Positions 1-64,000 of a DNA stretch of 64,000 nt are shown here, piece after piece (within the stretch, counting starts at the first letter, position 1; every line of letters begins with the position of its first letter). Source of the DNA: Phycisphaerae bacterium RAS1 (GTDB taxonomy: Bacteria > Planctomycetota > Phycisphaerae > UBA1845 > Fen-1342). The DNA is taken from positions 2,170,001-2,234,000 of the forward strand of contig SMLU01000001.1 of the NCBI GenBank assembly GCA_007859745.1, given 5' to 3'. Made by a program: the position numbers and the translations under genes. Below the pieces are notes generated by a model. The model was not told the DNA's origin. It did not search any database and was given only the letters and a program-made list of their open reading frames with translations.

Positions 1-1
1 G

Positions 2-979
2 ATCGAGCAGTGCCGGCGCTATTGCCCGCAGGTGCTGGACTCGTTTCGCGAGCTGGCGGCGACCGGTCACGTCGATTTCATGGCCGAGACGTACTACCAC
101 TCGCTGAGCTTTCTCTATTCGCGCGAGGAGTGGACCGAGCAGGTCGCACTGCACCGGAAGCTGTTGCAGGACGTTTTCGGCCAGACGCCGACCGTCTTCC
201 GCAACACCGAGCTGATCTACAACAACGACGTGGCCCGCGCCGCCGCCGACCTGGGTTACAAGGCGGTGCTGTGCGAGGGGGCCGACCACCTGCTGGGCTA
301 CCGCTCGCCGACGTACCTGTATCACCCGCCGGGCGAGAAGCGCGTCAAGCTGCTGCTGAAGAACTACCGCCTGTCGGACGATCTCGCTTTCCGCTTTAGC
401 AATCGCGACTGGGCCGAGTGGCCGCTGACGGCCGACAAGTTCGCCCGCTGGGTGCACCAGGTGAACGGCAACGGCTACGTCGTCAACATCTTCGTGGACT
501 ACGAGACCTTCGGCGAGCACCAGTGGGCCGACACGGGCATCTTCGAGTTTCTGCGGCATATGCCCGAGGAGGTCTTCAAGCTGCCCGACAACGACTTCAA
601 AACTCCGGCCGAGGCCGCCGCGGCCTACCCGGCCAGCGGCGAGTACGACGTGCCGCACATGATCTCGTGGGCCGACACGGAGCGCGACCTGTCGGCCTGG
701 CTGGGCAACGCGATGCAATCCAACGCGCTGCACGAGCTCTACCGCGTCGAGCAGGAGGTGAAGCAGCACGGCGACCCGGCGGTGCTGGAGGATTGGCGGA
801 AGCTGACGATCTCGGATCACTTCTATTACATGTGCACCAAGTATTTCGCCGACGGCGCCGTGCACAAGTATTTCAACCCGTATGACTCGCCGTATGACTC
901 GTTCATCAATTTCATGAACGTGCTGGACAATCTGCGCGGGCGGATTGGGACGCAGCGCGCCGGGCGCCTCACCGCGTAG
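2..979 (+). CDS. Glycoside hydrolase family 57 (alpha-amylase-like), 5'-truncated by the window edge
   Basis: This is the C-terminal portion of a GH57 retaining alpha-glucan hydrolase or transferase. The reading frame is open from base 2, so the N-terminus, including the expected HQP motif, lies outside the window. Visible GH57 signatures are FMAETYYHSL near visible residue 29, FRNTELIYNN with the expected catalytic nucleophile Glu at about residue 70, and FVDYETFGEHQW with the expected acid/base Asp at about residue 166. The tail reads SDHFYYMCTKYF, as in the GH57 alpha-amylase subgroup. The protein has no visible secretion signal because the start is missing, and it probably acts on intracellular alpha-glucan. 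An internal GTG at 32 could be mistaken for the start, but coding similarity continues upstream of it. Confidence 0.85.
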   Translation: MEQCRRYCPQVLDSFRELAATGHVDFMAETYYHSLSFLYSREEWTEQVALHRKLLQDVFGQTPTVFRNTELIYNNDVARAAADLGYKAVLCEGADHLLGYRSPTYLYHPPGEKRVKLLLKNYRLSDDLAFRFSNRDWAEWPLTADKFARWVHQVNGNGYVVNIFVDYETFGEHQWADTGIFEFLRHMPEEVFKLPDNDFKTPAEAAAAYPASGEYDVPHMISWADTERDLSAWLGNAMQSNALHELYRVEQEVKQHGDPAVLEDWRKLTISDHFYYMCTKYFADGAVHKYFNPYDSPYDSFINFMNVLDNLRGRIGTQRAGRLTA

Positions 980-1126
980 GCTCACCGCGTAGGCTGGGCT
1001 GAGTACTCGAAGCCCAGCCCGCCCAGCCGGCGTAGGGTCCGCTGTGCGGACCACGGCAGCCGGCGTAGCCGGCGTAGGGTCCGCTGTGCGGACCACGGCA
1101 GCGGTCCGCACAGCGGACCCTACCTA
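980..1126. repeat. Intergenic palindromic repeats (GTCCGCTGTGCGGAC type)
   Basis: The gap between two convergent genes consists almost wholly of repeats. A fragment of the GGCTGGGCTGAGTACTCGA repeat lies at about 990-1020. Two direct copies of a unit containing GGTCCGCTGTGCGGACC follow at about 1032 and 1075, and an inverted copy lies at 1102-1123. The same palindromic core recurs at 10896-10947. Folded, the array could act as a bidirectional terminator for the genes on either side. Confidence 0.8.
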
Positions 1127-3796
1127 TCACCCGCCGGACACGAGCGCGACAAACGGATTAATGTCCAGGATGTTCGTCTGACCGTCGCCGTTGATGTCGC
1201 CGTTGCTGATGTCGCAATCCGGGAACTGGGCCGCATACGCCGCCGGATCGGAGAGCGCCAGCACGAGCGGGTTGATGTCGAGGATGTTCACCGCGCCGTC
1301 GCAGTTCATGTCGCCGGGCAGCGCGACGCACACCACGACGTAGTCGGTGCTCTGCGCGCCCATCGAGTCCGTGACGCGCAGCCGCACCGTGTGGCGGTTC
1401 TGCGGCCTGGGCGCACCCGCGCCGGCCGCGAACGCATGGCAGACCGATCCGCCGGCGCCCAGGTCGCCGTCGATGTGATCGTCCCAGCTCAGCGTGTAAG
1501 GCGGAACGCCGCCGACGGCGCGACCCTGGAAGCAGAGCTGCTGACCGGGCGGGACGCAGATCGGCTCCATCGGCGACAGGATGTCCGCCCGCAGCGGCGG
1601 CGCATCGGCCCACACGTGCAGCATGTCTGTGCTCGTGTCGCCGCCCTGCTCCGTCAGCGTGACATTCAGGATGTAGGCCGGCCGCAGCGTCGGCTGCATC
1701 TCGTCGCAGGCGTGCTCGTAGTAGCCGTAGGCGACCTCATCGATCTGAATGGTCTGCACGTCGGCGGTAATTCCATCGATTGTCGCGTCGGCGCCCTGCG
1801 TGCTGAGCGCGGCGATGATCGTCGACAGCGGCACAAGGTTCACCATCGGTCCGGTCGTCACCGGCCGCCACGGCGCGCGGAAGATGCGCTGCATCTGTCC
1901 ACCCTCGCCCAGCGCCACGGTCATGCCGCCGCCGGGGCCCGACACGATCCACTGGTTCGACGGTCCCAGCCGCCGCTGATACTTCACGCGCACCGCCGTC
2001 GGAAAGACGCTGCCGGGCACGTGCTGCCACGTACCGCCGACCTCCTCGCGCTCGCCGCGATAGGCGTAGTCCACGCCGGTCACGACCGCCCCCGGGGGCA
2101 TCAGTTGCAACTGGCTCAGCAGGTTGTCCGCCAGCGCGGGCGCGACCGACGCCGACGGCAGGTTCGGCGGGGCGGCGACCGGCTCCATCCAGGCGGCGGT
2201 GTTCTGCAGCTCCACGCCGCCGGACGTGGCGCACACGCGGAGCTGATACGCGCCGTCGAAGCTGTTGATGAACATCTGGTCGTCGTCGTAGCCGATGTCC
2301 GCGTTGCAGAATGTCTGCGTCGCGGCGCAGAGGTCGTCGGCGATGGCCCGCACGTAGGCGGGATCGATGTTTTGCGGCACGGCGGTGTAGCGCGGCATTT
2401 GCGTCGGCGCGCCGCGCTGCGCGAGCAGCGTGCTGCTGATCAGCACGCGCAGGCCGCGTTCGCCCTGCCGCTCGAAGGCGACGGCGTCCTGCGGCGGCGG
2501 CTGCGGGCCGGCATCCTGCGGCTGCTCTCCCTCGCGCTGGCCGCCGCCGGCGCCGGTGTCGTAGCTCCACCAGTGATACGCGCCATTGTGGGTCGGGTCG
2601 TTGTTCACTGAGCCTTCGCCCCAGGCGTAGTCGTTCCCCATCGACTCCGTCTCGCCGATGACAAACGCCGTGTAGCCCGATCCATGCTTGAAGTCGGCCG
2701 CGTGGAACCACGCTTTGCGCACCTTTTCGGCCGAGTCGAACGCCCCGTTGTCCACCATGAAGCGGCCGAACCAGTAGCCGTGATTCACGTCCTTGGCGTT
2801 CGTTTTCCAGCCGAGAACCAGGTGCAGACCATCCATGCACTGGAACCAGTCGTCCCGATTGTCCCAGTCCTTCATCGTCTGGCACGCGTTGAACGCCATC
2901 CACTCCATCTCGCCGTTGCCCCAGGCGCCGCGCCCGTCACCGGGCACGGTGTGGGCGTCATCGTGATCGTCATTGCCGAACTTCAGCGTGCGGCGCGTCT
3001 CCTTGTAGTACCAGTCGTTCGTGCTGCTGCCGTGGCCGCTGAAATAGGCGAGGTCGAACGCGTCGGAAAAGCCGCTGTTGGTGCCGCCGACGTCGTCGCG
3101 CTTGAAATCCTCCTCCCACGCGTCGCTGTCGCCGAAACCCTGCCAGCCCCAGCCGAGCTGGTCGCGCAGGCCGCGCGCATCGTTGTCGCAGCGGCTCAGA
3201 TCGCTGCTCGGGCTGGGATAGTTGTTGATCCACTCGTAATACAGGCTCCCCGCGCCGCGCGGCGCAGCGCCGCCGTCTGCGTCGACCTGCTCGAAGTACG
3301 CCGAGAGCTCGAACAGCAGAACCGCGCCATCCTTCGTGCCCGATTGCAGCGGAACGAAGCGGACGCCCAGCACGCGGCTGTCCGGTCCCAGCAAGTCGAC
3401 CGGCGACCCGTCGCCCGCGCTGACGCCGGCGCCGAAAAAGCGCCAGGTTTTGAACAGGTCGAGGACTTCGACCTGAAAGGCGGCGGCGTTAGTCGCCACG
3501 CGCACCTGGTTCACCCAGCGCGGTGCGCCGATGAAGCGGACCTCCAGCGCATCATCGCCGCCGGCGCTGATTGCGGCGGCCGTCGCCGGGTCGTCGTCCG
3601 TCGCCGCCAGGTCCTCGGCGCAGTGATTCGGCGCGCCCGCCGCAGCGCTGCTCGGCTGAATGCAGACGCGCGAAAACTGACAGCGATTGACGGGCATGGG
3701 ATGCGGACCGGGCCGGAACTCCGGGCCGCCCGCAGCGGCGGCCAAGGCAGCGGCCACGGAGAGCGTGTAGAGCGTGACGACGGATGTGCGCATCAT
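1127..3796 (-). CDS. Secreted caspase-fold-like protein (DUF6345-type) with C-terminal dockerin-like domain
   Basis: This is an 889-residue exported protein of unknown function. The start at 3796 is chosen because AAGGAGA lies 5 nt upstream and the protein then begins with a typical signal peptide (MMRTSVVTLYTLSVAAALA). Around residue 255 it has YFSGHG and around residue 305 FNACQT. This His ... Cys arrangement is that of clan CD (caspase/gingipain-like) peptidases and of DUF6345 proteins, so a His/Cys dyad is plausible but unproven. The region 230-390 is rich in Trp and Asp. The last 64 residues form a dockerin-like pair of calcium-binding loops (GDMNCDGAVNILDIN ... NGDINGDGQTNILDIN) ending in SGG, shared with the genes at 30311 and 38494. 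It is probably a surface or periplasmic protein. Whether it is an active protease is inference. Confidence 0.75.
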   Translation of the reverse strand: MMRTSVVTLYTLSVAAALAAAAGGPEFRPGPHPMPVNRCQFSRVCIQPSSAAAGAPNHCAEDLAATDDDPATAAAISAGGDDALEVRFIGAPRWVNQVRVATNAAAFQVEVLDLFKTWRFFGAGVSAGDGSPVDLLGPDSRVLGVRFVPLQSGTKDGAVLLFELSAYFEQVDADGGAAPRGAGSLYYEWINNYPSPSSDLSRCDNDARGLRDQLGWGWQGFGDSDAWEEDFKRDDVGGTNSGFSDAFDLAYFSGHGSSTNDWYYKETRRTLKFGNDDHDDAHTVPGDGRGAWGNGEMEWMAFNACQTMKDWDNRDDWFQCMDGLHLVLGWKTNAKDVNHGYWFGRFMVDNGAFDSAEKVRKAWFHAADFKHGSGYTAFVIGETESMGNDYAWGEGSVNNDPTHNGAYHWWSYDTGAGGGQREGEQPQDAGPQPPPQDAVAFERQGERGLRVLISSTLLAQRGAPTQMPRYTAVPQNIDPAYVRAIADDLCAATQTFCNADIGYDDDQMFINSFDGAYQLRVCATSGGVELQNTAAWMEPVAAPPNLPSASVAPALADNLLSQLQLMPPGAVVTGVDYAYRGEREEVGGTWQHVPGSVFPTAVRVKYQRRLGPSNQWIVSGPGGGMTVALGEGGQMQRIFRAPWRPVTTGPMVNLVPLSTIIAALSTQGADATIDGITADVQTIQIDEVAYGYYEHACDEMQPTLRPAYILNVTLTEQGGDTSTDMLHVWADAPPLRADILSPMEPICVPPGQQLCFQGRAVGGVPPYTLSWDDHIDGDLGAGGSVCHAFAAGAGAPRPQNRHTVRLRVTDSMGAQSTDYVVVCVALPGDMNCDGAVNILDINPLVLALSDPAAYAAQFPDCDISNGDINGDGQTNILDINPFVALVSGG

Positions 3797-4161
3797 GAGA
3801 TTCTCCTTGCGTGTGATCCTCGGAACCGGATGCGCGAGCAGAGCGGAACGCCGCGCCCCATCAGCGGGGAAGCGTTCGAGGCTCGCGTTACTCACGCGCA
3901 AGTGGAAAATTCGTCCCCACGCTGGCGGCCGGCTGCCCGCCGGGGGCGGGTGTGCGGCTGTCTGAACGATGGCGGAAAGCGAGTAGGCTGGGCGGAGCGA
4001 GTGGGCTGGGCTGAGCGAGTAGGCTGGGCTGAGTACTCGAAGCCCAGCGAGTAGGCTGGGCTGAGTACTCGAAGCCCAGCGAGTAGGCTGGGCTGAGTAC
4101 TCGAAGCCCAGCGTAAGTGCTGCTGGGCTTCGAGTACTCAGCCCAGCCTACACTACTACAC
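3797..4161. repeat. Intergenic region with a 32-bp tandem array and inverted copy
   Basis: The first 180 bases are the leader of the secreted protein and show nothing else recognisable. From about 3981 to 4112 a 32-bp unit (core GGCTGGGCTGAGTACTCGA) is repeated in tandem. Units at 4017-4048, 4049-4080 and 4081-4112 are identical, and two degenerate copies precede them. An inverted copy lies at 4122-4150. The IS at 4162-4995 interrupts further array sequence, because CTCAGCCCAGCCTAC resumes at 4996. The same unit also occurs at about 990-1020 and 57750-57830. Confidence 0.85.
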
Positions 4162-4995
4162 TAGAAGCTATCCCTAAACCTGTCGAATCAACAGAATGGT
4201 GCATGCCAGGTGCAGAAAGCCGCGGAACAACTTGGTGGACTTTTCCCAGCGGATGCACAAGCGGCGGAAGTGTTGAATCCAGGCAATGGTGCGCTCCACG
4301 GTCCAGCGACGCTTGTATCTTCGCAGCGGCCGGCCATCCTGTGTGATGTTGACGCGGTTGGAGCGATGCGGCGCGATCAGCTCCGTCCCGCGCTGCGCCA
4401 GCTCTGCCGCCAGCCCGTCGTCGTCGTACGCTTTGTCGCCGATCACCCGCTCGGGCACGCCGCTGGTCAGCATGAAGTCGAACAGCCGCTGCACCAGTCG
4501 GCTCTCGTGCGGCGTGGCCGACATCGTGTCGATCGACACCGGCAACCCCTGGGCATCCACCAGAATCATGATTTTCACCCCTTTTCCGGCCTTCGTGAGC
4601 CCCACGCCGTCGCCGCCGCCCTTGGCTTTCGAGAACATGCCGTCCATGAAACACTCGTACAGCCGGAAGCCGTCGCGCTCCTCGACCACGCGGCCGGCCT
4701 CGCGCAGCACGCGTTCAAAGACGCCGTCCCGCACCCAGCGCTGAAAGTGCCGATGCACGGCGCTCTTGGCCCCGAACGCCCGAGGCAAGTCCTTCCACTT
4801 GGCCCCGTTGTCCAGAATCCAGAAGATGCCGCGCAGCACCCTGGCCTTGTCCAACGCAGGCCGACCGCCCTTGGCACTGATCGGCGGATCGGGAATCCGT
4901 TCCAACAGCCAACTACACACATCATCCGTGAGCGTCAACATGTTGTGTATTATACATCTGAATGCCACAATATGCCAGTTTAGGGATAGGTTCTA
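4162..4995 (-). mobile_element. IS5-family (IS427-like) insertion sequence, 834 bp
   Basis: The element is complete. The left end TAGAAGCTATCCCTAAAC (4162-4179) and the inverted right end GTTTAGGGATAGGTTCTA (4978-4995) match at 17 of 18 positions. They enclose one intact transposase gene whose stop codon lies inside the left inverted repeat. The outermost TA on each side may be a target duplication of the kind IS427 elements make, in which case the true ends are 2 bp further in. Intact ends and ORF suggest fairly recent insertion, here into a tandem repeat array. A solo near-identical end lies at 38271-38288. Confidence 0.9.
4174..4941 (-). CDS. IS5-family transposase
   Basis: This is a 255-residue DDE transposase. 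The ATG at 4941 gives MLTLTDD, a common IS5-family N-terminus, and is preferred to an upstream in-frame GTG at 4968. The N-terminal half carries the DUF4096-like segment (LDNGAKWKDLPRAFG). The acidic triad is visible as D in FMDGMFSKAKG (about residue 100), D in GDKAYDDD (about 169) and E in RRWTVERTIAW (about 216). IS427 relatives often need a frameshift between two ORFs, but here a single uninterrupted frame encodes the whole protein, so the element may be active. It is flanked directly by the terminal inverted repeats. Confidence 0.92.
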   Translation of the reverse strand: MLTLTDDVCSWLLERIPDPPISAKGGRPALDKARVLRGIFWILDNGAKWKDLPRAFGAKSAVHRHFQRWVRDGVFERVLREAGRVVEERDGFRLYECFMDGMFSKAKGGGDGVGLTKAGKGVKIMILVDAQGLPVSIDTMSATPHESRLVQRLFDFMLTSGVPERVIGDKAYDDDGLAAELAQRGTELIAPHRSNRVNITQDGRPLRRYKRRWTVERTIAWIQHFRRLCIRWEKSTKLFRGFLHLACTILLIRQV

Positions 4996-5034
4996 CTCAG
5001 CCCAGCCTACACGTGGTGCAGCGCGGGCGGCGCG

Positions 5035-6447
5035 TCAGTGCATCCCGCTCGCCGGGGCGAGGTGTTTGACCATTTCGCCCACGACGGCCTTTGCGTCGCC
5101 GAAGACCATCAGCGTCTTGTCCATGGTGTACAGCTCGTTGTCGATGCCCGCAAAACCGGGGTTCATCGAGCGCTTGATGCAGAACACCGCCTTCGCCTGG
5201 TCGGCGTTGATGATCGGCATGCCGAAGATCGGGCTGGTCTTGTCGTGCCGGGCGGCGGGGTTGACCACGTCGTTGGCCCCGATCACCAGAACGGCGTCCA
5301 CCTGCCCCATGTCCGGGTTGATCTCGTCCATCTCGACCAGCCGGTCGTACGGGATGTCCGCCTCGGCCAGGAGCACGTTCATGTGCCCCGGCATGCGGCC
5401 GGCGACCGGGTGAATCGCAAATTTCACCGTGACGCCGCGCTTGGTGAGCTGGTCATACAGCTCGCGCACGCGATGCTGCGCCTGGGCGACGGCCATGCCG
5501 TAGCCGGGGACGATCACGACGGTGGCGGCTTGTTCCATCATCAACGCGGCGTCTTCGGGCGTGGCGCTCTTGACGGCTTTCTTCTCGCCGGCGGCGGCGG
5601 CGGCCTGCACCTGACCGAACGCGCCGAAAAGCACGTTGGTGAAGGAGCGGTTCATCGCCTTGCACATGATGATCGAGAGAATCAAGCCCGACGATCCGTC
5701 GAGCGCGCCCGCGGTGATGAGCAGCTTGTTGTCGAGCACGAATCCCATCGCGACCGCGGAAAGGCCGGCGTAGGAATTCAGAATCGAGATCACCGTCGGC
5801 ATGTCCGCCCCGCCGATCGGCATAACGAGCATCCAGCCGAAATTCAGGGCCAGCACGATGACGAGGATAAAGAGCAGCGGCGAGATCACCGACTTGGCCG
5901 GCATAAGCACCAGCACGATGCCCAGCAGCAGCGCCAGCGCGAACGCGCCGAGGTTGACGTACGTCTGCCCCTTGTAGACCCACGGCCGCTGCGGAATCCA
6001 CTTCACTTCCTGCAACTTGCCGGCGGCGATCAGGCTGCCCGTGAACGTGAGGTAGCCGAGGATGATCTCCAGAACGATGGCCGTCATACGAAATGGCGTC
6101 AGGTTCGGCGCGCCAGGCTCCGCCAGCCAGAAGAAATACTTGGCCGTTCCGACCAGCCCCGCCGCCAGGCCGCCGAAGGCGTGCGAGAGGGCGGTTCGTT
6201 GCGGGACGGCCGTGAGCGGCACCATCGACAGCCAGATGCCGGGGCCGATCGCCAGGGCGATCGGGATGATGATCCATAGATGCCGCGTGACACCGGGCGC
6301 CCCCCACGTGGCGACAATGGCGACGAACATGGCCGCGACGCCGGCGTAGACGCCGCGGCGCGCGGACTTGGGGTCGCTGAGCCAGTGCAGCGACATGACG
6401 AAGAGCGCGGTGGAGAGCAGGTAGGCGAGCTGGATGACGTAAGTCAT
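5035..6447 (-). CDS. pntB: NAD(P) transhydrogenase subunit beta
   Basis: This 470-residue subunit of the proton-translocating transhydrogenase carries the membrane domain (about eight or nine hydrophobic segments through residue ~280) and the NADP(H)-binding domain III at the C-terminus. Domain III shows the family fingerprints VIVPGYGMAVAQAQ, KFAIHPVAGRMPGHMNVLLAEA, VLVIGANDVVNPAA and GMPIINADQAK. The start ATG overlaps the stop of the upstream pntAB gene by 4 bp (ATGA), indicating translational coupling. The enzyme uses the proton gradient to reduce NADP+ with NADH. Gene order pntAA-pntAB-pntB on the minus strand is the split-alpha arrangement common in many bacteria. Confidence 0.96.
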   Translation of the reverse strand: MTYVIQLAYLLSTALFVMSLHWLSDPKSARRGVYAGVAAMFVAIVATWGAPGVTRHLWIIIPIALAIGPGIWLSMVPLTAVPQRTALSHAFGGLAAGLVGTAKYFFWLAEPGAPNLTPFRMTAIVLEIILGYLTFTGSLIAAGKLQEVKWIPQRPWVYKGQTYVNLGAFALALLLGIVLVLMPAKSVISPLLFILVIVLALNFGWMLVMPIGGADMPTVISILNSYAGLSAVAMGFVLDNKLLITAGALDGSSGLILSIIMCKAMNRSFTNVLFGAFGQVQAAAAAGEKKAVKSATPEDAALMMEQAATVVIVPGYGMAVAQAQHRVRELYDQLTKRGVTVKFAIHPVAGRMPGHMNVLLAEADIPYDRLVEMDEINPDMGQVDAVLVIGANDVVNPAARHDKTSPIFGMPIINADQAKAVFCIKRSMNPGFAGIDNELYTMDKTLMVFGDAKAVVGEMVKHLAPASGMH

Positions 6448-6935
6448 GGCTTGCCTCCTTCGCGCGTCTTGAACATCTTGAGCATGCGGTCCGTGATGAG
6501 AAATCCGCTGATGATGTTGGTCATCGAAGCGAACAGGGCGACTGCGCCCATGACACGGATGTGCGTCGGGTAGTGCTCACCGCCGGCGATGATGAGCGAG
6601 CCGACGACGGCGATTGCCGAGATGGCGTTGGTGAGCGACATCAGCGGGGTGTGGAGCAGGCGCGAGACGCGGCGGATAACGCCGATGCCGATGAAGGTGG
6701 CCAGCATGAAGACGAAGAGCATCGACATGTAGTCGAGGCTTTCGCCACCGGCGGGGGCGTGTGCGGCGGTGTGCGTGGGTGCGGGCAACGGAATGGGCGT
6801 CGCCGGGCGAGGCGCATCATCATGTGGTATGGGCTTCCAGCCCGTCGCCTGAGACGATGCAGGTTGTGCCGCCGCGGCCGACGCGAGGGTCATCGCGGCC
6901 GCGATGGCGACAAGCACGAATCTTCGAACGTACAT
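6444..6935 (-). CDS. pntAB: NAD(P) transhydrogenase subunit alpha, membrane part, with unusual N-terminal extension
   Basis: This is the small membrane part of the alpha subunit. The conserved core runs from about residue 68 (MSMLFVFMLATFIGIGVIRRV) and includes HTPLMSLTNAISAI and a C-terminal hydrophobic pair. Family members are usually about 95-110 residues. Here 163 residues are encoded because a signal-peptide-like N-terminus (MYVRRFVLVAIAAAMTLASA) and a Pro-rich linker precede the core. The linker contains no other ATG in frame before the core, so the extension is probably real. The gene overlaps pntB by 4 bp and follows pntAA after a hairpin. Confidence 0.92.
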   Translation of the reverse strand: MYVRRFVLVAIAAAMTLASAAAAQPASSQATGWKPIPHDDAPRPATPIPLPAPTHTAAHAPAGGESLDYMSMLFVFMLATFIGIGVIRRVSRLLHTPLMSLTNAISAIAVVGSLIIAGGEHYPTHIRVMGAVALFASMTNIISGFLITDRMLKMFKTREGGKP

Positions 6936-6989
6936 TTGCCGCGCCTCTTGTGTGCCACCGGAAATTCCGGGATTCAGTCGGTTCTCGAT

Positions 6990-7011
6990 CGTCGGACGCT
7001 GAGGTCCGACG
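6990..7011. repeat. Hairpin between pntAA and pntAB
   Basis: The arms CGTCGGAC (6990-6997) and GTCCGACG (7004-7011) are perfect inverted repeats with a 6-nt loop, placed immediately after the pntAA stop codon. There is no T-run, so it is more likely an mRNA-stabilising or intercistronic repeat than a strong terminator. Confidence 0.6.
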
Positions 7012-8154
7012 CTACAGGGCCGCCTTGGCTGCGGCGTGGAGCACCTCGCCGTTGTGCGTCACCAGCGCGCCCTTGATGATGTCGTCATTCAGGTCCAGGT
7101 TGAACTTGCCGTCCTTCCAGAATTCGAGCACGAACGCGGTCAGGTTGCGCGAGTAGAGCGTGCTCCCGTGCAGCGGCATGTCTGACGGGAGGTTCAGCGG
7201 GGCGCAGATCTTGACGCCGCCGTGCAGCACCGTCTTTCCCGGCTCGGTCAGCTCGCAGTTTCCGCCCGCTTCGGCCGCGAGGTCGACAATGACCGATCCG
7301 GGCTTCATGCCGCGGACGGCGTCGGCGCTGATGAGCTTGGGCGCTTTGACGCCGCCGATGAGGGCGGTGGTGATGACCACGTCGGACGTGGCGCAGTGCT
7401 TGGTAATGAGCTCGCCCTGCTTGCGGTAGAAGTCCTGCGAGAGCTCCTTGGCGTAGCCGCCGGCGTCCTGGGCGGCTTCGCTGGTTTCGACGCCGACGAA
7501 TTTCGCGCCCAGGCTCTCGACCTGCTCTTTCACGACCGGGCGCGTGTCGGTGGCCTCGACGATGGCGCCGAGGCGGCGAGCCGTGGCGATCGCCTGCAGC
7601 CCGGCGACGCCGGCGCCGATGACAAAAACACGGGCGGCGAGGATCGTGCCGGCCGCTGTCATGAACATCGGAAAGTACTTGGGCAGCTCGTGGGCGGCGA
7701 GCAGCACAGCCTTATATCCGCCGATGTTGGCCATGCTGGAGAGCGTGTCCATCGACTGCGCCCGCGTCGTGCGCGGGATGCAGTCGGTGGAGAACGCCGT
7801 GATCTTCCGCGCCGCGAGGCGTTTGACGGCGTCGAGGTTGCGGATGGGCAGGAGCGTGGTCAGCAGCATCGCCCCCTCTCGCATCAGCTCCACTTCGTGG
7901 CGGCCGGCGCGATCGTTCATCGTCGGCGGCTGGACTTTCAATACGAAGTCGGCGTCGGCCAGGAGCGCGGGAGCGTCCGGCACGACGGTCGCGCCGGCTT
8001 CGGCGTACAGCGCGTCGGAGAGGAAAGCCGATGCGCCGACGCCCGCCTCGATCGCCACCTGGACGCCCTTCTGGGTGAGTTTCTTGCAGGATTCGGGGAC
8101 GAGCGCCGCCCGTCGCTCGTCAGGGCGGGTCTCCCGCGGAACAGCCAGTTTCAT
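7012..8154 (-). CDS. pntAA: NAD(P) transhydrogenase subunit alpha, NAD-binding part
   Basis: This 380-residue soluble domain I binds NAD(H). The N-terminus MKLAVPRETRPDERRAALVP is the standard family start, so ATG 8154 is chosen over the longer open frame to 8340, whose extra 62 codons look non-coding. Other signatures are SFLYP-like replacement ALLTTLLPIRN, DCIPRTTRAQSMD, the dinucleotide-binding IGAGVAGLQAIATARRLGA and DTRPVVKEQVESLGA, and NVALIGGVKAPKLI-like TTALIGGVKAPKLIS. It is the first gene of the pnt operon. Together with pntAB and pntB it would couple proton entry to NADPH formation. Confidence 0.96.
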   Translation of the reverse strand: MKLAVPRETRPDERRAALVPESCKKLTQKGVQVAIEAGVGASAFLSDALYAEAGATVVPDAPALLADADFVLKVQPPTMNDRAGRHEVELMREGAMLLTTLLPIRNLDAVKRLAARKITAFSTDCIPRTTRAQSMDTLSSMANIGGYKAVLLAAHELPKYFPMFMTAAGTILAARVFVIGAGVAGLQAIATARRLGAIVEATDTRPVVKEQVESLGAKFVGVETSEAAQDAGGYAKELSQDFYRKQGELITKHCATSDVVITTALIGGVKAPKLISADAVRGMKPGSVIVDLAAEAGGNCELTEPGKTVLHGGVKICAPLNLPSDMPLHGSTLYSRNLTAFVLEFWKDGKFNLDLNDDIIKGALVTHNGEVLHAAAKAAL

Positions 8155-8510
8155 GCGTTGATCCCATCTAGCGCCCCTCGCGGCGACGTTCGCCGCGCCG
8201 CGGACGCCGGGCGATCGCCGTCGAGCTTCGACCGCTGGGGAGCGCGCGTATCCTACTCCGGCGTCGGCGCCCGGCCAATGAGCGGGAAGGGATCGAGTAT
8301 CCGGCGGTCCCACTCGGGCGCACCCCGCTTCAGGCTGCAATCCGTCCGAACCCGCCGCGCCAAGCGGCGGGGTGACTGTCCGGGCCCGTTCGCGGCGTGT
8401 CGTAGATTGACGCCGCTCACCGTGCGCACGTTACCCCGCCGCTTGGCGCGGCGGGTTCCGAAAGACGCCGCCGTTCGCAACTCGCATCGCGATGCCCCTC
8501 CCCGTTCCCG
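8155..8510. repeat. Intergenic region with paired REP-like palindromes
   Basis: This 356-bp gap between two minus-strand genes holds a pair of inverted REP-like units. One unit, 8345-8375, has the core CCGCCGCGCCAAGCGGCGG, which itself folds with a GCCAA loop and continues GGTGA. The second unit, 8431-8461, is the reverse complement with 56 bp between them. The same pair occurs at 24756-24855 and 47249-47337. Spurious frames through it read PRRLARRVRT. Upstream sequence (8155-8344) presumably carries the pnt promoter, but no clear box was seen. Confidence 0.85.
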
Positions 8511-9662
8511 TCAAAGAAACTCCGCCATCACCGAATCCGCCAGCAGCAACCCGCGACGCGTCAGGCGGACGGCGTCCGGAGTGACCTCGATCAGGCCGAA
8601 CTCGCGGTTCCGTGCGATCGCTTCGGCGAAGAGGTCGGCCGGGTCATTCCCGAAGCGGGCCGCGAAGCGGCGGCGGTCGATGCCGGCGCGCAGCCGCAAC
8701 GCCAGCATGGCGGTCTCGCGGGCTCTGTGGTCGGGGGTCAGGGTCTCCTGCTCGACGCGCGGCGAGCGGCCCGCCGCGATCGCCCGCACATATTCGGCTG
8801 TGTCGGGGATATTCTTGTAGCGGGTCCCATTCACCAGTCCCGCGGCGGAGGGGCCGATGCCGAGCGAGGGTTCGTTGCACCAGTAGCGCAGGTTGTGGCG
8901 GCATTCGCAGCCGGGGCGGGCGAAGTTGCTGATTTCGTACTGCTGGTAGCCGGCCGCGGCGAGCGTGTCGATGGTCGCGTCGAACATTTCGGCCTCGACG
9001 CTCTCGTCGACGCGCGTCACCTGGCCGGCGCGGAGCTGCTCGTAGAGCGGCGTTCCGCGTTCGTAGGTCAGGCCGTAACACGAGAGGTGGTCCGGCTCGA
9101 ACGCCAGCGCCGCCCGCAGGTTTTTCAGCCAGCTTCTCAGCGACTGACCCGGGACGCCGAAGATCAGGTCGAGATTGACCTGGCGGATTCCGGCGGCGCG
9201 TGCGACGGCGATCGTCTCGGCCACCTGGGGCGGGCGGTGGATGCGTTCAAGGATCTTCAACTCGCCCGTGTCGAAGGACTGGGCGCCGATGGAGATCCGA
9301 TTGACGCCACTGTCAACGAGGACGCCTGCGATTTCCGGCGTGACGGTGGCGGGGTTGGCTTCGCAAGTGAACTCGACCGGGACATCGGTGGCCGCGAGAC
9401 GGGCGAGGCGCGAAAGCAGGCGCTGGAGCGCGTCGGCGGGCAGGGTCGTGGGCGTTCCGCCGCCGACGAAGATCGTATCGGGTTTCAGACACAGCGCCGC
9501 CGCGCCGTGCTCCAACTCCGCGATCAGCGCGTCCACGAGCGGGCCGACCGCGCCGCGGTCAAGAACGTCGGAATAGAAATCGCAATAGCCGCAGATCGTC
9601 TGGCAAAATGGGACGTGGACGTAGAGCGAACGAACGGTCTGCGGCGTTGTCAGTGGCGGCAT
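8511..9662 (-). CDS. hemW: HemW-like radical SAM protein (coproporphyrinogen III oxidase-like)
   Basis: This is a 383-residue radical SAM enzyme of the HemW group, implicated in heme trafficking and often annotated as oxygen-independent coproporphyrinogen oxidase. The cluster motif HVPFCQTICGYCDFYS places Cys at residues 20, 24 and 27. Downstream are FVGGGTPTTL, EANPATVTPE, NRISIGAQSFD, VNLDLIFGVPGQ, YGLTYERGTPL and YEISNFARPG. The C-terminal HemN domain has LGIGPSAAG and ends in RLTRRGLLLADSVMAEFL. The LIFGVPGQ and NRISIGAQSF signatures with a C-x3-C-x2-C motif that lacks the extra HemN cysteine favour HemW over true HemN. The gene is divergent from the FHA gene. Confidence 0.93.
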   Translation of the reverse strand: MPPLTTPQTVRSLYVHVPFCQTICGYCDFYSDVLDRGAVGPLVDALIAELEHGAAALCLKPDTIFVGGGTPTTLPADALQRLLSRLARLAATDVPVEFTCEANPATVTPEIAGVLVDSGVNRISIGAQSFDTGELKILERIHRPPQVAETIAVARAAGIRQVNLDLIFGVPGQSLRSWLKNLRAALAFEPDHLSCYGLTYERGTPLYEQLRAGQVTRVDESVEAEMFDATIDTLAAAGYQQYEISNFARPGCECRHNLRYWCNEPSLGIGPSAAGLVNGTRYKNIPDTAEYVRAIAAGRSPRVEQETLTPDHRARETAMLALRLRAGIDRRRFAARFGNDPADLFAEAIARNREFGLIEVTPDAVRLTRRGLLLADSVMAEFL

Positions 9663-9802
9663 CTTCTCGTACCATCAGGCGGACAACTGGTGGGCCGTCG
9701 CGCCGCTGCTCCTGCGGCCGCGAACCGGCCGCCACAGGCTCGCCGCGGCAGGCGCTGATTGTACGGCAGGCGGCCTGCTCGAATCCTCCACGAAGCTCGC
9801 GC

Positions 9803-10300
9803 ATGAAAAAAGTCGTCCTGATCATGTTCAAAGATGACGATCGTCGGGATTTTCCGCTGACCGTTCCGGTCACGACGATCGGGCGGCGGCACGAGGCGAC
9901 GTTGCGGATTCCGGCGGCGGACGTGTCGCGCCTGCATTGCGAGATACACTCGAACGACACGGGCATCACGGTCAAGGACCTGGGCAGCTCGAACGGCACG
10001 TTCGTGAACGGTAAGCGGGTGGCGGAGTCGCCGCTCAAGGCCGGGGACAAGCTCGCCGTCGGGCCGGTGGTGTTCGTGGTGCAGGTGGACGGCATCCCCA
10101 GCAAGATCACGCCGCACGACGTCCGATTGGAGCTGGAGCAAGCCGCGGCGGCCGCGGGCGTCGCCGCGTCGCCCACGACGGCGACGACGAAGAAGCAGGT
10201 GGACGACAAGAAAGAAAAGGACGAAGACGTTTTCGAGCTGACGGAAGAGGATTTTGACATTGACTTGGGGGACGATGATGACGAGAAGGACATGCCGTGA
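9803..10300 (+). CDS. FHA-domain protein with acidic C-terminal tail
   Basis: This 165-residue cytoplasmic protein starts at ATG 9803 (MKKVVLIMFKDDD). Sequence upstream in the same frame looks non-coding. An FHA domain spans about residues 20-100 and keeps the phosphothreonine-binding residues: R28 (TIGRRHEA), S42 and H45 (SRLHCEI), and N64 (GSSNGTFVNG). The C-terminal 50 residues are low-complexity, first Ala-rich then strongly acidic (EDVFELTEEDFDIDLGDDDD). It would dock Thr-phosphorylated partners, but no kinase is encoded nearby. Its stop overlaps the GTG start of tdk. Confidence 0.88.
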   Translation: MKKVVLIMFKDDDRRDFPLTVPVTTIGRRHEATLRIPAADVSRLHCEIHSNDTGITVKDLGSSNGTFVNGKRVAESPLKAGDKLAVGPVVFVVQVDGIPSKITPHDVRLELEQAAAAAGVAASPTTATTKKQVDDKKEKDEDVFELTEEDFDIDLGDDDDEKDMP

Positions 10301-10881
10301 GCGGGGGCGCCGCGACCCCGCTGTCGACGGGGCAGAACGGGCGGATCGAAGTCATTCAGGGCTGCATGTTCAGCGGCAAGACGGAAGAGCTGATTGCGCG
10401 GCTGCGCGACGCGCGCGCGGCGGGGAGGCGCGTGGTCGCCTGCAAGCACAGCATCGATGATCGCTACGACCCGGACCATCTGATCACGCACACGCGCGAG
10501 CGGTTTGACGCCATTCGCGCCGCCAGCGCGGAAGCGATCGAGCGCGGCGCGGCCGACGCGGAGGTGCTGGGAATTGACGAGGGGCATTTTTTCGGCCTGC
10601 CGCTCGTGGCGGTGGCGCGGCGGTTGGCGGCGGGCGGGCGGCGCGTGATTGTGGTAGGGCTGGAGCACGACGCCTGGGGCCGGCCATTCGATCCGATGCC
10701 GCAACTGGCCGAACTGGCGCTGCACGTCGTCAGCAAGCGTTGCCCCTGCACCGTGTGCGGGGCGGCGGCGATGTTCACGCAGAGGATGGTCCCGGTGACG
10801 GACCGCTGCATGGTCGGCGGCGTCGGCGACTACGAGCCGCGCTGCCGCGCGCATTTTGAGCCGCTCCCGCCGCCACCGTGA
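10297..10881 (+). CDS. tdk: Thymidine kinase
   Basis: This is a 194-residue type II thymidine kinase of the nucleoside salvage pathway. The P-loop GCMFSGKTEE lies at residues 22-31, a lasso-precursor IDDRY near 53-57, the Walker B-like IDEGHFF at 93-99, and zinc ligands C151 and C154 (CPCTVC) and C183 and H186 (YEPRCRAHF). The usual GLDxDFRGxPF loop is varied to GLEHDAWGRPF, and the fourth zinc ligand is His instead of the more common Cys. The GTG start at 10297 overlaps the preceding FHA gene's TGA, and the RBS must lie within that gene. The last residues are Pro-rich. Confidence 0.93.
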   Translation: MSGGAATPLSTGQNGRIEVIQGCMFSGKTEELIARLRDARAAGRRVVACKHSIDDRYDPDHLITHTRERFDAIRAASAEAIERGAADAEVLGIDEGHFFGLPLVAVARRLAAGGRRVIVVGLEHDAWGRPFDPMPQLAELALHVVSKRCPCTVCGAAAMFTQRMVPVTDRCMVGGVGDYEPRCRAHFEPLPPPP

Positions 10882-10895
10882 ATGCGGCTGCAAAA

Positions 10896-10947
10896 GGTCC
10901 GCACGGCGGACCCTACGCATTCAATTGGTCCGCACAGCGGACCCTAC
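10896..10947. repeat. Two GGTCCGCAC palindromic repeats
   Basis: Two direct copies of GGTCCGCAC(A/G)GCGGACC, 10896-10916 and 10927-10947, each self-complementary and followed by CTAC, lie between convergent tdk and the PH-like gene. They belong to the family at 1032-1123. Confidence 0.8.
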
Positions 10948-10967
10948 GTGGACTTAATCTCTGCGCG

Positions 10968-11543
10968 TCAGCCGGCGTGGCTGCGGCGAATGGCGCTCAG
11001 CAGCATCTGATGGACTTCCGCCGGGCGGGAAATGTGCTGCCAGGTCAGGCGCGCGGCGGGCTCGCGGTCGGCTGCGATGACGATGGATCCCAGGCGGAGC
11101 AGGCCCTGGCCGCCGGTGACGCGCAGATCGGCCGCCGCCACGCGCGTCAGCAGGCATTGCGCCACTTCCACGCTTTGCACGCCTTTGAACGCCAGCACGC
11201 GGCGGTTGGTCAGGACATAGAGCCGGCTGGCCCATTGCAGCGTCGCGACGCCCACGCGGCCGACGGCGACCAGGCTGAGCAGTTGAAAGGCGACGCTCGA
11301 GGTCAGCGACCAGCGTCCCTGCGCGATCACGGCCAGCGCCGCGCCCAGCGCGATGGTAAGCCCGATCCAGCGGGCCGAGACGAGGAAGATGTACCACGCG
11401 GAAGGCTTGATCGAGAACTGGATGATCTCGTCGCCGTCGAGCATGTCGAGCTTGGCCGCGGCGGCCGGCTGCACGCCGGCGCGATCCAGCGCCGCGGGCG
11501 CCGCCTCGGCCGCGAGGGTATCGAGCGTGCCCGAGCCGCTCAT
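10968..11543 (-). CDS. Membrane protein with bacterial PH-like domain
   Basis: This 191-residue protein has two hydrophobic segments in the middle (AWYIFLVSARWIGLTIALGA and SVAFQLLSLVAVGRVGVATL), followed by a C-terminal PH-like domain (YVLTNRRVLAFKGV ... LRLGSIVIAAD). The YxLTxxRxLxxxG pattern is typical of the bPH2/YdbS-like family. The N-terminal 35 residues are Ala-rich and probably disordered. The ATG at 11543 overlaps the hpt stop by 4 bp (ATGA), so the two are probably cotranscribed. Function is unknown, and membrane or envelope roles are only inferred from the fold. Confidence 0.75.
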   Translation of the reverse strand: MSGSGTLDTLAAEAAPAALDRAGVQPAAAAKLDMLDGDEIIQFSIKPSAWYIFLVSARWIGLTIALGAALAVIAQGRWSLTSSVAFQLLSLVAVGRVGVATLQWASRLYVLTNRRVLAFKGVQSVEVAQCLLTRVAAADLRVTGGQGLLRLGSIVIAADREPAARLTWQHISRPAEVHQMLLSAIRRSHAG

Positions 11544-12082
11544 GCCAAGCACTCCGGACGGAGAACACCGATGTGCGGGTAGTTCCGATAGTGGTCGTCG
11601 AAGTCCAGCCCGTAGCCGACGACGAACTGATCTTCTACATCGAACCCGACGAAGTCAACGCGAACGTCAGGCGGGGCCTTGCCCGGCTTGCGCAGCAGAA
11701 CGGCGGTGCGGATGGTGGCGGGGCCGCACTCGGCCAGCATTTCCTGCACGCGACGGAGCGTTCGGCCGGAATCGAGGATATCGTCGACGATGAGCACGTG
11801 GCGGTTGGACACGTCGCCGGTCAGTTCGAGGACGGTCTTGGGCGCCTGCGGGGAGGTGCTTTTTCCGGGGTAGGTGGAGACGTGCACGAGGGCGATTTTC
11901 ATCTTCATCGGCAGGCAACGAATCAGGTCGGCCAGGAAGATGATCGAGCCGGAGAGGACCGGGACGAGCGTCAGGGCGTCGCCGCAGTCGCTGTAGGCGG
12001 CCGCGATTTCACGGCCGAGGGCGGCGACGCGGATTTGAATCTGGTCGCGGTGAAAGAGGATTCGCTCGACGTCTTCGAACAT
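11540..12082 (-). CDS. hpt: Hypoxanthine phosphoribosyltransferase
   Basis: This 180-residue enzyme salvages hypoxanthine or guanine with PRPP to give IMP or GMP. The PRPP loop VLIVDDILDSGRTL is at residues 96-109. VPVLSGSIIFLADLIR near 40-55 is the usual VGVLKGGFMF-type segment, and the C-terminal DFVGFDVEDQFVVGYGLDFDDHYRNYPHIGVL is diagnostic. The start ATG lies only 7 nt downstream of a good -10 box (TATACT, 12090-12095) with no room for a Shine-Dalgarno site, suggesting a leaderless message. It is coupled to the PH-like gene downstream. Confidence 0.95.
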   Translation of the reverse strand: MFEDVERILFHRDQIQIRVAALGREIAAAYSDCGDALTLVPVLSGSIIFLADLIRCLPMKMKIALVHVSTYPGKSTSPQAPKTVLELTGDVSNRHVLIVDDILDSGRTLRRVQEMLAECGPATIRTAVLLRKPGKAPPDVRVDFVGFDVEDQFVVGYGLDFDDHYRNYPHIGVLRPECLA

Positions 12083-12089
12083 GGGGCGG

Positions 12090-12095
12090 AGTATA
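12090..12095 (-). promoter_or_regulatory. Putative -10 element of hpt (leaderless)
   Basis: The minus strand reads GAGCTATACTCCGCCCCATG: TATACT is 7 nt before the hpt start codon, so transcription would begin at or next to the ATG. No good -35 box was seen. The CTATACTC context recurs before other genes in the window. Confidence 0.5.
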
Positions 12096-12112
12096 GCTCC
12101 GGAAGGCCGGGA

Positions 12113-12203
12113 CTGTCAGAACGCGAAGCGCAAGCGAGCGCGGCGGGAGACGGAGGTCAGGTCTGTGGACTGTCGCACTTGCTGGCGCAGCGCGTTCTGA
12201 CAG
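12113..12203. repeat. Inverted repeat pair ending in GTTCTGACAG
   Basis: The left arm 12113-12140 and the right arm 12174-12203 are imperfect inverted copies sharing GCG(C/T)...GCGTTCTGACAG. The left unit is nearly identical (2 mismatches in 31) to sequence inside murB at 26703-26733. The rest of the 12083-12222 gap shows nothing else. Confidence 0.75.
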
Positions 12204-12222
12204 GCGAGCGGCCCGCGCGGTA

Positions 12223-12888
12223 TCAGCCGGGAACGACGTCCTCCCCGCCGTGTTCGCGAGAAAGGGCGGCGATGAACGACTCCACTTCGGTGACACGCCG
12301 ACGGGCAATCTCGCGTGCGGCGTCGCTGCGGAAGCCGTCCTGAAGCCGGGCGTCCCAGTAGCGATATTCGCGCTGCCGCTGCCAGGTGGTCAGCAGTTGC
12401 TCGATGGAGCGGCCGTCCGCCTGGTAGAAGCGGAACTGCCGCAGCAAGTACATGAGGCCGATCTCGTCGAGGCTTTCGGCGTCGGCGAGCACGCGCGCCT
12501 CGGCCAGGGTCGCGCCGCGGTCGTTGCACTGGCGGATCGCCTCGGCCGCAAGCCGGGCGGTTCGAGACGGAACGAGATCGCCGACGCGTTCGAGCATGAC
12601 GACGGCCCCGAGTTCGCGCTGCACGTCGCTCGTGGGGCGATTCAGCAACTGCCAGCGATCGACGCGGCCCTGTCCGAACTGGAGCGCCCAGCCGGCGTCG
12701 TGAAACAGCGCGGCCAGCTCGAGTGCGGCCGGGTCACCCAGCCTGCCCTGGTACTCCGGCAGCACGGCGAGCCGCTGCGCCAGGCGCATGACGCGCAAAG
12801 AGTGCTCGTACAGGAACGGGTCTTTGAAGCCCTGTCCGGCGACCGTCAGCAGGTCGCGGGCGGCGGAAAGAACACGATCGGGCGTCAT
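12223..12888 (-). CDS. HD-domain phosphohydrolase-like protein
   Basis: This is a 221-residue cytoplasmic protein with an HD-type metal-binding core: H29 in YEHSLRVMRLAQRLA and the H63-D64 pair in AALFHDAGW. The second half (SRTARLAAEAIRQCNDRG, ARVLADAESLDEIG) supplies the later His/Asp-type positions of the family, with LADAESLDE matching the usual downstream Asp region. It probably hydrolyses a phosphate ester of a nucleotide or related compound, but the substrate cannot be read from sequence. The gene is divergent from the ATP-grasp gene at 12958, with 69 bp between starts. No partner gene is evident. Confidence 0.75.
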   Translation of the reverse strand: MTPDRVLSAARDLLTVAGQGFKDPFLYEHSLRVMRLAQRLAVLPEYQGRLGDPAALELAALFHDAGWALQFGQGRVDRWQLLNRPTSDVQRELGAVVMLERVGDLVPSRTARLAAEAIRQCNDRGATLAEARVLADAESLDEIGLMYLLRQFRFYQADGRSIEQLLTTWQRQREYRYWDARLQDGFRSDAAREIARRRVTEVESFIAALSREHGGEDVVPG

Positions 12889-12957
12889 TCATGATCCCAC
12901 TGCGGGACGAGCGGACGTGTCGCTCGGGCACGATATCGCGCTCGTGGCGCGGCGGCA

Positions 12958-14106
12958 ATGAAACGACCGATATCAGACGTGATGGAACCGACGCGCGTCA
13001 TGATTACGTCCGGCGGCGGCCCCGGCGTCTGGGGGCTGCTGCACGCGCTGCGCCGCGGAGACGGCCGCTTCCAGGTGATCGTGCAGGATTGCGACGCGGA
13101 CGACACGCCCGGCACGGTGCTGGGCGACGAGCGCGTCCACTTGCCGCCCGCGTGCGACCCCAGCTACGTCGAACGGCTGCTCGAGCACTGCGGCGCGGCG
13201 CGCGTCGACGTGCTGATTCCGGTCTTCGACGGTGAACTGGCCGCGATCGCAGCGGCCCGGGGCGACTTCAACGCCGCCGGCACGCGCGTGCTGCTGCCCC
13301 CGATCGACGTGGTGCGAACCTGCGTCGATAAATGGGCGACGCACGAGCGGCTGGAAGCGACGCCGTTCCTGCCGCGCCATCGGCGGGTTGAAACGCTCGA
13401 GGAGACGCGCGACGCGATCGGCGGCCTCGGCTATCCGGCGCAGCTTCTGTGTATCCGGCCGACCAACCTCGCGGGCGGGCGCGGCGTTCACGTTCTCGAC
13501 GCCGCGGTGGATGCATTTGCCGAGCGGTTGCTGTCCAAACCGGGCGTGCAGCGCTGCACGGCCGAGGAATTCCTGGAGCTGCGCGCCCGCGGGCCGGAGC
13601 GCTTCCGGCTGATCGTGAGCGAGTTCCTGCCGGGTGACGAGCTGGGAATCGACCTGCTGGCCGCGGAGGGGCGCGTGTGCGAACTCGTCACGCGCCGGAA
13701 GTGCGGAGCGATGCACAGCGGGAACCCGATGCGGATGGACTTCATCGAAGCGCCCGCGGCTCGCGCCTGGATCGCGCGGCTGTGCCGGGAGTTGCGCTTG
13801 GACGGGCTGGTCAATGTCGACGCGCGCTACGACGCTGCCGGCGTGCTGCGGCTGATCGAGATCAACCCGCGTCCATCCGCGTGCATCGGCATGAGCGCGG
13901 CGCGCGTGAACCTGCTCGAATGGGCGATCGACCGCCTGCTGGGAGAGGAGTGCGACGATACGGCTGCGTACTCCCAGGAGAACCCGCCGCAGCGGATCGT
14001 GCGGGCGCTGGCGGACATCGCCGTGCGCGGGTCGGAAGGCGAAGTGCTTCTGCCGCTGATGCAGCGGGAGCGTGAGCTGTCGGGGCCGGCTCGGCTGACG
14101 GATTAG
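12958..14106 (+). CDS. ATP-grasp ligase (carbamoyl-phosphate synthase-like)
   Basis: This 382-residue protein belongs to the ATP-grasp superfamily. The N-terminal pre-ATP-grasp domain has VMITSGGGPGVWGLLHAL at residues 13-30. The central domain has CIRPTNLAGGRGVHVL as nucleotide-binding loop and CTAEEFLEL, LIVSEFLPGDELGIDLL. The metal-binding strand LRLIEINPRPSACIGMS is near residue 300. It would couple ATP hydrolysis to ligation of a carboxylate with an amine, with unknown substrates. The PIG-L deacetylase 12 bp downstream on the same strand suggests a shared role in making an amino-sugar or amino-acid conjugate. A start at the second ATG (12979) is also possible. Confidence 0.8.
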   Translation: MKRPISDVMEPTRVMITSGGGPGVWGLLHALRRGDGRFQVIVQDCDADDTPGTVLGDERVHLPPACDPSYVERLLEHCGAARVDVLIPVFDGELAAIAAARGDFNAAGTRVLLPPIDVVRTCVDKWATHERLEATPFLPRHRRVETLEETRDAIGGLGYPAQLLCIRPTNLAGGRGVHVLDAAVDAFAERLLSKPGVQRCTAEEFLELRARGPERFRLIVSEFLPGDELGIDLLAAEGRVCELVTRRKCGAMHSGNPMRMDFIEAPAARAWIARLCRELRLDGLVNVDARYDAAGVLRLIEINPRPSACIGMSAARVNLLEWAIDRLLGEECDDTAAYSQENPPQRIVRALADIAVRGSEGEVLLPLMQRERELSGPARLTD

Positions 14107-14118
14107 GAGCGCGGAAGC

Positions 14119-14778
14119 ATGCGCGTGCTGTGTCTGGCCGCTCACCCGGATGACGAAGTACTTGGCGCCGGCGGAACGCTGCTGGCGCATCGGGCGGCGG
14201 GGGACGAAACCGCCCTGCTGGTGGCCACCGCGGCGTATGAGCCGAACTGGTCGGCCGATTCGATTCGCCGCAAGCGCGACGAGTGTCTTGCCGCGGCAAA
14301 GCTACTGGGGGTGTCGGCAGTTCGTTTTCTCGACTTGCCGACGATGCACCTCAATACGCTCCCGGCGATTGAACTGAATCAGCGGGTCGCGGAGGCGGTC
14401 GCCGAACTTGCGCCCGACGTGGTGTATGCGCCGCCGCTGGACGACGTGAATCGCGACCACACGTTGCTGTTCGAGGCGGCGCTGGTGGCGACGCGGCCGA
14501 CCGGCGCCCCGGGGCCGCGGGCGCTATACAGTTTCGAGATTCCGACCACGACGCGTTTTGCGCCCTGCTCGCGCTGGCAGGCGAATACGTACGTCGATGT
14601 CGCTGCGTTCATTGACGCGAAGCTGGAAGCGATGGCGTGTTATCAGACGGAGTTGCGCGACCCGCCGCACCCGCGGTCGCTCGAGAGTATTCGAGTCTTT
14701 GCGCGCGAGCGCGGGGCCGCCGTCGGTCTGCGCTACGCGGAGGCGCACATGCTGATTCGACAGGTATCCCGGTGGTAG
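14119..14778 (+). CDS. PIG-L family deacetylase
   Basis: This is a 219-residue LmbE/PIG-L zinc-dependent N-acetyl-sugar deacetylase. The zinc motif AAHPDDEVLGAGG is at residues 7-19 (H9, D11/D12, E13), and the downstream metal His is in PPLDDVNRDHTLLFEAAL. It resembles GlcNAc-conjugate deacetylases of lipid, LPS or low-molecular-weight thiol pathways. Gene order with the upstream ATP-grasp ligase (12-bp gap) recalls pathways that deacetylate a sugar and then ligate an amino acid, but the MshC-type cysteine ligase is not present. Substrate identity remains open. Confidence 0.88.
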   Translation: MRVLCLAAHPDDEVLGAGGTLLAHRAAGDETALLVATAAYEPNWSADSIRRKRDECLAAAKLLGVSAVRFLDLPTMHLNTLPAIELNQRVAEAVAELAPDVVYAPPLDDVNRDHTLLFEAALVATRPTGAPGPRALYSFEIPTTTRFAPCSRWQANTYVDVAAFIDAKLEAMACYQTELRDPPHPRSLESIRVFARERGAAVGLRYAEAHMLIRQVSRW

Positions 14779-14903
14779 CTGTACTGAGTGCGCCGCGCGG
14801 CGGAGACGAGGGGATTTGCCTATCGAGCCGCCGCCGCGAACTTGCCGAAGACTGATTGGGACGAACTGCGCTTGGTCATCTGGCATTGGAAGGACCACCG
14901 AGT

Positions 14904-15803
14904 ATGAGCGTCACGACGTTTCCGAACACCGTCGATTCCGCCGCCGGGCCGCTCCCGCCGCACCTGCTGAAGGCCATCAGCCGGGTGACGGAAATCAGCT
15001 CGCTGCCGGAGATCACGACCCGCATCGTTCAAGCGGTGGAGGATCCGAAGGCGACCGCGCACGATTTGCACGAGATCGTGAAGAGCGACCCGGCCCTGGC
15101 GACCAAGATTCTGAAGGTGGTCAACTCGGCCTTTTACGGCCTGCCGGCGCAGATCGCCAGCCTGGATCGCGCGATTCTGATGCTGGGGCTCAGCGCCGTG
15201 AAAAACATCGCGCTGGCGGCGTCGCTGACCCGCCTGTTCAAGGCCGAGCCGCTCGGGCCGCAGTTCGAGCCGCGCGACCTTTGGCGGCACTGCATCGCCG
15301 TCGGCGTCTGCGCGCGGATGCTGGCGGAGAGCGGCGGGTGCTCTCGGCCGGATGAAGCCTTCGTCGCTGGGCTGGTGCATGACATGGGGCTGCTGATCGT
15401 GCAACAGACATTCGGCGACAAGCTGCGCGAGGTCGTGACCCGCTGTTTCTCGGCGCCGACATCGTTCTGCGCGACAGAGCAGAGCATCATCGGCGCGGAT
15501 CATCAGGCGTTTGGAGCGGCGTTGGCGGCCAAGTGGAAATTCCCGCCGGCGCTGCGAAACGTCATCACGTTTCATCACGATCCCGGCGCGCTGCGGCCGG
15601 AGTTCAAGAAGCTCGTCACCGAGGTTTACGTCGCGGATACGCTTTGCTGCCAGCAGCAGTGCGGGTTCTGGCTGACGGCCGGCACGCAGACCATTCCGGA
15701 CGAGATGCTGTCGCTGATCAGCGTGGAGAGGTCGCAACTGGACGAAATCGCTGCGGCTCTGCCGGAGCGGATTCAGGAAGCCGAGGCGATCTTCGGCGGC
15801 TAG
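14904..15803 (+). CDS. HDOD-domain signalling protein
   Basis: This is a 299-residue cytoplasmic protein. The start at ATG 14904 (MSVTTFPNTVDSAAG) is preferred, since the longer frame from 14856 has non-coding character. The HDOD domain spans about residues 20-220: LPEITTRIVQAVEDPKAT, LHEIVKSDPALATKILKVVN, SAFYGLPAQIASLDRAI and LMLGLSAVKNIALAASL are typical. The HD-like positions appear as FVAGLVHDMGLLIVQQ and, later, ITFHHDPGAL. Such proteins regulate motility, stress or cyclic-di-GMP-linked processes. No catalytic output domain is attached. It stands alone, with 125 bp before it and a repeat-rich 254 bp after it. Confidence 0.85.
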   Translation: MSVTTFPNTVDSAAGPLPPHLLKAISRVTEISSLPEITTRIVQAVEDPKATAHDLHEIVKSDPALATKILKVVNSAFYGLPAQIASLDRAILMLGLSAVKNIALAASLTRLFKAEPLGPQFEPRDLWRHCIAVGVCARMLAESGGCSRPDEAFVAGLVHDMGLLIVQQTFGDKLREVVTRCFSAPTSFCATEQSIIGADHQAFGAALAAKWKFPPALRNVITFHHDPGALRPEFKKLVTEVYVADTLCCQQQCGFWLTAGTQTIPDEMLSLISVERSQLDEIAAALPERIQEAEAIFGG

Positions 15804-15833
15804 TGCAGTTGCTCATGCTGGTTGCATATTAAT

Positions 15834-15898
15834 GGGGTGGGATGGGCGCCTCGCCCGTCGCCGCGCTCTCCCGAACGGGCAAGATGCGCGTTCCACCC
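15834..15898. repeat. Diverged GGGCGTCTCGCCCG-type palindrome
   Basis: GGGTGGGATGGGCGCCTCGC followed after about 20 bases by AACGGGCAAGATGCGCGTTCC and CACCC forms a degenerate copy of the hairpin family best seen at 30190, 36291 and 57146. It lies in the gap before the ABC exporter. The remaining sequence to 16057 shows no clear promoter. Confidence 0.6.
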
Positions 15899-16057
15899 GA
15901 GAAGTTCACACGCTCTCCCTCCGAACCCTGCCAACATCCCGCCGTTGCGGCTGCGCGCGATTGGAATTACCTTGCCGCGACGCTCAGGCGGACGAGCAGC
16001 GGCCGCACGGTCGCTTGCGGGGATCGCCGGCGCTGATCTCCGACCGAAAGCCGCGCG

Positions 16058-17635
16058 GTGTATAAACTCTTTCTCACGCTTCGCTATCTGCGAAAACGGC
16101 GGATCGCTTATTTTGCTATTCTGGCCGTCGCGCTGTGCACCGCGATGGTGCTGATCGTGACGTCGGTGATGGGCGGGTTTCTCGATCAGTTGGTGCGCAA
16201 GGCGCGCGGGCTGCTGGGCGACGTGATCGTGGACAACGGGTCATACCGCGGCTTTCCCCTCTATGACGAGTTCATCGCGGATGTCAGTCAGTGGCCCGAG
16301 ATCGTGCGCGCGACGCCGCTGATTTACGCGTACGGGATCATGCGGCTGGAAACCTCGCCGCGGACGATGACCGTGCAGGTGGTCGGAATGCGGCTGCAGG
16401 ACGTGTACGTCGTGAATGCGTTCAAGCAGGGACTGTTCTACGAGAAGCACTACCCGGGCACGACGCGTTTGTCGCCGCAGCAGCAGCCGCTGATGGGCCT
16501 GTCGGGCCGCGCGCCGCTGCTGCCGGAGCCGTATCGCAGCGCGCTGGAGCAATCGCGCGCGGCGGGCGTGGTGGACGGAGATTCGAGTGAGACGGAGCTA
16601 ACCCAATATCTGAAGGAGCTGGGCGCGCCGCCGATTCCGGGCATGTTCGCCCTGAACAGCCTGGACGATTCGAGAGCGCCGGCGCTGGCGGGCGAGGAGC
16701 GCTACGGCATGATCCTGGGCCGCGACCTTGTCGCGCGGCGCATGCCGGACGGGCGCTATGAACGCTCGTCGAGCCGGCCGCTGGGCCTGTTCGCCGAGCT
16801 GACGCTGGTTCCGGTCGGCGACAGCGGCACGGCCGATCAGCCGGTGAAAGAGCGCTTCCGCTACGCGGACGACTCGCGCACCGGGATTTACGAGATTGAC
16901 TCGAAAAGCGTCTACGTCGAGTTCGAGCACTTGCAGAAGCTGCTGCTGATGGACGCCGAGAAGCGCGCCGACGGCGGGGCGGACATCCCGGCCCGCTGCT
17001 CGCAGATTCAGGTGAAGCTGCGCGACGGCGTCGATCCCTACGCGATTGCGCGCCGGCTGGCCGAGCACTACCGCGGGCTGGCGAACGACCCGCGCTTCAA
17101 GCTGGATGATCTGGATCGCCAGTTTGTTCTGACCGTGGACGCGATCACCTGGGACAAATCGCAGGCGCATCTGATCGGCCCGGTCGAGCATGAGAAGCAG
17201 CTCGTGACGATTCTGTTCGGCATCATCTCGCTGGTTGCGGCGGTGCTGGTGCTGTGCATTCTGTACATGATCGTGCTCCAGAAGACGCGCGACATCGGCA
17301 TCATCAAGAGCATCGGCGGGTCATCGGCCGGAGTGGCGGCGATTTTTCTCGCGTACGGCGGCGCGGTCGGCATGGTGGGCAGCGCGATCGGGGCCACGCT
17401 GGGCGTCCTGTTTGTCCGCAACATCAACGCGGTGCAGGATTACCTGGTCTGGCAGTTCGGCTGGCGCGTCTGGGATCGTTCGGTTTATTCCTTCGACGAA
17501 ATTCCCAGCACGGTGCGGTCGTTTGACGTCGTGGTCGTGGTCGCGTGCGCGATTCTCGCGTCGACGCTGGGCGCGGTGGTTTCGGCCTGGCGCGCGGGAG
17601 CGATGCACCCGGTGGAGTCACTGCGCTATGAGTGA
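16058..17635 (+). CDS. ABC transporter permease, LolC/LolE (FtsX) family
   Basis: This 525-residue inner-membrane protein has one N-terminal transmembrane helix (about 18-40, IAYFAILAVALCTAMVLIV), a large periplasmic MacB-PCD-like domain, and three C-terminal helices (LVTILFGIISLVAAVLVLCI; VAAIFLAYGGAVGMVGSAIGA; VVVVACAILASTLGAVVSAW). This is the LolC/LolE/MacB-type mechanotransmission architecture. KTRDIGIIKSIGGSSAGV is the conserved cytoplasmic coupling segment. GTG at 16058 is chosen as the start because it gives VYKLFLTLRYLRKRR. It overlaps the ATPase gene by 8 bp. Lipoprotein release or export of another envelope substrate is likely. Confidence 0.87.
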   Translation: MYKLFLTLRYLRKRRIAYFAILAVALCTAMVLIVTSVMGGFLDQLVRKARGLLGDVIVDNGSYRGFPLYDEFIADVSQWPEIVRATPLIYAYGIMRLETSPRTMTVQVVGMRLQDVYVVNAFKQGLFYEKHYPGTTRLSPQQQPLMGLSGRAPLLPEPYRSALEQSRAAGVVDGDSSETELTQYLKELGAPPIPGMFALNSLDDSRAPALAGEERYGMILGRDLVARRMPDGRYERSSSRPLGLFAELTLVPVGDSGTADQPVKERFRYADDSRTGIYEIDSKSVYVEFEHLQKLLLMDAEKRADGGADIPARCSQIQVKLRDGVDPYAIARRLAEHYRGLANDPRFKLDDLDRQFVLTVDAITWDKSQAHLIGPVEHEKQLVTILFGIISLVAAVLVLCILYMIVLQKTRDIGIIKSIGGSSAGVAAIFLAYGGAVGMVGSAIGATLGVLFVRNINAVQDYLVWQFGWRVWDRSVYSFDEIPSTVRSFDVVVVVACAILASTLGAVVSAWRAGAMHPVESLRYE

Positions 17636-18377
17636 CGTGCTGCTGGCGGCCGAAGACGTCCACAAGACCTACCGCATGGGTCGCGCGACGCTGAACGTGC
17701 TGCTCGGCTGCAATCTGCGCCTGGCGAAGGGCGAATTCGTCGCGATCATGGGCAAGTCCGGCAGCGGAAAAAGCACGCTTCTGCACGTGCTGGGCGCGCT
17801 TGACGTGCCGGAGCGCGGCCAGGTGACGTTTGCCGGCCAGCCGGTCTTCGCCGCGGAGGGCCGGCGGCGCTTTCGTCCCGGTCCGCTGGACGTGCTGCTG
17901 GCGGCGGAGCGGCGGCGCAACGAGCTGCGGCGTCGCGTGTTCGGTTTCGTGTTCCAGTTCTACCATCTGCTGCCGGAGCTGAACGTGCTCGAAAATGTCC
18001 TCATCACGCACATGGTGGGGACGTCGCTTTCGGCCTGGCCGGCGCGGCGCGCGGCGGCGCGGGGCGAGGCGCTCGAGATCATCGGGCGCGTCGGCCTCAG
18101 CGACCGGCTGCGTCATCGGCCGGGCGAGCTCTCGGGCGGCGAACGGCAGCGCGTGGCGATTGCGCGGGCGCTGGTGCACCGGCCGCAGGTGCTGCTGGCC
18201 GATGAGCCGACCGGAAACCTGGACGCGCAAGCCGGGGCGAGCCTCATGAAACTGCTCAAGGAATTTCATGCCGAGGGGCAGACGATCGTGATGGTGACGC
18301 ATGATCCGCAGATCGCGGCGTACGCGGATCGGACGCTGCGTCTGGAGGAAGGGCGGCTGCGCGGCGGCGGGAACTGA
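17628..18377 (+). CDS. ABC transporter ATP-binding protein, LolD-like
   Basis: This is a 249-residue ATPase partner of the upstream permease. The start ATG 17628 overlaps the permease stop. Motifs are Walker A GKSGSGKST, Q-loop FGFVFQFYHLLPELNVLENV, signature LSGGERQRVAIARAL, Walker B VLLADEPTGNLD and switch His in MVTHDP. The FYHLLPELNVLENV stretch is typical of LolD/MacB ATPases. Between Walker A and Q-loop it has about 15 more residues than usual (AAEGRRRFRPGPLDVLLAAE). The operon appears limited to these two genes. In planctomycetes such pairs are candidates for lipoprotein or macrolide-type efflux, which sequence alone does not resolve. Confidence 0.92.
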   Translation: MSDVLLAAEDVHKTYRMGRATLNVLLGCNLRLAKGEFVAIMGKSGSGKSTLLHVLGALDVPERGQVTFAGQPVFAAEGRRRFRPGPLDVLLAAERRRNELRRRVFGFVFQFYHLLPELNVLENVLITHMVGTSLSAWPARRAAARGEALEIIGRVGLSDRLRHRPGELSGGERQRVAIARALVHRPQVLLADEPTGNLDAQAGASLMKLLKEFHAEGQTIVMVTHDPQIAAYADRTLRLEEGRLRGGGN

Positions 18378-18393
18378 CGGCCGATCGGGGCAG

Positions 18394-18427
18394 GGGAGTG
18401 CGGGCGTCTCGCCCGCAAAGGCGGGCC
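18394..18427. repeat. Partial GCGGGCGTCTCGCCCGC hairpin
   Basis: GGGAGTGCGGGCGTCTCGCC followed by CGCAAAGGCGGGCC forms a hairpin between the convergent lolD-like and GNAT genes. The first 24 bases are almost the same as the segment embedded in kdpB at 50538-50561. It may serve as a terminator. Confidence 0.7.
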
Positions 18428-18432
18428 TGAGC

Positions 18433-18912
18433 TCAGCTTCCGGGCAGCGTCAGTTCCATGTACACCACGCCGGGCAGCGGATTGGCGTAATAGGGCGTAG
18501 TCTCCCGGAATCCCATCGAGCGATACAGGGCGATGGCTGCCGTCATTTGCGACAGCGTGTCGAGCACCATGCGCGCGTAGCCGATCCGCCGGGCGCGCTC
18601 GACCACCGCGTCGGCCAGCATCCGGCCGACGCCTGCGGCGCGAAAGGCCGGACGGACGAAGAGCCGCTTCATTTCGCAGACGCCCGTTTCGAGCTTGCGC
18701 AGCGCGACGCAGCCCGCGTCGTGCTGATCTGATCGAGCCAGCAGAATGCAGCCGTCGGGCGGCGCGTAGCGTCCGGGCAGCTCCGCCATCTCGCGCTCGA
18801 AACCCTGGAAGCAGAGATCGACGCCGATTTCGGCGGCGTACTCGCGGAACAGGGTCCGCGCCGTCGCGAGCTGCCGCGCGTCCAGCGCATCGGTCAGCGT
18901 GACCGTTGTCAT
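18433..18912 (-). CDS. GNAT-family N-acetyltransferase
   Basis: This 159-residue acetyl-CoA-dependent N-acetyltransferase has the core EMKRLFVRPAFRAAGVGRML (motif A, with the R-x-x-G-x-G-type pyrophosphate loop as RAAGVGR) and IALYRSMGFRETTPYY (motif B). The N-terminal part (ARTLFREYAAEIGVDLCFQGFEREM) resembles the subgroup of about 155-160 residues that has no assigned substrate. The ATG at 18912 overlaps the stop of the six-repeat gene upstream by 4 bp, indicating coupling. The longer open frame to 19389 is antisense or shadow of that gene's other frame and is not used. Confidence 0.88.
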   Translation of the reverse strand: MTTVTLTDALDARQLATARTLFREYAAEIGVDLCFQGFEREMAELPGRYAPPDGCILLARSDQHDAGCVALRKLETGVCEMKRLFVRPAFRAAGVGRMLADAVVERARRIGYARMVLDTLSQMTAAIALYRSMGFRETTPYYANPLPGVVYMELTLPGS

Positions 18913-20336
18913 GGCTCGTTCTTCCTCAGCGGCGCCATGAGCCTGCCCAGCGACAGCCCGGGCGGCAGGCCGCGCGTGCCGCGGCTGAGCGCGCAGCCGA
19001 TTCCCCACCAGCCCTCGCCGGGCACGCCGTGCACCGGTCCGGAGTGGTCGGTCGGCCAGCGCCCGGTGCGGCGGCGATGAGCCCGGGCCCAGGCGAGGAT
19101 CGTGCTGAGCTTCAGCGGCGGCGGGTGCAGCCGGTGGCGCACGCCGCGTTCCTTTGCCAGCAACAGCAAGATGCTCGACCCTCCGCGAAGTCCGCGGTTG
19201 CCGGTGCTGAGGGCCGCCTGGATGTTGCCCCAGCGCTCGCCGGGCTGGCCGAACACGTCGCCGGAGAGTTGATTCGGCCATTTGCCGGTGCGGCGGCGAT
19301 GCTCGTCGGCCCAGCGCAGGATGATGGCTTCCGTCAGGCGGGGCGTTTGGCGCGGGTGCCGGTGGCCGCGCTGCTCGGCGAGCAGACACGCGAGCGTGGT
19401 GCCGCCGGACAGACCGCGCCGGCCGTGGCAGAGCGCCTGCGAAATGGCGGACCAGTTTTCCTGTGGGGCGGCCGCGACGTGACCGCTGTTCTCGCTGGGC
19501 CAGCGCCCGAACCGGCGGCGATGGTCATCCGCCCACGCGAGAATCTCATGAATGGAGATCCGCGGCGGGTCGCCGATGTTTCGCACGCCGCGGTGTTCCT
19601 GAAGCACGCTGGCCAGTGACGTGCCGCCGGGGAACCGGCGGCTCCCCAGGAACAGCGCCGCCTGCACGGCGGCCCAGGTTTCGCCCGGCTCGCCGAGCAC
19701 CGGCCCGGACGACGCATGCGGCCAGCTTCCATGCCAGCGGTGGTGCGCATCCGCCCATTTCAGCACGAGCGGAATGGTGATCGGCCGCAAGTCCCGTCGG
19801 TTGCGCACGCCGCGGCGCTTCGCCAGGAGCTGCGGGAGCGACAGGCCGCCCTTCAGCGTGCGTCCGCCGCGGATCATGATCGCATTGATGTTGTGCCATT
19901 GTTCGGCCGGTGCGGCGAGCACGCGGCCGGAACTGGCCTTAGGCCAGTCGCCGGTGCGGCGGTGGTGGTCATCGGCCCAATTGAGGATGAGGTTGATCGA
20001 GAGCGGGGGCGCGTTGAACGCGTGCCGCAGGCCGCGGTGTCTTGCGAGGAGGCGGGCAATGGATGATCCCGGCGGCAGGCCGCGCAGACCCTTGTAGAGG
20101 GCCTGGTGGATGTTTCGCCAAATCTCCCACGGGACGCCGTGGACCTCGCGGTCGTTGACGGTGGGCCATCGGCCTGTGCGGGCGCGGTGCGCGTCGGCCC
20201 ACTTCAGAATCTGCGAGATGCGCAGCGGGGGGCGCTGCGGGGGCGGCGGGCGGCGCGGCGGCTTCTTCGGGCCGCGGCCCTTGGCGGGGATCACGCGGAG
20301 CGGTTTGCGCGGTTTCAGAGGCATGACTCGGGCCAC
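18909..20336 (-). CDS. Protein of six tandem 74-residue W-A-D-x-H repeats
   Basis: This is a 475-residue protein of unrecognised function. After a basic N-terminal tail (KPRKPLRVIPAKGRGPKKPP) it consists of six repeats of about 74 residues. Each follows the plan I-L-x-W-A-D-x-H-x-R-R-T-G-x-W-P, then SG-x-V, PGE-x-W-x-x-I-x-x-A-L, RGLPGG-S-x-x-x-L-L, RGVR. The last repeat ends at the C-terminus. The absence of signal peptide and membrane segments, the high Arg/His content and the regular helical periodicity suggest a nucleic-acid-binding or scaffold protein, but that is inference. Its start overlaps the mqnA stop region by 22 bp and its stop overlaps the GNAT start, so all three are probably one transcript. 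The coding DNA repeats are diverged, so the protein is likely under selection. Confidence 0.7.
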   Translation of the reverse strand: MARVMPLKPRKPLRVIPAKGRGPKKPPRRPPPPQRPPLRISQILKWADAHRARTGRWPTVNDREVHGVPWEIWRNIHQALYKGLRGLPPGSSIARLLARHRGLRHAFNAPPLSINLILNWADDHHRRTGDWPKASSGRVLAAPAEQWHNINAIMIRGGRTLKGGLSLPQLLAKRRGVRNRRDLRPITIPLVLKWADAHHRWHGSWPHASSGPVLGEPGETWAAVQAALFLGSRRFPGGTSLASVLQEHRGVRNIGDPPRISIHEILAWADDHRRRFGRWPSENSGHVAAAPQENWSAISQALCHGRRGLSGGTTLACLLAEQRGHRHPRQTPRLTEAIILRWADEHRRRTGKWPNQLSGDVFGQPGERWGNIQAALSTGNRGLRGGSSILLLLAKERGVRHRLHPPPLKLSTILAWARAHRRRTGRWPTDHSGPVHGVPGEGWWGIGCALSRGTRGLPPGLSLGRLMAPLRKNEP

Positions 20337-21166
20337 TCGATGCGGCAGTCCGGCGGGACCAGCCCGCGCGCGGCGCAGGCGCGAGCGAACAGGTTGGCGC
20401 CCTCCACGAAGCGCGGGTCGAGCCTGAATTTCAAGCAGCGCGTCAGGTAGCGCTCGGCCAGCTCGACGGGCCAGCCCAGGCCCGGCCCCTGCTCGCGGGC
20501 GATGGCGGCGGCGCGGACGACGCCGCGATCACGCGCGGACGTGAGTAGCGAGTTCAGAGTAGCGAGCAGCGAGTTGCGTTCCGACGGAGCAGAGCTGCCC
20601 CTCTTCAACTCGCTGCTCGCTCCACTTAACTCTGAACTCCTTCCCGCCCAGATGGCGAAGACGAACGGCAGGCCGAATTGCGCCCGCCAGGCGCCGCCCA
20701 GGTCGACTTCGTAGGCGAAGCTGCCGCGGCGCGGGTCGATCACCTTGTCGCCGATCAGCAGCACGGCTTCGAACTCGTCGGGCGCCTGGGATTCGTACTG
20801 GAAGGGTTGGAGGATCACGTCGCGGCCGTAAAGCTCGCGCCACAGGATCGACGCCAGCGCGACCGACGTGTGCGAATGGCCGTCCACGTGAATGCGGGTG
20901 ACGCGGTCGGGCGGAACCTGCGAGAACACGCGGACGGTCATGGTCTCACCGTCGCAGGCGATGCAGGCGTTCGACACGACGCACAGGCGCTCGTGATGAC
21001 GGAGCACGTCCACGATCGGCAGTAGCGCGGCATCCACGGCCCCGCGCAGCAGCAGCCCGGCCTGAAGCGCCGGCACGTCGAAGGTCAGCTCGACATCCGC
21101 GCGCCCGTCGAGCCCCTCGATCAGGGGTCGCGAGTTCAGATATGAGACCACGCCCAGCCGGATCAT
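20315..21166 (-). CDS. mqnA: Chorismate dehydratase (futalosine menaquinone pathway), with in-frame repeat insertion
   Basis: MqnA converts chorismate to 3-enolpyruvyl-benzoate. The family signatures are MIRLGVVSYLNSRPL at the start, LLPIVDVLRH, VRVFSQVPPDRVTRIHVDGHSHTSV, VLLIGDKVI and GLPFVFAIWAGR. After this last motif, where family members pass directly to the helix leading to LxRxxxxGL, about 35 residues rich in Ser and Leu (SSELSGASSELKRG ... NSLLATLNSLLTS) intervene before RGVVRAAAIAREQG. They are encoded by an inverted repeat (20550-20640). The frame is uninterrupted and the C-terminus (YLTRCLKFRLDPRFVEGANLF) is intact, so the enzyme is probably functional. RBS AAAGGAG precedes ATG 21166. 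Confidence 0.9.
   Translation of the reverse strand: MIRLGVVSYLNSRPLIEGLDGRADVELTFDVPALQAGLLLRGAVDAALLPIVDVLRHHERLCVVSNACIACDGETMTVRVFSQVPPDRVTRIHVDGHSHTSVALASILWRELYGRDVILQPFQYESQAPDEFEAVLLIGDKVIDPRRGSFAYEVDLGGAWRAQFGLPFVFAIWAGRSSELSGASSELKRGSSAPSERNSLLATLNSLLTSARDRGVVRAAAIAREQGPGLGWPVELAERYLTRCLKFRLDPRFVEGANLFARACAARGLVPPDCRIEWPESCL
20550..20640. repeat. Inverted repeat inserted in frame in mqnA
   Basis: The left arm 20550-20576 contains GAGTTCAGAGT and AGCGAGCAGCGAGTTG. The right arm 20606-20640 contains CAACTCGCTGCTCGCT and ACTCTGAACTCC, its inverse. The roughly 105-bp block encodes extra residues absent from the usual MqnA sequence. Confidence 0.75.
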
Positions 21167-21187
21167 GCAGCCGACTCCTTTGCCGGA

Positions 21188-21193
21188 AGTATA
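21188..21193 (-). promoter_or_regulatory. Putative -10 element of mqnA
   Basis: On the minus strand AACTATACTTCC lies 21 nt before the mqnA ATG, with AAAGGAG between. No convincing -35 box is visible. The sequence matches the recurrent CTATACT motif of this window. The rest of the gap to 21381 holds only a degenerate palindrome (about 21325-21375). Confidence 0.4.
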
Positions 21194-21381
21194 GTTCGCG
21201 GGGCCGAGTTTGGGTTCCGGCTGCCGGCCGCACGTTGCCTGGGCGAGCGTCCGCGAATGCCCGCCGGATTATGGTGCGGCCAAGGGGGGGCGGAGCGGAT
21301 GTGAACTTCTTCAGTTGGATCGGGCATCTTGCCCGTTCCTAAGACCACGGGGGCCGGCGAGACCCCCGCCCCACCCAAATT

Positions 21382-22386
21382 TCACAAGAGACTGGCCGTC
21401 TTCGCGACCAGCATGCGCGGGCCGGCGGCGCCGGATTGCGGCGCGCGGCGTCCGTTCGTGGACGTGACCGTGCGCGGTGCGCTGAGGGCTGGGTTTTCCG
21501 GTCCCACGAGCGGGTCGCCGGGTTGAATTGCGGCCAGACGCTGCTCGATCTTCTCTGCGTAGGATTTCGACAGCTCAAACCCGACGAAGCGACGGCCGAG
21601 CTTTTTCGCGACCGCCAGCGTCGTTCCGCTGCCGCCGAACGGGTCCAGCACGACGTCGCCGTTGTTAGAGCACGCGCGGACGATCCGGCCGAGAAGCTGC
21701 TCGGGCATCTGGCAGCCGTGCCAGCCACGGCGTTCTGAAAACGTGCCGGCGACGCGCGAGAAGTACCAGGTATCGCTGTGCGGCGGAAACCGATCGGGAA
21801 TGTCTTGCGGACGGAGGACGAAGCCGTCCCACATCGGCGTGCCTGGCGGCAGCTCGGGCGTGGACATCCACGTATCATCCGGCACGCGGCCCGCCGGATC
21901 GGCCCGCTTGTCGGCGTAGACAAGCTGCCGCGCGGACGGAACGCGCACCGCGTCGGAATTGAAGGTGAAATTCTTCGGGTCCTTCACGAAGTGGAAGAGA
22001 TGCGCGTGGCTGCGGGTGAATTTCTGCGTGCAGTGCACACCGAAGGTGTAGAACCACACGACCCAGCTTCGGCAGTGCAGGCGAAGCTCCGGGGGCAGCT
22101 CGCGCGTGCAGAGCACCTTCAGCTCGGCCGCGTATTCGTCGCCGATTGCCAGCCAGAACGCACCGCTCGGCTTAAGAACGCGCGAGACGCCTTCGATCCA
22201 CTGCCGCGACCAATCCAGATATTCGTTTGAGCCGCGATCGTCGTCGTACTCGTCGTAGTCGTAGCCGATGTTGAATGGCGGGTCGGCGAAGGCCAGGTCG
22301 ATGGAGCCGGGTTCAAGCTGTCGAAGGCCCGCGATGCAATCGAGATTCTGAACGCAGTCCGTCCGCTCAGGCATTATCGCACCCAT
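21382..22386 (-). CDS. DNA methyltransferase, beta-class (N4-cytosine or N6-adenine)
   Basis: This is a 334-residue site-specific DNA methyltransferase. Motif IV, FADPPFNIGYDY (residues 33-44), comes before motif I, LDPFGGSGTTLAVAKKLGRRFVGFELS, in the second half. That order defines the beta class. RVLKPSGAFWLAIGDEY is motif V/VI-like. DPPF is compatible with either N4-cytosine or N6-adenine methylation. No restriction endonuclease is encoded beside it, so it looks like an orphan methylase, perhaps regulatory or phage-derived. The C-terminal 40 residues after PLVGPENPALSAPRT are low-complexity. ATG 22386 or ATG 22374 could be the start. Confidence 0.9.
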   Translation of the reverse strand: MGAIMPERTDCVQNLDCIAGLRQLEPGSIDLAFADPPFNIGYDYDEYDDDRGSNEYLDWSRQWIEGVSRVLKPSGAFWLAIGDEYAAELKVLCTRELPPELRLHCRSWVVWFYTFGVHCTQKFTRSHAHLFHFVKDPKNFTFNSDAVRVPSARQLVYADKRADPAGRVPDDTWMSTPELPPGTPMWDGFVLRPQDIPDRFPPHSDTWYFSRVAGTFSERRGWHGCQMPEQLLGRIVRACSNNGDVVLDPFGGSGTTLAVAKKLGRRFVGFELSKSYAEKIEQRLAAIQPGDPLVGPENPALSAPRTVTSTNGRRAPQSGAAGPRMLVAKTASLL

Positions 22387-22611
22387 AGTGGGATTCGGAA
22401 CCAGATATACAACTAATAGTGCATCACGCCTCGAGTGGTGTCAAATGAACTCGACGAAGACCGGCTAGAGGCCGGTCCGCCGGATGAGACCGACATTGAG
22501 TGTTCGGCTGCGCCCCCGGCTGAAAACGCAACGGGCGACCGGAAGAACTCCGGCCGCCCGTAGCGGTGAATGGGATCGACCTCGTCTGCTGCCGGTGGGA
22601 GCGATTTGCTA
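22387..22611. other. Gap between the ncRNA candidate and the methyltransferase
   Basis: Together with 22776-22987 this makes up a roughly 600-bp stretch without protein genes apart from the RNA candidate. It contains a short inverted repeat (ACCGGCTAGAGGCCGGT, 22470-22486) and a hairpin-like GGCGACCGGAAGAACTCCGG. No coding signal was seen. Confidence 0.5.
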
Positions 22612-22630
22612 GAAACCCTTCCCGTAAGGG
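22612..22630 (-). terminator. Intrinsic terminator-like hairpin
   Basis: On the minus strand CCCTT-ACGGG-AAGGG is followed by TTTCT: a 5-bp stem with a 5-nt loop and a short T-run. It ends the candidate small RNA. Confidence 0.5.
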
Positions 22631-22775
22631 GGGTGGCCGCCGCGGTCCGAAACCACGCGTCACGAATGCGACGCCTACGTTGCGGGCGCCGCCAGGCGGC
22701 CTCCCAGGTTTTAGCGTATCGGTTCCCGCAAATTGATGCTCCAGTGTCGCACAGCCCAGAGGCTGATCCAATCGA
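22612..22775 (-). ncRNA. Candidate structured small RNA (6S-like size), about 164 nt
   Basis: The minus strand has an extended -10 (TGCTATACT, TATACT at 22782-22787), then about 164 nt without coding potential, ending in a terminator-like hairpin plus T-run (22612-22630). The interior is strongly self-complementary: TGCGGG pairs with CCCGCA, GCCGC with GCGGC, GCGTC with GACGC, and an outer GGCCGCC pairs with GGCGGCC. Size, own promoter and terminator resemble 6S RNA. The primary sequence does not let me confirm that, and no tmRNA, SRP or RNase P signature was found. A regulatory leader with attenuator for the methyltransferase gene 226 nt downstream is an alternative. Confidence 0.45.
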
Positions 22776-22781
22776 CATCGG

Positions 22782-22787
22782 AGTATA
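22782..22787 (-). promoter_or_regulatory. Extended -10 promoter of the candidate small RNA
   Basis: The minus strand reads GATGCTATACTCCG, a TG-n-TATACT extended -10. No -35 match is seen at 17 nt. The predicted transcript start is near 22775. Confidence 0.45.
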
Positions 22788-22987
22788 GCATCGAAGGACC
22801 ACGTGCCGATTAGAAAGAAAATCCGGCGACGGCGCGCCGCGAGCATGCGGTCCAAGCACGGGAACGCCGTGAGTGGCGGCGACGGGTGTCGCTGAACTCT
22901 CAGGCTTCCCTTTTCCGGCCGGTAAGCCTAGAGTACGGGTACGGTCGGAATCGGGCTCCACGCACGAGCACACACGCGGAGAAACGC

Positions 22988-23284
22988 ATGCGCCTCGCAG
23001 TCAACCGTTGGCAGGTTCTCAACGAGCTTCAGGTTCGCTTCAGCTATCTGCCCGCAGACGCGCAGAAGATTCTGCAGGACCTTGAGTCTGGCGGCGTGGT
23101 CGAGTTCGCCGGGGCGATGGCCACGCTGTTGCAGCCGACATCGCCGGACGCGATCTACGTCAAATCGCTGCTGAACATCTCGATGGGCAAGACGGTTACG
23201 GCCGTCAGCCAGGAGAAGATCAGGGAATACCTGAACCTCTGCCTGCGGCGGGTCGAGACGCGCGGCAGCGCCGTGCGCGTCTAG
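22988..23284 (+). CDS. Small hypothetical protein, 98 aa
   Basis: This is a small cytoplasmic protein with no family recognised. The start at ATG 22988 is supported by GGAG six nt upstream. The frame is open further upstream, but that overlaps sequence with no coding character. The sequence is mixed helical (VNRWQVLNELQVRFSYLPADAQKILQDLES ... SQEKIREYLNLCLRRVE), without Cys, signal peptide or membrane segment. Normal codon use for the window and good RBS spacing support a real gene. Its neighbours, the RNA candidate and inositol-phosphate synthase, give no functional hint. Confidence 0.6.
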   Translation: MRLAVNRWQVLNELQVRFSYLPADAQKILQDLESGGVVEFAGAMATLLQPTSPDAIYVKSLLNISMGKTVTAVSQEKIREYLNLCLRRVETRGSAVRV

Positions 23285-23512
23285 CCGCAGACGACGAGCG
23301 ACATTTCACGAGCGAAGCGCGGGCGAGCGCCGTTGGCGTTGGTCCGCGCTTTGTTGCGTTTATCGGGAGCCTTGATCCGAGTGCGCGAGTGCGCGCCGCT
23401 TTCGGAGCCGCAAGCGCTAGCGCGCCGGATTTCTCGCAAGCGACGCCGCCCTGCGCCAATCCCCGCGCGCTGGCGCTTGGGGCTCGGTGGGCGCGCGATC
23501 GCACACGGTCAT
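23285..23512. repeat. Inverted repeats GAGCC(G/C)CAAGCGC(T/C)AGCGCG
   Basis: GGAGCCGCAAGCGCTAGCGC (about 23404-23423) and the inverse GCGCTGGCGCTTGGGGCTC (about 23468-23486) form a pair about 45 bp apart, between convergent genes. Two short related blocks (GAGCGAAGCGCGGGCGAGCG) precede. It is probably an intergenic palindromic element, possibly a terminator. Confidence 0.7.
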
Positions 23513-24601
23513 TCAGCGCTCGCGCTTGCCGCTGATGAACTGCTCCAACCGCTCGCGGGCGTCATGGTCGGAGAATTGCTCGGGCGGGTGTTTCATCAGG
23601 CAGGCGCTGGCCGAGGTGAGCGGGCCGCCGATCTTCCGGTCGAGCGCGAGCTTGGCGCAGCGGATGGCGTCGATGGCGACGCCGGCGCTGTTGGGCGAGT
23701 CTTCGACGGAGAGCCGCAGCTCGATCTCCAGCGGTACGTCGCCGAATTTCCGGCCTTCCATGCGAATGAAGCAAACCTTGTTGTCCTTCTGCCAGGGCAC
23801 GTAGTCGCTGGGGCCGATGTGAATGTTCTCGGCGGCCAGGGGCGTGGCGAGCTGCGATTGAACGGCCTCAGTCTTGCTGATTCGCTTGGTGGTGAGGCGG
23901 CTCTGCTCTTTCATGTTCAGGAAATCGGTGTTGCCGCCGGTATTGAGCTGGTAGGTGCGGTCGAGGCGGACGCCGCGCTCCTCAAAGAGCCGGGTCAGGA
24001 CGCGGTGGGTGATGGTGGCGCCGAGCTGGCTCTTGATGTCGTCGCCCACGCACGGGATGCCGCGGCGGGCGAATTGCTCGGCCCACTCCGGGTGCGAGGC
24101 GATGAAGACCGGCATGCAGTTGATGAATCCGATGCCGGCGTCGAGGGCGCAGCGGGCGTAGAACTTGACCGCCTCCTCGGAGCCGACGGGCAGGTAGTTG
24201 ATCAGGATTTCGGCCTTGCTGCGCTTGAGCTCCTCGACCACGTCGCATGGCTTCGCGTCGGCAACGCGGAAGGAGCGGTCCTCGGGTTGCTCCAGCATGT
24301 GCGGAGCGACGCCGTCGAGCGGCCGGCCCATCTGCACGGTCACGCCGCTGCGGGCCACGTCGCCGCAGAAGACGGTGGTGCAGTTGGGCTTGGCGAAGAT
24401 GGCCTCGGCCACGTCGCGGCCGACTTTGCGGCGATCGATGTCGAAGGCGGCGACGACGCGCACGTCGGAAATGCGGTATCCGCCGAGCTGTTCGTGAATC
24501 AGCCCGATCGGGGGGCGGCCGTCGCGGTAATAGGCGATTCCCTGGATCAGGGCGCTGGCGCAGTTCCCCACGCCGACAATGGCCAGGCGAATTTCACCCA
24601 T
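23513..24601 (-). CDS. ino1: Inositol-3-phosphate synthase
   Basis: This 362-residue NAD-dependent enzyme makes 1L-myo-inositol 3-phosphate from glucose 6-phosphate. It is of the short prokaryotic (actinobacterial/archaeal) type. Signatures are the Rossmann GVGNCASALIQGI near residue 10, VAAFDIDRRKVG, ILINYLPVGSEEA, GIGFINCMPVFIAS, CVGDDIKSQLGATITHR and YQLNTGGNTDFLNM, the last two lining the active site. LxxKxxSKTEAVQSQL follows as usual. The product feeds inositol phospholipids or compatible solutes. It is transcribed alone from the minus strand. The start is ATG 24601, giving MGEIRLAIVGVGNCAS. Confidence 0.94.
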   Translation of the reverse strand: MGEIRLAIVGVGNCASALIQGIAYYRDGRPPIGLIHEQLGGYRISDVRVVAAFDIDRRKVGRDVAEAIFAKPNCTTVFCGDVARSGVTVQMGRPLDGVAPHMLEQPEDRSFRVADAKPCDVVEELKRSKAEILINYLPVGSEEAVKFYARCALDAGIGFINCMPVFIASHPEWAEQFARRGIPCVGDDIKSQLGATITHRVLTRLFEERGVRLDRTYQLNTGGNTDFLNMKEQSRLTTKRISKTEAVQSQLATPLAAENIHIGPSDYVPWQKDNKVCFIRMEGRKFGDVPLEIELRLSVEDSPNSAGVAIDAIRCAKLALDRKIGGPLTSASACLMKHPPEQFSDHDARERLEQFISGKRER

Positions 24602-25035
24602 TCCACTCTCCGGGCCGCCTGCGAGAGCCCGCGCCAGTCGTCAGGCGGCCGTAAGACTGGCGCTAAGCTTGCACGAAAGCGCCGCGCGCGTCAACGGGAA
24701 TGGCGTTGGGGGAATCTGTGGGTGCGCCCGTTTCTCCGGGCGGGCGGCTTTTCTATCCGAACCCGCCGCGCCAAGCGGCGGGGTGAGATGCGCACGACGC
24801 CCCGCCGCAAACGCGCCCCGGACGACGCCCCGCCGCTTGGCGCGGCGGGTTCGGACAGATGCGACGTCTTCGCGGGGATTGGAGCGGGGGCAGCCGGGCA
24901 TTTTCTGTTCAAGAAGCTCTCGTCCGCTGCCGATGAATCGATTACGTTTGACTCTGCGCTGGCGGAGCCGGCGCCTTTTTCGAGAAACGGCATGGAGTGC
25001 GTCCCGCGACGCGCTCTTTTTCACGGCGGTCACGG
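24602..25035. repeat. Divergent intergenic region with a REP-like pair
   Basis: This 434-bp region separates ino1 (minus) from murC (plus). A REP-like unit at 24756-24786 (core CCGCCGCGCCAAGCGGCGG then GGTGA) faces an inverted copy at 24826-24855. They match the pairs at 8345-8461 and 47249-47337. The remainder should contain promoters for both genes, but none is obvious. Confidence 0.85.
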
Positions 25036-26484
25036 ATGAGCGCAGTCACGGCGGTTGCAGACCTTTTTCACGCGGCGACACGGGTGCAAGGCCAGGAATT
25101 TCGAGACGTCGCCGTTCACATGATCGGGATCGGCGGCAGCGGGATGTGCGGGCTGGCGGCGATGCTGATGCGCCGCGGAGCGCGCGTCAGCGGGACGGAT
25201 CAACGTCCGTCGATCCTGCTGGCTCGTCTGAACGCCGACGGCGCACGAATCAGCTTCACGCAGGAAGCGGGGTCCATTCCGCCCGAGGCGCAGATCGTCG
25301 TCGCCTCCGCCGCCGTTCCCGACCACCACCCCGAGCTGGCTGAGGCCCGCCGTCGCGGACTGACGATTTATAAGTACGCGCAGCTTCTGGGCGCGCTGAT
25401 GGAGCATTACCACGGCATCGCCGTCAGTGGAACGCACGGGAAGAGCACGACGACCGCGTGGCTCTCCTTCGTCCTGCGCGAGGCGGGACTGTCGCCGAAT
25501 TTCATCATCGGGGCGGACGTCGAGCAGCTTGGCGGCGGCAGCGGCGCGGGGGACGGGCCGCTGTTCGTGGCCGAGGCGTGCGAATACGACCGCTCGTTTT
25601 TGAACCTGCACCCGAAGCGGGCGGTGATCCTGAACGTGGAGGAGGACCACCTCGACTGCTACACCGATATCCAGGCGATTGAGGAGGCGTTTTTCGAGTT
25701 CGCGCGCCGCGTCCCGCACGACGGGCTGCTGGTCCTGAACGCGGCTGATCCGCGCAGCCGGAGCATCGCGGGCCGCGTGAGCGCCCGGGTGGAGACGTTC
25801 GGGGTCGGGTGCGAGGCAGACTGGCGGGCGGACGAACTGGGGCTGGCGGGCGGCTCTTACGCTTTCGACGTTTCGTATCGCGGCACGAAGCTCGGCCGCT
25901 TGCGGATCGGTCTGTCGGGGCGGCACAACGTCGCCAACGCACTCGCCGTGATCGCTCTGGCCAACGACTGTGGCGTGGATTGGCCGACGATTCAGCGGGC
26001 GCTGCCGGAATTCCGGGGCGCCCGCCGGCGGCTGGAGCTGCGCGGCGAGCCGGGCGGGGTGCGCGTCGTGGATGATTACGCCCATCATCCGACGGAGATT
26101 CAGGCGACGCTGGTCGCGGCCCGGGAGCGCTACAAGCCGGGGCGGCTGTGGGTCGTGTTCCAGCCGCATCAGCACTCGCGGACGCGGTTTCTGCTGGATG
26201 ATTTTTCGCGCAGCTTCGCGGCGGCGGATTTCGCGCTGGTGCCCGACATCTACTTCGTCCGCGACAGCGAGCGCGACCGCGAGGAGGTTCGGGCGCAGGA
26301 CCTGGTGGAGCGAATCGTCGCGCGCGGCGGGGATGCGCTCTACATCGCTGAGTTCGCCGACATTGTCGAGCATCTGGCGGCGCGCGTGACGGAGGGGGAC
26401 GTGGTGCTTACGATGGGCGCCGGGAGCATCTGGAAAGTCGCTGATGACCTTATTCGCCGGCTTGGAGAGCATCGTCCGGCCTGA
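25036..26484 (+). CDS. murC: UDP-N-acetylmuramate--L-alanine ligase
   Basis: MurC adds L-Ala to UDP-MurNAc in peptidoglycan precursor synthesis (482 residues, cytoplasmic). Motifs are the N-terminal HMIGIGGSGMCGLA (29-40 region), the ATP-binding SGTHGKSTTTAW (about 131-142), AEACEYDRSFLNL, NVEEDHLDCY, GRHNVANALAVIALA, DDYAHHPTEI and FQPHQHSRTR. ATG 25036 is used. The open frame upstream to 24997 has no support. The gene leads a peptidoglycan/division cluster and overlaps murB by 41 bp, which implies tight translational linkage. Confidence 0.96.
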   Translation: MSAVTAVADLFHAATRVQGQEFRDVAVHMIGIGGSGMCGLAAMLMRRGARVSGTDQRPSILLARLNADGARISFTQEAGSIPPEAQIVVASAAVPDHHPELAEARRRGLTIYKYAQLLGALMEHYHGIAVSGTHGKSTTTAWLSFVLREAGLSPNFIIGADVEQLGGGSGAGDGPLFVAEACEYDRSFLNLHPKRAVILNVEEDHLDCYTDIQAIEEAFFEFARRVPHDGLLVLNAADPRSRSIAGRVSARVETFGVGCEADWRADELGLAGGSYAFDVSYRGTKLGRLRIGLSGRHNVANALAVIALANDCGVDWPTIQRALPEFRGARRRLELRGEPGGVRVVDDYAHHPTEIQATLVAARERYKPGRLWVVFQPHQHSRTRFLLDDFSRSFAAADFALVPDIYFVRDSERDREEVRAQDLVERIVARGGDALYIAEFADIVEHLAARVTEGDVVLTMGAGSIWKVADDLIRRLGEHRPA

Positions 26485-27385
26485 CGTTCCGCTGCGCAAT
26501 TACACCTGGTACGGGCTGGGCGGGCCGGCGCGCTGGTTTGCGACGCCGCGGACGGACGCGGAGGCGGTGGAGGTGCTGGCGCGCTGCGGCGAGGGAGGCG
26601 TTCCATGGCGCGTGCTGGGCAGGGGGGCGAATCTGCTGGTGCGCGACGAAGGGGTTGATGGCGTGGTGCTGACGTTTTGCGGCGAGATCGAAGGTCCGCC
26701 CGCCGCCGCGCTCGCTGGCGCTTCGCGTTCGGACCGCACGGCTTTCGCTCCCGGCGGGGTTCGCGTGGATGGGGCTCGGGTATGGGCCGGCGCGGGCGCG
26801 GATTTCACGAAGCTTGTTCAGCATTGCGTCAACCGGGGACTCGCCGGGTTGGAGAATCTGGCCGGGATTCCCGGTTCGATGGGCGGGATTATTCGCATGA
26901 ACGCCGGCGGCAAGCATGGCAGCATCTCGCAGTACGTGCGGCGTGTACGTGTGCTGGAGGCGGATGGACGGATCGACCATCGCGATGCGGCGGCGGTGGG
27001 GTTCGCGTATCGCAAGACTGACCTTGCCGGCGCGGTCGTGCTGGCGGCCGAACTGGAGTTGAGCGAATCCAACCCGGCCGCCCTGACGCGCCGGTTTCGG
27101 GAAATCTGGCTGGAAAAGGCGTCGCAGCAGCCGGCGGTCAGCGAGCGCTCGTGCGGCTGCGTGTTCAAGAACCCGCCGGGGCAGGCGGCCGGCGCGTTGA
27201 TCGACCGCGCCGGAATGAAGGGGCAGCGCGTCGGCGGGGCGGAAATCAGCCGGCGGCATGCGAATTTCATCGTCGCGCATAACGGCGCGACCGCCAAGGA
27301 CGTGCTAGACTTGGCGGCGGTTGCGAGGGATCGCGTCCGCAGCGAGACGGGTGTCGAGCTGGAGTTTGAGGTCGAAATCTGGTGA
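26444..27385 (+). CDS. murB: UDP-N-acetylenolpyruvoylglucosamine reductase, with in-frame repeat insertion
   Basis: This 313-residue FAD enzyme reduces enolpyruvyl-UDP-GlcNAc to UDP-MurNAc. FAD-domain signatures are NYTWYGLGGPA, VLGRGANLLVRDEG, GLAGLENLAGIPGSMGG and MNAGGKHGSISQYV. The catalytic segment is ERSCGCVFKNPPGQAAG, with Cys at the position that is Ser in E. coli MurB, a variant known in type II enzymes. Between FCGEIEG and VRVDGARVWAGAGADF about 20 residues (85-105) appear to be inserted, encoded by a dispersed repeat also found at 12117-12148. The frame is maintained and all active-site blocks are present. Confidence 0.93.
   Translation: MTLFAGLESIVRPDVPLRNYTWYGLGGPARWFATPRTDAEAVEVLARCGEGGVPWRVLGRGANLLVRDEGVDGVVLTFCGEIEGPPAAALAGASRSDRTAFAPGGVRVDGARVWAGAGADFTKLVQHCVNRGLAGLENLAGIPGSMGGIIRMNAGGKHGSISQYVRRVRVLEADGRIDHRDAAAVGFAYRKTDLAGAVVLAAELELSESNPAALTRRFREIWLEKASQQPAVSERSCGCVFKNPPGQAAGALIDRAGMKGQRVGGAEISRRHANFIVAHNGATAKDVLDLAAVARDRVRSETGVELEFEVEIW
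26696..26758. repeat. Dispersed repeat embedded in murB
   Basis: CCGCCGCGCTCGCTGGCGCT and the following TCGCGTTCGGA (26703-26733) match the reverse complement of 12117-12148 with two differences. GGTCCG before it and CGGACC after it give the block palindromic ends. Confidence 0.65.
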
Positions 27386-27389
27386 AGGG

Positions 27390-28406
27390 ATGCACACGAC
27401 CGCCGACCGGACTGCGCGGATTTCCACGCCCGCGGATCGCAAACTGAAGATCACCGTGCTGCGCGGCGGGCCGAGCGCGGAGCGCGAGGTCAGCCTCGTT
27501 TCGGGCGCGGCGATCGCCGAGGCGCTGCGCCGCCGCGGGCATGACGTGTTCGAGTCCGACATCGGGCCGGACAACCTGGCGGCGCTGGAGCGCGCCGCGG
27601 ACGTGGTGTTTCCGGCGCTGCACGGCACGTTCGGTGAAGACGGACAGGCACAGCGGATCATGGAATCGAGGGGAATTCGCTTCGTCGGCTCCGGGGCAGC
27701 CGCGTCGGCGATGGCGATGGACAAGGTGGCGACGAAGCAGGTCGCGGTCGCGGCGGGAATCCGCACGCCGGCCTACGGCGCGGTCAATTCGGTAGCGGCC
27801 GGCCCCCGTGCCGGCCGTCGGGAGCCGGAAGCCTCCCGATCCGACCACGGCCGGCACGGGGGCCGGCCGCTACCCCATTTTGCGTCGCCGCCCGTGCCGG
27901 TCGTCGTTAAGCCGGCGGATCAGGGCAGCAGCGTCAAGACGTTCATCATTCGCGACGAGGGCGGCGTCGAGCCGGCCGTCCGCGACGTGCTATCCAGCTT
28001 CTCGCGGGCGCTGGTCGAGCAGTTTATCGAAGGCGACGAGCTGACGGTCGGCATCCTCGGCGACCAGGCTCTACCGCCGATCTGCATCCGCCCCAGGCAG
28101 GGCTTCTACGACTACGCCGCCAAATATCAGGCCGACGACACCGAATACGTCTTCGAGTCCCACCCAGCGGCGATTCTGCGCCAGGCGCAGGAGTGGAGCC
28201 TGTTGCTCCATCAGCGGCTGGGCTGCCGGCACTTGTCGCGCGTGGACTGGATCTGCGACCGCGACGGAAAGCTCTGGATGCTCGAAATCAACACGCTGCC
28301 GGGCTTCACCAGCCACTCGCTCGTCCCCAAGGCGGCGGCGCGGGTCGGCGTCGCGTTTGATGAGCTCTGCGAGCGGCTGGTGCTGATGGCCCTGGAGGGC
28401 GACTAG
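27390..28406 (+). CDS. ddl: D-alanine--D-alanine ligase, with 82-bp hairpin inserted in frame
   Basis: This 338-residue ATP-grasp enzyme makes D-Ala-D-Ala for peptidoglycan. Motifs are KITVLRGGPSAEREVSLVSG, VFPALHGTFGEDGQ, GSGAAASAMAMDK, VVVKPADQGSSV, LVEQFIEGDELTVGIL and LEINTLPGFTSHSLVPKAA. About residues 135-162, between IRTPAYGAV and PVPVVVKPADQGSS, lie some 27 residues rich in Gly, Arg and Pro. They correspond exactly to a perfect palindrome (27792-27873), where family members have only a short loop. All catalytic blocks remain in frame. ATG 27390 follows murB by 4 bp. Confidence 0.94.
   Translation: MHTTADRTARISTPADRKLKITVLRGGPSAEREVSLVSGAAIAEALRRRGHDVFESDIGPDNLAALERAADVVFPALHGTFGEDGQAQRIMESRGIRFVGSGAAASAMAMDKVATKQVAVAAGIRTPAYGAVNSVAAGPRAGRREPEASRSDHGRHGGRPLPHFASPPVPVVVKPADQGSSVKTFIIRDEGGVEPAVRDVLSSFSRALVEQFIEGDELTVGILGDQALPPICIRPRQGFYDYAAKYQADDTEYVFESHPAAILRQAQEWSLLLHQRLGCRHLSRVDWICDRDGKLWMLEINTLPGFTSHSLVPKAAARVGVAFDELCERLVLMALEGD
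27792..27873. repeat. 82-bp hairpin with perfect 27-bp arms inside ddl
   Basis: The left arm 27792-27818 (starting GTAGCGGCCGGCCCCCGTG) and the right arm 27847-27873 (ending GGGGGCCGGCCGCTAC) are exact reverse complements. A second small stem CGGGAG/CTCCCG lies between them. The arms are too perfect for ordinary coding sequence. Confidence 0.92.
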
Positions 28407-29312
28407 GTGGCCCGCAGTCGCGCCAAAGTCACCGCCCGCCCGCCGCGCCCGAAGCGCGATTGGGCCATGTCGCCCGTCGCCGCCCGGCGTCTGCTCGTGG
28501 CGCTGCTCTGGCTGGGCGGCATTGGCGGCAGTGTGTATGGGCTGACCGCGCTGGCGCCCTATTCCCTCGCGACACAGGGCGGCGAGGATTGGCGCGTCGA
28601 GTGGGAAAATCCGCCGGCGTGGGCCGATGCGAGCGTTCGCGATCTGGTGACGGCGCAAGTCGGCGCGGTTGCGGGCGTCGGGCGCGGTGATCCGAGGCTC
28701 TGCGCGCTGGTGGCCGAGCAGCTCAAAAGCTCGCCCTGGATCGCCGAGGTGCAGAGGATCAGCAAGCGGGCTGACGGCGTGGTGCGGGTCCGTGCGACGA
28801 TGCGGCCGCGGCTGGCCGACGCGAAGGGACTGGCGATCTATCGCGGGCGCGCCTATCGCATCGACGATACCGGCGTGCGCCTGCCGGACGAGTGCGACCT
28901 GGCCGACCTCGACCGCTCGCGGACGTGGATCTTGATTCAGGGCATCCAGGCGCCGCCGCCGGAGATCGGCGAGGTCTGGCGCGGCGACGATCTACAGGCG
29001 GGCATCAAGCTGGTGCGGTTTTTGAACTCCCGGTCGTCGCCGCTGCTGCCGAGCATCCGCGCGATTGACGTGGGCAACTACGATTGGAAGGAAGACCGTT
29101 TCGGCGGGCGGCTGCGGCTGATGACATTGCACCCGCGCACGATCATTCACTGGGGCCAGCCGCCGGGTGAGGAATATGATATGGAAAGCCCCGCAGACCA
29201 GAAGCTGCAGTGGCTCGTGCGGATCTTCGAAAAACACGGCGGGCAGTTTCCGGACGGCGGTCCGATCGACCTGCGTGACGAGGCGGCGGTCCGCCCGGCA
29301 CTGGGGCAGTAG
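28407..29312 (+). CDS. ftsQ: FtsQ/DivIB-like cell division protein
   Basis: This 301-residue bitopic membrane protein has a basic cytoplasmic N-terminus, one transmembrane helix (about residues 28-50), then a POTRA-like region (LKSSPWIAEVQRISKRADGVVRVRATMRPRLA) and a beta domain with AYRIDDTGVRLP. The xxSPWxxxVxxVxxxxxxxxxVxxxRxP pattern is that of FtsQ/DivIB. Position directly after ddl in a mur cluster is the classical dcw order, which supports the call more strongly than sequence alone. The GTG start at 28407 abuts the ddl stop. It would scaffold the divisome. FtsA and FtsZ are not found downstream. Confidence 0.75.
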   Translation: MARSRAKVTARPPRPKRDWAMSPVAARRLLVALLWLGGIGGSVYGLTALAPYSLATQGGEDWRVEWENPPAWADASVRDLVTAQVGAVAGVGRGDPRLCALVAEQLKSSPWIAEVQRISKRADGVVRVRATMRPRLADAKGLAIYRGRAYRIDDTGVRLPDECDLADLDRSRTWILIQGIQAPPPEIGEVWRGDDLQAGIKLVRFLNSRSSPLLPSIRAIDVGNYDWKEDRFGGRLRLMTLHPRTIIHWGQPPGEEYDMESPADQKLQWLVRIFEKHGGQFPDGGPIDLRDEAAVRPALGQ

Positions 29313-29323
29313 GAGACGCGACG

Positions 29324-30154
29324 ATGAACATCAATGAGCTACCGCGAATGCTGCTGGACACGGTTCACCAGCACGTCAGTTCGGGCGCGGCCTGGATGAC
29401 CTACGGCCTGATGGGGCTGGTGGCGCTGTCCGGGCTGATGTCGCTGATCAAGGGCGCCCGCATGGCGCCGATGGGCATCGCCACCGCGCTGGCCATTCTG
29501 GCGGGGATGAGCGGGACGTTTGTCGCCAAGGGCCTGAATACGCCCGTCGTGCCGACCGTTTGCGTGACGGGCGTGGTCGGGCTGCTGCTGGGTTTCGCAT
29601 TCTTCCGCGGCTGGCTGGGGCTGCTGATGTCGGCCTGCGTCATGTTCGCCGCGCTGTCGTTCTACGGCGGGCGCGTGCTGCAAAAGCCGCTTTCGGAATA
29701 CACGTCGAGCAATTTCGACCATCAGAATCAGCTCGTGACGCTGCCGGGAGAGGCGGGCACGTCGCCGTCGACGAAGGATGTGAGCGAAGAACTGCGGCGC
29801 GTGTGGGCTTACCTGTCGTCGCGGGAGGATGTGCCCAATTTCCAGACGACGTTCTGGTCGATCGCCGGATCGAGCGCGCTGGCGGGGCTGATCTTCGGAC
29901 TGCTGTTGCCGAGCCTGACGCGGGCGATTCTGGCGGCGACCAGCGGATCGGTGGTGTTCTTCGGGGCGCTGTGGCTGCTGGCGCACACGGCCCGGCCGGA
30001 GCTGGCGGCGAAGATAGACGTTGCCAGCCCGTGGGTGTGGGGCGGGGCGGCGGTGGTGTGGGTTATTTCGCTGCTCTACAACTTCACGGATGTGCGCCGG
30101 CCGAAGACCGCCAAGCGGGTGGTGGAAGCGGCGCCGGGTGCGGTTCCGGCTTGA
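29324..30154 (+). CDS. Polytopic membrane protein of unknown function
   Basis: This 276-residue inner-membrane protein has about seven or eight predicted transmembrane helices: four in residues 25-120 (GLMGLVALSGLMSLI; IATALAILAGMSGTFVA; VTGVVGLLLGFAFF; LGLLMSACVMFAALSFY) and the rest after a soluble loop of about 60 residues (ALAGLIFGLLLPSLTRAIL; VVFFGALWLLAH; VWGGAAVVWVISLLY). No family was recognised. It follows ftsQ by 11 bp and may be cotranscribed, so a role in envelope or division is possible. ATG 29324 is used, giving MNINELPRMLLDTVHQHV. Confidence 0.7.
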   Translation: MNINELPRMLLDTVHQHVSSGAAWMTYGLMGLVALSGLMSLIKGARMAPMGIATALAILAGMSGTFVAKGLNTPVVPTVCVTGVVGLLLGFAFFRGWLGLLMSACVMFAALSFYGGRVLQKPLSEYTSSNFDHQNQLVTLPGEAGTSPSTKDVSEELRRVWAYLSSREDVPNFQTTFWSIAGSSALAGLIFGLLLPSLTRAILAATSGSVVFFGALWLLAHTARPELAAKIDVASPWVWGGAAVVWVISLLYNFTDVRRPKTAKRVVEAAPGAVPA

Positions 30155-30189
30155 TGGCCGGTGCGTGGCGGGGGAACTTGTGAACATCC

Positions 30190-30253
30190 GGGTGGGACGG
30201 GCGTCTCGCCCGTCCCTGACACCGCGGGGACGGGCGGGACGCCCGTCCCACCC
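30190..30253. repeat. GGGCGTCTCGCCCG hairpin pair
   Basis: GGGTGGGACGGGCGTCTCGC... (30190-30216) and its inverse ending CGCCCGTCCCACCC (30226-30253) form a roughly 64-bp imperfect palindrome between convergent genes. It is the best-conserved copy of a family with at least six members here. Confidence 0.88.
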
Positions 30254-30310
30254 AAACGGCACGCCCGCGCTGGGTTCAGCGCGGGCGCGTCATTCCGTTC
30301 CAGCCGACAA

Positions 30311-33300
30311 TCAACCGCCGCTGAGCAGCGAGACGAATCCGTTGATATCCAGGATATCCACGTTTCCGTCGCCGTTGATGTCGCCGTTGTCGATGTTGCA
30401 ACCCGGATACTGCAACGCGTAGGCGGCCGGGTCGCTGATGGCGAGCGTGAAGGCGTTGATGTCCAGGATGTTCACCTGGCCGTCACAGTTCATGTCGCCC
30501 AGCACGACCGGGTTCTCGCACTCGTCGGGGACGTTGTTGCTGTTGACATCCGCCGAGCGGCCGCTGGCGATGTCGTCGCTGTCGACGATTCCGTTCTCGT
30601 TGCAATCGTCCAGCGACGCGTTGCAGCCGAAGCTGGAAACCTGCAGGTCATCGACGGCGGCCTCGATCAGCGAGCCGGTGGCCGCGTCTTCGGCGATGAA
30701 GCGGAGCTTCATCGTGGCGGTGGGCGTGACCGGCGGGTCGAGGTCAAAGACGCTGAACGAGTGCTGAATCCAGCCGCCGGACGTGCCCGCGCCGGTCGGA
30801 CCGACGGTCTCGACCGCCGAGAAGCTCGCGCCGTTGTTGCTGGAAATCTGGACGCGGAAGATGTCGGCGTTCGGGGCGCCGCCGGCGCTGTTGGAGTACC
30901 AGCGCCAGTAGCTGACGACGGCGTCGGGCGCGGCCGAGAGATCGAACGTCGGCGAGGTGAGCGACGTGGCGCCGCCGTCCACGTCATTGGCGCCGTCGCT
31001 GCCGCCGTTGAGGCCGTTGGTGACCCAGCAGTTCACGCCGGGGTTGGTGGTGTGATCGTCCTCGGGCTGGGCGGTGGTGGCCTGCGGGTCCATGCGGTTC
31101 CAGATGCCGGTGGTGGCCGTGTCGCCGGGCGCGCCGATGGTCCAGCCGGGGTCGGTCTCCATCTGATCCGAGAGCGAGATCGTGGTCGTGCCGACGATGA
31201 AGCTGTAGTTCGTCGCCGGTGCGCTGGGCGGGTTGAGCGCCTCGCCGCTGACCGTTCCGTCGGCCGAGAAATAGTACTGCGGCATCGCCGTGCACACCGG
31301 CGGCGGCAGCGTCGCCTGCCAGATTTCGCCGCCCGCGAACGTGAGCGGGATGTCGATGAACGGACCGGCGTCGTAACGGACGTGCATGGTCGGGCTGTTC
31401 GCGACAACCGTGTCATTGATGGCGCGGATGCGGACGCTGACGTTGGCAGTTGCGCCCGGTGCCAGGACCGTCGGAAGCGTGCTGTTCAAGCTGATCTGCA
31501 GCGATGGCGGGAAATTCAGCGCGTGCGAGCAGCAGAGCGAGAACGGCTGCGGCCCTTGCGGGACGTTGAAGCCGTGAACCTCGATCCGCCACGTTCCGGC
31601 CATCGGGCTGTTGACCAGCACCTGCTCGATGTTGTCCACGCTGTTGCGCACCGTCTGAACCGCGTTGGCCGACGGCGTGGTCAGCGAGAGCGTCCAGGGG
31701 AAGCGCTGTACGTTGTTCGGATCGAAGACGCGCAGGTCCAGATCGTTGATGATCGCGGGATTGACGTTGGGCGTGCCCGCGGCGTCGTCCCAGGCCATGG
31801 TGACTTTGAGCTGCGGGTCGCCGGCGCCGACCGCGGTCGTAATGACGTAGGTGCCGGCCTGGCTCACCGAATCCTCGAAGAACCGGCCGAGCCGCATGAA
31901 GTCCACTGCGGCTTGCGCACGAACCGAGCCGTAGCCGAACTGGTAGTCAGGTCCGGCGTTGCCGAGGTCGGCCGCGGTGTGCGCCAGGAAAATCTTGAGC
32001 GTCGAGTTGCGCGGATCGGCGCCGGGGAACTGGACGCGGTAGTCCTGCAGAATCAGGGCCGAAATCCCGCATACCGTCGGCGAGGCCATCGACGTGCCGC
32101 AGAGCACCGCGTACGCCGTATCGCTAGTGTTGGTGCAGCTTGTGACGCCGTTGTCGCCGCCGCTCTGGCAGCCGGGGGCGCTGATGTCGGGCTTGAGGCG
32201 GCCGTCGTCGGTCGGTCCCCAACTGCTGAACGTGGTCATGCTGTCGTCATTGCTGTTGAGCGCGCCGACCGTGATGTGGTTCTTGGCGGTCGCGGGCGGT
32301 GCGGTGCTGCGGTAGTCGCCGACGCCCTCGATGTCGCAGCGGTTGCCCTGGCGCTCGTTGCCGTTGGCCCAGACGACCCGGAAGGGCGCGCCCATGCTGC
32401 CGCGGACGATGTTGTCGATCAGCGCGTCGGTGACGCCGTAGTCGCCCTGGATATTGCAGTCGAAGCCGTTGCTTTCCGTGTTGGTGCCAATCGAGTTGTT
32501 CGAGATATCGGCGCCCTGGCCGAATGCGGCGGTGTAGTCGGCTTGAAGATCGCCGGGATTCGTATAGAGGAAGATTCCGCCGCTGGATTGCAGCCCGTAC
32601 GACAGGATCGTCACGCCGGGGGCCATGCCCTTGTGCGTGGCGTTGGCGGTGCCGCTGCCGCCGATGGTGCCGGAGACGTGGGTTGCGTGGGAGATTTGCC
32701 CGGACGCATCATGAACCGTCAGACGACCGTTGAAATCCTGGTGCGTGGCGCGGGCGGTGCCGCCGTCATAAACCAGCACGGTGACGCCGGCGCCGGTCAG
32801 GTTGTAGGGCGCGGCCTGCAGTTGATCGGCCTGGATGCGGGCGCGGTTGCTGGCGTTATTCTCGCTGAGTTGCGGCAGGGCCTGCTCGATGTACTGCACG
32901 CTGTCGTGCGCCGCGAACTGCCGGGCGATGGAGATGGGCATCTCGATCACCAGGCCGTTGACCAGGTAGAGGTAGTCCTGGACCAGCGCGCCGTACTGCT
33001 CCGCGGCGGCTTTGCCCTCGGCGATGAGGTCGACGTCCGGGTGGAACAGGACGTAGAGGCCGATGATCGGATCGCCGCCGTCGGTCAGTCCAACCTGGGC
33101 CCATTCGGGCGTTTTGCCTGAGGCCAGGATCGGGTGCATTTTCCATTCGGGGCGGATTTCGCTGGCGCCCGTGATCGTCGTTACACCCGCCGCCGTATCA
33201 AGATCGGCCCGCGGCGAGACCGCGGCGAAGTAGCCCTGTTCGCCGAGGTACGCGCCCAGCTCGATGCCAGATGCGGCCAGCTCGTTGCGGAGCTCCGGCG

Positions 33301-33538
33301 TCACCGGCTGATCGAACTGAACCACGATGTGCCGTTTTTCGCCGCGTGAGGCGGACGCGGAGAGCACGCCGCGCACGTCCTGCGGCGTGGCGGCCGAAAG
33401 CGCCGCGGGTCCGCTGCGCCACTTGATGTCTGCGGCCATACTCGCGGTTGAACTGGCGATCATTCCGGCGGTCAGACCGCCCCAGGCGATGGCGCGGCTG
33501 AATGAGCCGGCCGGCGTGAATTGCTTCAGACTGCGCAT
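30311..33538 (-). CDS. Secreted subtilisin-like (S8) serine protease with dockerin-like C-terminus
   Basis: This is a 1075-residue exported protease. ATG 33538 is chosen: GGAGG lies 8 nt upstream and a signal peptide follows (SFSRAIAWGGLTAGMIASSTASMA). The S8 triad is visible: Asp in VTVLVYDGGTA (about residue 258), His in SHATHVSGTIGGSG (about 287) and Ser in LCGTSMASPTVCG (about 483), with the oxyanion Asn in WANGNERQ (about 392). A prodomain-like stretch precedes, then a beta domain (DLDLRVFDPNNVQ, GTWRIEVHGF), a lectin- or jelly-roll-like region, a DCNENGIVDSDDIASG calcium-type linker and the shared dockerin-like domain ending in LLSGG. It probably processes or scavenges extracytoplasmic protein. 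Confidence 0.92.
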   Translation of the reverse strand: MRSLKQFTPAGSFSRAIAWGGLTAGMIASSTASMAADIKWRSGPAALSAATPQDVRGVLSASASRGEKRHIVVQFDQPVTPELRNELAASGIELGAYLGEQGYFAAVSPRADLDTAAGVTTITGASEIRPEWKMHPILASGKTPEWAQVGLTDGGDPIIGLYVLFHPDVDLIAEGKAAAEQYGALVQDYLYLVNGLVIEMPISIARQFAAHDSVQYIEQALPQLSENNASNRARIQADQLQAAPYNLTGAGVTVLVYDGGTARATHQDFNGRLTVHDASGQISHATHVSGTIGGSGTANATHKGMAPGVTILSYGLQSSGGIFLYTNPGDLQADYTAAFGQGADISNNSIGTNTESNGFDCNIQGDYGVTDALIDNIVRGSMGAPFRVVWANGNERQGNRCDIEGVGDYRSTAPPATAKNHITVGALNSNDDSMTTFSSWGPTDDGRLKPDISAPGCQSGGDNGVTSCTNTSDTAYAVLCGTSMASPTVCGISALILQDYRVQFPGADPRNSTLKIFLAHTAADLGNAGPDYQFGYGSVRAQAAVDFMRLGRFFEDSVSQAGTYVITTAVGAGDPQLKVTMAWDDAAGTPNVNPAIINDLDLRVFDPNNVQRFPWTLSLTTPSANAVQTVRNSVDNIEQVLVNSPMAGTWRIEVHGFNVPQGPQPFSLCCSHALNFPPSLQISLNSTLPTVLAPGATANVSVRIRAINDTVVANSPTMHVRYDAGPFIDIPLTFAGGEIWQATLPPPVCTAMPQYYFSADGTVSGEALNPPSAPATNYSFIVGTTTISLSDQMETDPGWTIGAPGDTATTGIWNRMDPQATTAQPEDDHTTNPGVNCWVTNGLNGGSDGANDVDGGATSLTSPTFDLSAAPDAVVSYWRWYSNSAGGAPNADIFRVQISSNNGASFSAVETVGPTGAGTSGGWIQHSFSVFDLDPPVTPTATMKLRFIAEDAATGSLIEAAVDDLQVSSFGCNASLDDCNENGIVDSDDIASGRSADVNSNNVPDECENPVVLGDMNCDGQVNILDINAFTLAISDPAAYALQYPGCNIDNGDINGDGNVDILDINGFVSLLSGG

Positions 33539-33825
33539 CCCAATGCCTCCGTGACAAGAGAGATAGAAAAAGGCCATCCCAGCAGCACGCGGGCGGGCGA
33601 CGGAAGGGCAGACTGCTGGACAGGCGCGAAAAACGAAGAAACGCACGAAGTCGCCGGCACGCGGCGATTCGCGAAATGCGCATGTCCCAGCGCGGCTCCC
33701 AACTGCCGCCTCGCCTCTTTACGTAGTATACCACGTCGGCAGGGGTCTTTCGGACGGCTCATGTCGGTTTTTCAGTATTAGGACCCGCGCATTTCGTCTG
33801 CCCAATCGGACCCTGTTCTCCGCTG
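33539..33825. other. Upstream region of the S8 protease and break region
   Basis: A TATACT at 33725-33730 (minus strand), about 190 nt before the protease start, is a possible -10. No -35 is seen. From about 33735 to 33825 the DNA follows the truncated gltD/preT-like frame without homology to that family. Nothing else was recognised. Confidence 0.35.
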
Positions 33826-34131
33826 TCACCTGCCTTCGCACAGCACCTCGACCGGGCAGGCTCGGGCGCACGAGCCGCCGAAGGTGTTGGCGCCGAGAAT
33901 CGTCCGCGCCGCGCCGAGCGCGTCTTTGTGCAGAATCTGGCGAATGAAGCGCGGGATGTCGATGTGCATCGGGCGGGCGCGCGTGCAGGGCGCGTCGTAG
34001 CAATACAGGCAGCGGGCCGCCTCCACCGCCGCCTGGCTTTCCGACAGCGGCGCGTGCAGTTGGGCGAATTCGGTTCCGACGGGCGCGGCGGGGAACGACG
34101 GCTGCAACCGGGCCTCGCTTTGCGTCGCCAA
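33826..34131 (-). pseudogene. N-terminal fragment of a GltD/PreT-type Fe-S oxidoreductase
   Basis: The frame encodes about 101 residues matching the N-terminal ferredoxin-like domain of glutamate synthase small subunit or dihydropyrimidine dehydrogenase PreT: EAARCLYCYDAPCTRARP, HIDIPRFIRQILHKDALGAA, NTFGGSCARACPVEVLCEG. It then ends at AGG TGA exactly where the family continues into the FAD domain (normally CEGACV). The whole FAD/NADPH portion, over 300 residues, is missing. One cluster Cys is replaced: TRARP instead of the usual TxACP. The only start available is TTG at 34131, at the junction with the next gene. Truncation and loss of a cluster ligand mark a decayed remnant. Confidence 0.8.
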
Positions 34132-34133
34132 TT

Positions 34134-36257
34134 GTGGCGAGGCGGCGTTGCCCGCGTCAATCGACCGTCCGCCGCACGTCCTGCACGCCCAATCCCTGCG
34201 GTGTGCGCGGCGCGTGCTGCATCGGCACCGATTCCTGCGAGATCATGACACAGGCCCAGTGCGTCTATCAGGCGGGTCAGTACCAGGGCGACAACACGAC
34301 GTGCACGCCCAACCCGTGCGGCCCGCGTACCGGCGCCTGTTGCCACGCGGACGGAACGTGCACCGCCCTCACCGCAGCGGAGTGCCTCGGGTATGGATGG
34401 ACGTTCCAGGGCGATAATTCGCTCTGCATAGAGGTGAACTGCGCGGCGGTGACCGGTGCATGCTGCATCGGCACCGATTCATGCGAAATCATGACGCAGG
34501 CGCAGTGCACGTTCCAATCGGGTCAGTACCAGGGTGACAACACGAGCTGCACGCCCAACCCCTGCGGCGTGCGCGGCGCGTGCTGCATTGGCACCGACTC
34601 GTGCGAGATCATGACGCAGGCGCAGTGCACGTTCCAATCGGGTCAGTACCAGGGTGACAACACGAGCTGCACGCCGAACCCCTGCGGCGTGCGCGGCGCG
34701 TGCTGCATCGGCACCGATTCGTGCGAGATCATGACGCAGGCCCAGTGCGAATATCAGGCGGGTCAGTACCGCGGCGACGGCACCACCTGCACGCCGAACC
34801 CCTGCGGTGGGCCGCCACAGACCGGCGCCTGCTGCGTCGGCAGCCAGTGCATCGCCAACCAGACGTTGCAGCAGTGCGTCGCTCTGACCGGCGCCTGGAT
34901 CGGACCCGGCTCGGTCTGCGGCCCCGGCATGTGCGGCGGCGGCGGCGGAACCGGCGCATGCTGCCTGCCCGACGGCACGTGCCAGGTAACGACCGCGCAG
35001 CAGTGCAGCATGATGAACGGCACCTACCACGGCGACGGGTCTGCCTGCGGCCCGACGACCTGCCCGCAGGTCACCCAAGGCGCCTGCTGCATGGCCGGCG
35101 GCGGAGCGTGCTTCGTGATGACCTCGATGAACTGCGGCCTGTCCGGCGGCATGTATCAGGGCGACGGCACGACCTGCGGGCCGACCACCTGCCCGCAGCC
35201 GCCGCAGAACGGCCGCTGCTGCCTGTCGAACGGCGCGTGCACGGAAACGACGATGGAAGACTGCGGCGTTCTGGGCGGGATGTTTGCAGGCCCGGGGACG
35301 ACCTGCGCCGGCGACCCGTGCGCCCAGCCGCCCGGAGATTTCCAGCTTCAATTGCCGCTCGACGGCGCGGTGGACGTGCCGGTTGCGCCGCTGTTCGACT
35401 GGAACGACGCGGCGGGCGTGGTCGACTATGACCTGTACGTTGACGACGACCCGGCGATTGGCAGTCCGGAGATCGCCGCCGCCAACCTGCTGATCAGCCA
35501 GTATCAGGCGCCGGACGACGCGCTGCAGCCCGCGACGACGTACTACTGGACGGTGATCGCCTACAACGCTTCGGGTGAAACGCAATCGAGCACGCACTCG
35601 TTCACGACCGGCGCCGCCGCCGCGGACTGCAACAGCAACGGCGTGCCGGATTTGCAGGACATCGCCGACGGAACCAGCCAGGACTGCAACGGCAACGCCG
35701 TGCCCGACGAGTGCGACATCGTTGCACAGCCGGGCGCCGGGCAGACGATCGATAGCGGGCCGCTGAACATGCTCATCCCGGAGAACCTCCCCCCCGGCAT
35801 TTCACACGCGATCAGCGTGGCTGAGACTGCGGCCGTCTACGACCTGAACGCGCAGCTCAGCATCGATCATACGTGGGTCGGCGACCTCGTGATCACGCTC
35901 ACTCACGGCGGAACCTCGGTGGTCCTGATCGATCGGCCGGGGCGACCGCCGGGAAGCACCGGGTTCGGCTGCGGCGCGGACAACTACGTGGCGATCGTGC
36001 TCGACGACGAGGGCGCGGGCGGCGCGATTGAGAACATGTGCGTCATGAACCTGACGTCGCCGCCCTCATACACGCCGAACAACCCGCTCAGCGCGCTCGT
36101 CGGCGCGAGCGCCGCCGGCGATTGGATTCTCACGGTGAGTGACAATGCGTCCGGCGACTTCGGAATCCTCGTTTCCTGGTCGCTGCTGCTCACGCCCGGC
36201 TCGCCGCCGGTAAGCATGGATGCGAATGGCAACGGAGTGCCGGACGAATGCGAGTAA
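34134..36257 (+). CDS. Cys-rich repeat protein with P-domain-like C-terminus, probably 5'-truncated
   Basis: This 707-residue protein starts abruptly inside a Cys-rich repeat with no signal peptide, next to the gltD/preT fragment, so its 5' end appears lost. Nine repeats of about 40 residues follow the plan GACC-x(4)-C-x(5)-C-x(12)-C-x(4)-C, with units 3 and 4 identical in protein. A fibronectin III-like segment comes next (YDLYVDDDP ... TTYYWTVIAYNASGETQSSTHSF), then a DCNSNGVPDLQDIADG linker. A proprotein-convertase P-like beta domain follows (LSIDHTWVGDLVITLTHGG ... AGDWILTVSDNASGDFG), ending in DANGNGVPDECE. Intact homologues would be exported structural or adhesive proteins. Without a secretion signal this copy may be non-functional. 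GTG 34134 is the first available start. Confidence 0.6.
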   Translation: MARRRCPRQSTVRRTSCTPNPCGVRGACCIGTDSCEIMTQAQCVYQAGQYQGDNTTCTPNPCGPRTGACCHADGTCTALTAAECLGYGWTFQGDNSLCIEVNCAAVTGACCIGTDSCEIMTQAQCTFQSGQYQGDNTSCTPNPCGVRGACCIGTDSCEIMTQAQCTFQSGQYQGDNTSCTPNPCGVRGACCIGTDSCEIMTQAQCEYQAGQYRGDGTTCTPNPCGGPPQTGACCVGSQCIANQTLQQCVALTGAWIGPGSVCGPGMCGGGGGTGACCLPDGTCQVTTAQQCSMMNGTYHGDGSACGPTTCPQVTQGACCMAGGGACFVMTSMNCGLSGGMYQGDGTTCGPTTCPQPPQNGRCCLSNGACTETTMEDCGVLGGMFAGPGTTCAGDPCAQPPGDFQLQLPLDGAVDVPVAPLFDWNDAAGVVDYDLYVDDDPAIGSPEIAAANLLISQYQAPDDALQPATTYYWTVIAYNASGETQSSTHSFTTGAAAADCNSNGVPDLQDIADGTSQDCNGNAVPDECDIVAQPGAGQTIDSGPLNMLIPENLPPGISHAISVAETAAVYDLNAQLSIDHTWVGDLVITLTHGGTSVVLIDRPGRPPGSTGFGCGADNYVAIVLDDEGAGGAIENMCVMNLTSPPSYTPNNPLSALVGASAAGDWILTVSDNASGDFGILVSWSLLLTPGSPPVSMDANGNGVPDECE
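34459..34698. repeat. Two near-identical 120-bp direct repeats
   Basis: 34459-34578 and 34579-34698 differ at only a handful of bases and encode the same 40-residue Cys-rich unit. Partial copies lie at about 34211-34330 and 34699-34810. They suggest recent duplication by slippage or unequal exchange. Confidence 0.85.
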
Positions 36258-36290
36258 GGGTAGCGTAGCTAATCAACAATGGCGCATCAT

Positions 36291-36346
36291 GGGTGGGACG
36301 GGCGTCTCGCCCGTCCCGCGCGACGGGCGAGACGCCCGTCCCACCC
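36291..36346. repeat. GGGCGTCTCGCCCG hairpin pair
   Basis: GGGTGGGACGGGCGTCTCGC... and the inverse ending GACGCCCGTCCCACCC form a 56-bp palindrome between convergent genes, nearly identical to the copies at 30190 and 57146. It could act as a terminator for both sides. Confidence 0.88.
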
Positions 36347-36368
36347 AATCAAGACGCAAACAGCCTAA

Positions 36369-38192
36369 CTAGGGCGGCGGCGGGAGCGACGACGGGAACC
36401 GCGGGTCGATCTGCGCCGCTCGACGCAGATGCGGCTCCGCCGCCGGCGCGTCACCGCGCGCCGCCAGGAGTCGGGCCAGATTGAAATGGGCGCCGGCGTG
36501 CTCAGCGTTGGACGCCAGTGCGGCGTGCAGCAACGCCTCGGCCTCGGCCGCTGCGCCGCGTTGCATGAGGAGCAGCGCGAGGTTGTTACAGACGTCGGCG
36601 TCCGCGGGGGTCCGTTGCAGCGCGGCGCGATAGGCGGCTTCCGCCTCATCCAGCCGGCCGAGCGTCGCCAGCATCACGCCTCGGTTGTAATGCAGATGAG
36701 CTTGTTCGGGGGTCCGCTGCAGCGCCTCACACAGGTAGGCCGCTGCGCGCTCGAATTCGCCGCGCCCGGCCGCCTGTTCTCCCAGTCCGGTCTGCAGCCA
36801 GGCAATCCGCTGGGTCAGCCGCGGCGAGCGCAGCAGTCCCCAGCGCTCGCAAAGCAGCAACGGCCGCAGGGCGTGCGCCAGCGCGGTCGACTCCGGGGCG
36901 GCTGTTCCGGCGTGCGCGGCGCGCTGCAGGGCGTCGCAGCGGCGATGACCGATGAACTCGTGCGCGCGGATGACGCCGCTGTGGGCTGCCAGCGCGGCGA
37001 AGAGGATGGCGGCGGCGACGTACGCGACTCCCCCGGTCGTCAACCTCCCGGCGCGACGGAGCGTCAGCACGTTGAACCGCACATCCGGCCGCGTCATGAG
37101 CCGCAGCGTCAAGAGCGCCAGGTAGGCGGTGATTGCGCCCAGGCCGAGGGTCATCAGAAACGGCACGGCGTCATACAGTCCGCGGAAGATCAGCAGGGTG
37201 GCAGTGAATACCGCGGCCATCAGCACGTCTTCGGCGGCGCTGAAATGAAACGCGGGCCAGATGCGCCGCAGCGGCCTCCAGGAGCGGAGCGCGGGGGGCG
37301 TGGTGAAGCCGAACTTCACCGCTTCGTTCGGACAGGCGCTGACGCAGTCCAGGTCTTTCAGGCAATTGGCGTTGACGACCGTGCCGTACTTCAGGAGCTC
37401 TTCGTGCACACGCACGTGCGATGAGCAGGCCGCCGTGCACGTGCCGCACTGGGAGCAGTCGCCGGCGGCGACGATGCGGCCCGGCGCGGCGCGGTCGGCG
37501 AGGCGAAAGACGGCCCCGTAGGGGCAGGCATAGGTGCAGAAGGAGCGTGAGCCGAGCACATACACGATCGCGAATCCGCACACGGCGAAGGTGAGCGCCG
37601 TCACCCACGGCCCCGGCAGGTTTCGCCAGAAATCGGTCGTGACGTAGGATGCCCAGCCATCGGCATCGGAGAAGACGCGCAGCGTCGGCGGCGGGCGGCC
37701 CTCCCAGAAGCGGACCGCCTGCGGCCAGACGAACATGTAGAGCATCGCCAGCAGCGGGACCCAGAGCAGAACGCGCGAGCGGATCGGCCGCGGGCGGATG
37801 TGCAGTTTCTCCAGAAGCCAGGCGCACAAATCCTGAAGCGCGAGGATGTGGCAGCCCCAGCCGCAGAAGAACCGACCGAAGATCGCCGTCGCGGCGACGG
37901 CGGTGAGCATGAACAGGAACCCGGCGGTCACGATGCCGAGCTCGAGCGTGTAGAGGACTTCGTTCAGTTCGAGCGGGGCGAGCGTCTTGCCGGCGATTTT
38001 CCAGTGCGCGATGTGAACGCCCATCAGGACGTAGACAGAGATGAGCGTCGCTGCTCGCCAGCGGGCGTACTTGTTGGGTCGCACCGCGGGCGGGCCGCCG
38101 TCATGAGTCGGCGCGGGGGCGTCGCGGCGCTGCGCGGACCCCGAGCGCCGGAGAGGCGAATGAACCGCTAGCGATTGGGGACGGCGTCGCAC
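36369..38192 (-). CDS. NapH/CcoG-like membrane polyferredoxin fused to TPR repeats
   Basis: This is a 607-residue inner-membrane redox protein. The N-terminal half has transmembrane helices with the paired FFCGWGCH and SFCTYACPYG motifs of NapH/CcoG/NosR-type proteins. A cytoplasmic ferredoxin segment with two [4Fe-4S] motifs follows (CSQCGTCTAACSSHV and CLKDLDCVSACPNEA). After two more helices the last roughly 180 residues are TPR repeats (HLHYNRGVMLATLGRLDEAEAAYRAAL; ADVCNNLALLLMQRG; AGAHFNLARLLAARGD). Such proteins pass electrons across the membrane or assist metalloenzyme assembly. The TPR fusion is unusual. The start may be internal (M58, MGVHIAHWK), because the first 45 residues are Arg/Pro-rich. 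Confidence 0.85.
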   Translation of the reverse strand: MRRRPQSLAVHSPLRRSGSAQRRDAPAPTHDGGPPAVRPNKYARWRAATLISVYVLMGVHIAHWKIAGKTLAPLELNEVLYTLELGIVTAGFLFMLTAVAATAIFGRFFCGWGCHILALQDLCAWLLEKLHIRPRPIRSRVLLWVPLLAMLYMFVWPQAVRFWEGRPPPTLRVFSDADGWASYVTTDFWRNLPGPWVTALTFAVCGFAIVYVLGSRSFCTYACPYGAVFRLADRAAPGRIVAAGDCSQCGTCTAACSSHVRVHEELLKYGTVVNANCLKDLDCVSACPNEAVKFGFTTPPALRSWRPLRRIWPAFHFSAAEDVLMAAVFTATLLIFRGLYDAVPFLMTLGLGAITAYLALLTLRLMTRPDVRFNVLTLRRAGRLTTGGVAYVAAAILFAALAAHSGVIRAHEFIGHRRCDALQRAAHAGTAAPESTALAHALRPLLLCERWGLLRSPRLTQRIAWLQTGLGEQAAGRGEFERAAAYLCEALQRTPEQAHLHYNRGVMLATLGRLDEAEAAYRAALQRTPADADVCNNLALLLMQRGAAAEAEALLHAALASNAEHAGAHFNLARLLAARGDAPAAEPHLRRAAQIDPRFPSSLPPPP

Positions 38193-38493
38193 ACGCGGCT
38201 CTTTTCTTTCGCCCCGCCGGGGCTGCTCGGTCCTAGATCGCTGAGATCCCCGGGCTTGCGCCCGGGGGATTAGAAGCTATCCCAAAACTCTTTCCGAGCC
38301 GCGACCGTGAGGGAGCGGAAACATAAGAACCGCTTGCTTACGCGCGCGGCTCGGATCGAAAACCGGAACACAGCGTTGCTGAAGAACGCAGCGTTGCTGA
38401 AGAACGCAGCGTTGCCGCGTTCGGCGTCCGGCTTTCACTCGCTACTCGCTACTCGCTATTCGCTATTCGCTATTCGCTACTCGCTACTCGTTT
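38193..38493. repeat. Repeat-rich gap: solo IS end and simple tandem repeats
   Basis: This 301-bp gap holds a hairpin ATCCCCGGGC...GCCCGGGGGAT (about 38246-38270), a solo IS end (38271-38288) and a GAGCCGCG/GCGCGCGGCTC block shared with 58500-58530. It also holds three tandem copies of CAGCGTTGCTGAAGAACG (about 38371-38415) and about seven copies of TCGCTACTCGCTATTCG-like 9-mers (about 38437-38490). No gene was seen. Confidence 0.8.
38271..38288. mobile_element. Solo end of an IS427-like element
   Basis: TAGAAGCTATCCCAAAAC matches the left terminal repeat of the IS at 4162-4179 in 17 of 18 bases. No transposase and no opposite end are nearby, so it is a relic or a deletion scar. Confidence 0.65.
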
Positions 38494-40356
38494 CTACGGA
38501 CAGTTTCCGGCGACGCATGCGACAAACGGGTTGATGTCCAGAATGTCGACCGACCCGTCGCCGTTCATGTCGGCCAGGTCACGGTCGCACGCGGGATACG
38601 CCGAGCCATACGCGGCCGGGTCGCTGAGCGCCAGCACGAAGGCGTTGATGTCGAGGATGTCCACGCTTCCGTCGCAATTGAGGTCGCCGCGCAGGAAGCC
38701 GGCGAGCTTGTAGGACGCGGTGGCCATCGCGATCGGCGGGCACTTGTCGGTTTGCTCCCAGAGGGCGTAGAGAATGTCGCCCCAGTTGTCGGTGACGTTG
38801 GCGTCGCGCAGGCCTTCGATATAGTGCGGCGTGACGGTCTGGTAGTAGGCCGTGACGTCCACGCGCGTGGCGCCGGCCGGAATCAGGTAATAGTTGTCAT
38901 CCCAATACTGGCCGTCGGCGTAGGTCGTCGCGACCGCCGGCGCGCCGGCCGCCGCGTACGCCGCGTTGTTGAAGCCGCGCGGCGGAATGCGCGTGTCCTT
39001 CACGATCGTGTCGGCGATCGACATCTTCATGGTCTCGCCGGCGGGCAGGCCGGTGATGCCGGCGGCGTACGGGCTGAGGCCGATGCGCATCTGGTAGACC
39101 TCGGTGCTGGCCTCGTCGAGGTGCGCGGTGGCGGAGTCGTAGTGGCCGTATTCGCCGATGAGCACGTCTGCCGCGTCGTAGAACTTGGCATTCACCCACG
39201 CCCGGCGGCCCTCGATGTGGCCGGTCGGAATCTTGTGGCCGCTTTCGTTGTAGACGCGGGTGCGCAGTGTGCCGGCGAGCTGCTGGGCGTCGAGCGTCAC
39301 GGCCCGTTCCAGCATCTCGATTGCCTTCAGCTTGCCGGCTTCGAGCGCGACGGGATCGACGCCGGGATCATTGGCGTAGTGAATGCCGATGATATCGAGC
39401 ACCCACTTGCTGGCGCCGGCGAACTCATGCACGGCGGCGTCCGGCCGGGTGGGGCCGAAGTAGCAGGATTGGGCCTCGGTCTTGGGCATGTGGCAGTCCT
39501 GGCAGGAACTGACGACCGGGCCGCCGGTTCCGCCGAAGCGCCCGCCCATGTCCACGCCGCCGTTGGCGAACGCGCTCAGCTTCCACTCGGTGTAGGTGCG
39601 TTCGAGCGGGAACTGGTGGTGCAGGTTCTCGGTGGGCGTGGGCTCGTCCAGGTTGTTGTAGCGGTAGGTGCCGTCGGGCTGGCGGGTGACGGCCACGTTG
39701 CCGACGTCGTGACAGGTGCCGCAGAAATCGCCGCTGCGGAAGAAGGGCGAGGGAAGCGACTGGTGCGGGGACATGGCGTCGGTCCGCGGACCGCGGCGCG
39801 TGGCGGTCGGGTCGAGGACGAACATGGAGTTGCCGTAGTGCTGCGGGACATCGGCGAGTCCGGCGAGGATGGCGTCGTCTTCGGGCGGGCTGACGCCGGC
39901 CTCGTAGAATGGATTGACCATGCTGTGGCAGAAGTGGCAGTTGATGCCGTCGCGGTCACGGTCGTCGAGCGAGTTTCCACTGGGGTCGTAGGCGTTTCCG
40001 GTGACGAAGCTCATCGGCACGTGGCAGCGCATGCAGAAGTAGCCGACGTTGGCGACGTCCTGGTTGGCGGTGGTCATCTGGGCGTAGAAGAGCGGATCGC
40101 GGCCCGCCTGGCCCATCAGGCTGCCTTTCCAGGTCGCCATTGGTTCGACGGCCGGCGCGAAGTAGCCGTGGCAGACGCTGCACGCGTCAGACCGTGCGAA
40201 GTTCTCGGCCGGCACGCCCCCCAATTGCGTTCCGGATAAATGAAAGTCCTGAAACGTCATGTTGAAGATGGCGGCGCTGGACGCGACCGCGGTGGCCAGG
40301 CCCAGGGACGTGAGGATCCACCGCCGCATGCGGGCAGCGCTGGGAGCGGACGACAT
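38494..40356 (-). CDS. Exported pentaheme c-type cytochrome with dockerin-like C-terminus
   Basis: This 620-residue protein has an N-terminal membrane or signal segment (WILTSLGLATAVASSAAIF) and five CxxCH heme sites: C59 (CSVCH), C108 (CMRCH), C140 (CHFCH), C212 (CGTCH) and C285 (CQDCH). The middle region (AIEMLERAVTLDAQQLAGTLRTRVYNESGHKIPTG as two blocks) resembles multiheme cytochromes of unknown partner. The last 65 residues are the dockerin-like domain (GDLNCDGSVDILDIN ... MNGDGSVDILDIN), ending in AGNCP. Start ATG 40356 has AGGAGG 8 nt upstream. A palindrome-overlapped promoter precedes it, so expression is probably redox- or metal-regulated. It would move electrons in the periplasm or at the surface. 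Confidence 0.87.
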   Translation of the reverse strand: MSSAPSAARMRRWILTSLGLATAVASSAAIFNMTFQDFHLSGTQLGGVPAENFARSDACSVCHGYFAPAVEPMATWKGSLMGQAGRDPLFYAQMTTANQDVANVGYFCMRCHVPMSFVTGNAYDPSGNSLDDRDRDGINCHFCHSMVNPFYEAGVSPPEDDAILAGLADVPQHYGNSMFVLDPTATRRGPRTDAMSPHQSLPSPFFRSGDFCGTCHDVGNVAVTRQPDGTYRYNNLDEPTPTENLHHQFPLERTYTEWKLSAFANGGVDMGGRFGGTGGPVVSSCQDCHMPKTEAQSCYFGPTRPDAAVHEFAGASKWVLDIIGIHYANDPGVDPVALEAGKLKAIEMLERAVTLDAQQLAGTLRTRVYNESGHKIPTGHIEGRRAWVNAKFYDAADVLIGEYGHYDSATAHLDEASTEVYQMRIGLSPYAAGITGLPAGETMKMSIADTIVKDTRIPPRGFNNAAYAAAGAPAVATTYADGQYWDDNYYLIPAGATRVDVTAYYQTVTPHYIEGLRDANVTDNWGDILYALWEQTDKCPPIAMATASYKLAGFLRGDLNCDGSVDILDINAFVLALSDPAAYGSAYPACDRDLADMNGDGSVDILDINPFVACVAGNCP

Positions 40357-40386
40357 GTGAGTTGCCTCCTTTGAGCGGGGGACGTT

Positions 40387-40439
40387 GTGCTATTATCGAT
40401 CTATTTATCCATAATAGCACCCGAAATATCCTCCGTCAA
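40387..40439 (-). promoter_or_regulatory. Sigma70-type promoter overlapped by a 34-bp palindrome
   Basis: On the minus strand TTGACG (40434-40439), 17 nt, TATTAT (40411-40416) forms a near-consensus promoter for the pentaheme cytochrome. An AT-rich imperfect palindrome covers 40387-40420, with arms GTGCTATTAT and ATAATAGCAC exactly complementary and an inner TATGGATAAATAGATCGATA. It overlaps the -10 and the start site, as a repressor operator would. The inner ATGGATAAAT resembles sites of some Rrf2-family regulators (inference). Confidence 0.75.
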
Positions 40440-40465
40440 GCGGATTTCGTCGCCGCCCGCCACCG

Positions 40466-41881
40466 GGGGTCGGCATCAACTTAGTGGGTAGTTTTCAGGC
40501 GACCCTGGCTAACGGTCGCGTGTTCCAGACGCGCTCCCAGTCGCTGTTGAGGTGGGCGACGCGGAGCGAGAGGACGTTTTGGGATCCGGCCTTGGACCAG
40601 CGCATTCCGCAGCGTTTCATTCGCAGGGCGACCACGTGCTTGCAGGCCGCTTCGACCCGGCCCGAGCCGATGTCCAGGCCCATCTCTCGGAAGCGGTCAT
40701 AGGCCAATCGATCGTCCTGGTTCTCGATGTAGGTGATCAGGGCTTGTAACGCCGCCCGCTTGTTCTTGGCGCGCGTGCCGCAGCGCTCGGCCTTCAACTG
40801 GTCGAGAATCGCGCGCACCTGCCCGTCCCACAGCAGCGTTTCGATCGATTTCACCCAGCTCGCCGTTTCCGGCGTTTGCTCGCCCCCCAGGGCCCGCCCG
40901 CAGGTCCACACGTGCTCCATCGCGTGATACCAGTCCACGATGCAGACCGCCTCTTTCAACAACCCGCCGATGTGCTCCCAGATCCACCGCGCCCCGTCGC
41001 CCAGCAGCACCACGCGCCGGGCCCGCTCCAGGCCGCAGCGACAGGCCAATTCCCAGACGAACGACACGAACGCCGCCGCGCCTTCAAACCGCACCCCGTA
41101 GCGCACTTCGCGATCCACGCCGGCGGGCTGGCCGGGCTGATCCCAATAGCACGCCACGCACTTGGCTTCGTGCCAGCCGTCCGCCTGGTGCACCTGCACG
41201 CCGTCCACGGTCACATAGAACGTCTCCGGCGACGCCTCCGCCGGCGGCGCTTTCCACTCCGCCATGGCCGCGGCCCGTTGCTGCTCCTGCTGCGCCGCCA
41301 CCCCGCCCACCCGCTCCGTCAGCCGCTCAATCGTCGCTTCGCTCAGCCGCTGACCGGTCAGCGCGTACAACGTGGACGCGGCGCTGGCAAACGTGTTCTC
41401 AATCCCCAAGAGCGCCGCCGCCTTCGCCAGACCGACGCTCTCGGCCCCCGCCCCCAACCCCACCCGCTCGTCGTACGGCAACGCCGACCGGCCGCAAGAC
41501 CGGCAGCGGTAGTACGCACGCCGAATCCCGATCTGACCCATCTGCGTCGCAATCAGCTTGGGCCGCTGATCCACAAACCGCTGCGCCCCGCCGCACCCGC
41601 ACACCCGGCTGGTTCCCTCATACCCCAGCTTCTGCCGCCCCAAATGAAGCTCGACCGCTCTTGCCCCGATCCGCCGAACCGCCTCCAGAACCGCCGTTTC
41701 CACCTGCGTCAAATCATCCGACAGCAAAACCCCATCCTCCCCGCAAAACGCCAACACCTGCTCGGCAACGCTGGTAAGATCCACGTTTGGCCCTCCTTGG
41801 CCAATGGCTCGCTCAAACCCCACGCCATTGAAACCGAGGCCAGGGCCTTTGTCTTTTACCCACTAAGTTGATGCCGACCCC
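40466..41881 (-). mobile_element. ISKra4-family insertion sequence, 1416 bp
   Basis: The ends are perfect 25-bp inverted repeats, 40466-40490 (GGGGTCGGCATCAACTTAGT...) and 41857-41881. They enclose an intact transposase and are flanked by a 7-bp direct repeat GCCACCG at 40459-40465 and 41882-41888. All features point to a recent, complete insertion. Immediately to the right lies the 3' remnant of a RAYT gene. Confidence 0.93.
40495..41823 (-). CDS. ISKra4-family transposase
   Basis: This is a 442-residue transposase. The N-terminal third has a CGCGGAQRF ... YYRCRSCGRSALPYDE zinc-finger-like segment. The catalytic core shows FYVTVDGVQVH, VLLGDGARWIWEHI and CIVDWYHAMEHVW, the DG-x-x ... GDGAxWI ... 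DxxHAxEH arrangement of ISKra4 elements. The C-terminal part has DIGSGRVEAACKHVVALRMKR and MRWSKAGSQNVLSLR, with the Glu expected in RVEAA. The gene fills the IS almost completely and is intact. The start ATG is at 41823. The encoded enzyme is likely active in cut-and-paste or copy transposition. Confidence 0.93.
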   Translation of the reverse strand: MGFERAIGQGGPNVDLTSVAEQVLAFCGEDGVLLSDDLTQVETAVLEAVRRIGARAVELHLGRQKLGYEGTSRVCGCGGAQRFVDQRPKLIATQMGQIGIRRAYYRCRSCGRSALPYDERVGLGAGAESVGLAKAAALLGIENTFASAASTLYALTGQRLSEATIERLTERVGGVAAQQEQQRAAAMAEWKAPPAEASPETFYVTVDGVQVHQADGWHEAKCVACYWDQPGQPAGVDREVRYGVRFEGAAAFVSFVWELACRCGLERARRVVLLGDGARWIWEHIGGLLKEAVCIVDWYHAMEHVWTCGRALGGEQTPETASWVKSIETLLWDGQVRAILDQLKAERCGTRAKNKRAALQALITYIENQDDRLAYDRFREMGLDIGSGRVEAACKHVVALRMKRCGMRWSKAGSQNVLSLRVAHLNSDWERVWNTRPLARVA

Positions 41882-42095
41882 GCCACCGGGCGTCCGCAAC
41901 CTGTTTTCTCCGCAAGAAGTCCGGGAGAAGATCGATTACATTCACATGTGTCCGGTTCGTCGGGGGCTCTGCGCACACCCCGCGGACTGGCCGTGGTCGA
42001 GTGCGCGGGCGTACGAAGGCGCGGCGGATGCGCCGATTCGGATTGACTTTGAATCGATGCCGGATGATGTTCGGCAGCGGGCGCTGCGGCTGTAG
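41882..42095 (+). pseudogene. C-terminal fragment of a REP-associated tyrosine transposase (RAYT)
   Basis: The frame NLFSPQEVREKIDYIH-MCPVRRGLCAHPADWPWSSARAYEG is the conserved C-terminal region of RAYT/IS200-like Y1 transposases (usual EKIxYIHxNPVRRGLV-x-x-PEDWxWSSA). The catalytic HUH and Tyr parts are missing. The ISKra4 element lies directly upstream, and sequence on its other side does not supply the N-terminus, so the gene was already truncated or was later deleted. RAYTs are known to mobilise REP palindromes, which are abundant in this window. Confidence 0.85.
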
Positions 42096-42163
42096 GAGCA
42101 CGCCGACACAACGGCGGTCGGCACGGCACCCGCGCGATGCCCACCCTACTTGAGGATTGAATC

Positions 42164-43738
42164 GTGAGGAACAAGCGCATCTGCGTCGTCGGCGCCGGCC
42201 GCTGGGGCGGCAACCACATCAAGACGCTGGTCGGCCTGGAGTGTCTCGGAGGAATCGTCGAGACGGACGAAACCCGCCGTGCCGCCCTGGCGAAGGACTA
42301 TCCGAAAATTCCGCTCTACAAGAGCATCCACCAAGCCGTCGAGCAACCCTTCGACGGGTACACCGTCGCCACGCCGGCCGAGACGCACTTCAACCTGGCC
42401 GAGTTCCTGCTCCGCAAGAAGAAGCACGTCCTGGTCGAAAAGCCGCTGGCGCTCACCGGCACCGACGCCCGCCGACTGAAGCACATCGCCGACGACAACG
42501 GCGCCACGCTCATGGTCGGCCACGTACTGCTCTTCCACCCCGCCATCCGCAAAATCCGCGACCTGATCGCCGCCGGCCGCATCGGCAAATTGCAGTATCT
42601 CTACAGCAACCGCCTCAACCTCGGCACGGTCCGCACCGAGGAGAACATCCTCTGGAGCTTCGCCCCGCACGACATCTCGATTTTCCAATACCTGATCGGC
42701 TCGATGCCGCTCGAAGTCGTCTCGCGCGGCGGGGCGTTCGTCCAGCCGCAGATTCACGACAGCACCCTGACCGTGCTCACCTATCCGGGCAACGTGATCG
42801 GCCACATCTTCGTAAGCTGGCTGCACCCGTTCAAAGAGCACCGGCTGGTCGTGATCGGCTCGAAAGGCATGCTCTCGTTCGAAGACTCGACCAAGGAAAA
42901 GAACATCCTGTTCTATGAGAAGGGCGTCGACCTGGTGAAGGGCGAGCCGATCCCGCGCGACGGCCCGACCGAGGTCATCGAATACGACCGCACCGCCCCG
43001 CTGGCCGAGGAAATGAGGTACTTTCTGGACCACCTCGACGGCCGCAAACCGGCCATCGCCAACGCCGAGAGCGCCATCGAGGTGCTCGACATCCTGGAAA
43101 AAGCCACGGAGAGCGTCATGGCGGGCCAGCCGGTGCGGGCCGAGCCGCCCAAGCCGACGAAGAACTACTTCGTGCATGCGTCGGCGTACGTGGATGACAA
43201 CGTCAAGATTGGTGCGAACACCAAGATTTGGCATTTCTCACACGTGCAGCCCGGCTCGATCATCGGCTCCAACTGCTCGCTCGGGCAGAACGTGAACGTG
43301 GCCAACAACGTGCGCATCGGCAACAACGTCAAGATTCAGAATAACGTGTCGATTTACGAGGGCGTCGAGCTGGAAGATTACGTCTTCTGCGGCCCGTCGA
43401 TGGTCTTCACCAACGTGAAAGACCCGCGTTGCAAGTACCCGCAGCGCGGCGCGGGGCACTATCTCAAGACGCTCGTGAAAGAGGGCGCCTCGCTCGGGGC
43501 CAACTGCACCATCGTCTGCGGCCACGACGTCGGCCGCCACGCCTTCATCGCCGCCGGCGCAGTCGTCACCCGGGACGTGCCGGATTACGCCCTGATGGCC
43601 GGCGTGCCGGCGCGGCGGATCGGGTGGGCGTGCGAATGCGGCGAGCGGCTGCCGAGTTTCGCGCAGACGGTCGCGTGCCCGCGGTGCAAGCGGGAGTATC
43701 GGCTGGAGAACGAGCTGCTCATTCCGGCCGTCACATGA
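42164..43738 (+). CDS. Fused UDP-GlcNAc(A) 3-dehydrogenase / hexapeptide N-acetyltransferase (WlbA-WlbB type) with zinc-ribbon tail
   Basis: This is a 524-residue bifunctional enzyme. Residues 1 to about 335 are a Gfo/Idh/MocA oxidoreductase (ICVVGAGRWGGNHIKTL, HVLVEKPLALTGTDA, HVLLFHPAIRKIRDLI), closest in pattern to WlbA/WbpB, which oxidises C3 of a UDP-GlcNAc-type sugar. Residues about 345-495 are a left-handed beta-helix acetyltransferase (VHASAYVDDNVKIGANTKIW, SLGQNVNVANNVRIGNNVKI, IVCGHDVGRHAFIAAGAVV), like WlbB/WbpD. A C-terminal zinc ribbon CECGERL ... CPRCKREY ends the protein. The two steps act in 2,3-diacetamido sugar synthesis for LPS. The intervening aminotransferase (WlbC/WbpE) is not in the window. 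GTG 42164 is the start. Confidence 0.9.
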   Translation: MRNKRICVVGAGRWGGNHIKTLVGLECLGGIVETDETRRAALAKDYPKIPLYKSIHQAVEQPFDGYTVATPAETHFNLAEFLLRKKKHVLVEKPLALTGTDARRLKHIADDNGATLMVGHVLLFHPAIRKIRDLIAAGRIGKLQYLYSNRLNLGTVRTEENILWSFAPHDISIFQYLIGSMPLEVVSRGGAFVQPQIHDSTLTVLTYPGNVIGHIFVSWLHPFKEHRLVVIGSKGMLSFEDSTKEKNILFYEKGVDLVKGEPIPRDGPTEVIEYDRTAPLAEEMRYFLDHLDGRKPAIANAESAIEVLDILEKATESVMAGQPVRAEPPKPTKNYFVHASAYVDDNVKIGANTKIWHFSHVQPGSIIGSNCSLGQNVNVANNVRIGNNVKIQNNVSIYEGVELEDYVFCGPSMVFTNVKDPRCKYPQRGAGHYLKTLVKEGASLGANCTIVCGHDVGRHAFIAAGAVVTRDVPDYALMAGVPARRIGWACECGERLPSFAQTVACPRCKREYRLENELLIPAVT

Positions 43739-43852
43739 CGTGGGAGGAAAGTCACTCCTTAAGGCCTAACCGGCTGGCCCGTTGCGACTAAATTGGCCCT
43801 TGGCTCCGCCGCCGTCATGGCGAGCTCGATGTGTGTTGGAGGCCGCAGCTCA

Positions 43853-45310
43853 ATGAGCGTCATGGACCCCGCCACACTGTTGACGCGGTTGCTCGCCCTT
43901 CCCCGGGAAACAGAGTGGGTCGAATGGAAGGAGAACGATAGTCGTCCCGACGACATCGGCGAGTATCTCTCGGCACTCTCGAATGCGGCGGCCCTCCACG
44001 GAAAAGATGCTGGATACCTCGTCTGGGGCATCCGGAACACAGATGGGCTGGTGGTCGGGACGACTTTTCGGCCGCGAGAGAAGAAGATCGGCAACCAAGA
44101 GCTTGAGAACTGGCTCGCCATGCAGCTTACTCCGCCGACGAGCTTCCGCATCCACGAGCTTGTGCGCGCCGAGGGGCCGGTTGTCATTATTGAAGTCGCG
44201 CCCGCCACGTCCATTCCAGTGCGGTTCAAGGATTCGGAATTCATCCGTGTCGGCACGTATAAAAAGAAGCTCAAGGACCACTCGGACAAGGAGCGCGAGC
44301 TTTGGAAGCTCTTCGCTCGGACGACGTTCGAGGGGGGCATCGCGCGCGGGAATGTCGCCGCTGATGAGGTGCTCTCGCTCCTGGATTACCCGGTTTACTT
44401 CGATGTGACGAAGCAGGCGTTGCCTGAGAACCGGTCGGGGATTCTGGAGCGGCTCGCAGGCGAGCAAATTCTCGTCGCTCATCCCGGGGGCACATATGAC
44501 ATTACGAATCTTGGAGCAATTCTATTCGCGAAGCGGCTTACCGCCTTCGACCGGCTCGCCCGCAAGGCTCTTCGCGTCGTCATGTATCGCGGAAACAACC
44601 GCGTCGAGACGATTCGCGAGCAGGCGGGCGTCAAAGGCTACGCCGTGGGATACGAGGGAGCCATCGGGTTCATCAACTCCCAGCTTCCGCAGAACGAACA
44701 GGTAGGACCGGCCCTTCGACGCGAGGTCCGCATGTACCCGGAGGTTGCTGTCAGAGAGTTGGTTGCGAACGCAATCATCCATCAGGACTTTGCCATGACC
44801 GGCACCGGGCCGATGGTCGAGATTTTTAGCGACCGCATTGAGATTACCAATCCCGGCCAACCTCTCGTAGATACGATGCGGTTCATCGACTCTCCACCCC
44901 GTTCGCGGAACGAAGCTCTCGCCGCGTTCATGCGACGCATCAATGTGTGTGAGGAGCGTGGCAGCGGCATCGACAAGGTTATCGCGCAGGTCGAGCTCTT
45001 TCAGCTTCCGCCGCCGGATTTTTCGGTGGTAGGAGATCACACGCGGGCCGTGCTCTTCGCGTACAAGAAGCTCGCTCAGATGGACAAGCTGGAGCGGATT
45101 CGCGCCTGCTATCAGCACGCGTGCTTATGCTGGGTGTCGAACCAGAACATGACGAATGCGACGCTTCGAAAGCGGTTCGCGATTTCGGACGAGAACTACC
45201 CGGCTGCGTCGCGGATTATCGCCGACGCAGTTGAAGCTGGACTGATCAAGCCATTTGACCCCGATAATCGGTCCAGGAAGCACGCGCGATACGTGCCCTT
45301 CTGGGGGTAG
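43853..45310 (+). CDS. AlbA_2 (Schlafen-type) / GHKL ATPase-like putative regulator
   Basis: This 485-residue cytoplasmic protein is of the widespread DNA-binding AlbA_2 group. The N-terminal domain has ETEWVEWKEN, LSALSNAAALHGKDAGYLVWGI and RVGTYKKKLKDH. The C-terminal ATP-binding region has VAVRELVANAIIHQDFA, VEIFSDRIEITNPGQP and RRINVCEERGSGIDK. The end is winged-helix-like (ATLRKRFAISDENYPAASRII). Such proteins are called transcriptional regulators or defence-associated factors, with no function proven here. ATG 43853 has GGAGG 10 nt upstream. Its GC content looks lower than that of its neighbours, and it sits beside mobile DNA, consistent with transfer. Confidence 0.8.
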   Translation: MSVMDPATLLTRLLALPRETEWVEWKENDSRPDDIGEYLSALSNAAALHGKDAGYLVWGIRNTDGLVVGTTFRPREKKIGNQELENWLAMQLTPPTSFRIHELVRAEGPVVIIEVAPATSIPVRFKDSEFIRVGTYKKKLKDHSDKERELWKLFARTTFEGGIARGNVAADEVLSLLDYPVYFDVTKQALPENRSGILERLAGEQILVAHPGGTYDITNLGAILFAKRLTAFDRLARKALRVVMYRGNNRVETIREQAGVKGYAVGYEGAIGFINSQLPQNEQVGPALRREVRMYPEVAVRELVANAIIHQDFAMTGTGPMVEIFSDRIEITNPGQPLVDTMRFIDSPPRSRNEALAAFMRRINVCEERGSGIDKVIAQVELFQLPPPDFSVVGDHTRAVLFAYKKLAQMDKLERIRACYQHACLCWVSNQNMTNATLRKRFAISDENYPAASRIIADAVEAGLIKPFDPDNRSRKHARYVPFWG

Positions 45311-45722
45311 CGGCTTATGTATGCCTCATGTAACTGGTTAGTCGTCCGCCGCGGCTTCTGATCCCCCCGACCTTCTCCAGACCCATTATCTTGGGGCACT
45401 TGCGCTCGACAGCCCCAAGTGGTTCATGTAACACGAGACCCAGCTGCATGGTCCGCGGTCTGCCGAGCTGTACTCGGCATCCTTACGGACTTTGAAATGC
45501 CCGCCTTGGACGGCGTCTCGGGCGGGATGGTGCGTTAAGGAGAACGAGCTGTTGACGCCGTCGGCGACATAACCGCAGCAAGAAAGAAGAGCGGCGTGGG
45601 TTGAGCCAGGCGAAACAAACCACACCGCCGTCGCGACGGGACGAGGTGGTGGGTTTCGCTTCGCTCAACCCACCCTACCTCCTACCTGCTCAACCCACGT
45701 TATGTGCTACTCACGCGCCGTA
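45311..45722. repeat. 412-bp gap with GGTGGGTTTCGCTTCGCTCA repeats
   Basis: From 45648 to 45678 lies GGTGGGTTTCGCTTCGCTCA followed by ACCCACCCTAC, itself a hairpin and also present at 57710-57740. A diverged inverse copy lies at about 45595-45628. The first 280 bases contain no gene, promoter or repeat that I recognise. They follow the probable end of the acquired AlbA_2 gene. Confidence 0.75.
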
Positions 45723-47135
45723 TTACAGGGCGCGCATGAACGCAACGATGTCCGCCTTCTCCTGGTCGCTCAGCTTCAGCCCCTGGATCAGGTTGAAGAA
45801 CTCCACCGTGTCCTCCAGCGTCAGCAGGCGGCCGTCATGCAGATACGGGGGCGAGTCCTTGATGCCGCGCAGCGGGAACGTCTTGATCGGCCCGTCGCTC
45901 GCCGCCATGCGCCCGTTGATCATCTGCGGCTTGTAGAACCGCTCGGCCCGCAGATTGTGCATCAGGCCGTCGGTGTAGTAGGGCGGCGTGTGGCACACGG
46001 CGCACTGCGCCTTGCCGAAAAACAGCGCCTCGCCGCGCCGCTCCGGCTCGCTGGCTCTGGCCGGGTCGAGCCGTCCGTAGAGGTTGAGCTTGGGGGCCGG
46101 CGGGAAGTCGAGCAGCTCCTGGAACTCCGCCATCGCGTGAACCTGGCTGCCGCGCTCCAGGACGTTGGCCCCCTTCTTGGTCGCGATCACCGGGTCGCCG
46201 TCGAAATACGCCGCCCGCTGCTCGAACTCGGTGAAATCCTCGACGCTCTTCAGCGCCCGCTGCGAGCCGAACAGCCGCTGGATGTTCACTCCCCGCAGGC
46301 TGGGCGTGTCCAGCCGATGGCGGAACTCCTGTGGCCGGATGTCGCCCACCAGGTGCGTGGCGCCGTTCGCGTGGCCGTTCGCGTGGCAGTCGAAACACGT
46401 GACGCCGCGGCTGGCCAGCGCCGAGCGGCGGTCATCGGTCTGGTTGAACTGCTGCTGCGGGAAGGGGGTCACGAGCAGCCGCACGCCCTCGAGCTGCTTG
46501 GGGTTCAGGATGCCGTTGAAGAGCTCGAAGTAGTTCATGATCGTGACGAGTTGTCCGCGGGACACATCGCCGAGGTCCGGGCGCGTCGTCAGGTAGATCG
46601 GCGCCGGAAACTCGGGCAGGAAATGGGTGGGCAGGTCATAATCGAGATCGAACCGCGTCAGATCGCGGCCTTCCTGCTTGTTGATCTCATCGATATGGAA
46701 CTTCGGAAAGAGCATCCCGCCTTCGGGGTGATTCGGGTGCGGCAGCGGCAGGAAACCCTGCGGCCAGAGGCCCTGTTCCCGGAGCTGCTCGGGCGTCATG
46801 TCCGCGAGCTTCGCCCATGTCGCGTTGGCCGGCAGCTTGACGCGCACGCCGGCCTGCACCGGCTTGTTGCGTGACATCGTGCAGCCCTCGGCGGGCTTGT
46901 CGCTGAGGTCGTAGCGCTGGGCGAGAAGGTCCGAGTGCTTTTTCTGGATGGCCGGCTTGGCCGCTTCCATCCGCGCCTTGACGGCTTTGAAGTCTTCGGT
47001 CCCCGCGACCGGCGCGTAGCTGGTCGTCTTGTCCTGGGCGAAGACCGGGGCCAGGAAGCCGAGCAGAAGCGGGGCGCCGACGCCCGCTGCGACCAGGAAC
47101 ATCCGGGCCGGCCCTGAACGTGTGTGCTGTTTCAT
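45723..47135 (-). CDS. Exported diheme cytochrome c peroxidase/MauG-like protein
   Basis: This is a 470-residue periplasmic protein with a signal peptide (MFLVAAGVGAPLLLGFLAPVFAQ ends near residue 34). Two c-type heme sites are visible, CFDCH (GVTCFDCHANG) and CAVCH (KAQCAVCHTPPYYTD), with a distal MauG/CcpA-like segment KTFPLRGIKDSPPYLHDGRLLTLEDTVEFF as two blocks. The LRGIxxSPPYLHDGR motif and HTPPYYTDG strongly indicate the diheme peroxidase superfamily. The N-terminal roughly 140 residues are additional and of unknown role. It would reduce peroxide or oxidise a partner protein. It is transcribed alone, divergent from kdp across a REP-like pair. Confidence 0.88.
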   Translation of the reverse strand: MKQHTRSGPARMFLVAAGVGAPLLLGFLAPVFAQDKTTSYAPVAGTEDFKAVKARMEAAKPAIQKKHSDLLAQRYDLSDKPAEGCTMSRNKPVQAGVRVKLPANATWAKLADMTPEQLREQGLWPQGFLPLPHPNHPEGGMLFPKFHIDEINKQEGRDLTRFDLDYDLPTHFLPEFPAPIYLTTRPDLGDVSRGQLVTIMNYFELFNGILNPKQLEGVRLLVTPFPQQQFNQTDDRRSALASRGVTCFDCHANGHANGATHLVGDIRPQEFRHRLDTPSLRGVNIQRLFGSQRALKSVEDFTEFEQRAAYFDGDPVIATKKGANVLERGSQVHAMAEFQELLDFPPAPKLNLYGRLDPARASEPERRGEALFFGKAQCAVCHTPPYYTDGLMHNLRAERFYKPQMINGRMAASDGPIKTFPLRGIKDSPPYLHDGRLLTLEDTVEFFNLIQGLKLSDQEKADIVAFMRAL

Positions 47136-47499
47136 GTTGTGCTCTCCTTTGTCCGTGCGGCGCCAAACCGCCGGCGCCGCGGATCATGCCTGACTAATGA
47201 TCGCCGTCCGAAGCGCGGTACGCCAGCGCCGCCCGCAAGGCCGGGGACGTCACCCCGCCGCTTGGCGCGGCGGGTTCGGAAAAACGCCCGGGCCAGCGCA
47301 TCCGTCCGAACCCGCCGCGCCAAGCGGCGGGGTGACGTCTCGGGTGGGCCCATGTCGCCTGTGACACGGAGACCGAAGCCGCGCTGCAGGCGTCCGATCC
47401 TTACGCGATCCTTACGCCGACGCCGCCAATCCTGACAGCAAACTGACGCGCCGAGTATTACGCTTCGTGAGGCGGGGGGCACGCTCTGGGAGCGACACC
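47136..47499. repeat. Divergent intergenic region upstream of kdp with a REP-like pair
   Basis: This 364-bp region separates the diheme peroxidase from the kdp locus. An inverted pair of REP-like units lies at 47249-47280 (CACCCCGCCGCTTGGCGCGG...) and 47305-47337 (reverse complement). This pair is arranged in the opposite order to those at 8345 and 24756. The 160 bp after it should carry the kdp promoter; no KdpE-type site was recognised. Confidence 0.85.
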
Positions 47500-47589
47500 A
47501 TGGATGCTCTACTTCTCGGCGTCGGCGTTCTGTTCTTTGTCATCGCACTCCTGGTGGTCGAGCGCGCCTTCGCGAGGGTGAAACCATGA
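47500..47589 (+). CDS. 29-residue membrane peptide preceding kdpF
   Basis: ATG 47500 opens a 29-residue frame, [20 protein letters not shown] then ERAFARVKP, a single transmembrane helix with a basic tail. GGGAG lies 10 nt upstream. Its TGA overlaps the kdpF ATG by 4 bp (ATGA), so it is coupled to the kdp genes. It is the same size as KdpF and may be a second KdpF-like stabilising peptide. No family is recognised from sequence. Confidence 0.65.
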
Positions 47590-47675
47590 ACGCCTGGTAC
47601 GTGGTGTGTGCGGCTCTGGCGCTCTTGCTGCTCGGATACCTGTTTGTGGCCATGCTGAAGCCGGAGTGGTTCTGA
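47586..47675 (+). CDS. kdpF: K+-transporting ATPase subunit KdpF
   Basis: This 29-residue single-span peptide ([20 protein letters not shown] then VAMLKPEWF) has the LLLGYLxxAxxxPExF signature of KdpF, which stabilises the KdpABC complex. It overlaps the preceding small ORF (ATGA) and the kdpA start (TGATG, sharing one base). Its position directly before kdpA supports the call. Confidence 0.9.
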
Positions 47676-49402
47676 TGTCGCCGTGGGAATGGGCGCAGAT
47701 CGCGTTGTATCTCGGCGTGCTCCTGCTTCTCGCCCCGCCGCTGGGGTCGTACATGGCCGCCATCTACGAGGGGAACACGCCCGGGCCGATGCGGCTCCTC
47801 GCTCCGCTCGAACGGGGCCTTTATCGCCTGTGCGGCGTGCGAGCCGACGTCGAAATGAACTGGAAGCAGTACGCGGTGGCGATGCTGCTGTTTCATCTGG
47901 TGGGCTTCGTCGCGCTCTACGGCTTGCAGCGCGTGCAGGGCTCCTTGCCGCTGAACCCCGCCGGACTGGGCCCCGTCTCGCCCGACTGCTCGTTCAACAC
48001 GTCGATCAGTTTCGTGACCAACACGAACTGGCAGGGCTACGGCGGCGAGACGACGATGAGCTATCTCACGCAGATGCTCGGGCTGACGACCCAGAACTTC
48101 GTGTCGGCCGCGTCGGGCATGGCGATTCTCATTGCGCTGATTCGCGGGTTCGTGCGGCGGCAGGTTTCGACGATCGGCAATTTCTGGGTCGATCTGACGC
48201 GCTCGACAGTCTACGTCCTGCTGCCGTTGTCGTTTGTGCTGGCGCTGGTCCTTGTGTCGCAGGGCGTCGTGCAGACGCTCGCCTCGTACGTGACGGTTCC
48301 GCTGCTTCAGCCGACGACGGGCGCGGATGGCGCCGCCGTCACGCAGCAGACGCTGGCCGTCGGGCCGGCGGCCTCGCAGATTGCCATCAAGCAGCTTGGC
48401 ACGAACGGCGGCGGATTCTTCAACGTGAATTCCGCGCATCCGTTCGAGAACTCAACGCCGCTGTCGAACTTCCTCCAGTGCCTGGCAATCCTCCTGATTC
48501 CCGCGGCGCTGTGCTGCACGTTCGGCAAGATGGTCAAGGACATGCGGCAGGGATGGGCGGTCCTGCTGGCGATGACGCTGGTTTTCGCGGTTCTTCTCGG
48601 CGTCGGCTTGTGGTCCGAGGCGCACGCGGGGCCGGCTGTCGGCGACAGCATCGACGCATCCCCCGGCAACCTCGAAGGCAAGGAAGTTCGCTTCGGCATG
48701 GCAAACTCGGTGCTGTGGGCGACCGCGACGACCTGCGCATCCAACGGGTCGGTGAACTCGATGCACGATTCCTACACGCCGCTGGGCGGCCTCGTGCCCA
48801 TGGTGTTGATGCAGCTCGGGGAGGTGATCTTCGGCGGCGTGGGCTCGGGCCTGTATGGCATGCTCGTCTTTGTCATCGTCACGGTGTTCATCGCCGGGCT
48901 GATGGTCGGCCGAACTCCGGAGTATCTCGGCAAGAAGGTTGAAGCCTTCGAAATGAAGATGGCGTCGATCGCGGTGCTGGTTCCGTGCCTGTGCGTGTTG
49001 ATCGGAACTGCTCTCGCCGTAATGTCGGCTCAGATCGCCGGATCCATGTCGAATCCACTGCCGCACGGCTTCAGCCAGGCGCTTTACGCCTTCTCGTCGG
49101 CGTCGAACAACAACGGCAGCGCGTTTGCCGGGTTCGGCGCGAACAATCCGACGATGAACCTGCTGCTGGGTCTGTGCATGCTGATGGGCCGCTTCTGGGT
49201 CAAGATTCCGGTGATCGCGCTGGCGGGGGCGCTGGCGGCCAAGAAGCATGTGCCGACCTCGGACGGGACGCTACCCACGCATACGCCGCTCTTTGTCGTG
49301 CTGCTGATCGGCGTTGTGCTGATCGTCGGCGCGTTGACGTTCATTCCCGCGCTCGCGCTCGGGCCAATTGCGGAGCATGTCGAGCTGCTGGCGGCAAAGT
49401 GA
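47675..49402 (+). CDS. kdpA: K+-transporting ATPase subunit A
   Basis: KdpA is the channel-like subunit of the high-affinity KdpFABC potassium pump (575 residues, about ten transmembrane helices). Selectivity-loop motifs of the four pseudo-repeats are visible: [56 protein letters not shown] with [15 protein letters not shown], and [18 protein letters not shown] 47675 overlaps the kdpF TGA. The frame upstream to 47606 is just the overlap with kdpF. It forms the pump with KdpB, the ATPase, and KdpC. Confidence 0.97.
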
Positions 49403-49403
49403 A

Positions 49404-51524
49404 ATGATGACCACCACCCACACCCGATCACGCCCGCTGTTCGACCCCGGGATCGTCCGCCGGGCGATTGTCGATGCGCTGCGGAAGTTGCACCCGAAGC
49501 ACCAGCTCCGCAACCCGGTGATGTTCGTCGTGCTGGTCGGCGCCGTCCTGACGCTCGGCCTGTTCGTCCACGCCCTGGGCGGTCAGGGTGAGGCGTCGCC
49601 GCTGTTCATCCTCGGCATTTCACTGTGGCTCTGGTTCACGCTGCTGTTCGCCAACTTCGCCGAAGCGATGGCCGAGGGGCGCGGCAAGGCGCAGGCCGAC
49701 ACGCTCCGCCAGGCGCGGCGCGAAATCACGGCCAAGCGACTCGCCTCGCCGAGCCGGAGCAGTCCGGCCACGCCGACGCCCTCGACCGAGCTGAAGAAAG
49801 GCGACGTAGTCCTGGTCGAAGCCGGCAGCTTCATTCCGCTGGACGGCGAAGTCATCGAAGGCGTCGCGTCCGTCGATGAATCCGCCGTCACGGGCGAGAG
49901 CGCCCCGGTCATCCGCGAGAGCGGCGGCGACCGCAGCGCGGTCACGGGCGGCACGCGCGTCCTGTCCGACTGGCTGGTTATTCGCATCACGTCCAACCCC
50001 GGCGAGAGCTTCATCGACCGCATGATTGCGCTCGTGGAAGGCGCCACGCGGCAGAAGACGCCCAACGAGATCGCGCTGAACATCCTGCTCGCTGCCATGA
50101 CGATCATTTTTCTCGGGGCCGTGGCGACGCTGCTTCCGTTCTCCCTGTTCACGGTCAAGACGCTCGGCCGGGGCGAAGTCGTCTCCATCACCGTGCTGGT
50201 CGCGCTGCTGGTCTGCCTGATTCCGACCACCATCGGCGGCCTGCTCTCGGCCATCGGCATCGCCGGCATGGACCGCATGATCCAGGCCAATGTCATCGCA
50301 ATGTCCGGCCGCGCGGTCGAGGCGGCCGGCGACGTCGACACGCTGCTGCTGGACAAGACCGGCACGATCACACTGGGCAACCGGCAGGCGACGGAGTTCA
50401 TCCCGGCCGAGGGCGTCCGTATCGAAGAGCTGGCCGACGCCGCCCAGCTCGCCTCGCTGGCCGACGAGACGCCGGAGGGGCGAAGCATCGTCGTGCTCGC
50501 CAAGCAGAAATATGCGCTGCGCGGGCGCGACTTGACCGGGAGCGCGGGCGTCTCGCCCGCCAATCCGCCGCATTTCGTGCCCTTTACGGCCCAGAGCCGG
50601 ATGAGCGGCGTCGATCTCAATGGCACATCGATTCGCAAGGGCGCCGCGGACGCGGTGCAGCGCTACGTGGAAAGCCAGCAAGGCAGCTTCCCGGCCGGCG
50701 TACGCAAGATCGTCGACTCGATCGCCAAACAGGGCGGGACGCCGCTCGTGGTTGCCAGGATGGAGACCGGACAGAGACCGGTCCCCCATGTGCTGGGCGT
50801 GATCCACCTGAAGGACATCGTCAAAGGCGGGATTCGCGAGCGCTTCGCCCACCTGCGCCGGATGGGTATCAAGACCATCATGATCACCGGCGACAACCCG
50901 CTGACGGCGGCGTCGATCGCGGCCGAGGCCGGCGTGGACGACTTCCTGGCCGAGGCGACGCCGGAAGCGAAGCTCAAGCTCATCCGCGAGAACCAGGCGG
51001 GCGGGCGGCTGGTGGCGATGTGCGGGGACGGGACGAACGACGCCCCGGCGTTGGCGCAGGCAGACGTGGCGGTGGCGATGAACACCGGCACGCAGGCCGC
51101 CAAGGAAGCCGGCAACATGATCGACCTCGACAGCAACCCGACCAAGCTGATCGAAGTGGTCGAGATCGGCAAGCAGTTGCTGATCACGCGCGGGTCGCTG
51201 ACGACGTTCAGCATCGCCAATGACGTGTCGAAATACTTCGCGATCATCCCGGCGGCGTTCATGGGCACGTACCCGGCGCTTGGCTCGCTCAACATCATGC
51301 GACTGGCGACGGCGCAGAGCGCGATCCTGTCGGCGGTGATCTTCAACGCGCTGATCATCATCTTCCTGATCCCGTTGGCGCTGCGTGGCGTGCAGTACAG
51401 ACCCGCGCGGGCATCGGCGCTGCTGGGCCGGAATCTGCTGGTGTACGGCCTGGGCGGGCTGATTGTGCCCTTCATCGGAATCAAGTTGATCGATTTGCTA
51501 CTGGTTGGGTTGCGGCTGGCATGA
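49404..51524 (+). CDS. kdpB: K+-transporting P-type ATPase subunit B, with in-frame repeat insertions
   Basis: This 706-residue P-type ATPase is the catalytic subunit of KdpFABC. It has the phosphorylation site [11 protein letters not shown] (D317), the actuator [25 protein letters not shown] in the nucleotide domain, [20 protein letters not shown], the hinge [21 protein letters not shown] and STLTTF-like [19 protein letters not shown]. Compared with the E. coli sequence as I recall it, two short stretches are extra: GSAGVSPA (about 379-386), encoded by a dispersed hairpin, and [10 protein letters not shown] (about 453-462). Both lie in the nucleotide domain and keep the frame. ATG 49404 follows the kdpA stop by one base. 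Confidence 0.96.
50538..50561. repeat. Hairpin repeat embedded in kdpB
   Basis: GGGAGCGCGGGCGTCTCGCC followed by CGCC matches the intergenic copy at 18394-18417 with one or two differences. It encodes GSAGVSPA, eight residues that the E. coli KdpB I recall lacks. Confidence 0.7.
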
Positions 51525-51571
51525 GGAACGTGGGAACGTGGGAACGTGGGAAGGTGAGAACGTGGGAACGG
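51525..51571. repeat. GGAACGTG tandem repeat between kdpB and kdpC
   Basis: About five imperfect copies of the 9-mer GGGAACGTG fill the 58-bp spacer between kdpB and kdpC. They may place or weaken the kdpC ribosome-binding site. Confidence 0.7.
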
Positions 51572-51582
51572 AACGAATCACG

Positions 51583-52173
51583 ATGGGCAGTCAACTGAGA
51601 ACCGCGGTCTTGGCGCTGCTGGTCTTCAGCGCGCTCACCGGGCTGGTCTACCCGCTGGTCATCACCGGTATCGCGCAGGTCGTGTTTCCGAGGCAGGCCA
51701 ACGGCAGCCTCATCCTGCGCGACGGCCAGGCGGTCGGCTCGGAGCTGATCGGCCAGCCGTTCGACGATCCCAAGTACTTCTGGGGCCGGCCGTCGGCGAC
51801 CGGGCCATACCCGTACAACGCCGGTTCATCCAGCGGCAGCAATCTGGCCGTCACGAATCCGGCGCAGCGCGACGCGATCAAGGGGCGGATCGACAAGCTG
51901 CGCGCCGCTGATCCGCAGAACTCCGACGCGGTTCCGATCGACCTTGTGACGGCGTCTGGCAGCGGACTCGATCCGCACATCAGCGTCGCAGCCGCGCGAA
52001 TCCAGATTCCGCGCGTCGCGGCTGCCCGAAAGCTGAGCGAGGCGTCGCTTCGAACGCTCGTCGATCAGCACGCGCAGGCGCGGCAGTTCGGGATATTGGG
52101 CGAGCCTTGCGTGAACGTGCTCAGACTGAACCTGGCGTTGGACGCGGGATTGACTAGCGCTGCGACACACTGA
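51583..52173 (+). CDS. kdpC: K+-transporting ATPase subunit C
   Basis: KdpC is a 196-residue membrane-anchored accessory subunit of the Kdp pump. Its N-terminal helix (LRTAVLALLVFSALTGLVYPLVIT) and the motifs GSELIGQPF, YFWGRPSAT, NAGSSSGSNLAVTNPAQ, PVDLVTASGSGLDPHIS (here PIDLVTASGSGLDPHISVAA) and ILGEPCVNVLRLNLAL are diagnostic. ATG 51583 is chosen. The open frame upstream runs through the GAACGTG tandem repeat and is not coding. It closes the pump operon before the porin-like gene. Confidence 0.96.
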   Translation: MGSQLRTAVLALLVFSALTGLVYPLVITGIAQVVFPRQANGSLILRDGQAVGSELIGQPFDDPKYFWGRPSATGPYPYNAGSSSGSNLAVTNPAQRDAIKGRIDKLRAADPQNSDAVPIDLVTASGSGLDPHISVAAARIQIPRVAAARKLSEASLRTLVDQHAQARQFGILGEPCVNVLRLNLALDAGLTSAATH

Positions 52174-52188
52174 GTCGGCGCCGGCAGC

Positions 52189-52242
52189 GTCGGCTCTCCG
52201 TGGCCGACGGTGCGCGAAACCCGCCGGCCACAGAGGGCCGAC
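52189..52242. repeat. GTCGGC...GTGGCC inverted repeat
   Basis: 52189-52205 (GTCGGCTCTCCGTGGCC) and 52226-52242 (GGCCACAGAGGGCCGAC) are inverse with 15 of 17 matches. A hairpin-like CCGGCCGGCGGCCGGT follows at about 52279. They separate kdpC from the outer-membrane protein gene. Confidence 0.75.
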
Positions 52243-52317
52243 GCCACGGGCTACTCTTTCGACGGGCTGTTAGGAGTACCGGCCGGCGGCCGGTCCCCCA
52301 GACACGAAGGCCATGAG

Positions 52318-53280
52318 ATGAAAAGCAGGCAGCTCTTGTTCCTGGTCGGCATGACGTGCGCCGGCGCTTCGCCGGGATTGGTGACCTCGGCGCGCGCCCA
52401 GACGACTCGCGCCACGGGCGCCAGTCAGGCGGCGAGCACGCAGCCGTTGCGGCTGGATTACAGCGCGTCAAAGCCGGCCGAGGCTACGTCGTCGCAGCCG
52501 GGATTCTGGATCTTTCCTTCGCGTCCGCCGCTCCACGGCAGCATGAGCAGCGACCGCCCGGGCTTTTCCGACAACTACGCGCTGGTGCCGCGCGGCTATC
52601 ACCATCTCGAATTCGGCTACACGTTCGCCTACGACCGCGAACAATCGACGCGCGTCAAGACCCACACGCTGGGCGAATTCTCGCTGCGCACCGGGTTGAC
52701 CGACGAATTCGAACTGCGCATCAAGTGGTCCGGTTATTCGTTCGCCGAATCGCTGTACCCGGACACGAGCCCGTGGGCCGGCCGCCACATCATGAGCAAG
52801 GACCACGACGATGGCGGCACGGATATGAGCATCGGGTTCAAGTCGCCGCTGCTGAAGCAGGACGGCCTGATCCCGAACCTGTCGATCATCCCGGCGATTT
52901 CGCTGCCCACGGGGACGGCGAGCAAGTCCACCGGCGACGTCGATCCCGAAATTCGGCTGGCCTGGAACTACTCCCTCACCCCCAAGTGGTCCGTCTACGG
53001 GGTCGGGCTGGCGACCGTCCTGAGCGATGACGACGGCCGGTTCTTCCAGTCCGGCGCGTCCCTCGCGACGTTCTACCAGTTCACGCCGCAACTGGGCGGA
53101 TTCCTCGAGTATTACGGCCTCTACCCAAGCTCGCGCGGCAGCGACTGCCAGCACAACGTCGACTTTGGTCCGGTCATCCTGGTGAACGACAACTTCCAGA
53201 TCGACATCCGGGCCGGTTTCGGATTGAACGAAGAGGCGCCGGACTTTCAGGCCGGCATCGGGTTCTGTTTTCGTTTCTAG
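52318..53280 (+). CDS. Outer-membrane beta-barrel protein of the kdp locus
   Basis: This 320-residue exported protein has a signal peptide (MKSRQLLFLVGMTCAGASPG ... ARA) and repeated short amphipathic beta strands ending in aromatic residues (HHLEFGYTFAYD, FELRIKWSGYSF, SVYGVGLATVL, FQAGIGFCFRF). The pattern DRPGFSDNYALVPRGYHHLEFGY matches the transporter or MetA-pathway-of-phenol-degradation type porin-like family. The final Phe is typical of barrel proteins. It lies between kdpC and kdpD, so it may help K+ cross the outer membrane. This is contextual inference. ATG 52318 is used; GAAGG is 8 nt upstream. Confidence 0.75.
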   Translation: MKSRQLLFLVGMTCAGASPGLVTSARAQTTRATGASQAASTQPLRLDYSASKPAEATSSQPGFWIFPSRPPLHGSMSSDRPGFSDNYALVPRGYHHLEFGYTFAYDREQSTRVKTHTLGEFSLRTGLTDEFELRIKWSGYSFAESLYPDTSPWAGRHIMSKDHDDGGTDMSIGFKSPLLKQDGLIPNLSIIPAISLPTGTASKSTGDVDPEIRLAWNYSLTPKWSVYGVGLATVLSDDDGRFFQSGASLATFYQFTPQLGGFLEYYGLYPSSRGSDCQHNVDFGPVILVNDNFQIDIRAGFGLNEEAPDFQAGIGFCFRF

Positions 53281-53297
53281 CCAACAGGAGTGCGACC

Positions 53298-53393
53298 ATG
53301 TTCCTTTTGGACGTTTTGTTCGAGGTGCTCGTGTTCGTCCTGACCGGGTTTCTGTCGCAGTTTCTGCCCGCGACCCAGATCATGCTGGTGTAG
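53298..53393 (+). CDS. 31-residue hydrophobic peptide
   Basis: ATG 53298 opens MFLLDVLFEVLVFVLTGFLS followed by QFLPATQIMLV, one transmembrane helix. AGGAG lies about 8 nt upstream. It is located between the barrel protein and the kdpD-linked genes, so it may be part of the kdp locus. No family recognised. Confidence 0.6.
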   Translation: MFLLDVLFEVLVFVLTGFLSQFLPATQIMLV

Positions 53394-53401
53394 AGAACAC
53401 C

Positions 53402-53710
53402 GTGAGCTCTGCCCCAGCACCACTCGAGTTCTGTGGCGAACCGGCCGTGAGCACGACTTCCACCCTTGAGCGGCAGCTCGCGCACCAATTGGCCCGCCTC
53501 GAACGCGGCCGACGGGGGCGCCCCGTCGTGCTCTGGTTTCAGGACGGCCGGCGCGTCTGCATCGCGGGCGATCACGACGTTCGTGTGCGGACGGCGCGCG
53601 GTACAATCTCGATCGCGGCGGGCGCCGAAGAACGCGACGTCGCGCTCGATGGATTGGTCGCAATCGAACTGCGGCCGCGGCCCGCATCGCCGCACAGATC
53701 GGAATTGTGA
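53402..53710 (+). CDS. Small basic protein upstream of kdpD
   Basis: This 102-residue cytoplasmic protein starts at GTG 53402. It shows no known domain. A likely helical stretch (TSTLERQLAHQLARLERGRRGR) precedes a beta-like part (PVVLWFQDGRRVCIAGDHDVRVRTARGTISIAAG). Its TGA overlaps the kdpD GTG by 4 bp (GTGA), implying coupling to the sensor kinase. It could be a small regulator of KdpD, which is only inferred from position. Confidence 0.6.
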   Translation: MSSAPAPLEFCGEPAVSTTSTLERQLAHQLARLERGRRGRPVVLWFQDGRRVCIAGDHDVRVRTARGTISIAAGAEERDVALDGLVAIELRPRPASPHRSEL

Positions 53711-56433
53711 GCGATCAGCGCCCCGATCCCGACGCCCTCCTCGCCCGCGTCGAAGCGGAACAGCCTCAGCCGCATCGCGGCCGGCTGAAGATCTTCTTTG
53801 GCATGAGCGCCGGCGTCGGCAAGACGTACGCCATGCTCCAGGAAGCCCAGGAGCGCCGCCGATCCGGAACGGACGTGGTCGCCGGCTACATTGAAACACA
53901 TAAGCGCCCCGAAACCGACGCCCTCAGAACAGGCCTGGAGGAACTGCCGCCGCGCTGGGTCGAGTATCGCGGCGTGCGGCTGCGGGAGTTTGATCTCGAC
54001 GCCGCGCTCGCGCGTAAGCCGGGGCTGATTCTGGTCGACGAGCTGGCGCACACGAACGCGGAGGGCTCGCGGCACATCAAGCGCTGTCAGGACGTGCTGG
54101 AGCTTCTCGACGCCGGCATCGACGTGTACACCACGGTCAACGTCCAGCACATCGAGTCGCTCAACGACGTCGTCGCCCAGATCACCGGCATTCCGGTCCG
54201 GGAGACGGTTCCGGACTCCATTATCGAGCGGGGGGACGAGATCGAGCTGGTTGATATTCCGCCGGATGATCTGATTCAGCGCCTTCGCGAGGGAAAGGTC
54301 TACATCGCCGACCAGGTGCAGCGCGCCGTGCAGCAGTTTTTCAGGCGAGAGAATCTGGTCGCGCTGCGCGAACTGGCGCTGCGCGAGACGGCCGCGCGCG
54401 TCGGTGAGCAGGTTCGTGTCGAGCGCGCCGGCCGTGGGGAGACGAAGCCCTGGGCTACCTCCGATCGCCTGCTGGTCTGCGTCGGCCCCAGTCCGCTCTC
54501 CGCGCGCGTCATCCGGATCGCGCGCCGCATGGCGGCCGCGGCGCAGGCCGAGTGGGTCGCCGTGAGCGTCGAAACGCCGGGGCAATCGGAATTGGCGTCG
54601 GCGCAGGTGCGGCGCAATCTCAAGCTTGCCGAGCAGCTCGGCGCCGAGCCCGCGGTGCTCACCGGCGAGCGCGTCGTGGACGAGCTCCTGGCGTACGCCG
54701 TTCGCCACAACATCACGAAAATCGTCATCGGCAAGCCGTCGCTGCCGCGCTGGCGCGAGTGGCTGCGCGGTTCGATCGTGGACGAATTGATCCGCCGCAG
54801 CGGCGAGATCGACGTGCACGTGGTGAAGGGCGAGCCCGAGCAGGTGGTGGGCGCGCTTCCGCGGGTGACGCGGCGCGTCGCGACCTGGCAGCACTACGGC
54901 GTCGCGGCGGCCGTCATGAGCGCCTGCACGGGTGTGTCGGCGTTGTTGTCGCCTTACCTTTCGGCCGTCAACCTGACGATGATCTACCTGGCAGGCGTGG
55001 TGTTCATCGGGACGCGCTATTCCGCCGGCCCTTCGGCCCTCGCCTCCGTGCTCGCCGCGCTGCTGTTCAACTTCGTCTTCACCGAGCCGTATTACACGTT
55101 TGCGATCACCGATCCGACGCTCATCATCACGTTCGTCACACTCCTGGTGACGGGCCTGATCGTCAGCGGATTGACGCAGCGCGTCCGCCGGCAGGCCGAG
55201 GCGATCCGGACGCGGTATCACCGCACGTTCGCGCTGTATTTCATGAGCCGTCAACTCGCGGCCGCGGCCAGCGGCGAGTCGCTCGCGCGGGCGGCGGCGC
55301 GGCACGTGGCGGACGTGTTCCAGGGCGACACGGTCGTCCTTGTCCCGGATTCGCAGCATCAGCTTGCGGCGGCCGCCCAATCGGGCAGTTTCGCCGCGGG
55401 CCCGACCAACGAGCGCGCCGCGGCGCAGTGGGTATTCGAGCACAAGAAATGGGCCGGCTGGAGCACGGACACGCTTCCGGCCTCCGCGGCGATCTACCTG
55501 CCGCTGGTCGCATCCGGCCGGTCGCTGGGCGTGCTGGCCCTGCATCCGCGGCAGCCTGAGAGGCCGCTTGAGCCGGATCAACGGCACATGTTGGAGACGT
55601 TCGCGACGCAGCTTGCGATCGCCCTGGAGCGAGCGGCGTTCGCCTCGGAGGCGGAGACCGCGCGGCGCGAGGCCGAGACGGAGCAGGTGCGCAGTTCGCT
55701 GCTGAGCTGTGTTTCTCACGACCTTCGCACGCCGCTGGCCGCCATCGCCGGAGCCGCGAGCGCGCTGGTCGACGATCTGCCGCAGTTGACCGACTCGATG
55801 CGGCGGGAGTTGGCGCAGTCCATCGCCGAGGAAGCCGGGCGATTGAATCAGCTCGTCGCCAAGCTTCTGGACATGACCCGGCTGGAGTCGGCCGGCTTCC
55901 GGCTTCAGAAGGACTGGTATCCGCTTGATGAACTCGTGGGAGCTGCTTTGACGCGGCTGAGTTCCGGCCTGCGGAAGCACAACGTCAGAACAGAAATCCC
56001 CGCGGATCTTCCGCTCCTGCAAGCGGACGGACCGCTCATCGAGGAAACGCTCGGGAATCTGCTGGAGAATGCGGCCCGCTACACGCCGCCCGGCTCCAGC
56101 ATCACCATTCGCGCCGGCACGGCGGCCAGCGGCGTGTTGATCGAAGTGATCGACGACGGACCGGGGCTGCAGCCGGGGACGGAAAAGGAGATCTTCCGCC
56201 GATTTGTGCGGCATCGCCCGCGGAGCGATCGCCAGGGCACCGGACTTGGTCTGGCGATCTGCGAGGCAGTGGTGCGGCTGCACGGCGGCGAGATCGGCGC
56301 TGAAAACCGGCCGGAGGGAGGCGCCCGCTTCTGGTTCAGGCTTCCCATGGGTTCGCACGCGCCGATCGTCGGACGCGACTCCGCCGAATCCATCCCGCCC
56401 ACGCAGCCGACCGCGCCGGAGGCCGTCCTGTGA
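53707..56433 (+). CDS. kdpD: Sensor histidine kinase KdpD
   Basis: This 908-residue turgor and K+ sensor controls kdp expression. It has the N-terminal KdpD domain with Walker A GMSAGVGKTYAML (32-44), VDELAHTNAEGSRHIKRCQD and DVYTTVNVQHIESLNDVV. A Usp-like domain (LLVCVGPSPLSARVIRIAR) follows, then four transmembrane helices (about 400-500, DUF4118) and a GAF region. The kinase core has H671 in SCVSHDLRTPLAAIAG, N-box NLLENAARYTP, and G boxes DDGPGLQPG and GTGLGLAICEAV. GTG 53707 is the start. It is complete and overlaps kdpE by 4 bp. Confidence 0.97.
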   Translation: MSDQRPDPDALLARVEAEQPQPHRGRLKIFFGMSAGVGKTYAMLQEAQERRRSGTDVVAGYIETHKRPETDALRTGLEELPPRWVEYRGVRLREFDLDAALARKPGLILVDELAHTNAEGSRHIKRCQDVLELLDAGIDVYTTVNVQHIESLNDVVAQITGIPVRETVPDSIIERGDEIELVDIPPDDLIQRLREGKVYIADQVQRAVQQFFRRENLVALRELALRETAARVGEQVRVERAGRGETKPWATSDRLLVCVGPSPLSARVIRIARRMAAAAQAEWVAVSVETPGQSELASAQVRRNLKLAEQLGAEPAVLTGERVVDELLAYAVRHNITKIVIGKPSLPRWREWLRGSIVDELIRRSGEIDVHVVKGEPEQVVGALPRVTRRVATWQHYGVAAAVMSACTGVSALLSPYLSAVNLTMIYLAGVVFIGTRYSAGPSALASVLAALLFNFVFTEPYYTFAITDPTLIITFVTLLVTGLIVSGLTQRVRRQAEAIRTRYHRTFALYFMSRQLAAAASGESLARAAARHVADVFQGDTVVLVPDSQHQLAAAAQSGSFAAGPTNERAAAQWVFEHKKWAGWSTDTLPASAAIYLPLVASGRSLGVLALHPRQPERPLEPDQRHMLETFATQLAIALERAAFASEAETARREAETEQVRSSLLSCVSHDLRTPLAAIAGAASALVDDLPQLTDSMRRELAQSIAEEAGRLNQLVAKLLDMTRLESAGFRLQKDWYPLDELVGAALTRLSSGLRKHNVRTEIPADLPLLQADGPLIEETLGNLLENAARYTPPGSSITIRAGTAASGVLIEVIDDGPGLQPGTEKEIFRRFVRHRPRSDRQGTGLGLAICEAVVRLHGGEIGAENRPEGGARFWFRLPMGSHAPIVGRDSAESIPPTQPTAPEAVL

Positions 56434-57128
56434 CCGCCGCACCGGCCATCGTGCTTCTTGTTGAGGACGAAGTTTCGATTCGCCGCTTCCTCCGTCCGGC
56501 GATCGATGCGGCCGGATGGAGCCTGATCGAGGCGGAAACGGGGCAGAAGAGCCTGCTTGAAGCGTCCCAGAGCCGACCGGACGTGATCATCCTCGACCTG
56601 GGCCTGCCGGACATGGATGGGATCGAGGTCGTCGGGCGCGTTCGCGAATGGTCAACCGTGCCGATCATCGTTCTTTCCGCGCGCGGGCAGGAGAAGGACA
56701 AGATCGCGGCGCTCGACGCGGGCGCGGACGACTACGTTCAGAAGCCGTTCAGCATTGGCGAACTCGTCGCCCGCATCCGCGTCGCGCTGCGCCATGCGGC
56801 CGGCCGCGCCCAGCCGTCCGCGACCCTGGTGGCCGGCGACATCGTCCTCGACCTGGTGCGGCGAACCGTCACACGCAGCGGTCAGGGCGTTCATCTGACG
56901 CCGATCGAATACAAGCTGCTGACCACGTTGGCCGGACACGCCGGCCTGGTCATGACGCATCGGCAGCTTCTTCGCGAGGTGTGGGGACCGGGGCATGCAG
57001 AAGACTCGACCTATCTTCGCATGTTCGTTCGGCAGCTCCGTCAGAAGCTCGAGCACGACCCCGCCCAGCCGAAGCACTTGCTGACCGAGGTCGGTGTCGG
57101 ATACCGATTCGTCACCTGGTGTAGCTAG
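56430..57128 (+). CDS. kdpE: Response regulator KdpE
   Basis: This 232-residue OmpR-family regulator is the partner of KdpD. Its receiver domain has the acidic pocket E12-D13 (VEDE), phosphoacceptor D56 (VIILDLGLPDMDG), Ser/Thr in IVLSARGQE and Lys in VQKPFSIGEL. The winged-helix DNA-binding domain has LTPIEYKLLTTLAGHAGLVM and DSTYLRMFVRQLRQKLE. GTG 56430 overlaps the kdpD stop. It would activate the kdp promoter under K+ limitation. Confidence 0.97.
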   Translation: MTAAPAIVLLVEDEVSIRRFLRPAIDAAGWSLIEAETGQKSLLEASQSRPDVIILDLGLPDMDGIEVVGRVREWSTVPIIVLSARGQEKDKIAALDAGADDYVQKPFSIGELVARIRVALRHAAGRAQPSATLVAGDIVLDLVRRTVTRSGQGVHLTPIEYKLLTTLAGHAGLVMTHRQLLREVWGPGHAEDSTYLRMFVRQLRQKLEHDPAQPKHLLTEVGVGYRFVTWCS

Positions 57129-57145
57129 CAGATTGCATCTTGATT

Positions 57146-57201
57146 GGGTGGGACGGGCGTCTCGCCCGTCGCGCCGGACGGGCGAGACGCCCGCCCCACC
57201 C
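57146..57201. repeat. GGGCGTCTCGCCCG hairpin pair
   Basis: GGGTGGGACGGGCGTCTCGC... and the inverse ending GACGCCCGCCCCACCC form a 56-bp palindrome right after kdpE, the same family as 30190 and 36291. It may terminate the kdp transcript. Confidence 0.88.
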
Positions 57202-57240
57202 AATATCGCAGCAGAACGCACAGCGGCGCTCTGCCTGCTC

Positions 57241-57246
57241 TATACT
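57241..57246 (+). promoter_or_regulatory. Putative -10 element of the cupin gene
   Basis: GCTCTATACTCGGG carries TATACT about 75 nt before the cupin start. No -35 match is seen. It shares the CTATACTC context with hpt and the RNA candidate. Confidence 0.4.
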
Positions 57247-57321
57247 CGGGCGCTGCTGATGCGGACGAGCTGAACGCCGCGGGCGCGGGCGCCGTTGTTG
57301 CGAGGACTGCGGGAGGTCGGA

Positions 57322-57687
57322 ATGAAAACCGTCAATTTGAAAGAAAAACTCGCCGGCTTCACGGAGCACTGGTCGCCGAAGATCGTGGGCGAGCTGAACG
57401 GGCAGTACGTCAAGCTGGTCAAGTTCGCCGGTGAGTACGTCTGGCATCACCACGCGGACGAGGACGAGCTGTTTCTCGTGCTGGAAGGGCGGATCGAGAT
57501 TCACTTCCGCGACCGCGTCGTGGCGCTGCGCGAGGGTGAATTCTGCATTGTGCCCCGCGGCGTCGAGCACAAACCGGCGGCCGCAGCACAGGCCAGCGTG
57601 CTTCTGTTCGAGCCGGCGACGACGCGCAACACGGGAAACGTCGATCATGCGTACACGATCGAGGCCGACGCGCTTGAGCGTATTTGA
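57322..57687 (+). CDS. Single-domain cupin protein
   Basis: This is a 121-residue cytoplasmic cupin. Metal-site motif 1 is GEYVWHHHADEDELFLVLEG (His, His, Glu) and motif 2 is GEFCIVPRGVEHKP. ATG 57322 has GGGAGG 5 to 6 nt upstream. The N-terminal KTVNLKEKLAGFTEHWSPKI is common in small mannose-6-phosphate isomerase-like or unknown cupins. The substrate is unknown and no pathway partner is nearby. Confidence 0.85.
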   Translation: MKTVNLKEKLAGFTEHWSPKIVGELNGQYVKLVKFAGEYVWHHHADEDELFLVLEGRIEIHFRDRVVALREGEFCIVPRGVEHKPAAAAQASVLLFEPATTRNTGNVDHAYTIEADALERI

Positions 57688-57709
57688 GATTGCGGATCGC
57701 CGGCGCGGC

Positions 57710-57899
57710 GGTGGGTTTCGCTTCGCTCAACCCACCCTACACAGGTAGAGGTAGGCTGGGCTGAGATGAGGTAGCTGAGGTAGGCTGGGCTGAGCTGAGT
57801 AGGCTGGGCTGAGTACTCGAAGCCCAGCCTATCCGATTTGATTGAGTGGGGCGGGCGTCTCGCCTGTCGCCCGGGACGGGCGAGACACCCCTCCCACCC
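57710..57899. repeat. Cluster of three repeat families
   Basis: In order these are GGTGGGTTTCGCTTCGCTCA plus ACCCACCCTAC (57710-57740), three GTAGGCTGGGCTGAG units ending in a full GAGTACTCGAAGCCCAGCC copy (about 57750-57830), and a GGGCGTCTCGCC/GGCGAGACACCCCTCCCACC palindrome (57844-57899). All lie between convergent cupin genes. Confidence 0.85.
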
Positions 57900-57937
57900 A
57901 TGATGCACCATTCTTGATCGGCATCACTAGTTAATAA

Positions 57938-58417
57938 TCAGCCGGCAAGCGGCGGCCCCACGAACTCAAGATCAAACTTGCGAAACGCCGCCGCCAGCGT
58001 CTCCGGCGTGGCGCGGCCCTCGCGCGCAAGCTGGTCGGCCTCGCGGAACGGACCCTCCAGCCCGCCGGGCACACACGAAATGATCATGCGCGACGGCCCG
58101 TCGCCGACGTTGCGGAACGTATGCACGCAGCCGCGCGGAGCGAAAACGAACCCGCCGGGGCCGACAATCGTCTCACGGCCATCGACCGAGAACTTGGCGC
58201 GCCCATCGATCACGAAGAACCACTCATCGTCGCGCCCGTGCCGATGCAGCGGCGGCCCGCCCCCCGGCGCAGTGATTTCCTCGAAGACGACGCACGCCCC
58301 GCCGCTCGCTTTCGAATCCGCCAGAATGCGGATGCGGTCGCCGACAACGTTCAGAATCTCGCCTTCGCCGTTGTTGTGGATGAACGGGTGCTTGGCGGCT
58401 TGCCGGAATGTGGCCAT
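57938..58417 (-). CDS. Cupin-domain protein
   Basis: This is a 159-residue protein. The start at ATG 58417 (MATFRQAAKHPFIHNNGEGE) is chosen because the longer frame passes through repeats. A single cupin barrel has GGGPPLHRHGRDDEWFFVIDG (two His and Glu) and GPGGFVFAPRGCVHTFRNVG. The residues match quercetinase-like or generic small cupins. The C-terminal tail (READQLAREGRATPETLAAAF) is helical. The substrate is unknown. A homologue of this type is often linked to stress or aromatic metabolism, but no support is present here. Confidence 0.8.
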   Translation of the reverse strand: MATFRQAAKHPFIHNNGEGEILNVVGDRIRILADSKASGGACVVFEEITAPGGGPPLHRHGRDDEWFFVIDGRAKFSVDGRETIVGPGGFVFAPRGCVHTFRNVGDGPSRMIISCVPGGLEGPFREADQLAREGRATPETLAAAFRKFDLEFVGPPLAG

Positions 58418-59271
58418 GCGTGCGACTCCAAAGACTGCGTGTGGAGCGGGCGCCGAAGATGGTAGGGCAGCTCGCGCTGCGCTGCGACCCGCCGTGACGC
58501 TTCGATCCGAGCCGCGCGCGTAAGCAAGCGGCTCTTCCGCCACCCCACGCTCGGCCGGTGGTTCTTCCGCCGCGCGCCGCGGATAATCCGAGCCGGGCTG
58601 TCCTCAGCCCGGTTCCTTCCCAAACAATCCCGGCTGTCCTCAGCCCGGCTGTACTTCGTCTCGCCCCGCCAGGGGCGGCGGACTGTAGCCACGGGTGACG
58701 CGGCGCGGACGCGAAGCGGACCGCCGTGGAACCCGTGGATGCCAAATTCCCCGTGCATCTCGCCCCGCCAGGGGCGACGGAATAGTCCTCAGGGCGTACG
58801 GCTGGTGAAGCCGCCCGGCAAGTGTTCGATTTCAAAACACCGCAACGCGGCTTCACCTGCCGCCGGCCCGTGACCCGCCACCACGCCGAACGGCAGGTCC
58901 CAAACGGCCGCGTTCAGGTTCCTTGTACACCGAAACGTCGCGGGCGCGGCCGTTTGAGACCTGCCCTATCCGACTTGATTGGGTGGGGCGGGCGTCTCGC
59001 CCGGGACGCGCGAGACGCCCGTCCCACCCAATGAGGATGCGGACAGCGTGGCTCGCGCCGCCGTTTTCTCGCGGGCGTGAAGCAACGCCGCGTGGGCGGA
59101 AGGGGCGATCGGTCTGCTCACGCGGCCGCTCTCTGTCTTCCGCAGCGTTTCGGCCATCATCGGAGCGGCAGAAGCAGCGTGGGACCACACGCGGCTAGGC
59201 CTTCGGCTGCTCTGCTACGGCTGATTCTCCGGACGCTGGGCATCGGCGTCCCGCCGTACGCGATCCGGCGG
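58418..59271. repeat. 854-bp gene-free field of nested palindromic elements
   Basis: No convincing gene is found. Visible elements are a GAGCCGCGCGCGTAAGCAAGCGG block (58505-58530, in two parts shared with 38325-38350) and two CGGCTGTCCTCAGCCCGG-like units (about 58595-58650). Two CTCGCCCCGCCAGGGGCG units (about 58662 and 58761) follow. The inverted pairs are GGTGAAGCCGC/GCGGCTTCACC (58804-58814, 58847-58857) and GGCAGGTCCCAAACGGCCGC with its inverse (58892-58912, 58945-58965; 20 of 21 matches). A GGGCGTCTCGCCCG copy lies at 58981-59029. The last 240 bases are without repeats or genes I can recognise. Confidence 0.8.
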
Positions 59272-61062
59272 TTAGTCGCCGGCCCGCGGCAGCAGCAACT
59301 CAAAGCACGTCCCGCCCGCGGAATTCGCCAGCCGCAAGTCACCTCCCATCGCCCGCGCCAGCCGGCGGCTGAGGGCCAGCCCCAAACCGACGCCCGGCGC
59401 ACTCTCGGCCGCTTCACGCGCGGACTTGTGAAACGGCTGGAACAGCTTGCGGCCCAGGTCGGCCACGCCGGGACCGAAGTCACGCACGCTGATCCGCACG
59501 CGCCAATCGCCCAGCCGCAGGGACGCCCGCCCCCCCGGAGCATGCGCGGAAATCAGGATGCGGCGGTCCTCGGCGCGCGCGGCGTACTTGCAGGCGTTGT
59601 CCACCAGGTTGAAGAGTACCTGCTCGACCGCGCTCACGTCGGCCACGACGCACACGCCGGCCGCGTCCTCGGGCGACACGACCAGCGTCATGCCGGCTTG
59701 ACCGGCGCGCTGCTCCAGCCGCGGGCGGACCCACTCGAGCAGGCGCGAGACATCGACCCGCTCGGCGCGCGACCTGCCGCCGCGGCGCTCCAGGCGCGCG
59801 TAGGCCAGAACATTCTCGACCAGATGCCCCAGCCGCAGGGCTTCGGTCGAAAGCGTGTCGAGGTAGAGCTTCTGCTTTTCTTCATCGGGGACCATGCCGC
59901 CCGCGAGCATGTCGGCGTAAAGCTGAAACGTGGTCAGCGGCGTGCGCAGCTCGTGCGTGACCGCCGAGACGAAGGCGGCGCGGCGCTCGCTGAGCTGCAC
60001 CGCACCCAGCAGGAGGCCGCCGACCGCGACCGCCGCAATGAGCGCACCGCTCCACGTGAGCAGGATCGACAGCCGCGCGTCCGGGCGCAGTCCGGCGGTT
60101 GCGGGCGGCGTTTGGCTTACCACAAGCCGGAGCGGGAGGCCGGCCAGTCGCCGCCCGCCGTCGGCGTCGCCGTCGCCGCTCGCCGGCGCGACCGACGCGC
60201 TCGGCAGCAGGTCGGTGGTTTGCTGCCGGAGCGCCGGGGCGAGTTCATCCCAGTCGAGCCAGCAACCCTGCACGTAGCGCTGCGGCCCGATCTGAACCAC
60301 GCGCGCCAGGAGCAGCAGTTCGTCCACCCAGAGCGGATAGAATGGCCCTTCGATCACATCGAGCGAGGACAGCTCCGGCCCGGTCTTGGATTGCCGCTGG
60401 CCGATCTGCCCGTACGTCTGCGACCGCGCGCGAAACTCGCGCTGGTTGGCAAGCTGCTGCCGCTGCTCCAGGGCCTCGGCGGACTGAAACTGCTGCTGCG
60501 GCGGCTCGTCCGCCGCGGGTGTTTCAGCCTGCTGTTGCAGCGACGCAGCGCCGTTTTCCGGGAGGCGCGCGAGGATTTCCGCGGCGCCGACACGCTCGGC
60601 GAAGCGGCTCAAGCGCTGCGCCGCCTGCTCGACCTGCCCCGGGCTGACCCACAGGGCCGCCCGCTGCACGTCGCCGGGAACCTGCGGCGACGCGAGGTTC
60701 CCATCAGGCAGAAACTGAAAATACAGCTTCACGAATCTCGACGGCGACGTGAGCAGCGGCGATGGAACGAGGGCCCCGTCATCGGACGGCTCGGCGATCA
60801 TCCGCGAATAGACGCTGTTGGCCGAATAGAAAGGCGTGTACGCGAAATAGGGGACGGCCCGCTCCTGGGCGATGAAGGCGGCCACCGTCGTTTCCATTCG
60901 CCAGAGAGCGGTGCGAATCCGCTCCTCCGAATCCGCCTTCCAGCGGGCGGCGGACTCGGCCCGGTCCAGCGCGGCGACTGTCGCGGTGAGCCGCGCAATC
61001 GCCGCCAGCAGCAGAATGACGCAAGCGGCGAAGACGGCGGCGACGACGCGCGGGCGGCTCAT
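59272..61062 (-). CDS. Sensor histidine kinase with periplasmic domain
   Basis: This 596-residue inner-membrane kinase has a first transmembrane helix at about 5-27 and a second at about 333-355, enclosing a roughly 300-residue periplasmic sensor domain of unknown type with a Gln-rich stretch (about 175-205). The kinase core has H370 in VSAVTHELRTPLTTFQLYADM, N-box LFNLVDNACKYA, and G-boxes VRDFGPGVADLG and GVGLGLALSRRLA. It overlaps the response regulator gene upstream by 4 bp (ATGA) and would phosphorylate that regulator. Its stimulus is unknown. Confidence 0.93.
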   Translation of the reverse strand: MSRPRVVAAVFAACVILLLAAIARLTATVAALDRAESAARWKADSEERIRTALWRMETTVAAFIAQERAVPYFAYTPFYSANSVYSRMIAEPSDDGALVPSPLLTSPSRFVKLYFQFLPDGNLASPQVPGDVQRAALWVSPGQVEQAAQRLSRFAERVGAAEILARLPENGAASLQQQAETPAADEPPQQQFQSAEALEQRQQLANQREFRARSQTYGQIGQRQSKTGPELSSLDVIEGPFYPLWVDELLLLARVVQIGPQRYVQGCWLDWDELAPALRQQTTDLLPSASVAPASGDGDADGGRRLAGLPLRLVVSQTPPATAGLRPDARLSILLTWSGALIAAVAVGGLLLGAVQLSERRAAFVSAVTHELRTPLTTFQLYADMLAGGMVPDEEKQKLYLDTLSTEALRLGHLVENVLAYARLERRGGRSRAERVDVSRLLEWVRPRLEQRAGQAGMTLVVSPEDAAGVCVVADVSAVEQVLFNLVDNACKYAARAEDRRILISAHAPGGRASLRLGDWRVRISVRDFGPGVADLGRKLFQPFHKSAREAAESAPGVGLGLALSRRLARAMGGDLRLANSAGGTCFELLLPRAGD

Positions 61063-61766
61063 GCGCTGCGGACCTCGGCCCCGAGCTTGTAGCCCTTGCC
61101 GCGGACGGTGAGCACGATGCGCGGCTCGGCGGCGTTGTCACGCAGCTTCTCGCGCAGGCGGGCGACGGTCATGTCGATGGTGCGCGTCTCGATGCCGCGC
61201 GGATCAACCTGCCAGACGCGCTGCAGCAGCTCTTCGCGCGATATGGCGCGGGACGGGCTGGCGGCCAGGTAGCGCAGGATGTCGCGCTCGCGCTCGGACA
61301 GCTCGACCCGCGCGCCGTCCTCGAAACGAAGCTCGCAGCGCTGCAGATCGGCGGAGCCGCCCGGAAAAGCAACCGATGCGACTTCGACGGGCCGCTCGGG
61401 GCTGCGGCGGAGCACCGCTTCGACGCGCGCCAGCAGCTCCTTCACGCTGAAGGGCTTCACCACGTAGTCATCGGCGCCCAGCCGGAAGCCGCGCAAGCGG
61501 TCCGTCTCTTCGCCGCGGGCCGTAAGGATGATGACGGGCGTCGTCGCCCGCACGCGACGGACTTCCTCGAGAATGGCCAGTCCGTCGCGGCCCGGAAGAA
61601 CCAGGTCCAATAGAAGAAGGTCGAAGCTCTCGCTGAGCGCGGCTTTGAGGCCCGTGTCGCCGCGGGCTGCTTCGAGCACGTGGTAACCGCTGATCGTGAG
61701 CGCATCGACCACGCCGCGGCGGATGCCGGGGTCATCTTCGATAACCAGGATGCGGCGCTGGGTCAT
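61059..61766 (-). CDS. OmpR-family response regulator
   Basis: This is a 235-residue regulator. The receiver has E10-D11-D12, phosphoacceptor D54 (LLLLDLVLPGRDG), Thr in VIILTARGEE and Lys in VVKPFSVKEL. The winged helix has ELSERERDILRYLAASPSRAI and IDMTVARLREKL. It is the partner of the kinase encoded just downstream. The targets may include the secreted-protein gene upstream at 61943, but this is only by position. Confidence 0.95.
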   Translation of the reverse strand: MTQRRILVIEDDPGIRRGVVDALTISGYHVLEAARGDTGLKAALSESFDLLLLDLVLPGRDGLAILEEVRRVRATTPVIILTARGEETDRLRGFRLGADDYVVKPFSVKELLARVEAVLRRSPERPVEVASVAFPGGSADLQRCELRFEDGARVELSERERDILRYLAASPSRAISREELLQRVWQVDPRGIETRTIDMTVARLREKLRDNAAEPRIVLTVRGKGYKLGAEVRSA

Positions 61767-61803
61767 GAGTTCACGTCACGCGCGGAGCGCGGCGCCTGAG
61801 CTC

Positions 61804-61867
61804 GGGTGGGACGGGCGTCTCGCCCGTCCCCGCGGTCTCAGGGACGGGCCAGACGCCCGTCCCACCC
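61804..61867. repeat. GGGCGTCTCGCCCG hairpin pair
   Basis: GGGTGGGACGGGCGTCTCGC... and an inverse ending GACGCCCGTCCCACCC form a 64-bp palindrome between the response regulator and the secreted-protein gene. Confidence 0.88.
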
Positions 61868-61901
61868 AGGTGTTCACAGGCTCTCTCGCTCGCACAAAGT
61901 C

Positions 61902-61932
61902 GGGGCGTGCGGGCAGGATGCCCGCACGCCCC
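61902..61932. terminator. Strong GC-rich hairpin, possible terminator
   Basis: GGGGCGTGCGGGC-AGGAT-GCCCGCACGCCCC is a perfect 13-bp stem with a 5-nt loop, 10 bp after the secreted-protein stop on the minus strand. There is no T-run, so termination may be factor-assisted, or this is another repeat. Confidence 0.55.
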
Positions 61933-61942
61933 ATGATCCACG

Positions 61943-63805
61943 TCAGTTCCAGAAGTAGTGCCACGCGTACGCCAATTCCACGCTCTCGCCCGGCTTCAGC
62001 TCGAACTTCCACTGCACGCGGCCGACGCCGTTGAAGCGGTGCCACCAGTAGGGCCAGTTGTACCAGTGCCACCAGAGCGGATAGCCGCCGGTCTTGAGCT
62101 GTGGATCCTCCATCATGTTGGTCTGGGCCACCACGCCCTCGTGATCCGCCGTGTCGGCCACGCCCAGAATGTACCGCGTGACTTCGATCCTGGCGCTGCT
62201 CTGTCGCCGATTGGTCAGCGTCAGCTTGCCGCCCAGGTCAAAGCGGGCGTACATGTTGTCACCCCAGCGCTCGGCCTGCGGCGTGCGCTTGGTTTCCTGC
62301 TCGGACTTGGCCACGCTGATGTCGACCGCCGTCGTCAGGTCCAGGTCCGCCGCGCCGCCGACCGGCGCGTAGGTCATCAGGCTCTGCGCCAGCAGCCGGC
62401 CCTCGCGAAGAATCAGGGCCGGCGCCGTGGTCAGCGGGTAGGCGCTCTTGTTGGCCAGCCGGATGCGGTGCATCACCTTGGGTTGCTGGAGCAGGCGCGC
62501 CAGCTCGGCCACCTGCTGCGGATTGGCGTTGCACTGCACTTCCGCCGGCGGGGAGAACGGCACTTCAAGCGAGAAAACATCCTCGTATGTCAGGTCGAAT
62601 TCGGCCACGGGAACGACCATCCGCTCGCCCTTGCGCAGGCTCACGTGCGCGACGGTGAAGATGAACAGGTCTTCGTTGCGCGAGGCGGACGTGATTTCCG
62701 GGTCGTCCAACTCGATCGCCGAGGTCTCAGTCGAATCCGGCGCCCGGTATTCGCTCTGCCGCGCACGCGCCTGCGTCATCAGCGCGTTCGAAAACGCGTA
62801 TTGCTGCATCTGCCCGGACTGCCCCGGCTGACCAAAGTACTGCGATAGCTGCGCGATCGTCTGCTGCAGCGCGATCGGGTCGATCGTGTCCTTGAAGTAG
62901 AACGACGGCACGCCGATGACCAGATGGGCCGTGGCGTCGTCGAGATCCACCAGCTCGTTGATCAGCGTCGCCTGCAGTTTCACCTTCGCCTTGCCGGCCC
63001 CGTCGATTTCGACCCGGTAACTCGGAATCCAGCGCACGCCGCGCTGCAGGTAGTACATGCCCACCTTGGCGCTTTTCGCGGCGGGCTTCCCGTCCCAATC
63101 CAGTTTCATCGTCAGCAGCTTGCGCTCTTCCTCCTCGCTGAGCGTCAGTTTCGGGTCGTCGCGAAACGTCACCCGCGAAATCCGCTCGATCGGCGCCGCC
63201 TTGACCCCCTCCTGAACCCGCAGCAGCACCAGGTTCCCCGGCTGGGGCGGCTTCACTCCGGCCGGACCGGGAGGGGTGCCGCCGTCCGCGTCGTCCGGCT
63301 TGCATTGCGGCAGACCGACGATCGTGGCGGCGTAGGTTCCCGTCTCGTCGGTGATGAACACTTCCGCCCCGATATTGGCGGCGATGAAGTCGGGGGTGGT
63401 CAGCGCGTTCCGATCGGCCTTGATGCGGCGCGTTCCGGCGACGACCGCGCGCAGCCTGGCCGCCGGGTCAGCGCTGTAGGCCCAGAACGTGCCGATCACG
63501 GGCGTGGGCAGCGTGTCGATCACCACGTCGCCCGTGGTTTCCGTCGGCATCTCGCTTTCGTGAAAGACAAACGCATGGCCGTCCTTGAATACGGTCAGCT
63601 CCTTGACCGGCATCGACGTGAGCACCGACGACTCGACCACCGGCGGCGGACCGGCCGGCGCTCTCCCCCCGCCGCCCTTGGCGAGAACGGCGGGAGCGCC
63701 CAGCGCGAGGGCGGCTGTGAGTACGCCTGTCAGAACCCCGCACGGCAGTGCGGGGCCAGGCAGTGCGGGGCCAGACAATTCGGACGCAAACACTCTGGCG
63801 AACAT
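61943..63805 (-). CDS. Secreted protein of unknown function (DUF4139-like beta)
   Basis: This is a 620-residue exported protein. ATG 63805 is preferred: GGAGG is 6 to 7 nt upstream and a signal peptide follows (GVLTGVLTAALALGAPAVLA). Within the signal region GPALPGPALP derives from a 14-bp DNA duplication. The protein is beta-rich. LTVFKDGHAFVFHESEMPTE, MYYLQRGVRWIPSYRVEID, QATLINELVDLDDATAHLVIG and KRTPQAERWGDNMYARFDL loosely resemble DUF4139-type mucoidy-inhibitor-like proteins, where W-x-P-x-Y-R-V is conserved. The C-terminus is aromatic (YPLWWHWYNWPYWWHRFNG). Its function is unknown. It lies upstream of the kinase/regulator pair on the same strand. Confidence 0.65.
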   Translation of the reverse strand: MFARVFASELSGPALPGPALPCGVLTGVLTAALALGAPAVLAKGGGGRAPAGPPPVVESSVLTSMPVKELTVFKDGHAFVFHESEMPTETTGDVVIDTLPTPVIGTFWAYSADPAARLRAVVAGTRRIKADRNALTTPDFIAANIGAEVFITDETGTYAATIVGLPQCKPDDADGGTPPGPAGVKPPQPGNLVLLRVQEGVKAAPIERISRVTFRDDPKLTLSEEEERKLLTMKLDWDGKPAAKSAKVGMYYLQRGVRWIPSYRVEIDGAGKAKVKLQATLINELVDLDDATAHLVIGVPSFYFKDTIDPIALQQTIAQLSQYFGQPGQSGQMQQYAFSNALMTQARARQSEYRAPDSTETSAIELDDPEITSASRNEDLFIFTVAHVSLRKGERMVVPVAEFDLTYEDVFSLEVPFSPPAEVQCNANPQQVAELARLLQQPKVMHRIRLANKSAYPLTTAPALILREGRLLAQSLMTYAPVGGAADLDLTTAVDISVAKSEQETKRTPQAERWGDNMYARFDLGGKLTLTNRRQSSARIEVTRYILGVADTADHEGVVAQTNMMEDPQLKTGGYPLWWHWYNWPYWWHRFNGVGRVQWKFELKPGESVELAYAWHYFWN

Positions 63806-64000
63806 GACGACCTCCGTTACTTGTTCGTCGCCACCGGCCGGCGGGCCATACCCTGGCCCGCGCCGGTTCGTAGGCGACGACGCTATTGGAAATATGGGGC
63901 GAAAAGACGGCGGCGGCTGTAACGAGTCTGTAACTAGCGTGCGGATCGCATCCCGAGCGGGCGCACTTTGACTCACGTCGCGTCAAGGCGCTACAACCAG
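63806..64000. other. End of the window, upstream of the secreted-protein gene
   Basis: This roughly 195-bp stretch contains no gene. GTAACGAGTCTGTAACTAG (about 63918) may be a regulatory direct repeat (two GTAAC halves). No clear promoter box was seen on the minus strand. Confidence 0.3.

Follow-up and report, generated by a model that had tools for sequence, protein, structure and literature searches.

The window analysed here, a 64,000-nucleotide stretch of the Phycisphaerae bacterium RAS1 genome (5.5 Mb in 7 contigs, 99% complete; G000 below), contains a ddl gene preceded by murC and murB as judged by the codon model and Pfam. The ddl open reading frame as listed begins at an upstream TTG; the start given in Table 1 was chosen by the codon model. 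The product contains both the N- and C-terminal Ddl domains (Pfam) and scored above the cut-off of the NCBIfam D-alanine--D-alanine ligase model. A perfect inverted repeat lies inside this gene, and the reading frame runs through it uninterrupted, as the original prediction of an in-frame hairpin in an intact ddl had stated. That prediction was also right in calling the hairpin perfect, but its 27-bp arms proved to be one pair too short: they occupy 27791-27818 and 27847-27874 and extend to 33 nt at 94% identity once mismatches are allowed. The second inner stem that it described was found in the loop as TCGGGAG/CTCCCGA. When the element was folded as single-stranded DNA, the predicted energy was -51.4 kcal/mol, compared to -27.6 (sd 2.8) for shuffled sequences, none of which was as good in 200 trials. 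In five first-order randomisations of the window, perfect stems closing a loop of at most 30 nt reached no more than 11-13 bp, as opposed to 28 bp in the real sequence. These two results rule out a chance palindrome.

Table 1. Features of the ddl locus, in window coordinates.
Feature	Position	Strand	Basis
ddl, D-alanine--D-alanine ligase, 338 aa	27390..28406	+	ORF, codon model start, Pfam, NCBIfam
Perfect inverted repeat, 28-bp arms and 28-nt loop, 84 nt = 28 codons	27791..27874		sequence reading
First REP unit: GTAG foot, stem CGGCCGGC / GCCGGCCG, loop CCCCGT	27792..27817	+	exact family consensus match
Spacer separating the two REP units, contains small inner stem	27818..27847		sequence reading, fold
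Second REP unit, in inverted orientation and identical to the first	27848..27873	-	exact family consensus match
Ddl codons 135-161, element-coded (VAAGPRAGR...GGRPL)	27792..27872	+	translation, model, relatives

The inverted repeat is a REP dimer (REPIN) extended by a single flanking G/C pair, and the 82-bp dimer runs from GTAG to CTAC. A search of G000 for this REP type allowing up to 3 mismatches recovered 97 units, 52 of them exact, and the same search with a reversed control pattern recovered none. The genome search for the arm sequence that had been proposed found units both within and between genes. The accompanying claim of an element family in this lineage held in that a palindromic family is spread over the genome; the family is not an unknown analogous one, however, but a GTAG REP dimer. 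The 97 units were read in 55 loci, where they form 58 clusters. Seventeen inverted pairs span no more than 100 bp, and 9 of these are exactly 82 bp long like the ddl copy. In 70 of 79 units, the base directly before GTAG is a G. The layout of a GTAG foot, an 8-bp stem and a 6-nt loop matches that of REPs flanking intact RAYTs of G000, e.g. at L033. Counting G000, 12 of the 27 genomes in the GTDB family contained units with up to 2 mismatches.

Genes were called with a codon model whose training set was the window itself; by these calls, 32 of the 58 clusters were intergenic, 17 took in a gene's stop codon, 8 lay within predicted coding sequences and 1 covered a predicted start. Two of the 8 intragenic placements are open to doubt, as the start at L025 is probably wrong and L087 is an open reading frame over a REP array. 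The remainder lie in ddl, the tails of TrmD and a ferredoxin-oxidoreductase subunit, the linker of a ribonucleotide-reductase-like protein, the N-terminus of what we take by eye, from conserved stretches, to be an Mfd-like protein, and a protein without a Pfam match. We also examined 78 outward-facing feet (up to 4 mismatches), 20 of which exceeded the threshold set for coding sequence that reaches the foot, with the other 58 not classed as coding. The TAG of GTAG is the in-frame stop codon at 17 of these 20 feet, and the frame continues into the REP at three (ddl, a Glu/Gln-tRNA-synthetase-type gene and an oxidoreductase), leaving the third phase empty. The Glu/Gln-tRNA-synthetase-type protein and the ferredoxin oxidoreductase subunit both end in a REP-coded tail reading VAAGPRAGR, and the TrmD tail contains an entire REP dimer (loci L010, L097 and L013).

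Several other hairpin families carrying GTAG or GTGG tags occur in the window (989-1123, 4019-4151, 7015, 10916-10947, 30192-30251, 36293-36344, 45678, 57148, 57740-57799 and 61806-61865). Apart from one at 667, no listed pair of window hairpins other than the ddl copy sits well within a called gene. A long inverted repeat around CCCCGCCGCTTGGCGCGGCGGGTTCGGA, which has no GTAG foot, is found at 8345-8461, 24733-24878 and 47241-47344.

The closest named relatives of the Ddl protein come from Planctomycetota and Phycisphaerales MAGs. Alignment with relatives, as had been suggested, showed just a short linker at the insert site in 28 of 29 related proteins (L051-L079). The remaining protein (L054, genome G023) has a longer loop that is unrelated to the ddl insert, and its DNA contains no exact inverted repeat of at least 8 bp. 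Without the element, the native linker would fall at the short end of the relatives' range. This Ddl has 15 matches in G000; the 14 listed comprise ddl itself and 13 short matches, all at places of REP units, and none of the 14 is a second Ddl. An AlphaFold2 model built with 47 of 80 relatives had a mean pLDDT of 87.7, and residues 137-158 were below 50. This stretch sits between the strands at 129-133 and 171-175, and its predicted disorder agrees with the earlier expectation of a stretch of about 27 residues in a loop. Comparison of the model with solved Ddl structures gave target TM-scores of 0.86 (8evx) and 0.87 (2dln). The predicted fold is thus that of a normal Ddl, with the 27 encoded residues as a disordered loop, and the insert is very probably tolerated as such. 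The element most likely does nothing for Ddl.

We are confident that the ddl hairpin is a REPIN, i.e. two GTAG-tagged REPs arranged head to head, most likely copied by a RAYT into the linker that joins the N-terminal to the central part of Ddl. Family membership, copy number, architecture, the open frame and the absence of the insert from nearly all related Ddl proteins examined were established, as was the predicted intact fold; from these we infer transposition by a RAYT and an insertion event in ddl. A RAYT, an HUH single-strand transposase, would have copied the REPIN into the linker. G000 is the sole member of its genus in the comparison set, and the net gain would be either 78 nt placed 3' of a pre-existing GTAG or, if the conserved flanking G on either side is counted as part of the element, 84 nt. 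Both lengths are multiples of three, so the frame would be kept in either case. The ddl copy would be tolerated because the element is free of stop codons in that frame and occupies a flexible loop.

Each of five stand-alone RAYTs in G000 has REPs of a type of its own on its flanks (L033, L035, L037, L038 and L041). A RAYT relic lies among ddl-type REPs, bordered by seven of them and, on the opposite side, by a single one; it is a relative of the L033 RAYT in which residues 52-127, including the HUH motif, are unmatched. A RAYT search of seven further genomes (G006, G007, G021, G014, G010, G002 and G011) gave 29 matches. The loci read from them, i.e. 11 checked for REPs and 14 further RAYT loci in G006, G007 and G021, showed no intact RAYT with an exact ddl-type REP flank. 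An intact RAYT of G021 (L253) is flanked by variants of the ddl-type REP with 2-3 mismatches, and a RAYT fragment in G006 adjoins a ddl-type REP at a contig end. Since 52 copies are exact, we infer that the family was mobile until recently. It may now be stranded in G000, as its RAYT remnant is without the part that carries the HUH motif. At a separate place in G000 (C1:2614693-2619377; L044-L046 and L048), three near-identical stand-alone Y1_Tnp genes follow one another with a period of 1578 bases, and a fourth lies inverted beside them.

The original prediction had compared the hairpin with Rickettsia palindromic elements. A family of that type, specialised for in-frame insertion into genes, would share with the ddl element its palindromic form, many copies, in-frame position and tolerance in a loop. 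However, the foot is GTAG, as opposed to the CGTC that Di Nocera 2013 gives for the palindromic elements of R. conorii (PMC3733652), a RAYT relic lies between units of the family, and 32 of the 58 clusters are intergenic with just 8 in predicted coding sequence, indicating that the family does not prefer coding sequence. We therefore consider such a family very improbable; the difference in the foot makes the analogy one of behaviour and not of membership, and the proposed kinship was not upheld. Still less credence can be given to the possibility that the stretch is a native, lineage-specific Ddl loop whose DNA is incidentally palindromic. Linker length does vary and L054 has its own longer loop, but the DNA at ddl belongs, without a mismatch, to a repeat family present in 58 clusters, and a native loop is contradicted by the 28 relatives that do not have the insert together with a perfect 28-bp stem where random sequence gave 11-13 bp.

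An assembly or binning artefact might be suspected from the fact that G000, in 7 contigs, looks like a MAG. It is hardly plausible, as the frame is intact on either side of the hairpin, codon usage and domains continue across it, and like insertions are present in other G000 genes. An explanation compatible with the REPIN is that the element is in use, a hairpin in the ddl mRNA slowing ribosomes or altering mRNA stability and thereby setting Ddl output. The very stable fold predicted with DNA parameters is in its favour, as is the proposal of Di Nocera 2013 that many REPs act as RNA elements (PMC3733652). On the other hand, the insertion is common to no relative examined, which gives no hint that selection has favoured it, and we regard such a function as unlikely. 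We conclude that the hairpin is a REPIN whose presence in ddl is very probably tolerated; it accounts for the unusual additional loop of this essential enzyme and offers a clear example of such tolerance.

RAYTs themselves were found inside housekeeping genes of G000. A search for the Y1_Tnp domain gave 20 matches, three of which lie in open frames of more than 1200 aa that encode IleRS (C3, L201), ValRS (C4, L199) and GcvP (C1, L200). A fourth embedded RAYT, in PurH (L231), was found by protein search. All four inserts are flanked on either side by domains of the host (Pfam), and the RAYT parts are in frame, free of stop codons and bordered by repeat-coded peptides. The NCBIfam model for REP-associated tyrosine transposase matched the inserts in IleRS (2.5e-18), PurH (2.3e-18) and ValRS (1.6e-5), all below its whole-protein cut-off. 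The repeat peptides at IleRS, GcvP and PurH overlie GTAG or GTGG hairpins, and none is listed at ValRS. The hairpin at IleRS, GTGGGACGGGCGTCTCGCCCGTC, is common in the window and was shown only at IleRS among the 20 Y1_Tnp loci (about 3 kb each). No second IleRS or ValRS was seen in G000 among the tRNA-synt_1 matches; two other tRNA-synt_1 loci scored no more than 45 bits and were assumed to be other synthetases. Further low-complexity in-frame repeats (GTGNREQGTGNREQG, RDQGIKGSRDQG and SEVRSQKSEV) occur in the IleRS, ValRS and GcvP genes and at L195.

Inteins and IStrons are mobile elements in which a mobility enzyme is housed inside conserved genes at recurring sites, and the embedded RAYTs resemble both in these respects. 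An intein was rejected for the four G000 hosts, in none of which Pfam detected a Hint domain, and an IStron or group I intron was rejected because Rfam gave no match at the gathering score in L001, L199, L200, L201 and L231. The embedded RAYTs differ from inteins and IStrons in these two features, and nothing suggests their removal.

The survey was then widened within Planctomycetota, and makes no claim that embedding is restricted to this phylum; we assigned the presumed hosts outside G000, including RarA, by eye from conserved stretches. The GTDB family yielded 17 Y1_Tnp matches in frames of at least 600 aa, distributed over 10 of 27 genomes. All but one lie in recognisable hosts, namely IleRS, ValRS, AlaRS (two in one gene), PurH and GcvP. 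Additional embedded RAYTs were found in PurH of G010, as in that of G000, and in a RarA-like ATPase of G002. A second family had 11 matches in frames of at least 600 aa (9 of 17 genomes), and 11 of the 12 loci read there, one with a frame of 540 aa, were in IleRS, AlaRS, PurH or GcvP, and the twelfth was not. In-frame RAYTs of the related genera and of the second family (L204-L216 and L275-L286) often occupy the same sites. In a sample of the phylum, the IleRS RAYT was matched at 1e-12 in 32 of 294 genomes, G000 included; nine or ten of 12 loci read looked embedded and two did not, and the hosts were AlaRS, a FabZ-like protein, and methyltransferase-like and other proteins. We dropped two long frames with Y1_Tnp for want of a recognisable host (L211 of G011, 658 aa; L284 of G055, 881 aa), two loci with Y1_Tnp in the last part of the frame (L289 and L299), and L217-L220, where frames were shorter and the host was unrecognisable.

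The sites recur: the RAYT lies before CFIKHTNACG in PurH, after FLPG in GcvP, and in IleRS either in the editing region or after the RGWFYGLL stretch. A tree combined 30 embedded domains with 9 stand-alone RAYTs from G000, leaving out the stand-alone RAYTs of other genomes (e.g. L218-L220). The embedded RAYTs clustered by host, with ValRS next to AlaRS, two separate PurH groups, IleRS, and GcvP together with RarA, and each group spanning several genes or genomes included members of both families. The PurH and IleRS forks were weakly supported, and the two IleRS sites were not separated. Given these limits and the choice of stand-alone RAYTs, related stand-alone RAYTs may have inserted independently at the host genes. 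The HUH motif is kept in 29 of the 30 embedded RAYTs (it is lost in PurH of G018), and a loose tyrosine pattern was matched in all 30. Ten pairwise comparisons at shared sites gave 59-70% amino-acid identity, with 74-84% of second and 41-51% of third codon positions the same. Conservation so much higher at the second position would be the pattern of selection on the RAYT protein. At third positions the RAYT part is mostly less alike than the host parts (47-68%), which counts against simple co-inheritance. The repeat peptides bordering the RAYTs vary among genera.

On balance, we favour the interpretation that RAYTs in Planctomycetota occur as stop-free in-frame domains of IleRS, ValRS, AlaRS, PurH and GcvP, joined by REP-coded linkers and made within an essential protein, and that they form host-tied lineages that persist across genera and families under selection acting on the RAYT sequence as the REPs turn over. 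The in-frame positions were read directly; translation and activity of these domains, and the mechanism of their retention, are putative. Within this interpretation, the IleRS RAYT is the only transposase found flanked by the common GTGGGACGGGCGTCTCGCCCGTC REP family in G000. A stop or frameshift in an embedded RAYT would kill the host, which would, if the interpretation is correct, explain how REP mobilisers last. To our knowledge, the long persistence of RAYTs is an unsolved question, and the embedded RAYTs make it testable: whether the fusion is made, whether the REPs are cut, and whether the RAYT is kept because it is inseparable from the host enzyme. The REPIN in ddl would then be a small-scale instance of this in-frame colonisation, and annotators would have to regard long linkers in such enzymes as residues of mobile elements. 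No report of embedded RAYTs was found in the open-licence literature.

The ddl element can be compared to three known systems. The repeated unit of the Pseudomonas REPINs, as reportedly described by Bertels and Rainey in 2011, is two inverted REPs with a spacer, with a RAYT in the genome. The ddl element shares the inverted REP pair with spacer as a repeat unit and a genome containing RAYTs; unlike those REPINs, the copy described here is intragenic, and its family's REPs enclose a RAYT relic. Rickettsia palindromic elements are palindromic, lie in frame within genes and are tolerated, and we know of no dedicated transposase reported for them. The ddl element is likewise palindromic, in frame within a gene and tolerated, with in-frame copies a minority of its family, which differs from the CGTC-footed Rickettsia elements in its GTAG foot and its RAYT relic.

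The closest likeness is to the GTAG REPs of Di Nocera 2013 (PMC3733652). That paper reports GTAG REPs in Planctomycetes, the use of the foot's TAG to terminate adjacent genes, REPs that lie within genes, including those of tRNA synthetases, and intragenic GTAG REP dimers coding for 20-30 residues; it also states that a recombinant E. coli RAYT cuts the GTAG motif of REPs. The ddl family agrees with these REPs in its GTAG foot, short stem-loop, dimers of opposite orientation, TAG stops, intragenic copies and occurrence in Planctomycetes. It differs from the cases given there in its host gene, ddl, and the likeness is one of layout and not of sequence comparison with the 24 families of the paper. 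The ddl element thus belongs to a published kind, the intragenic GTAG REP dimers, of which this copy is newly found.
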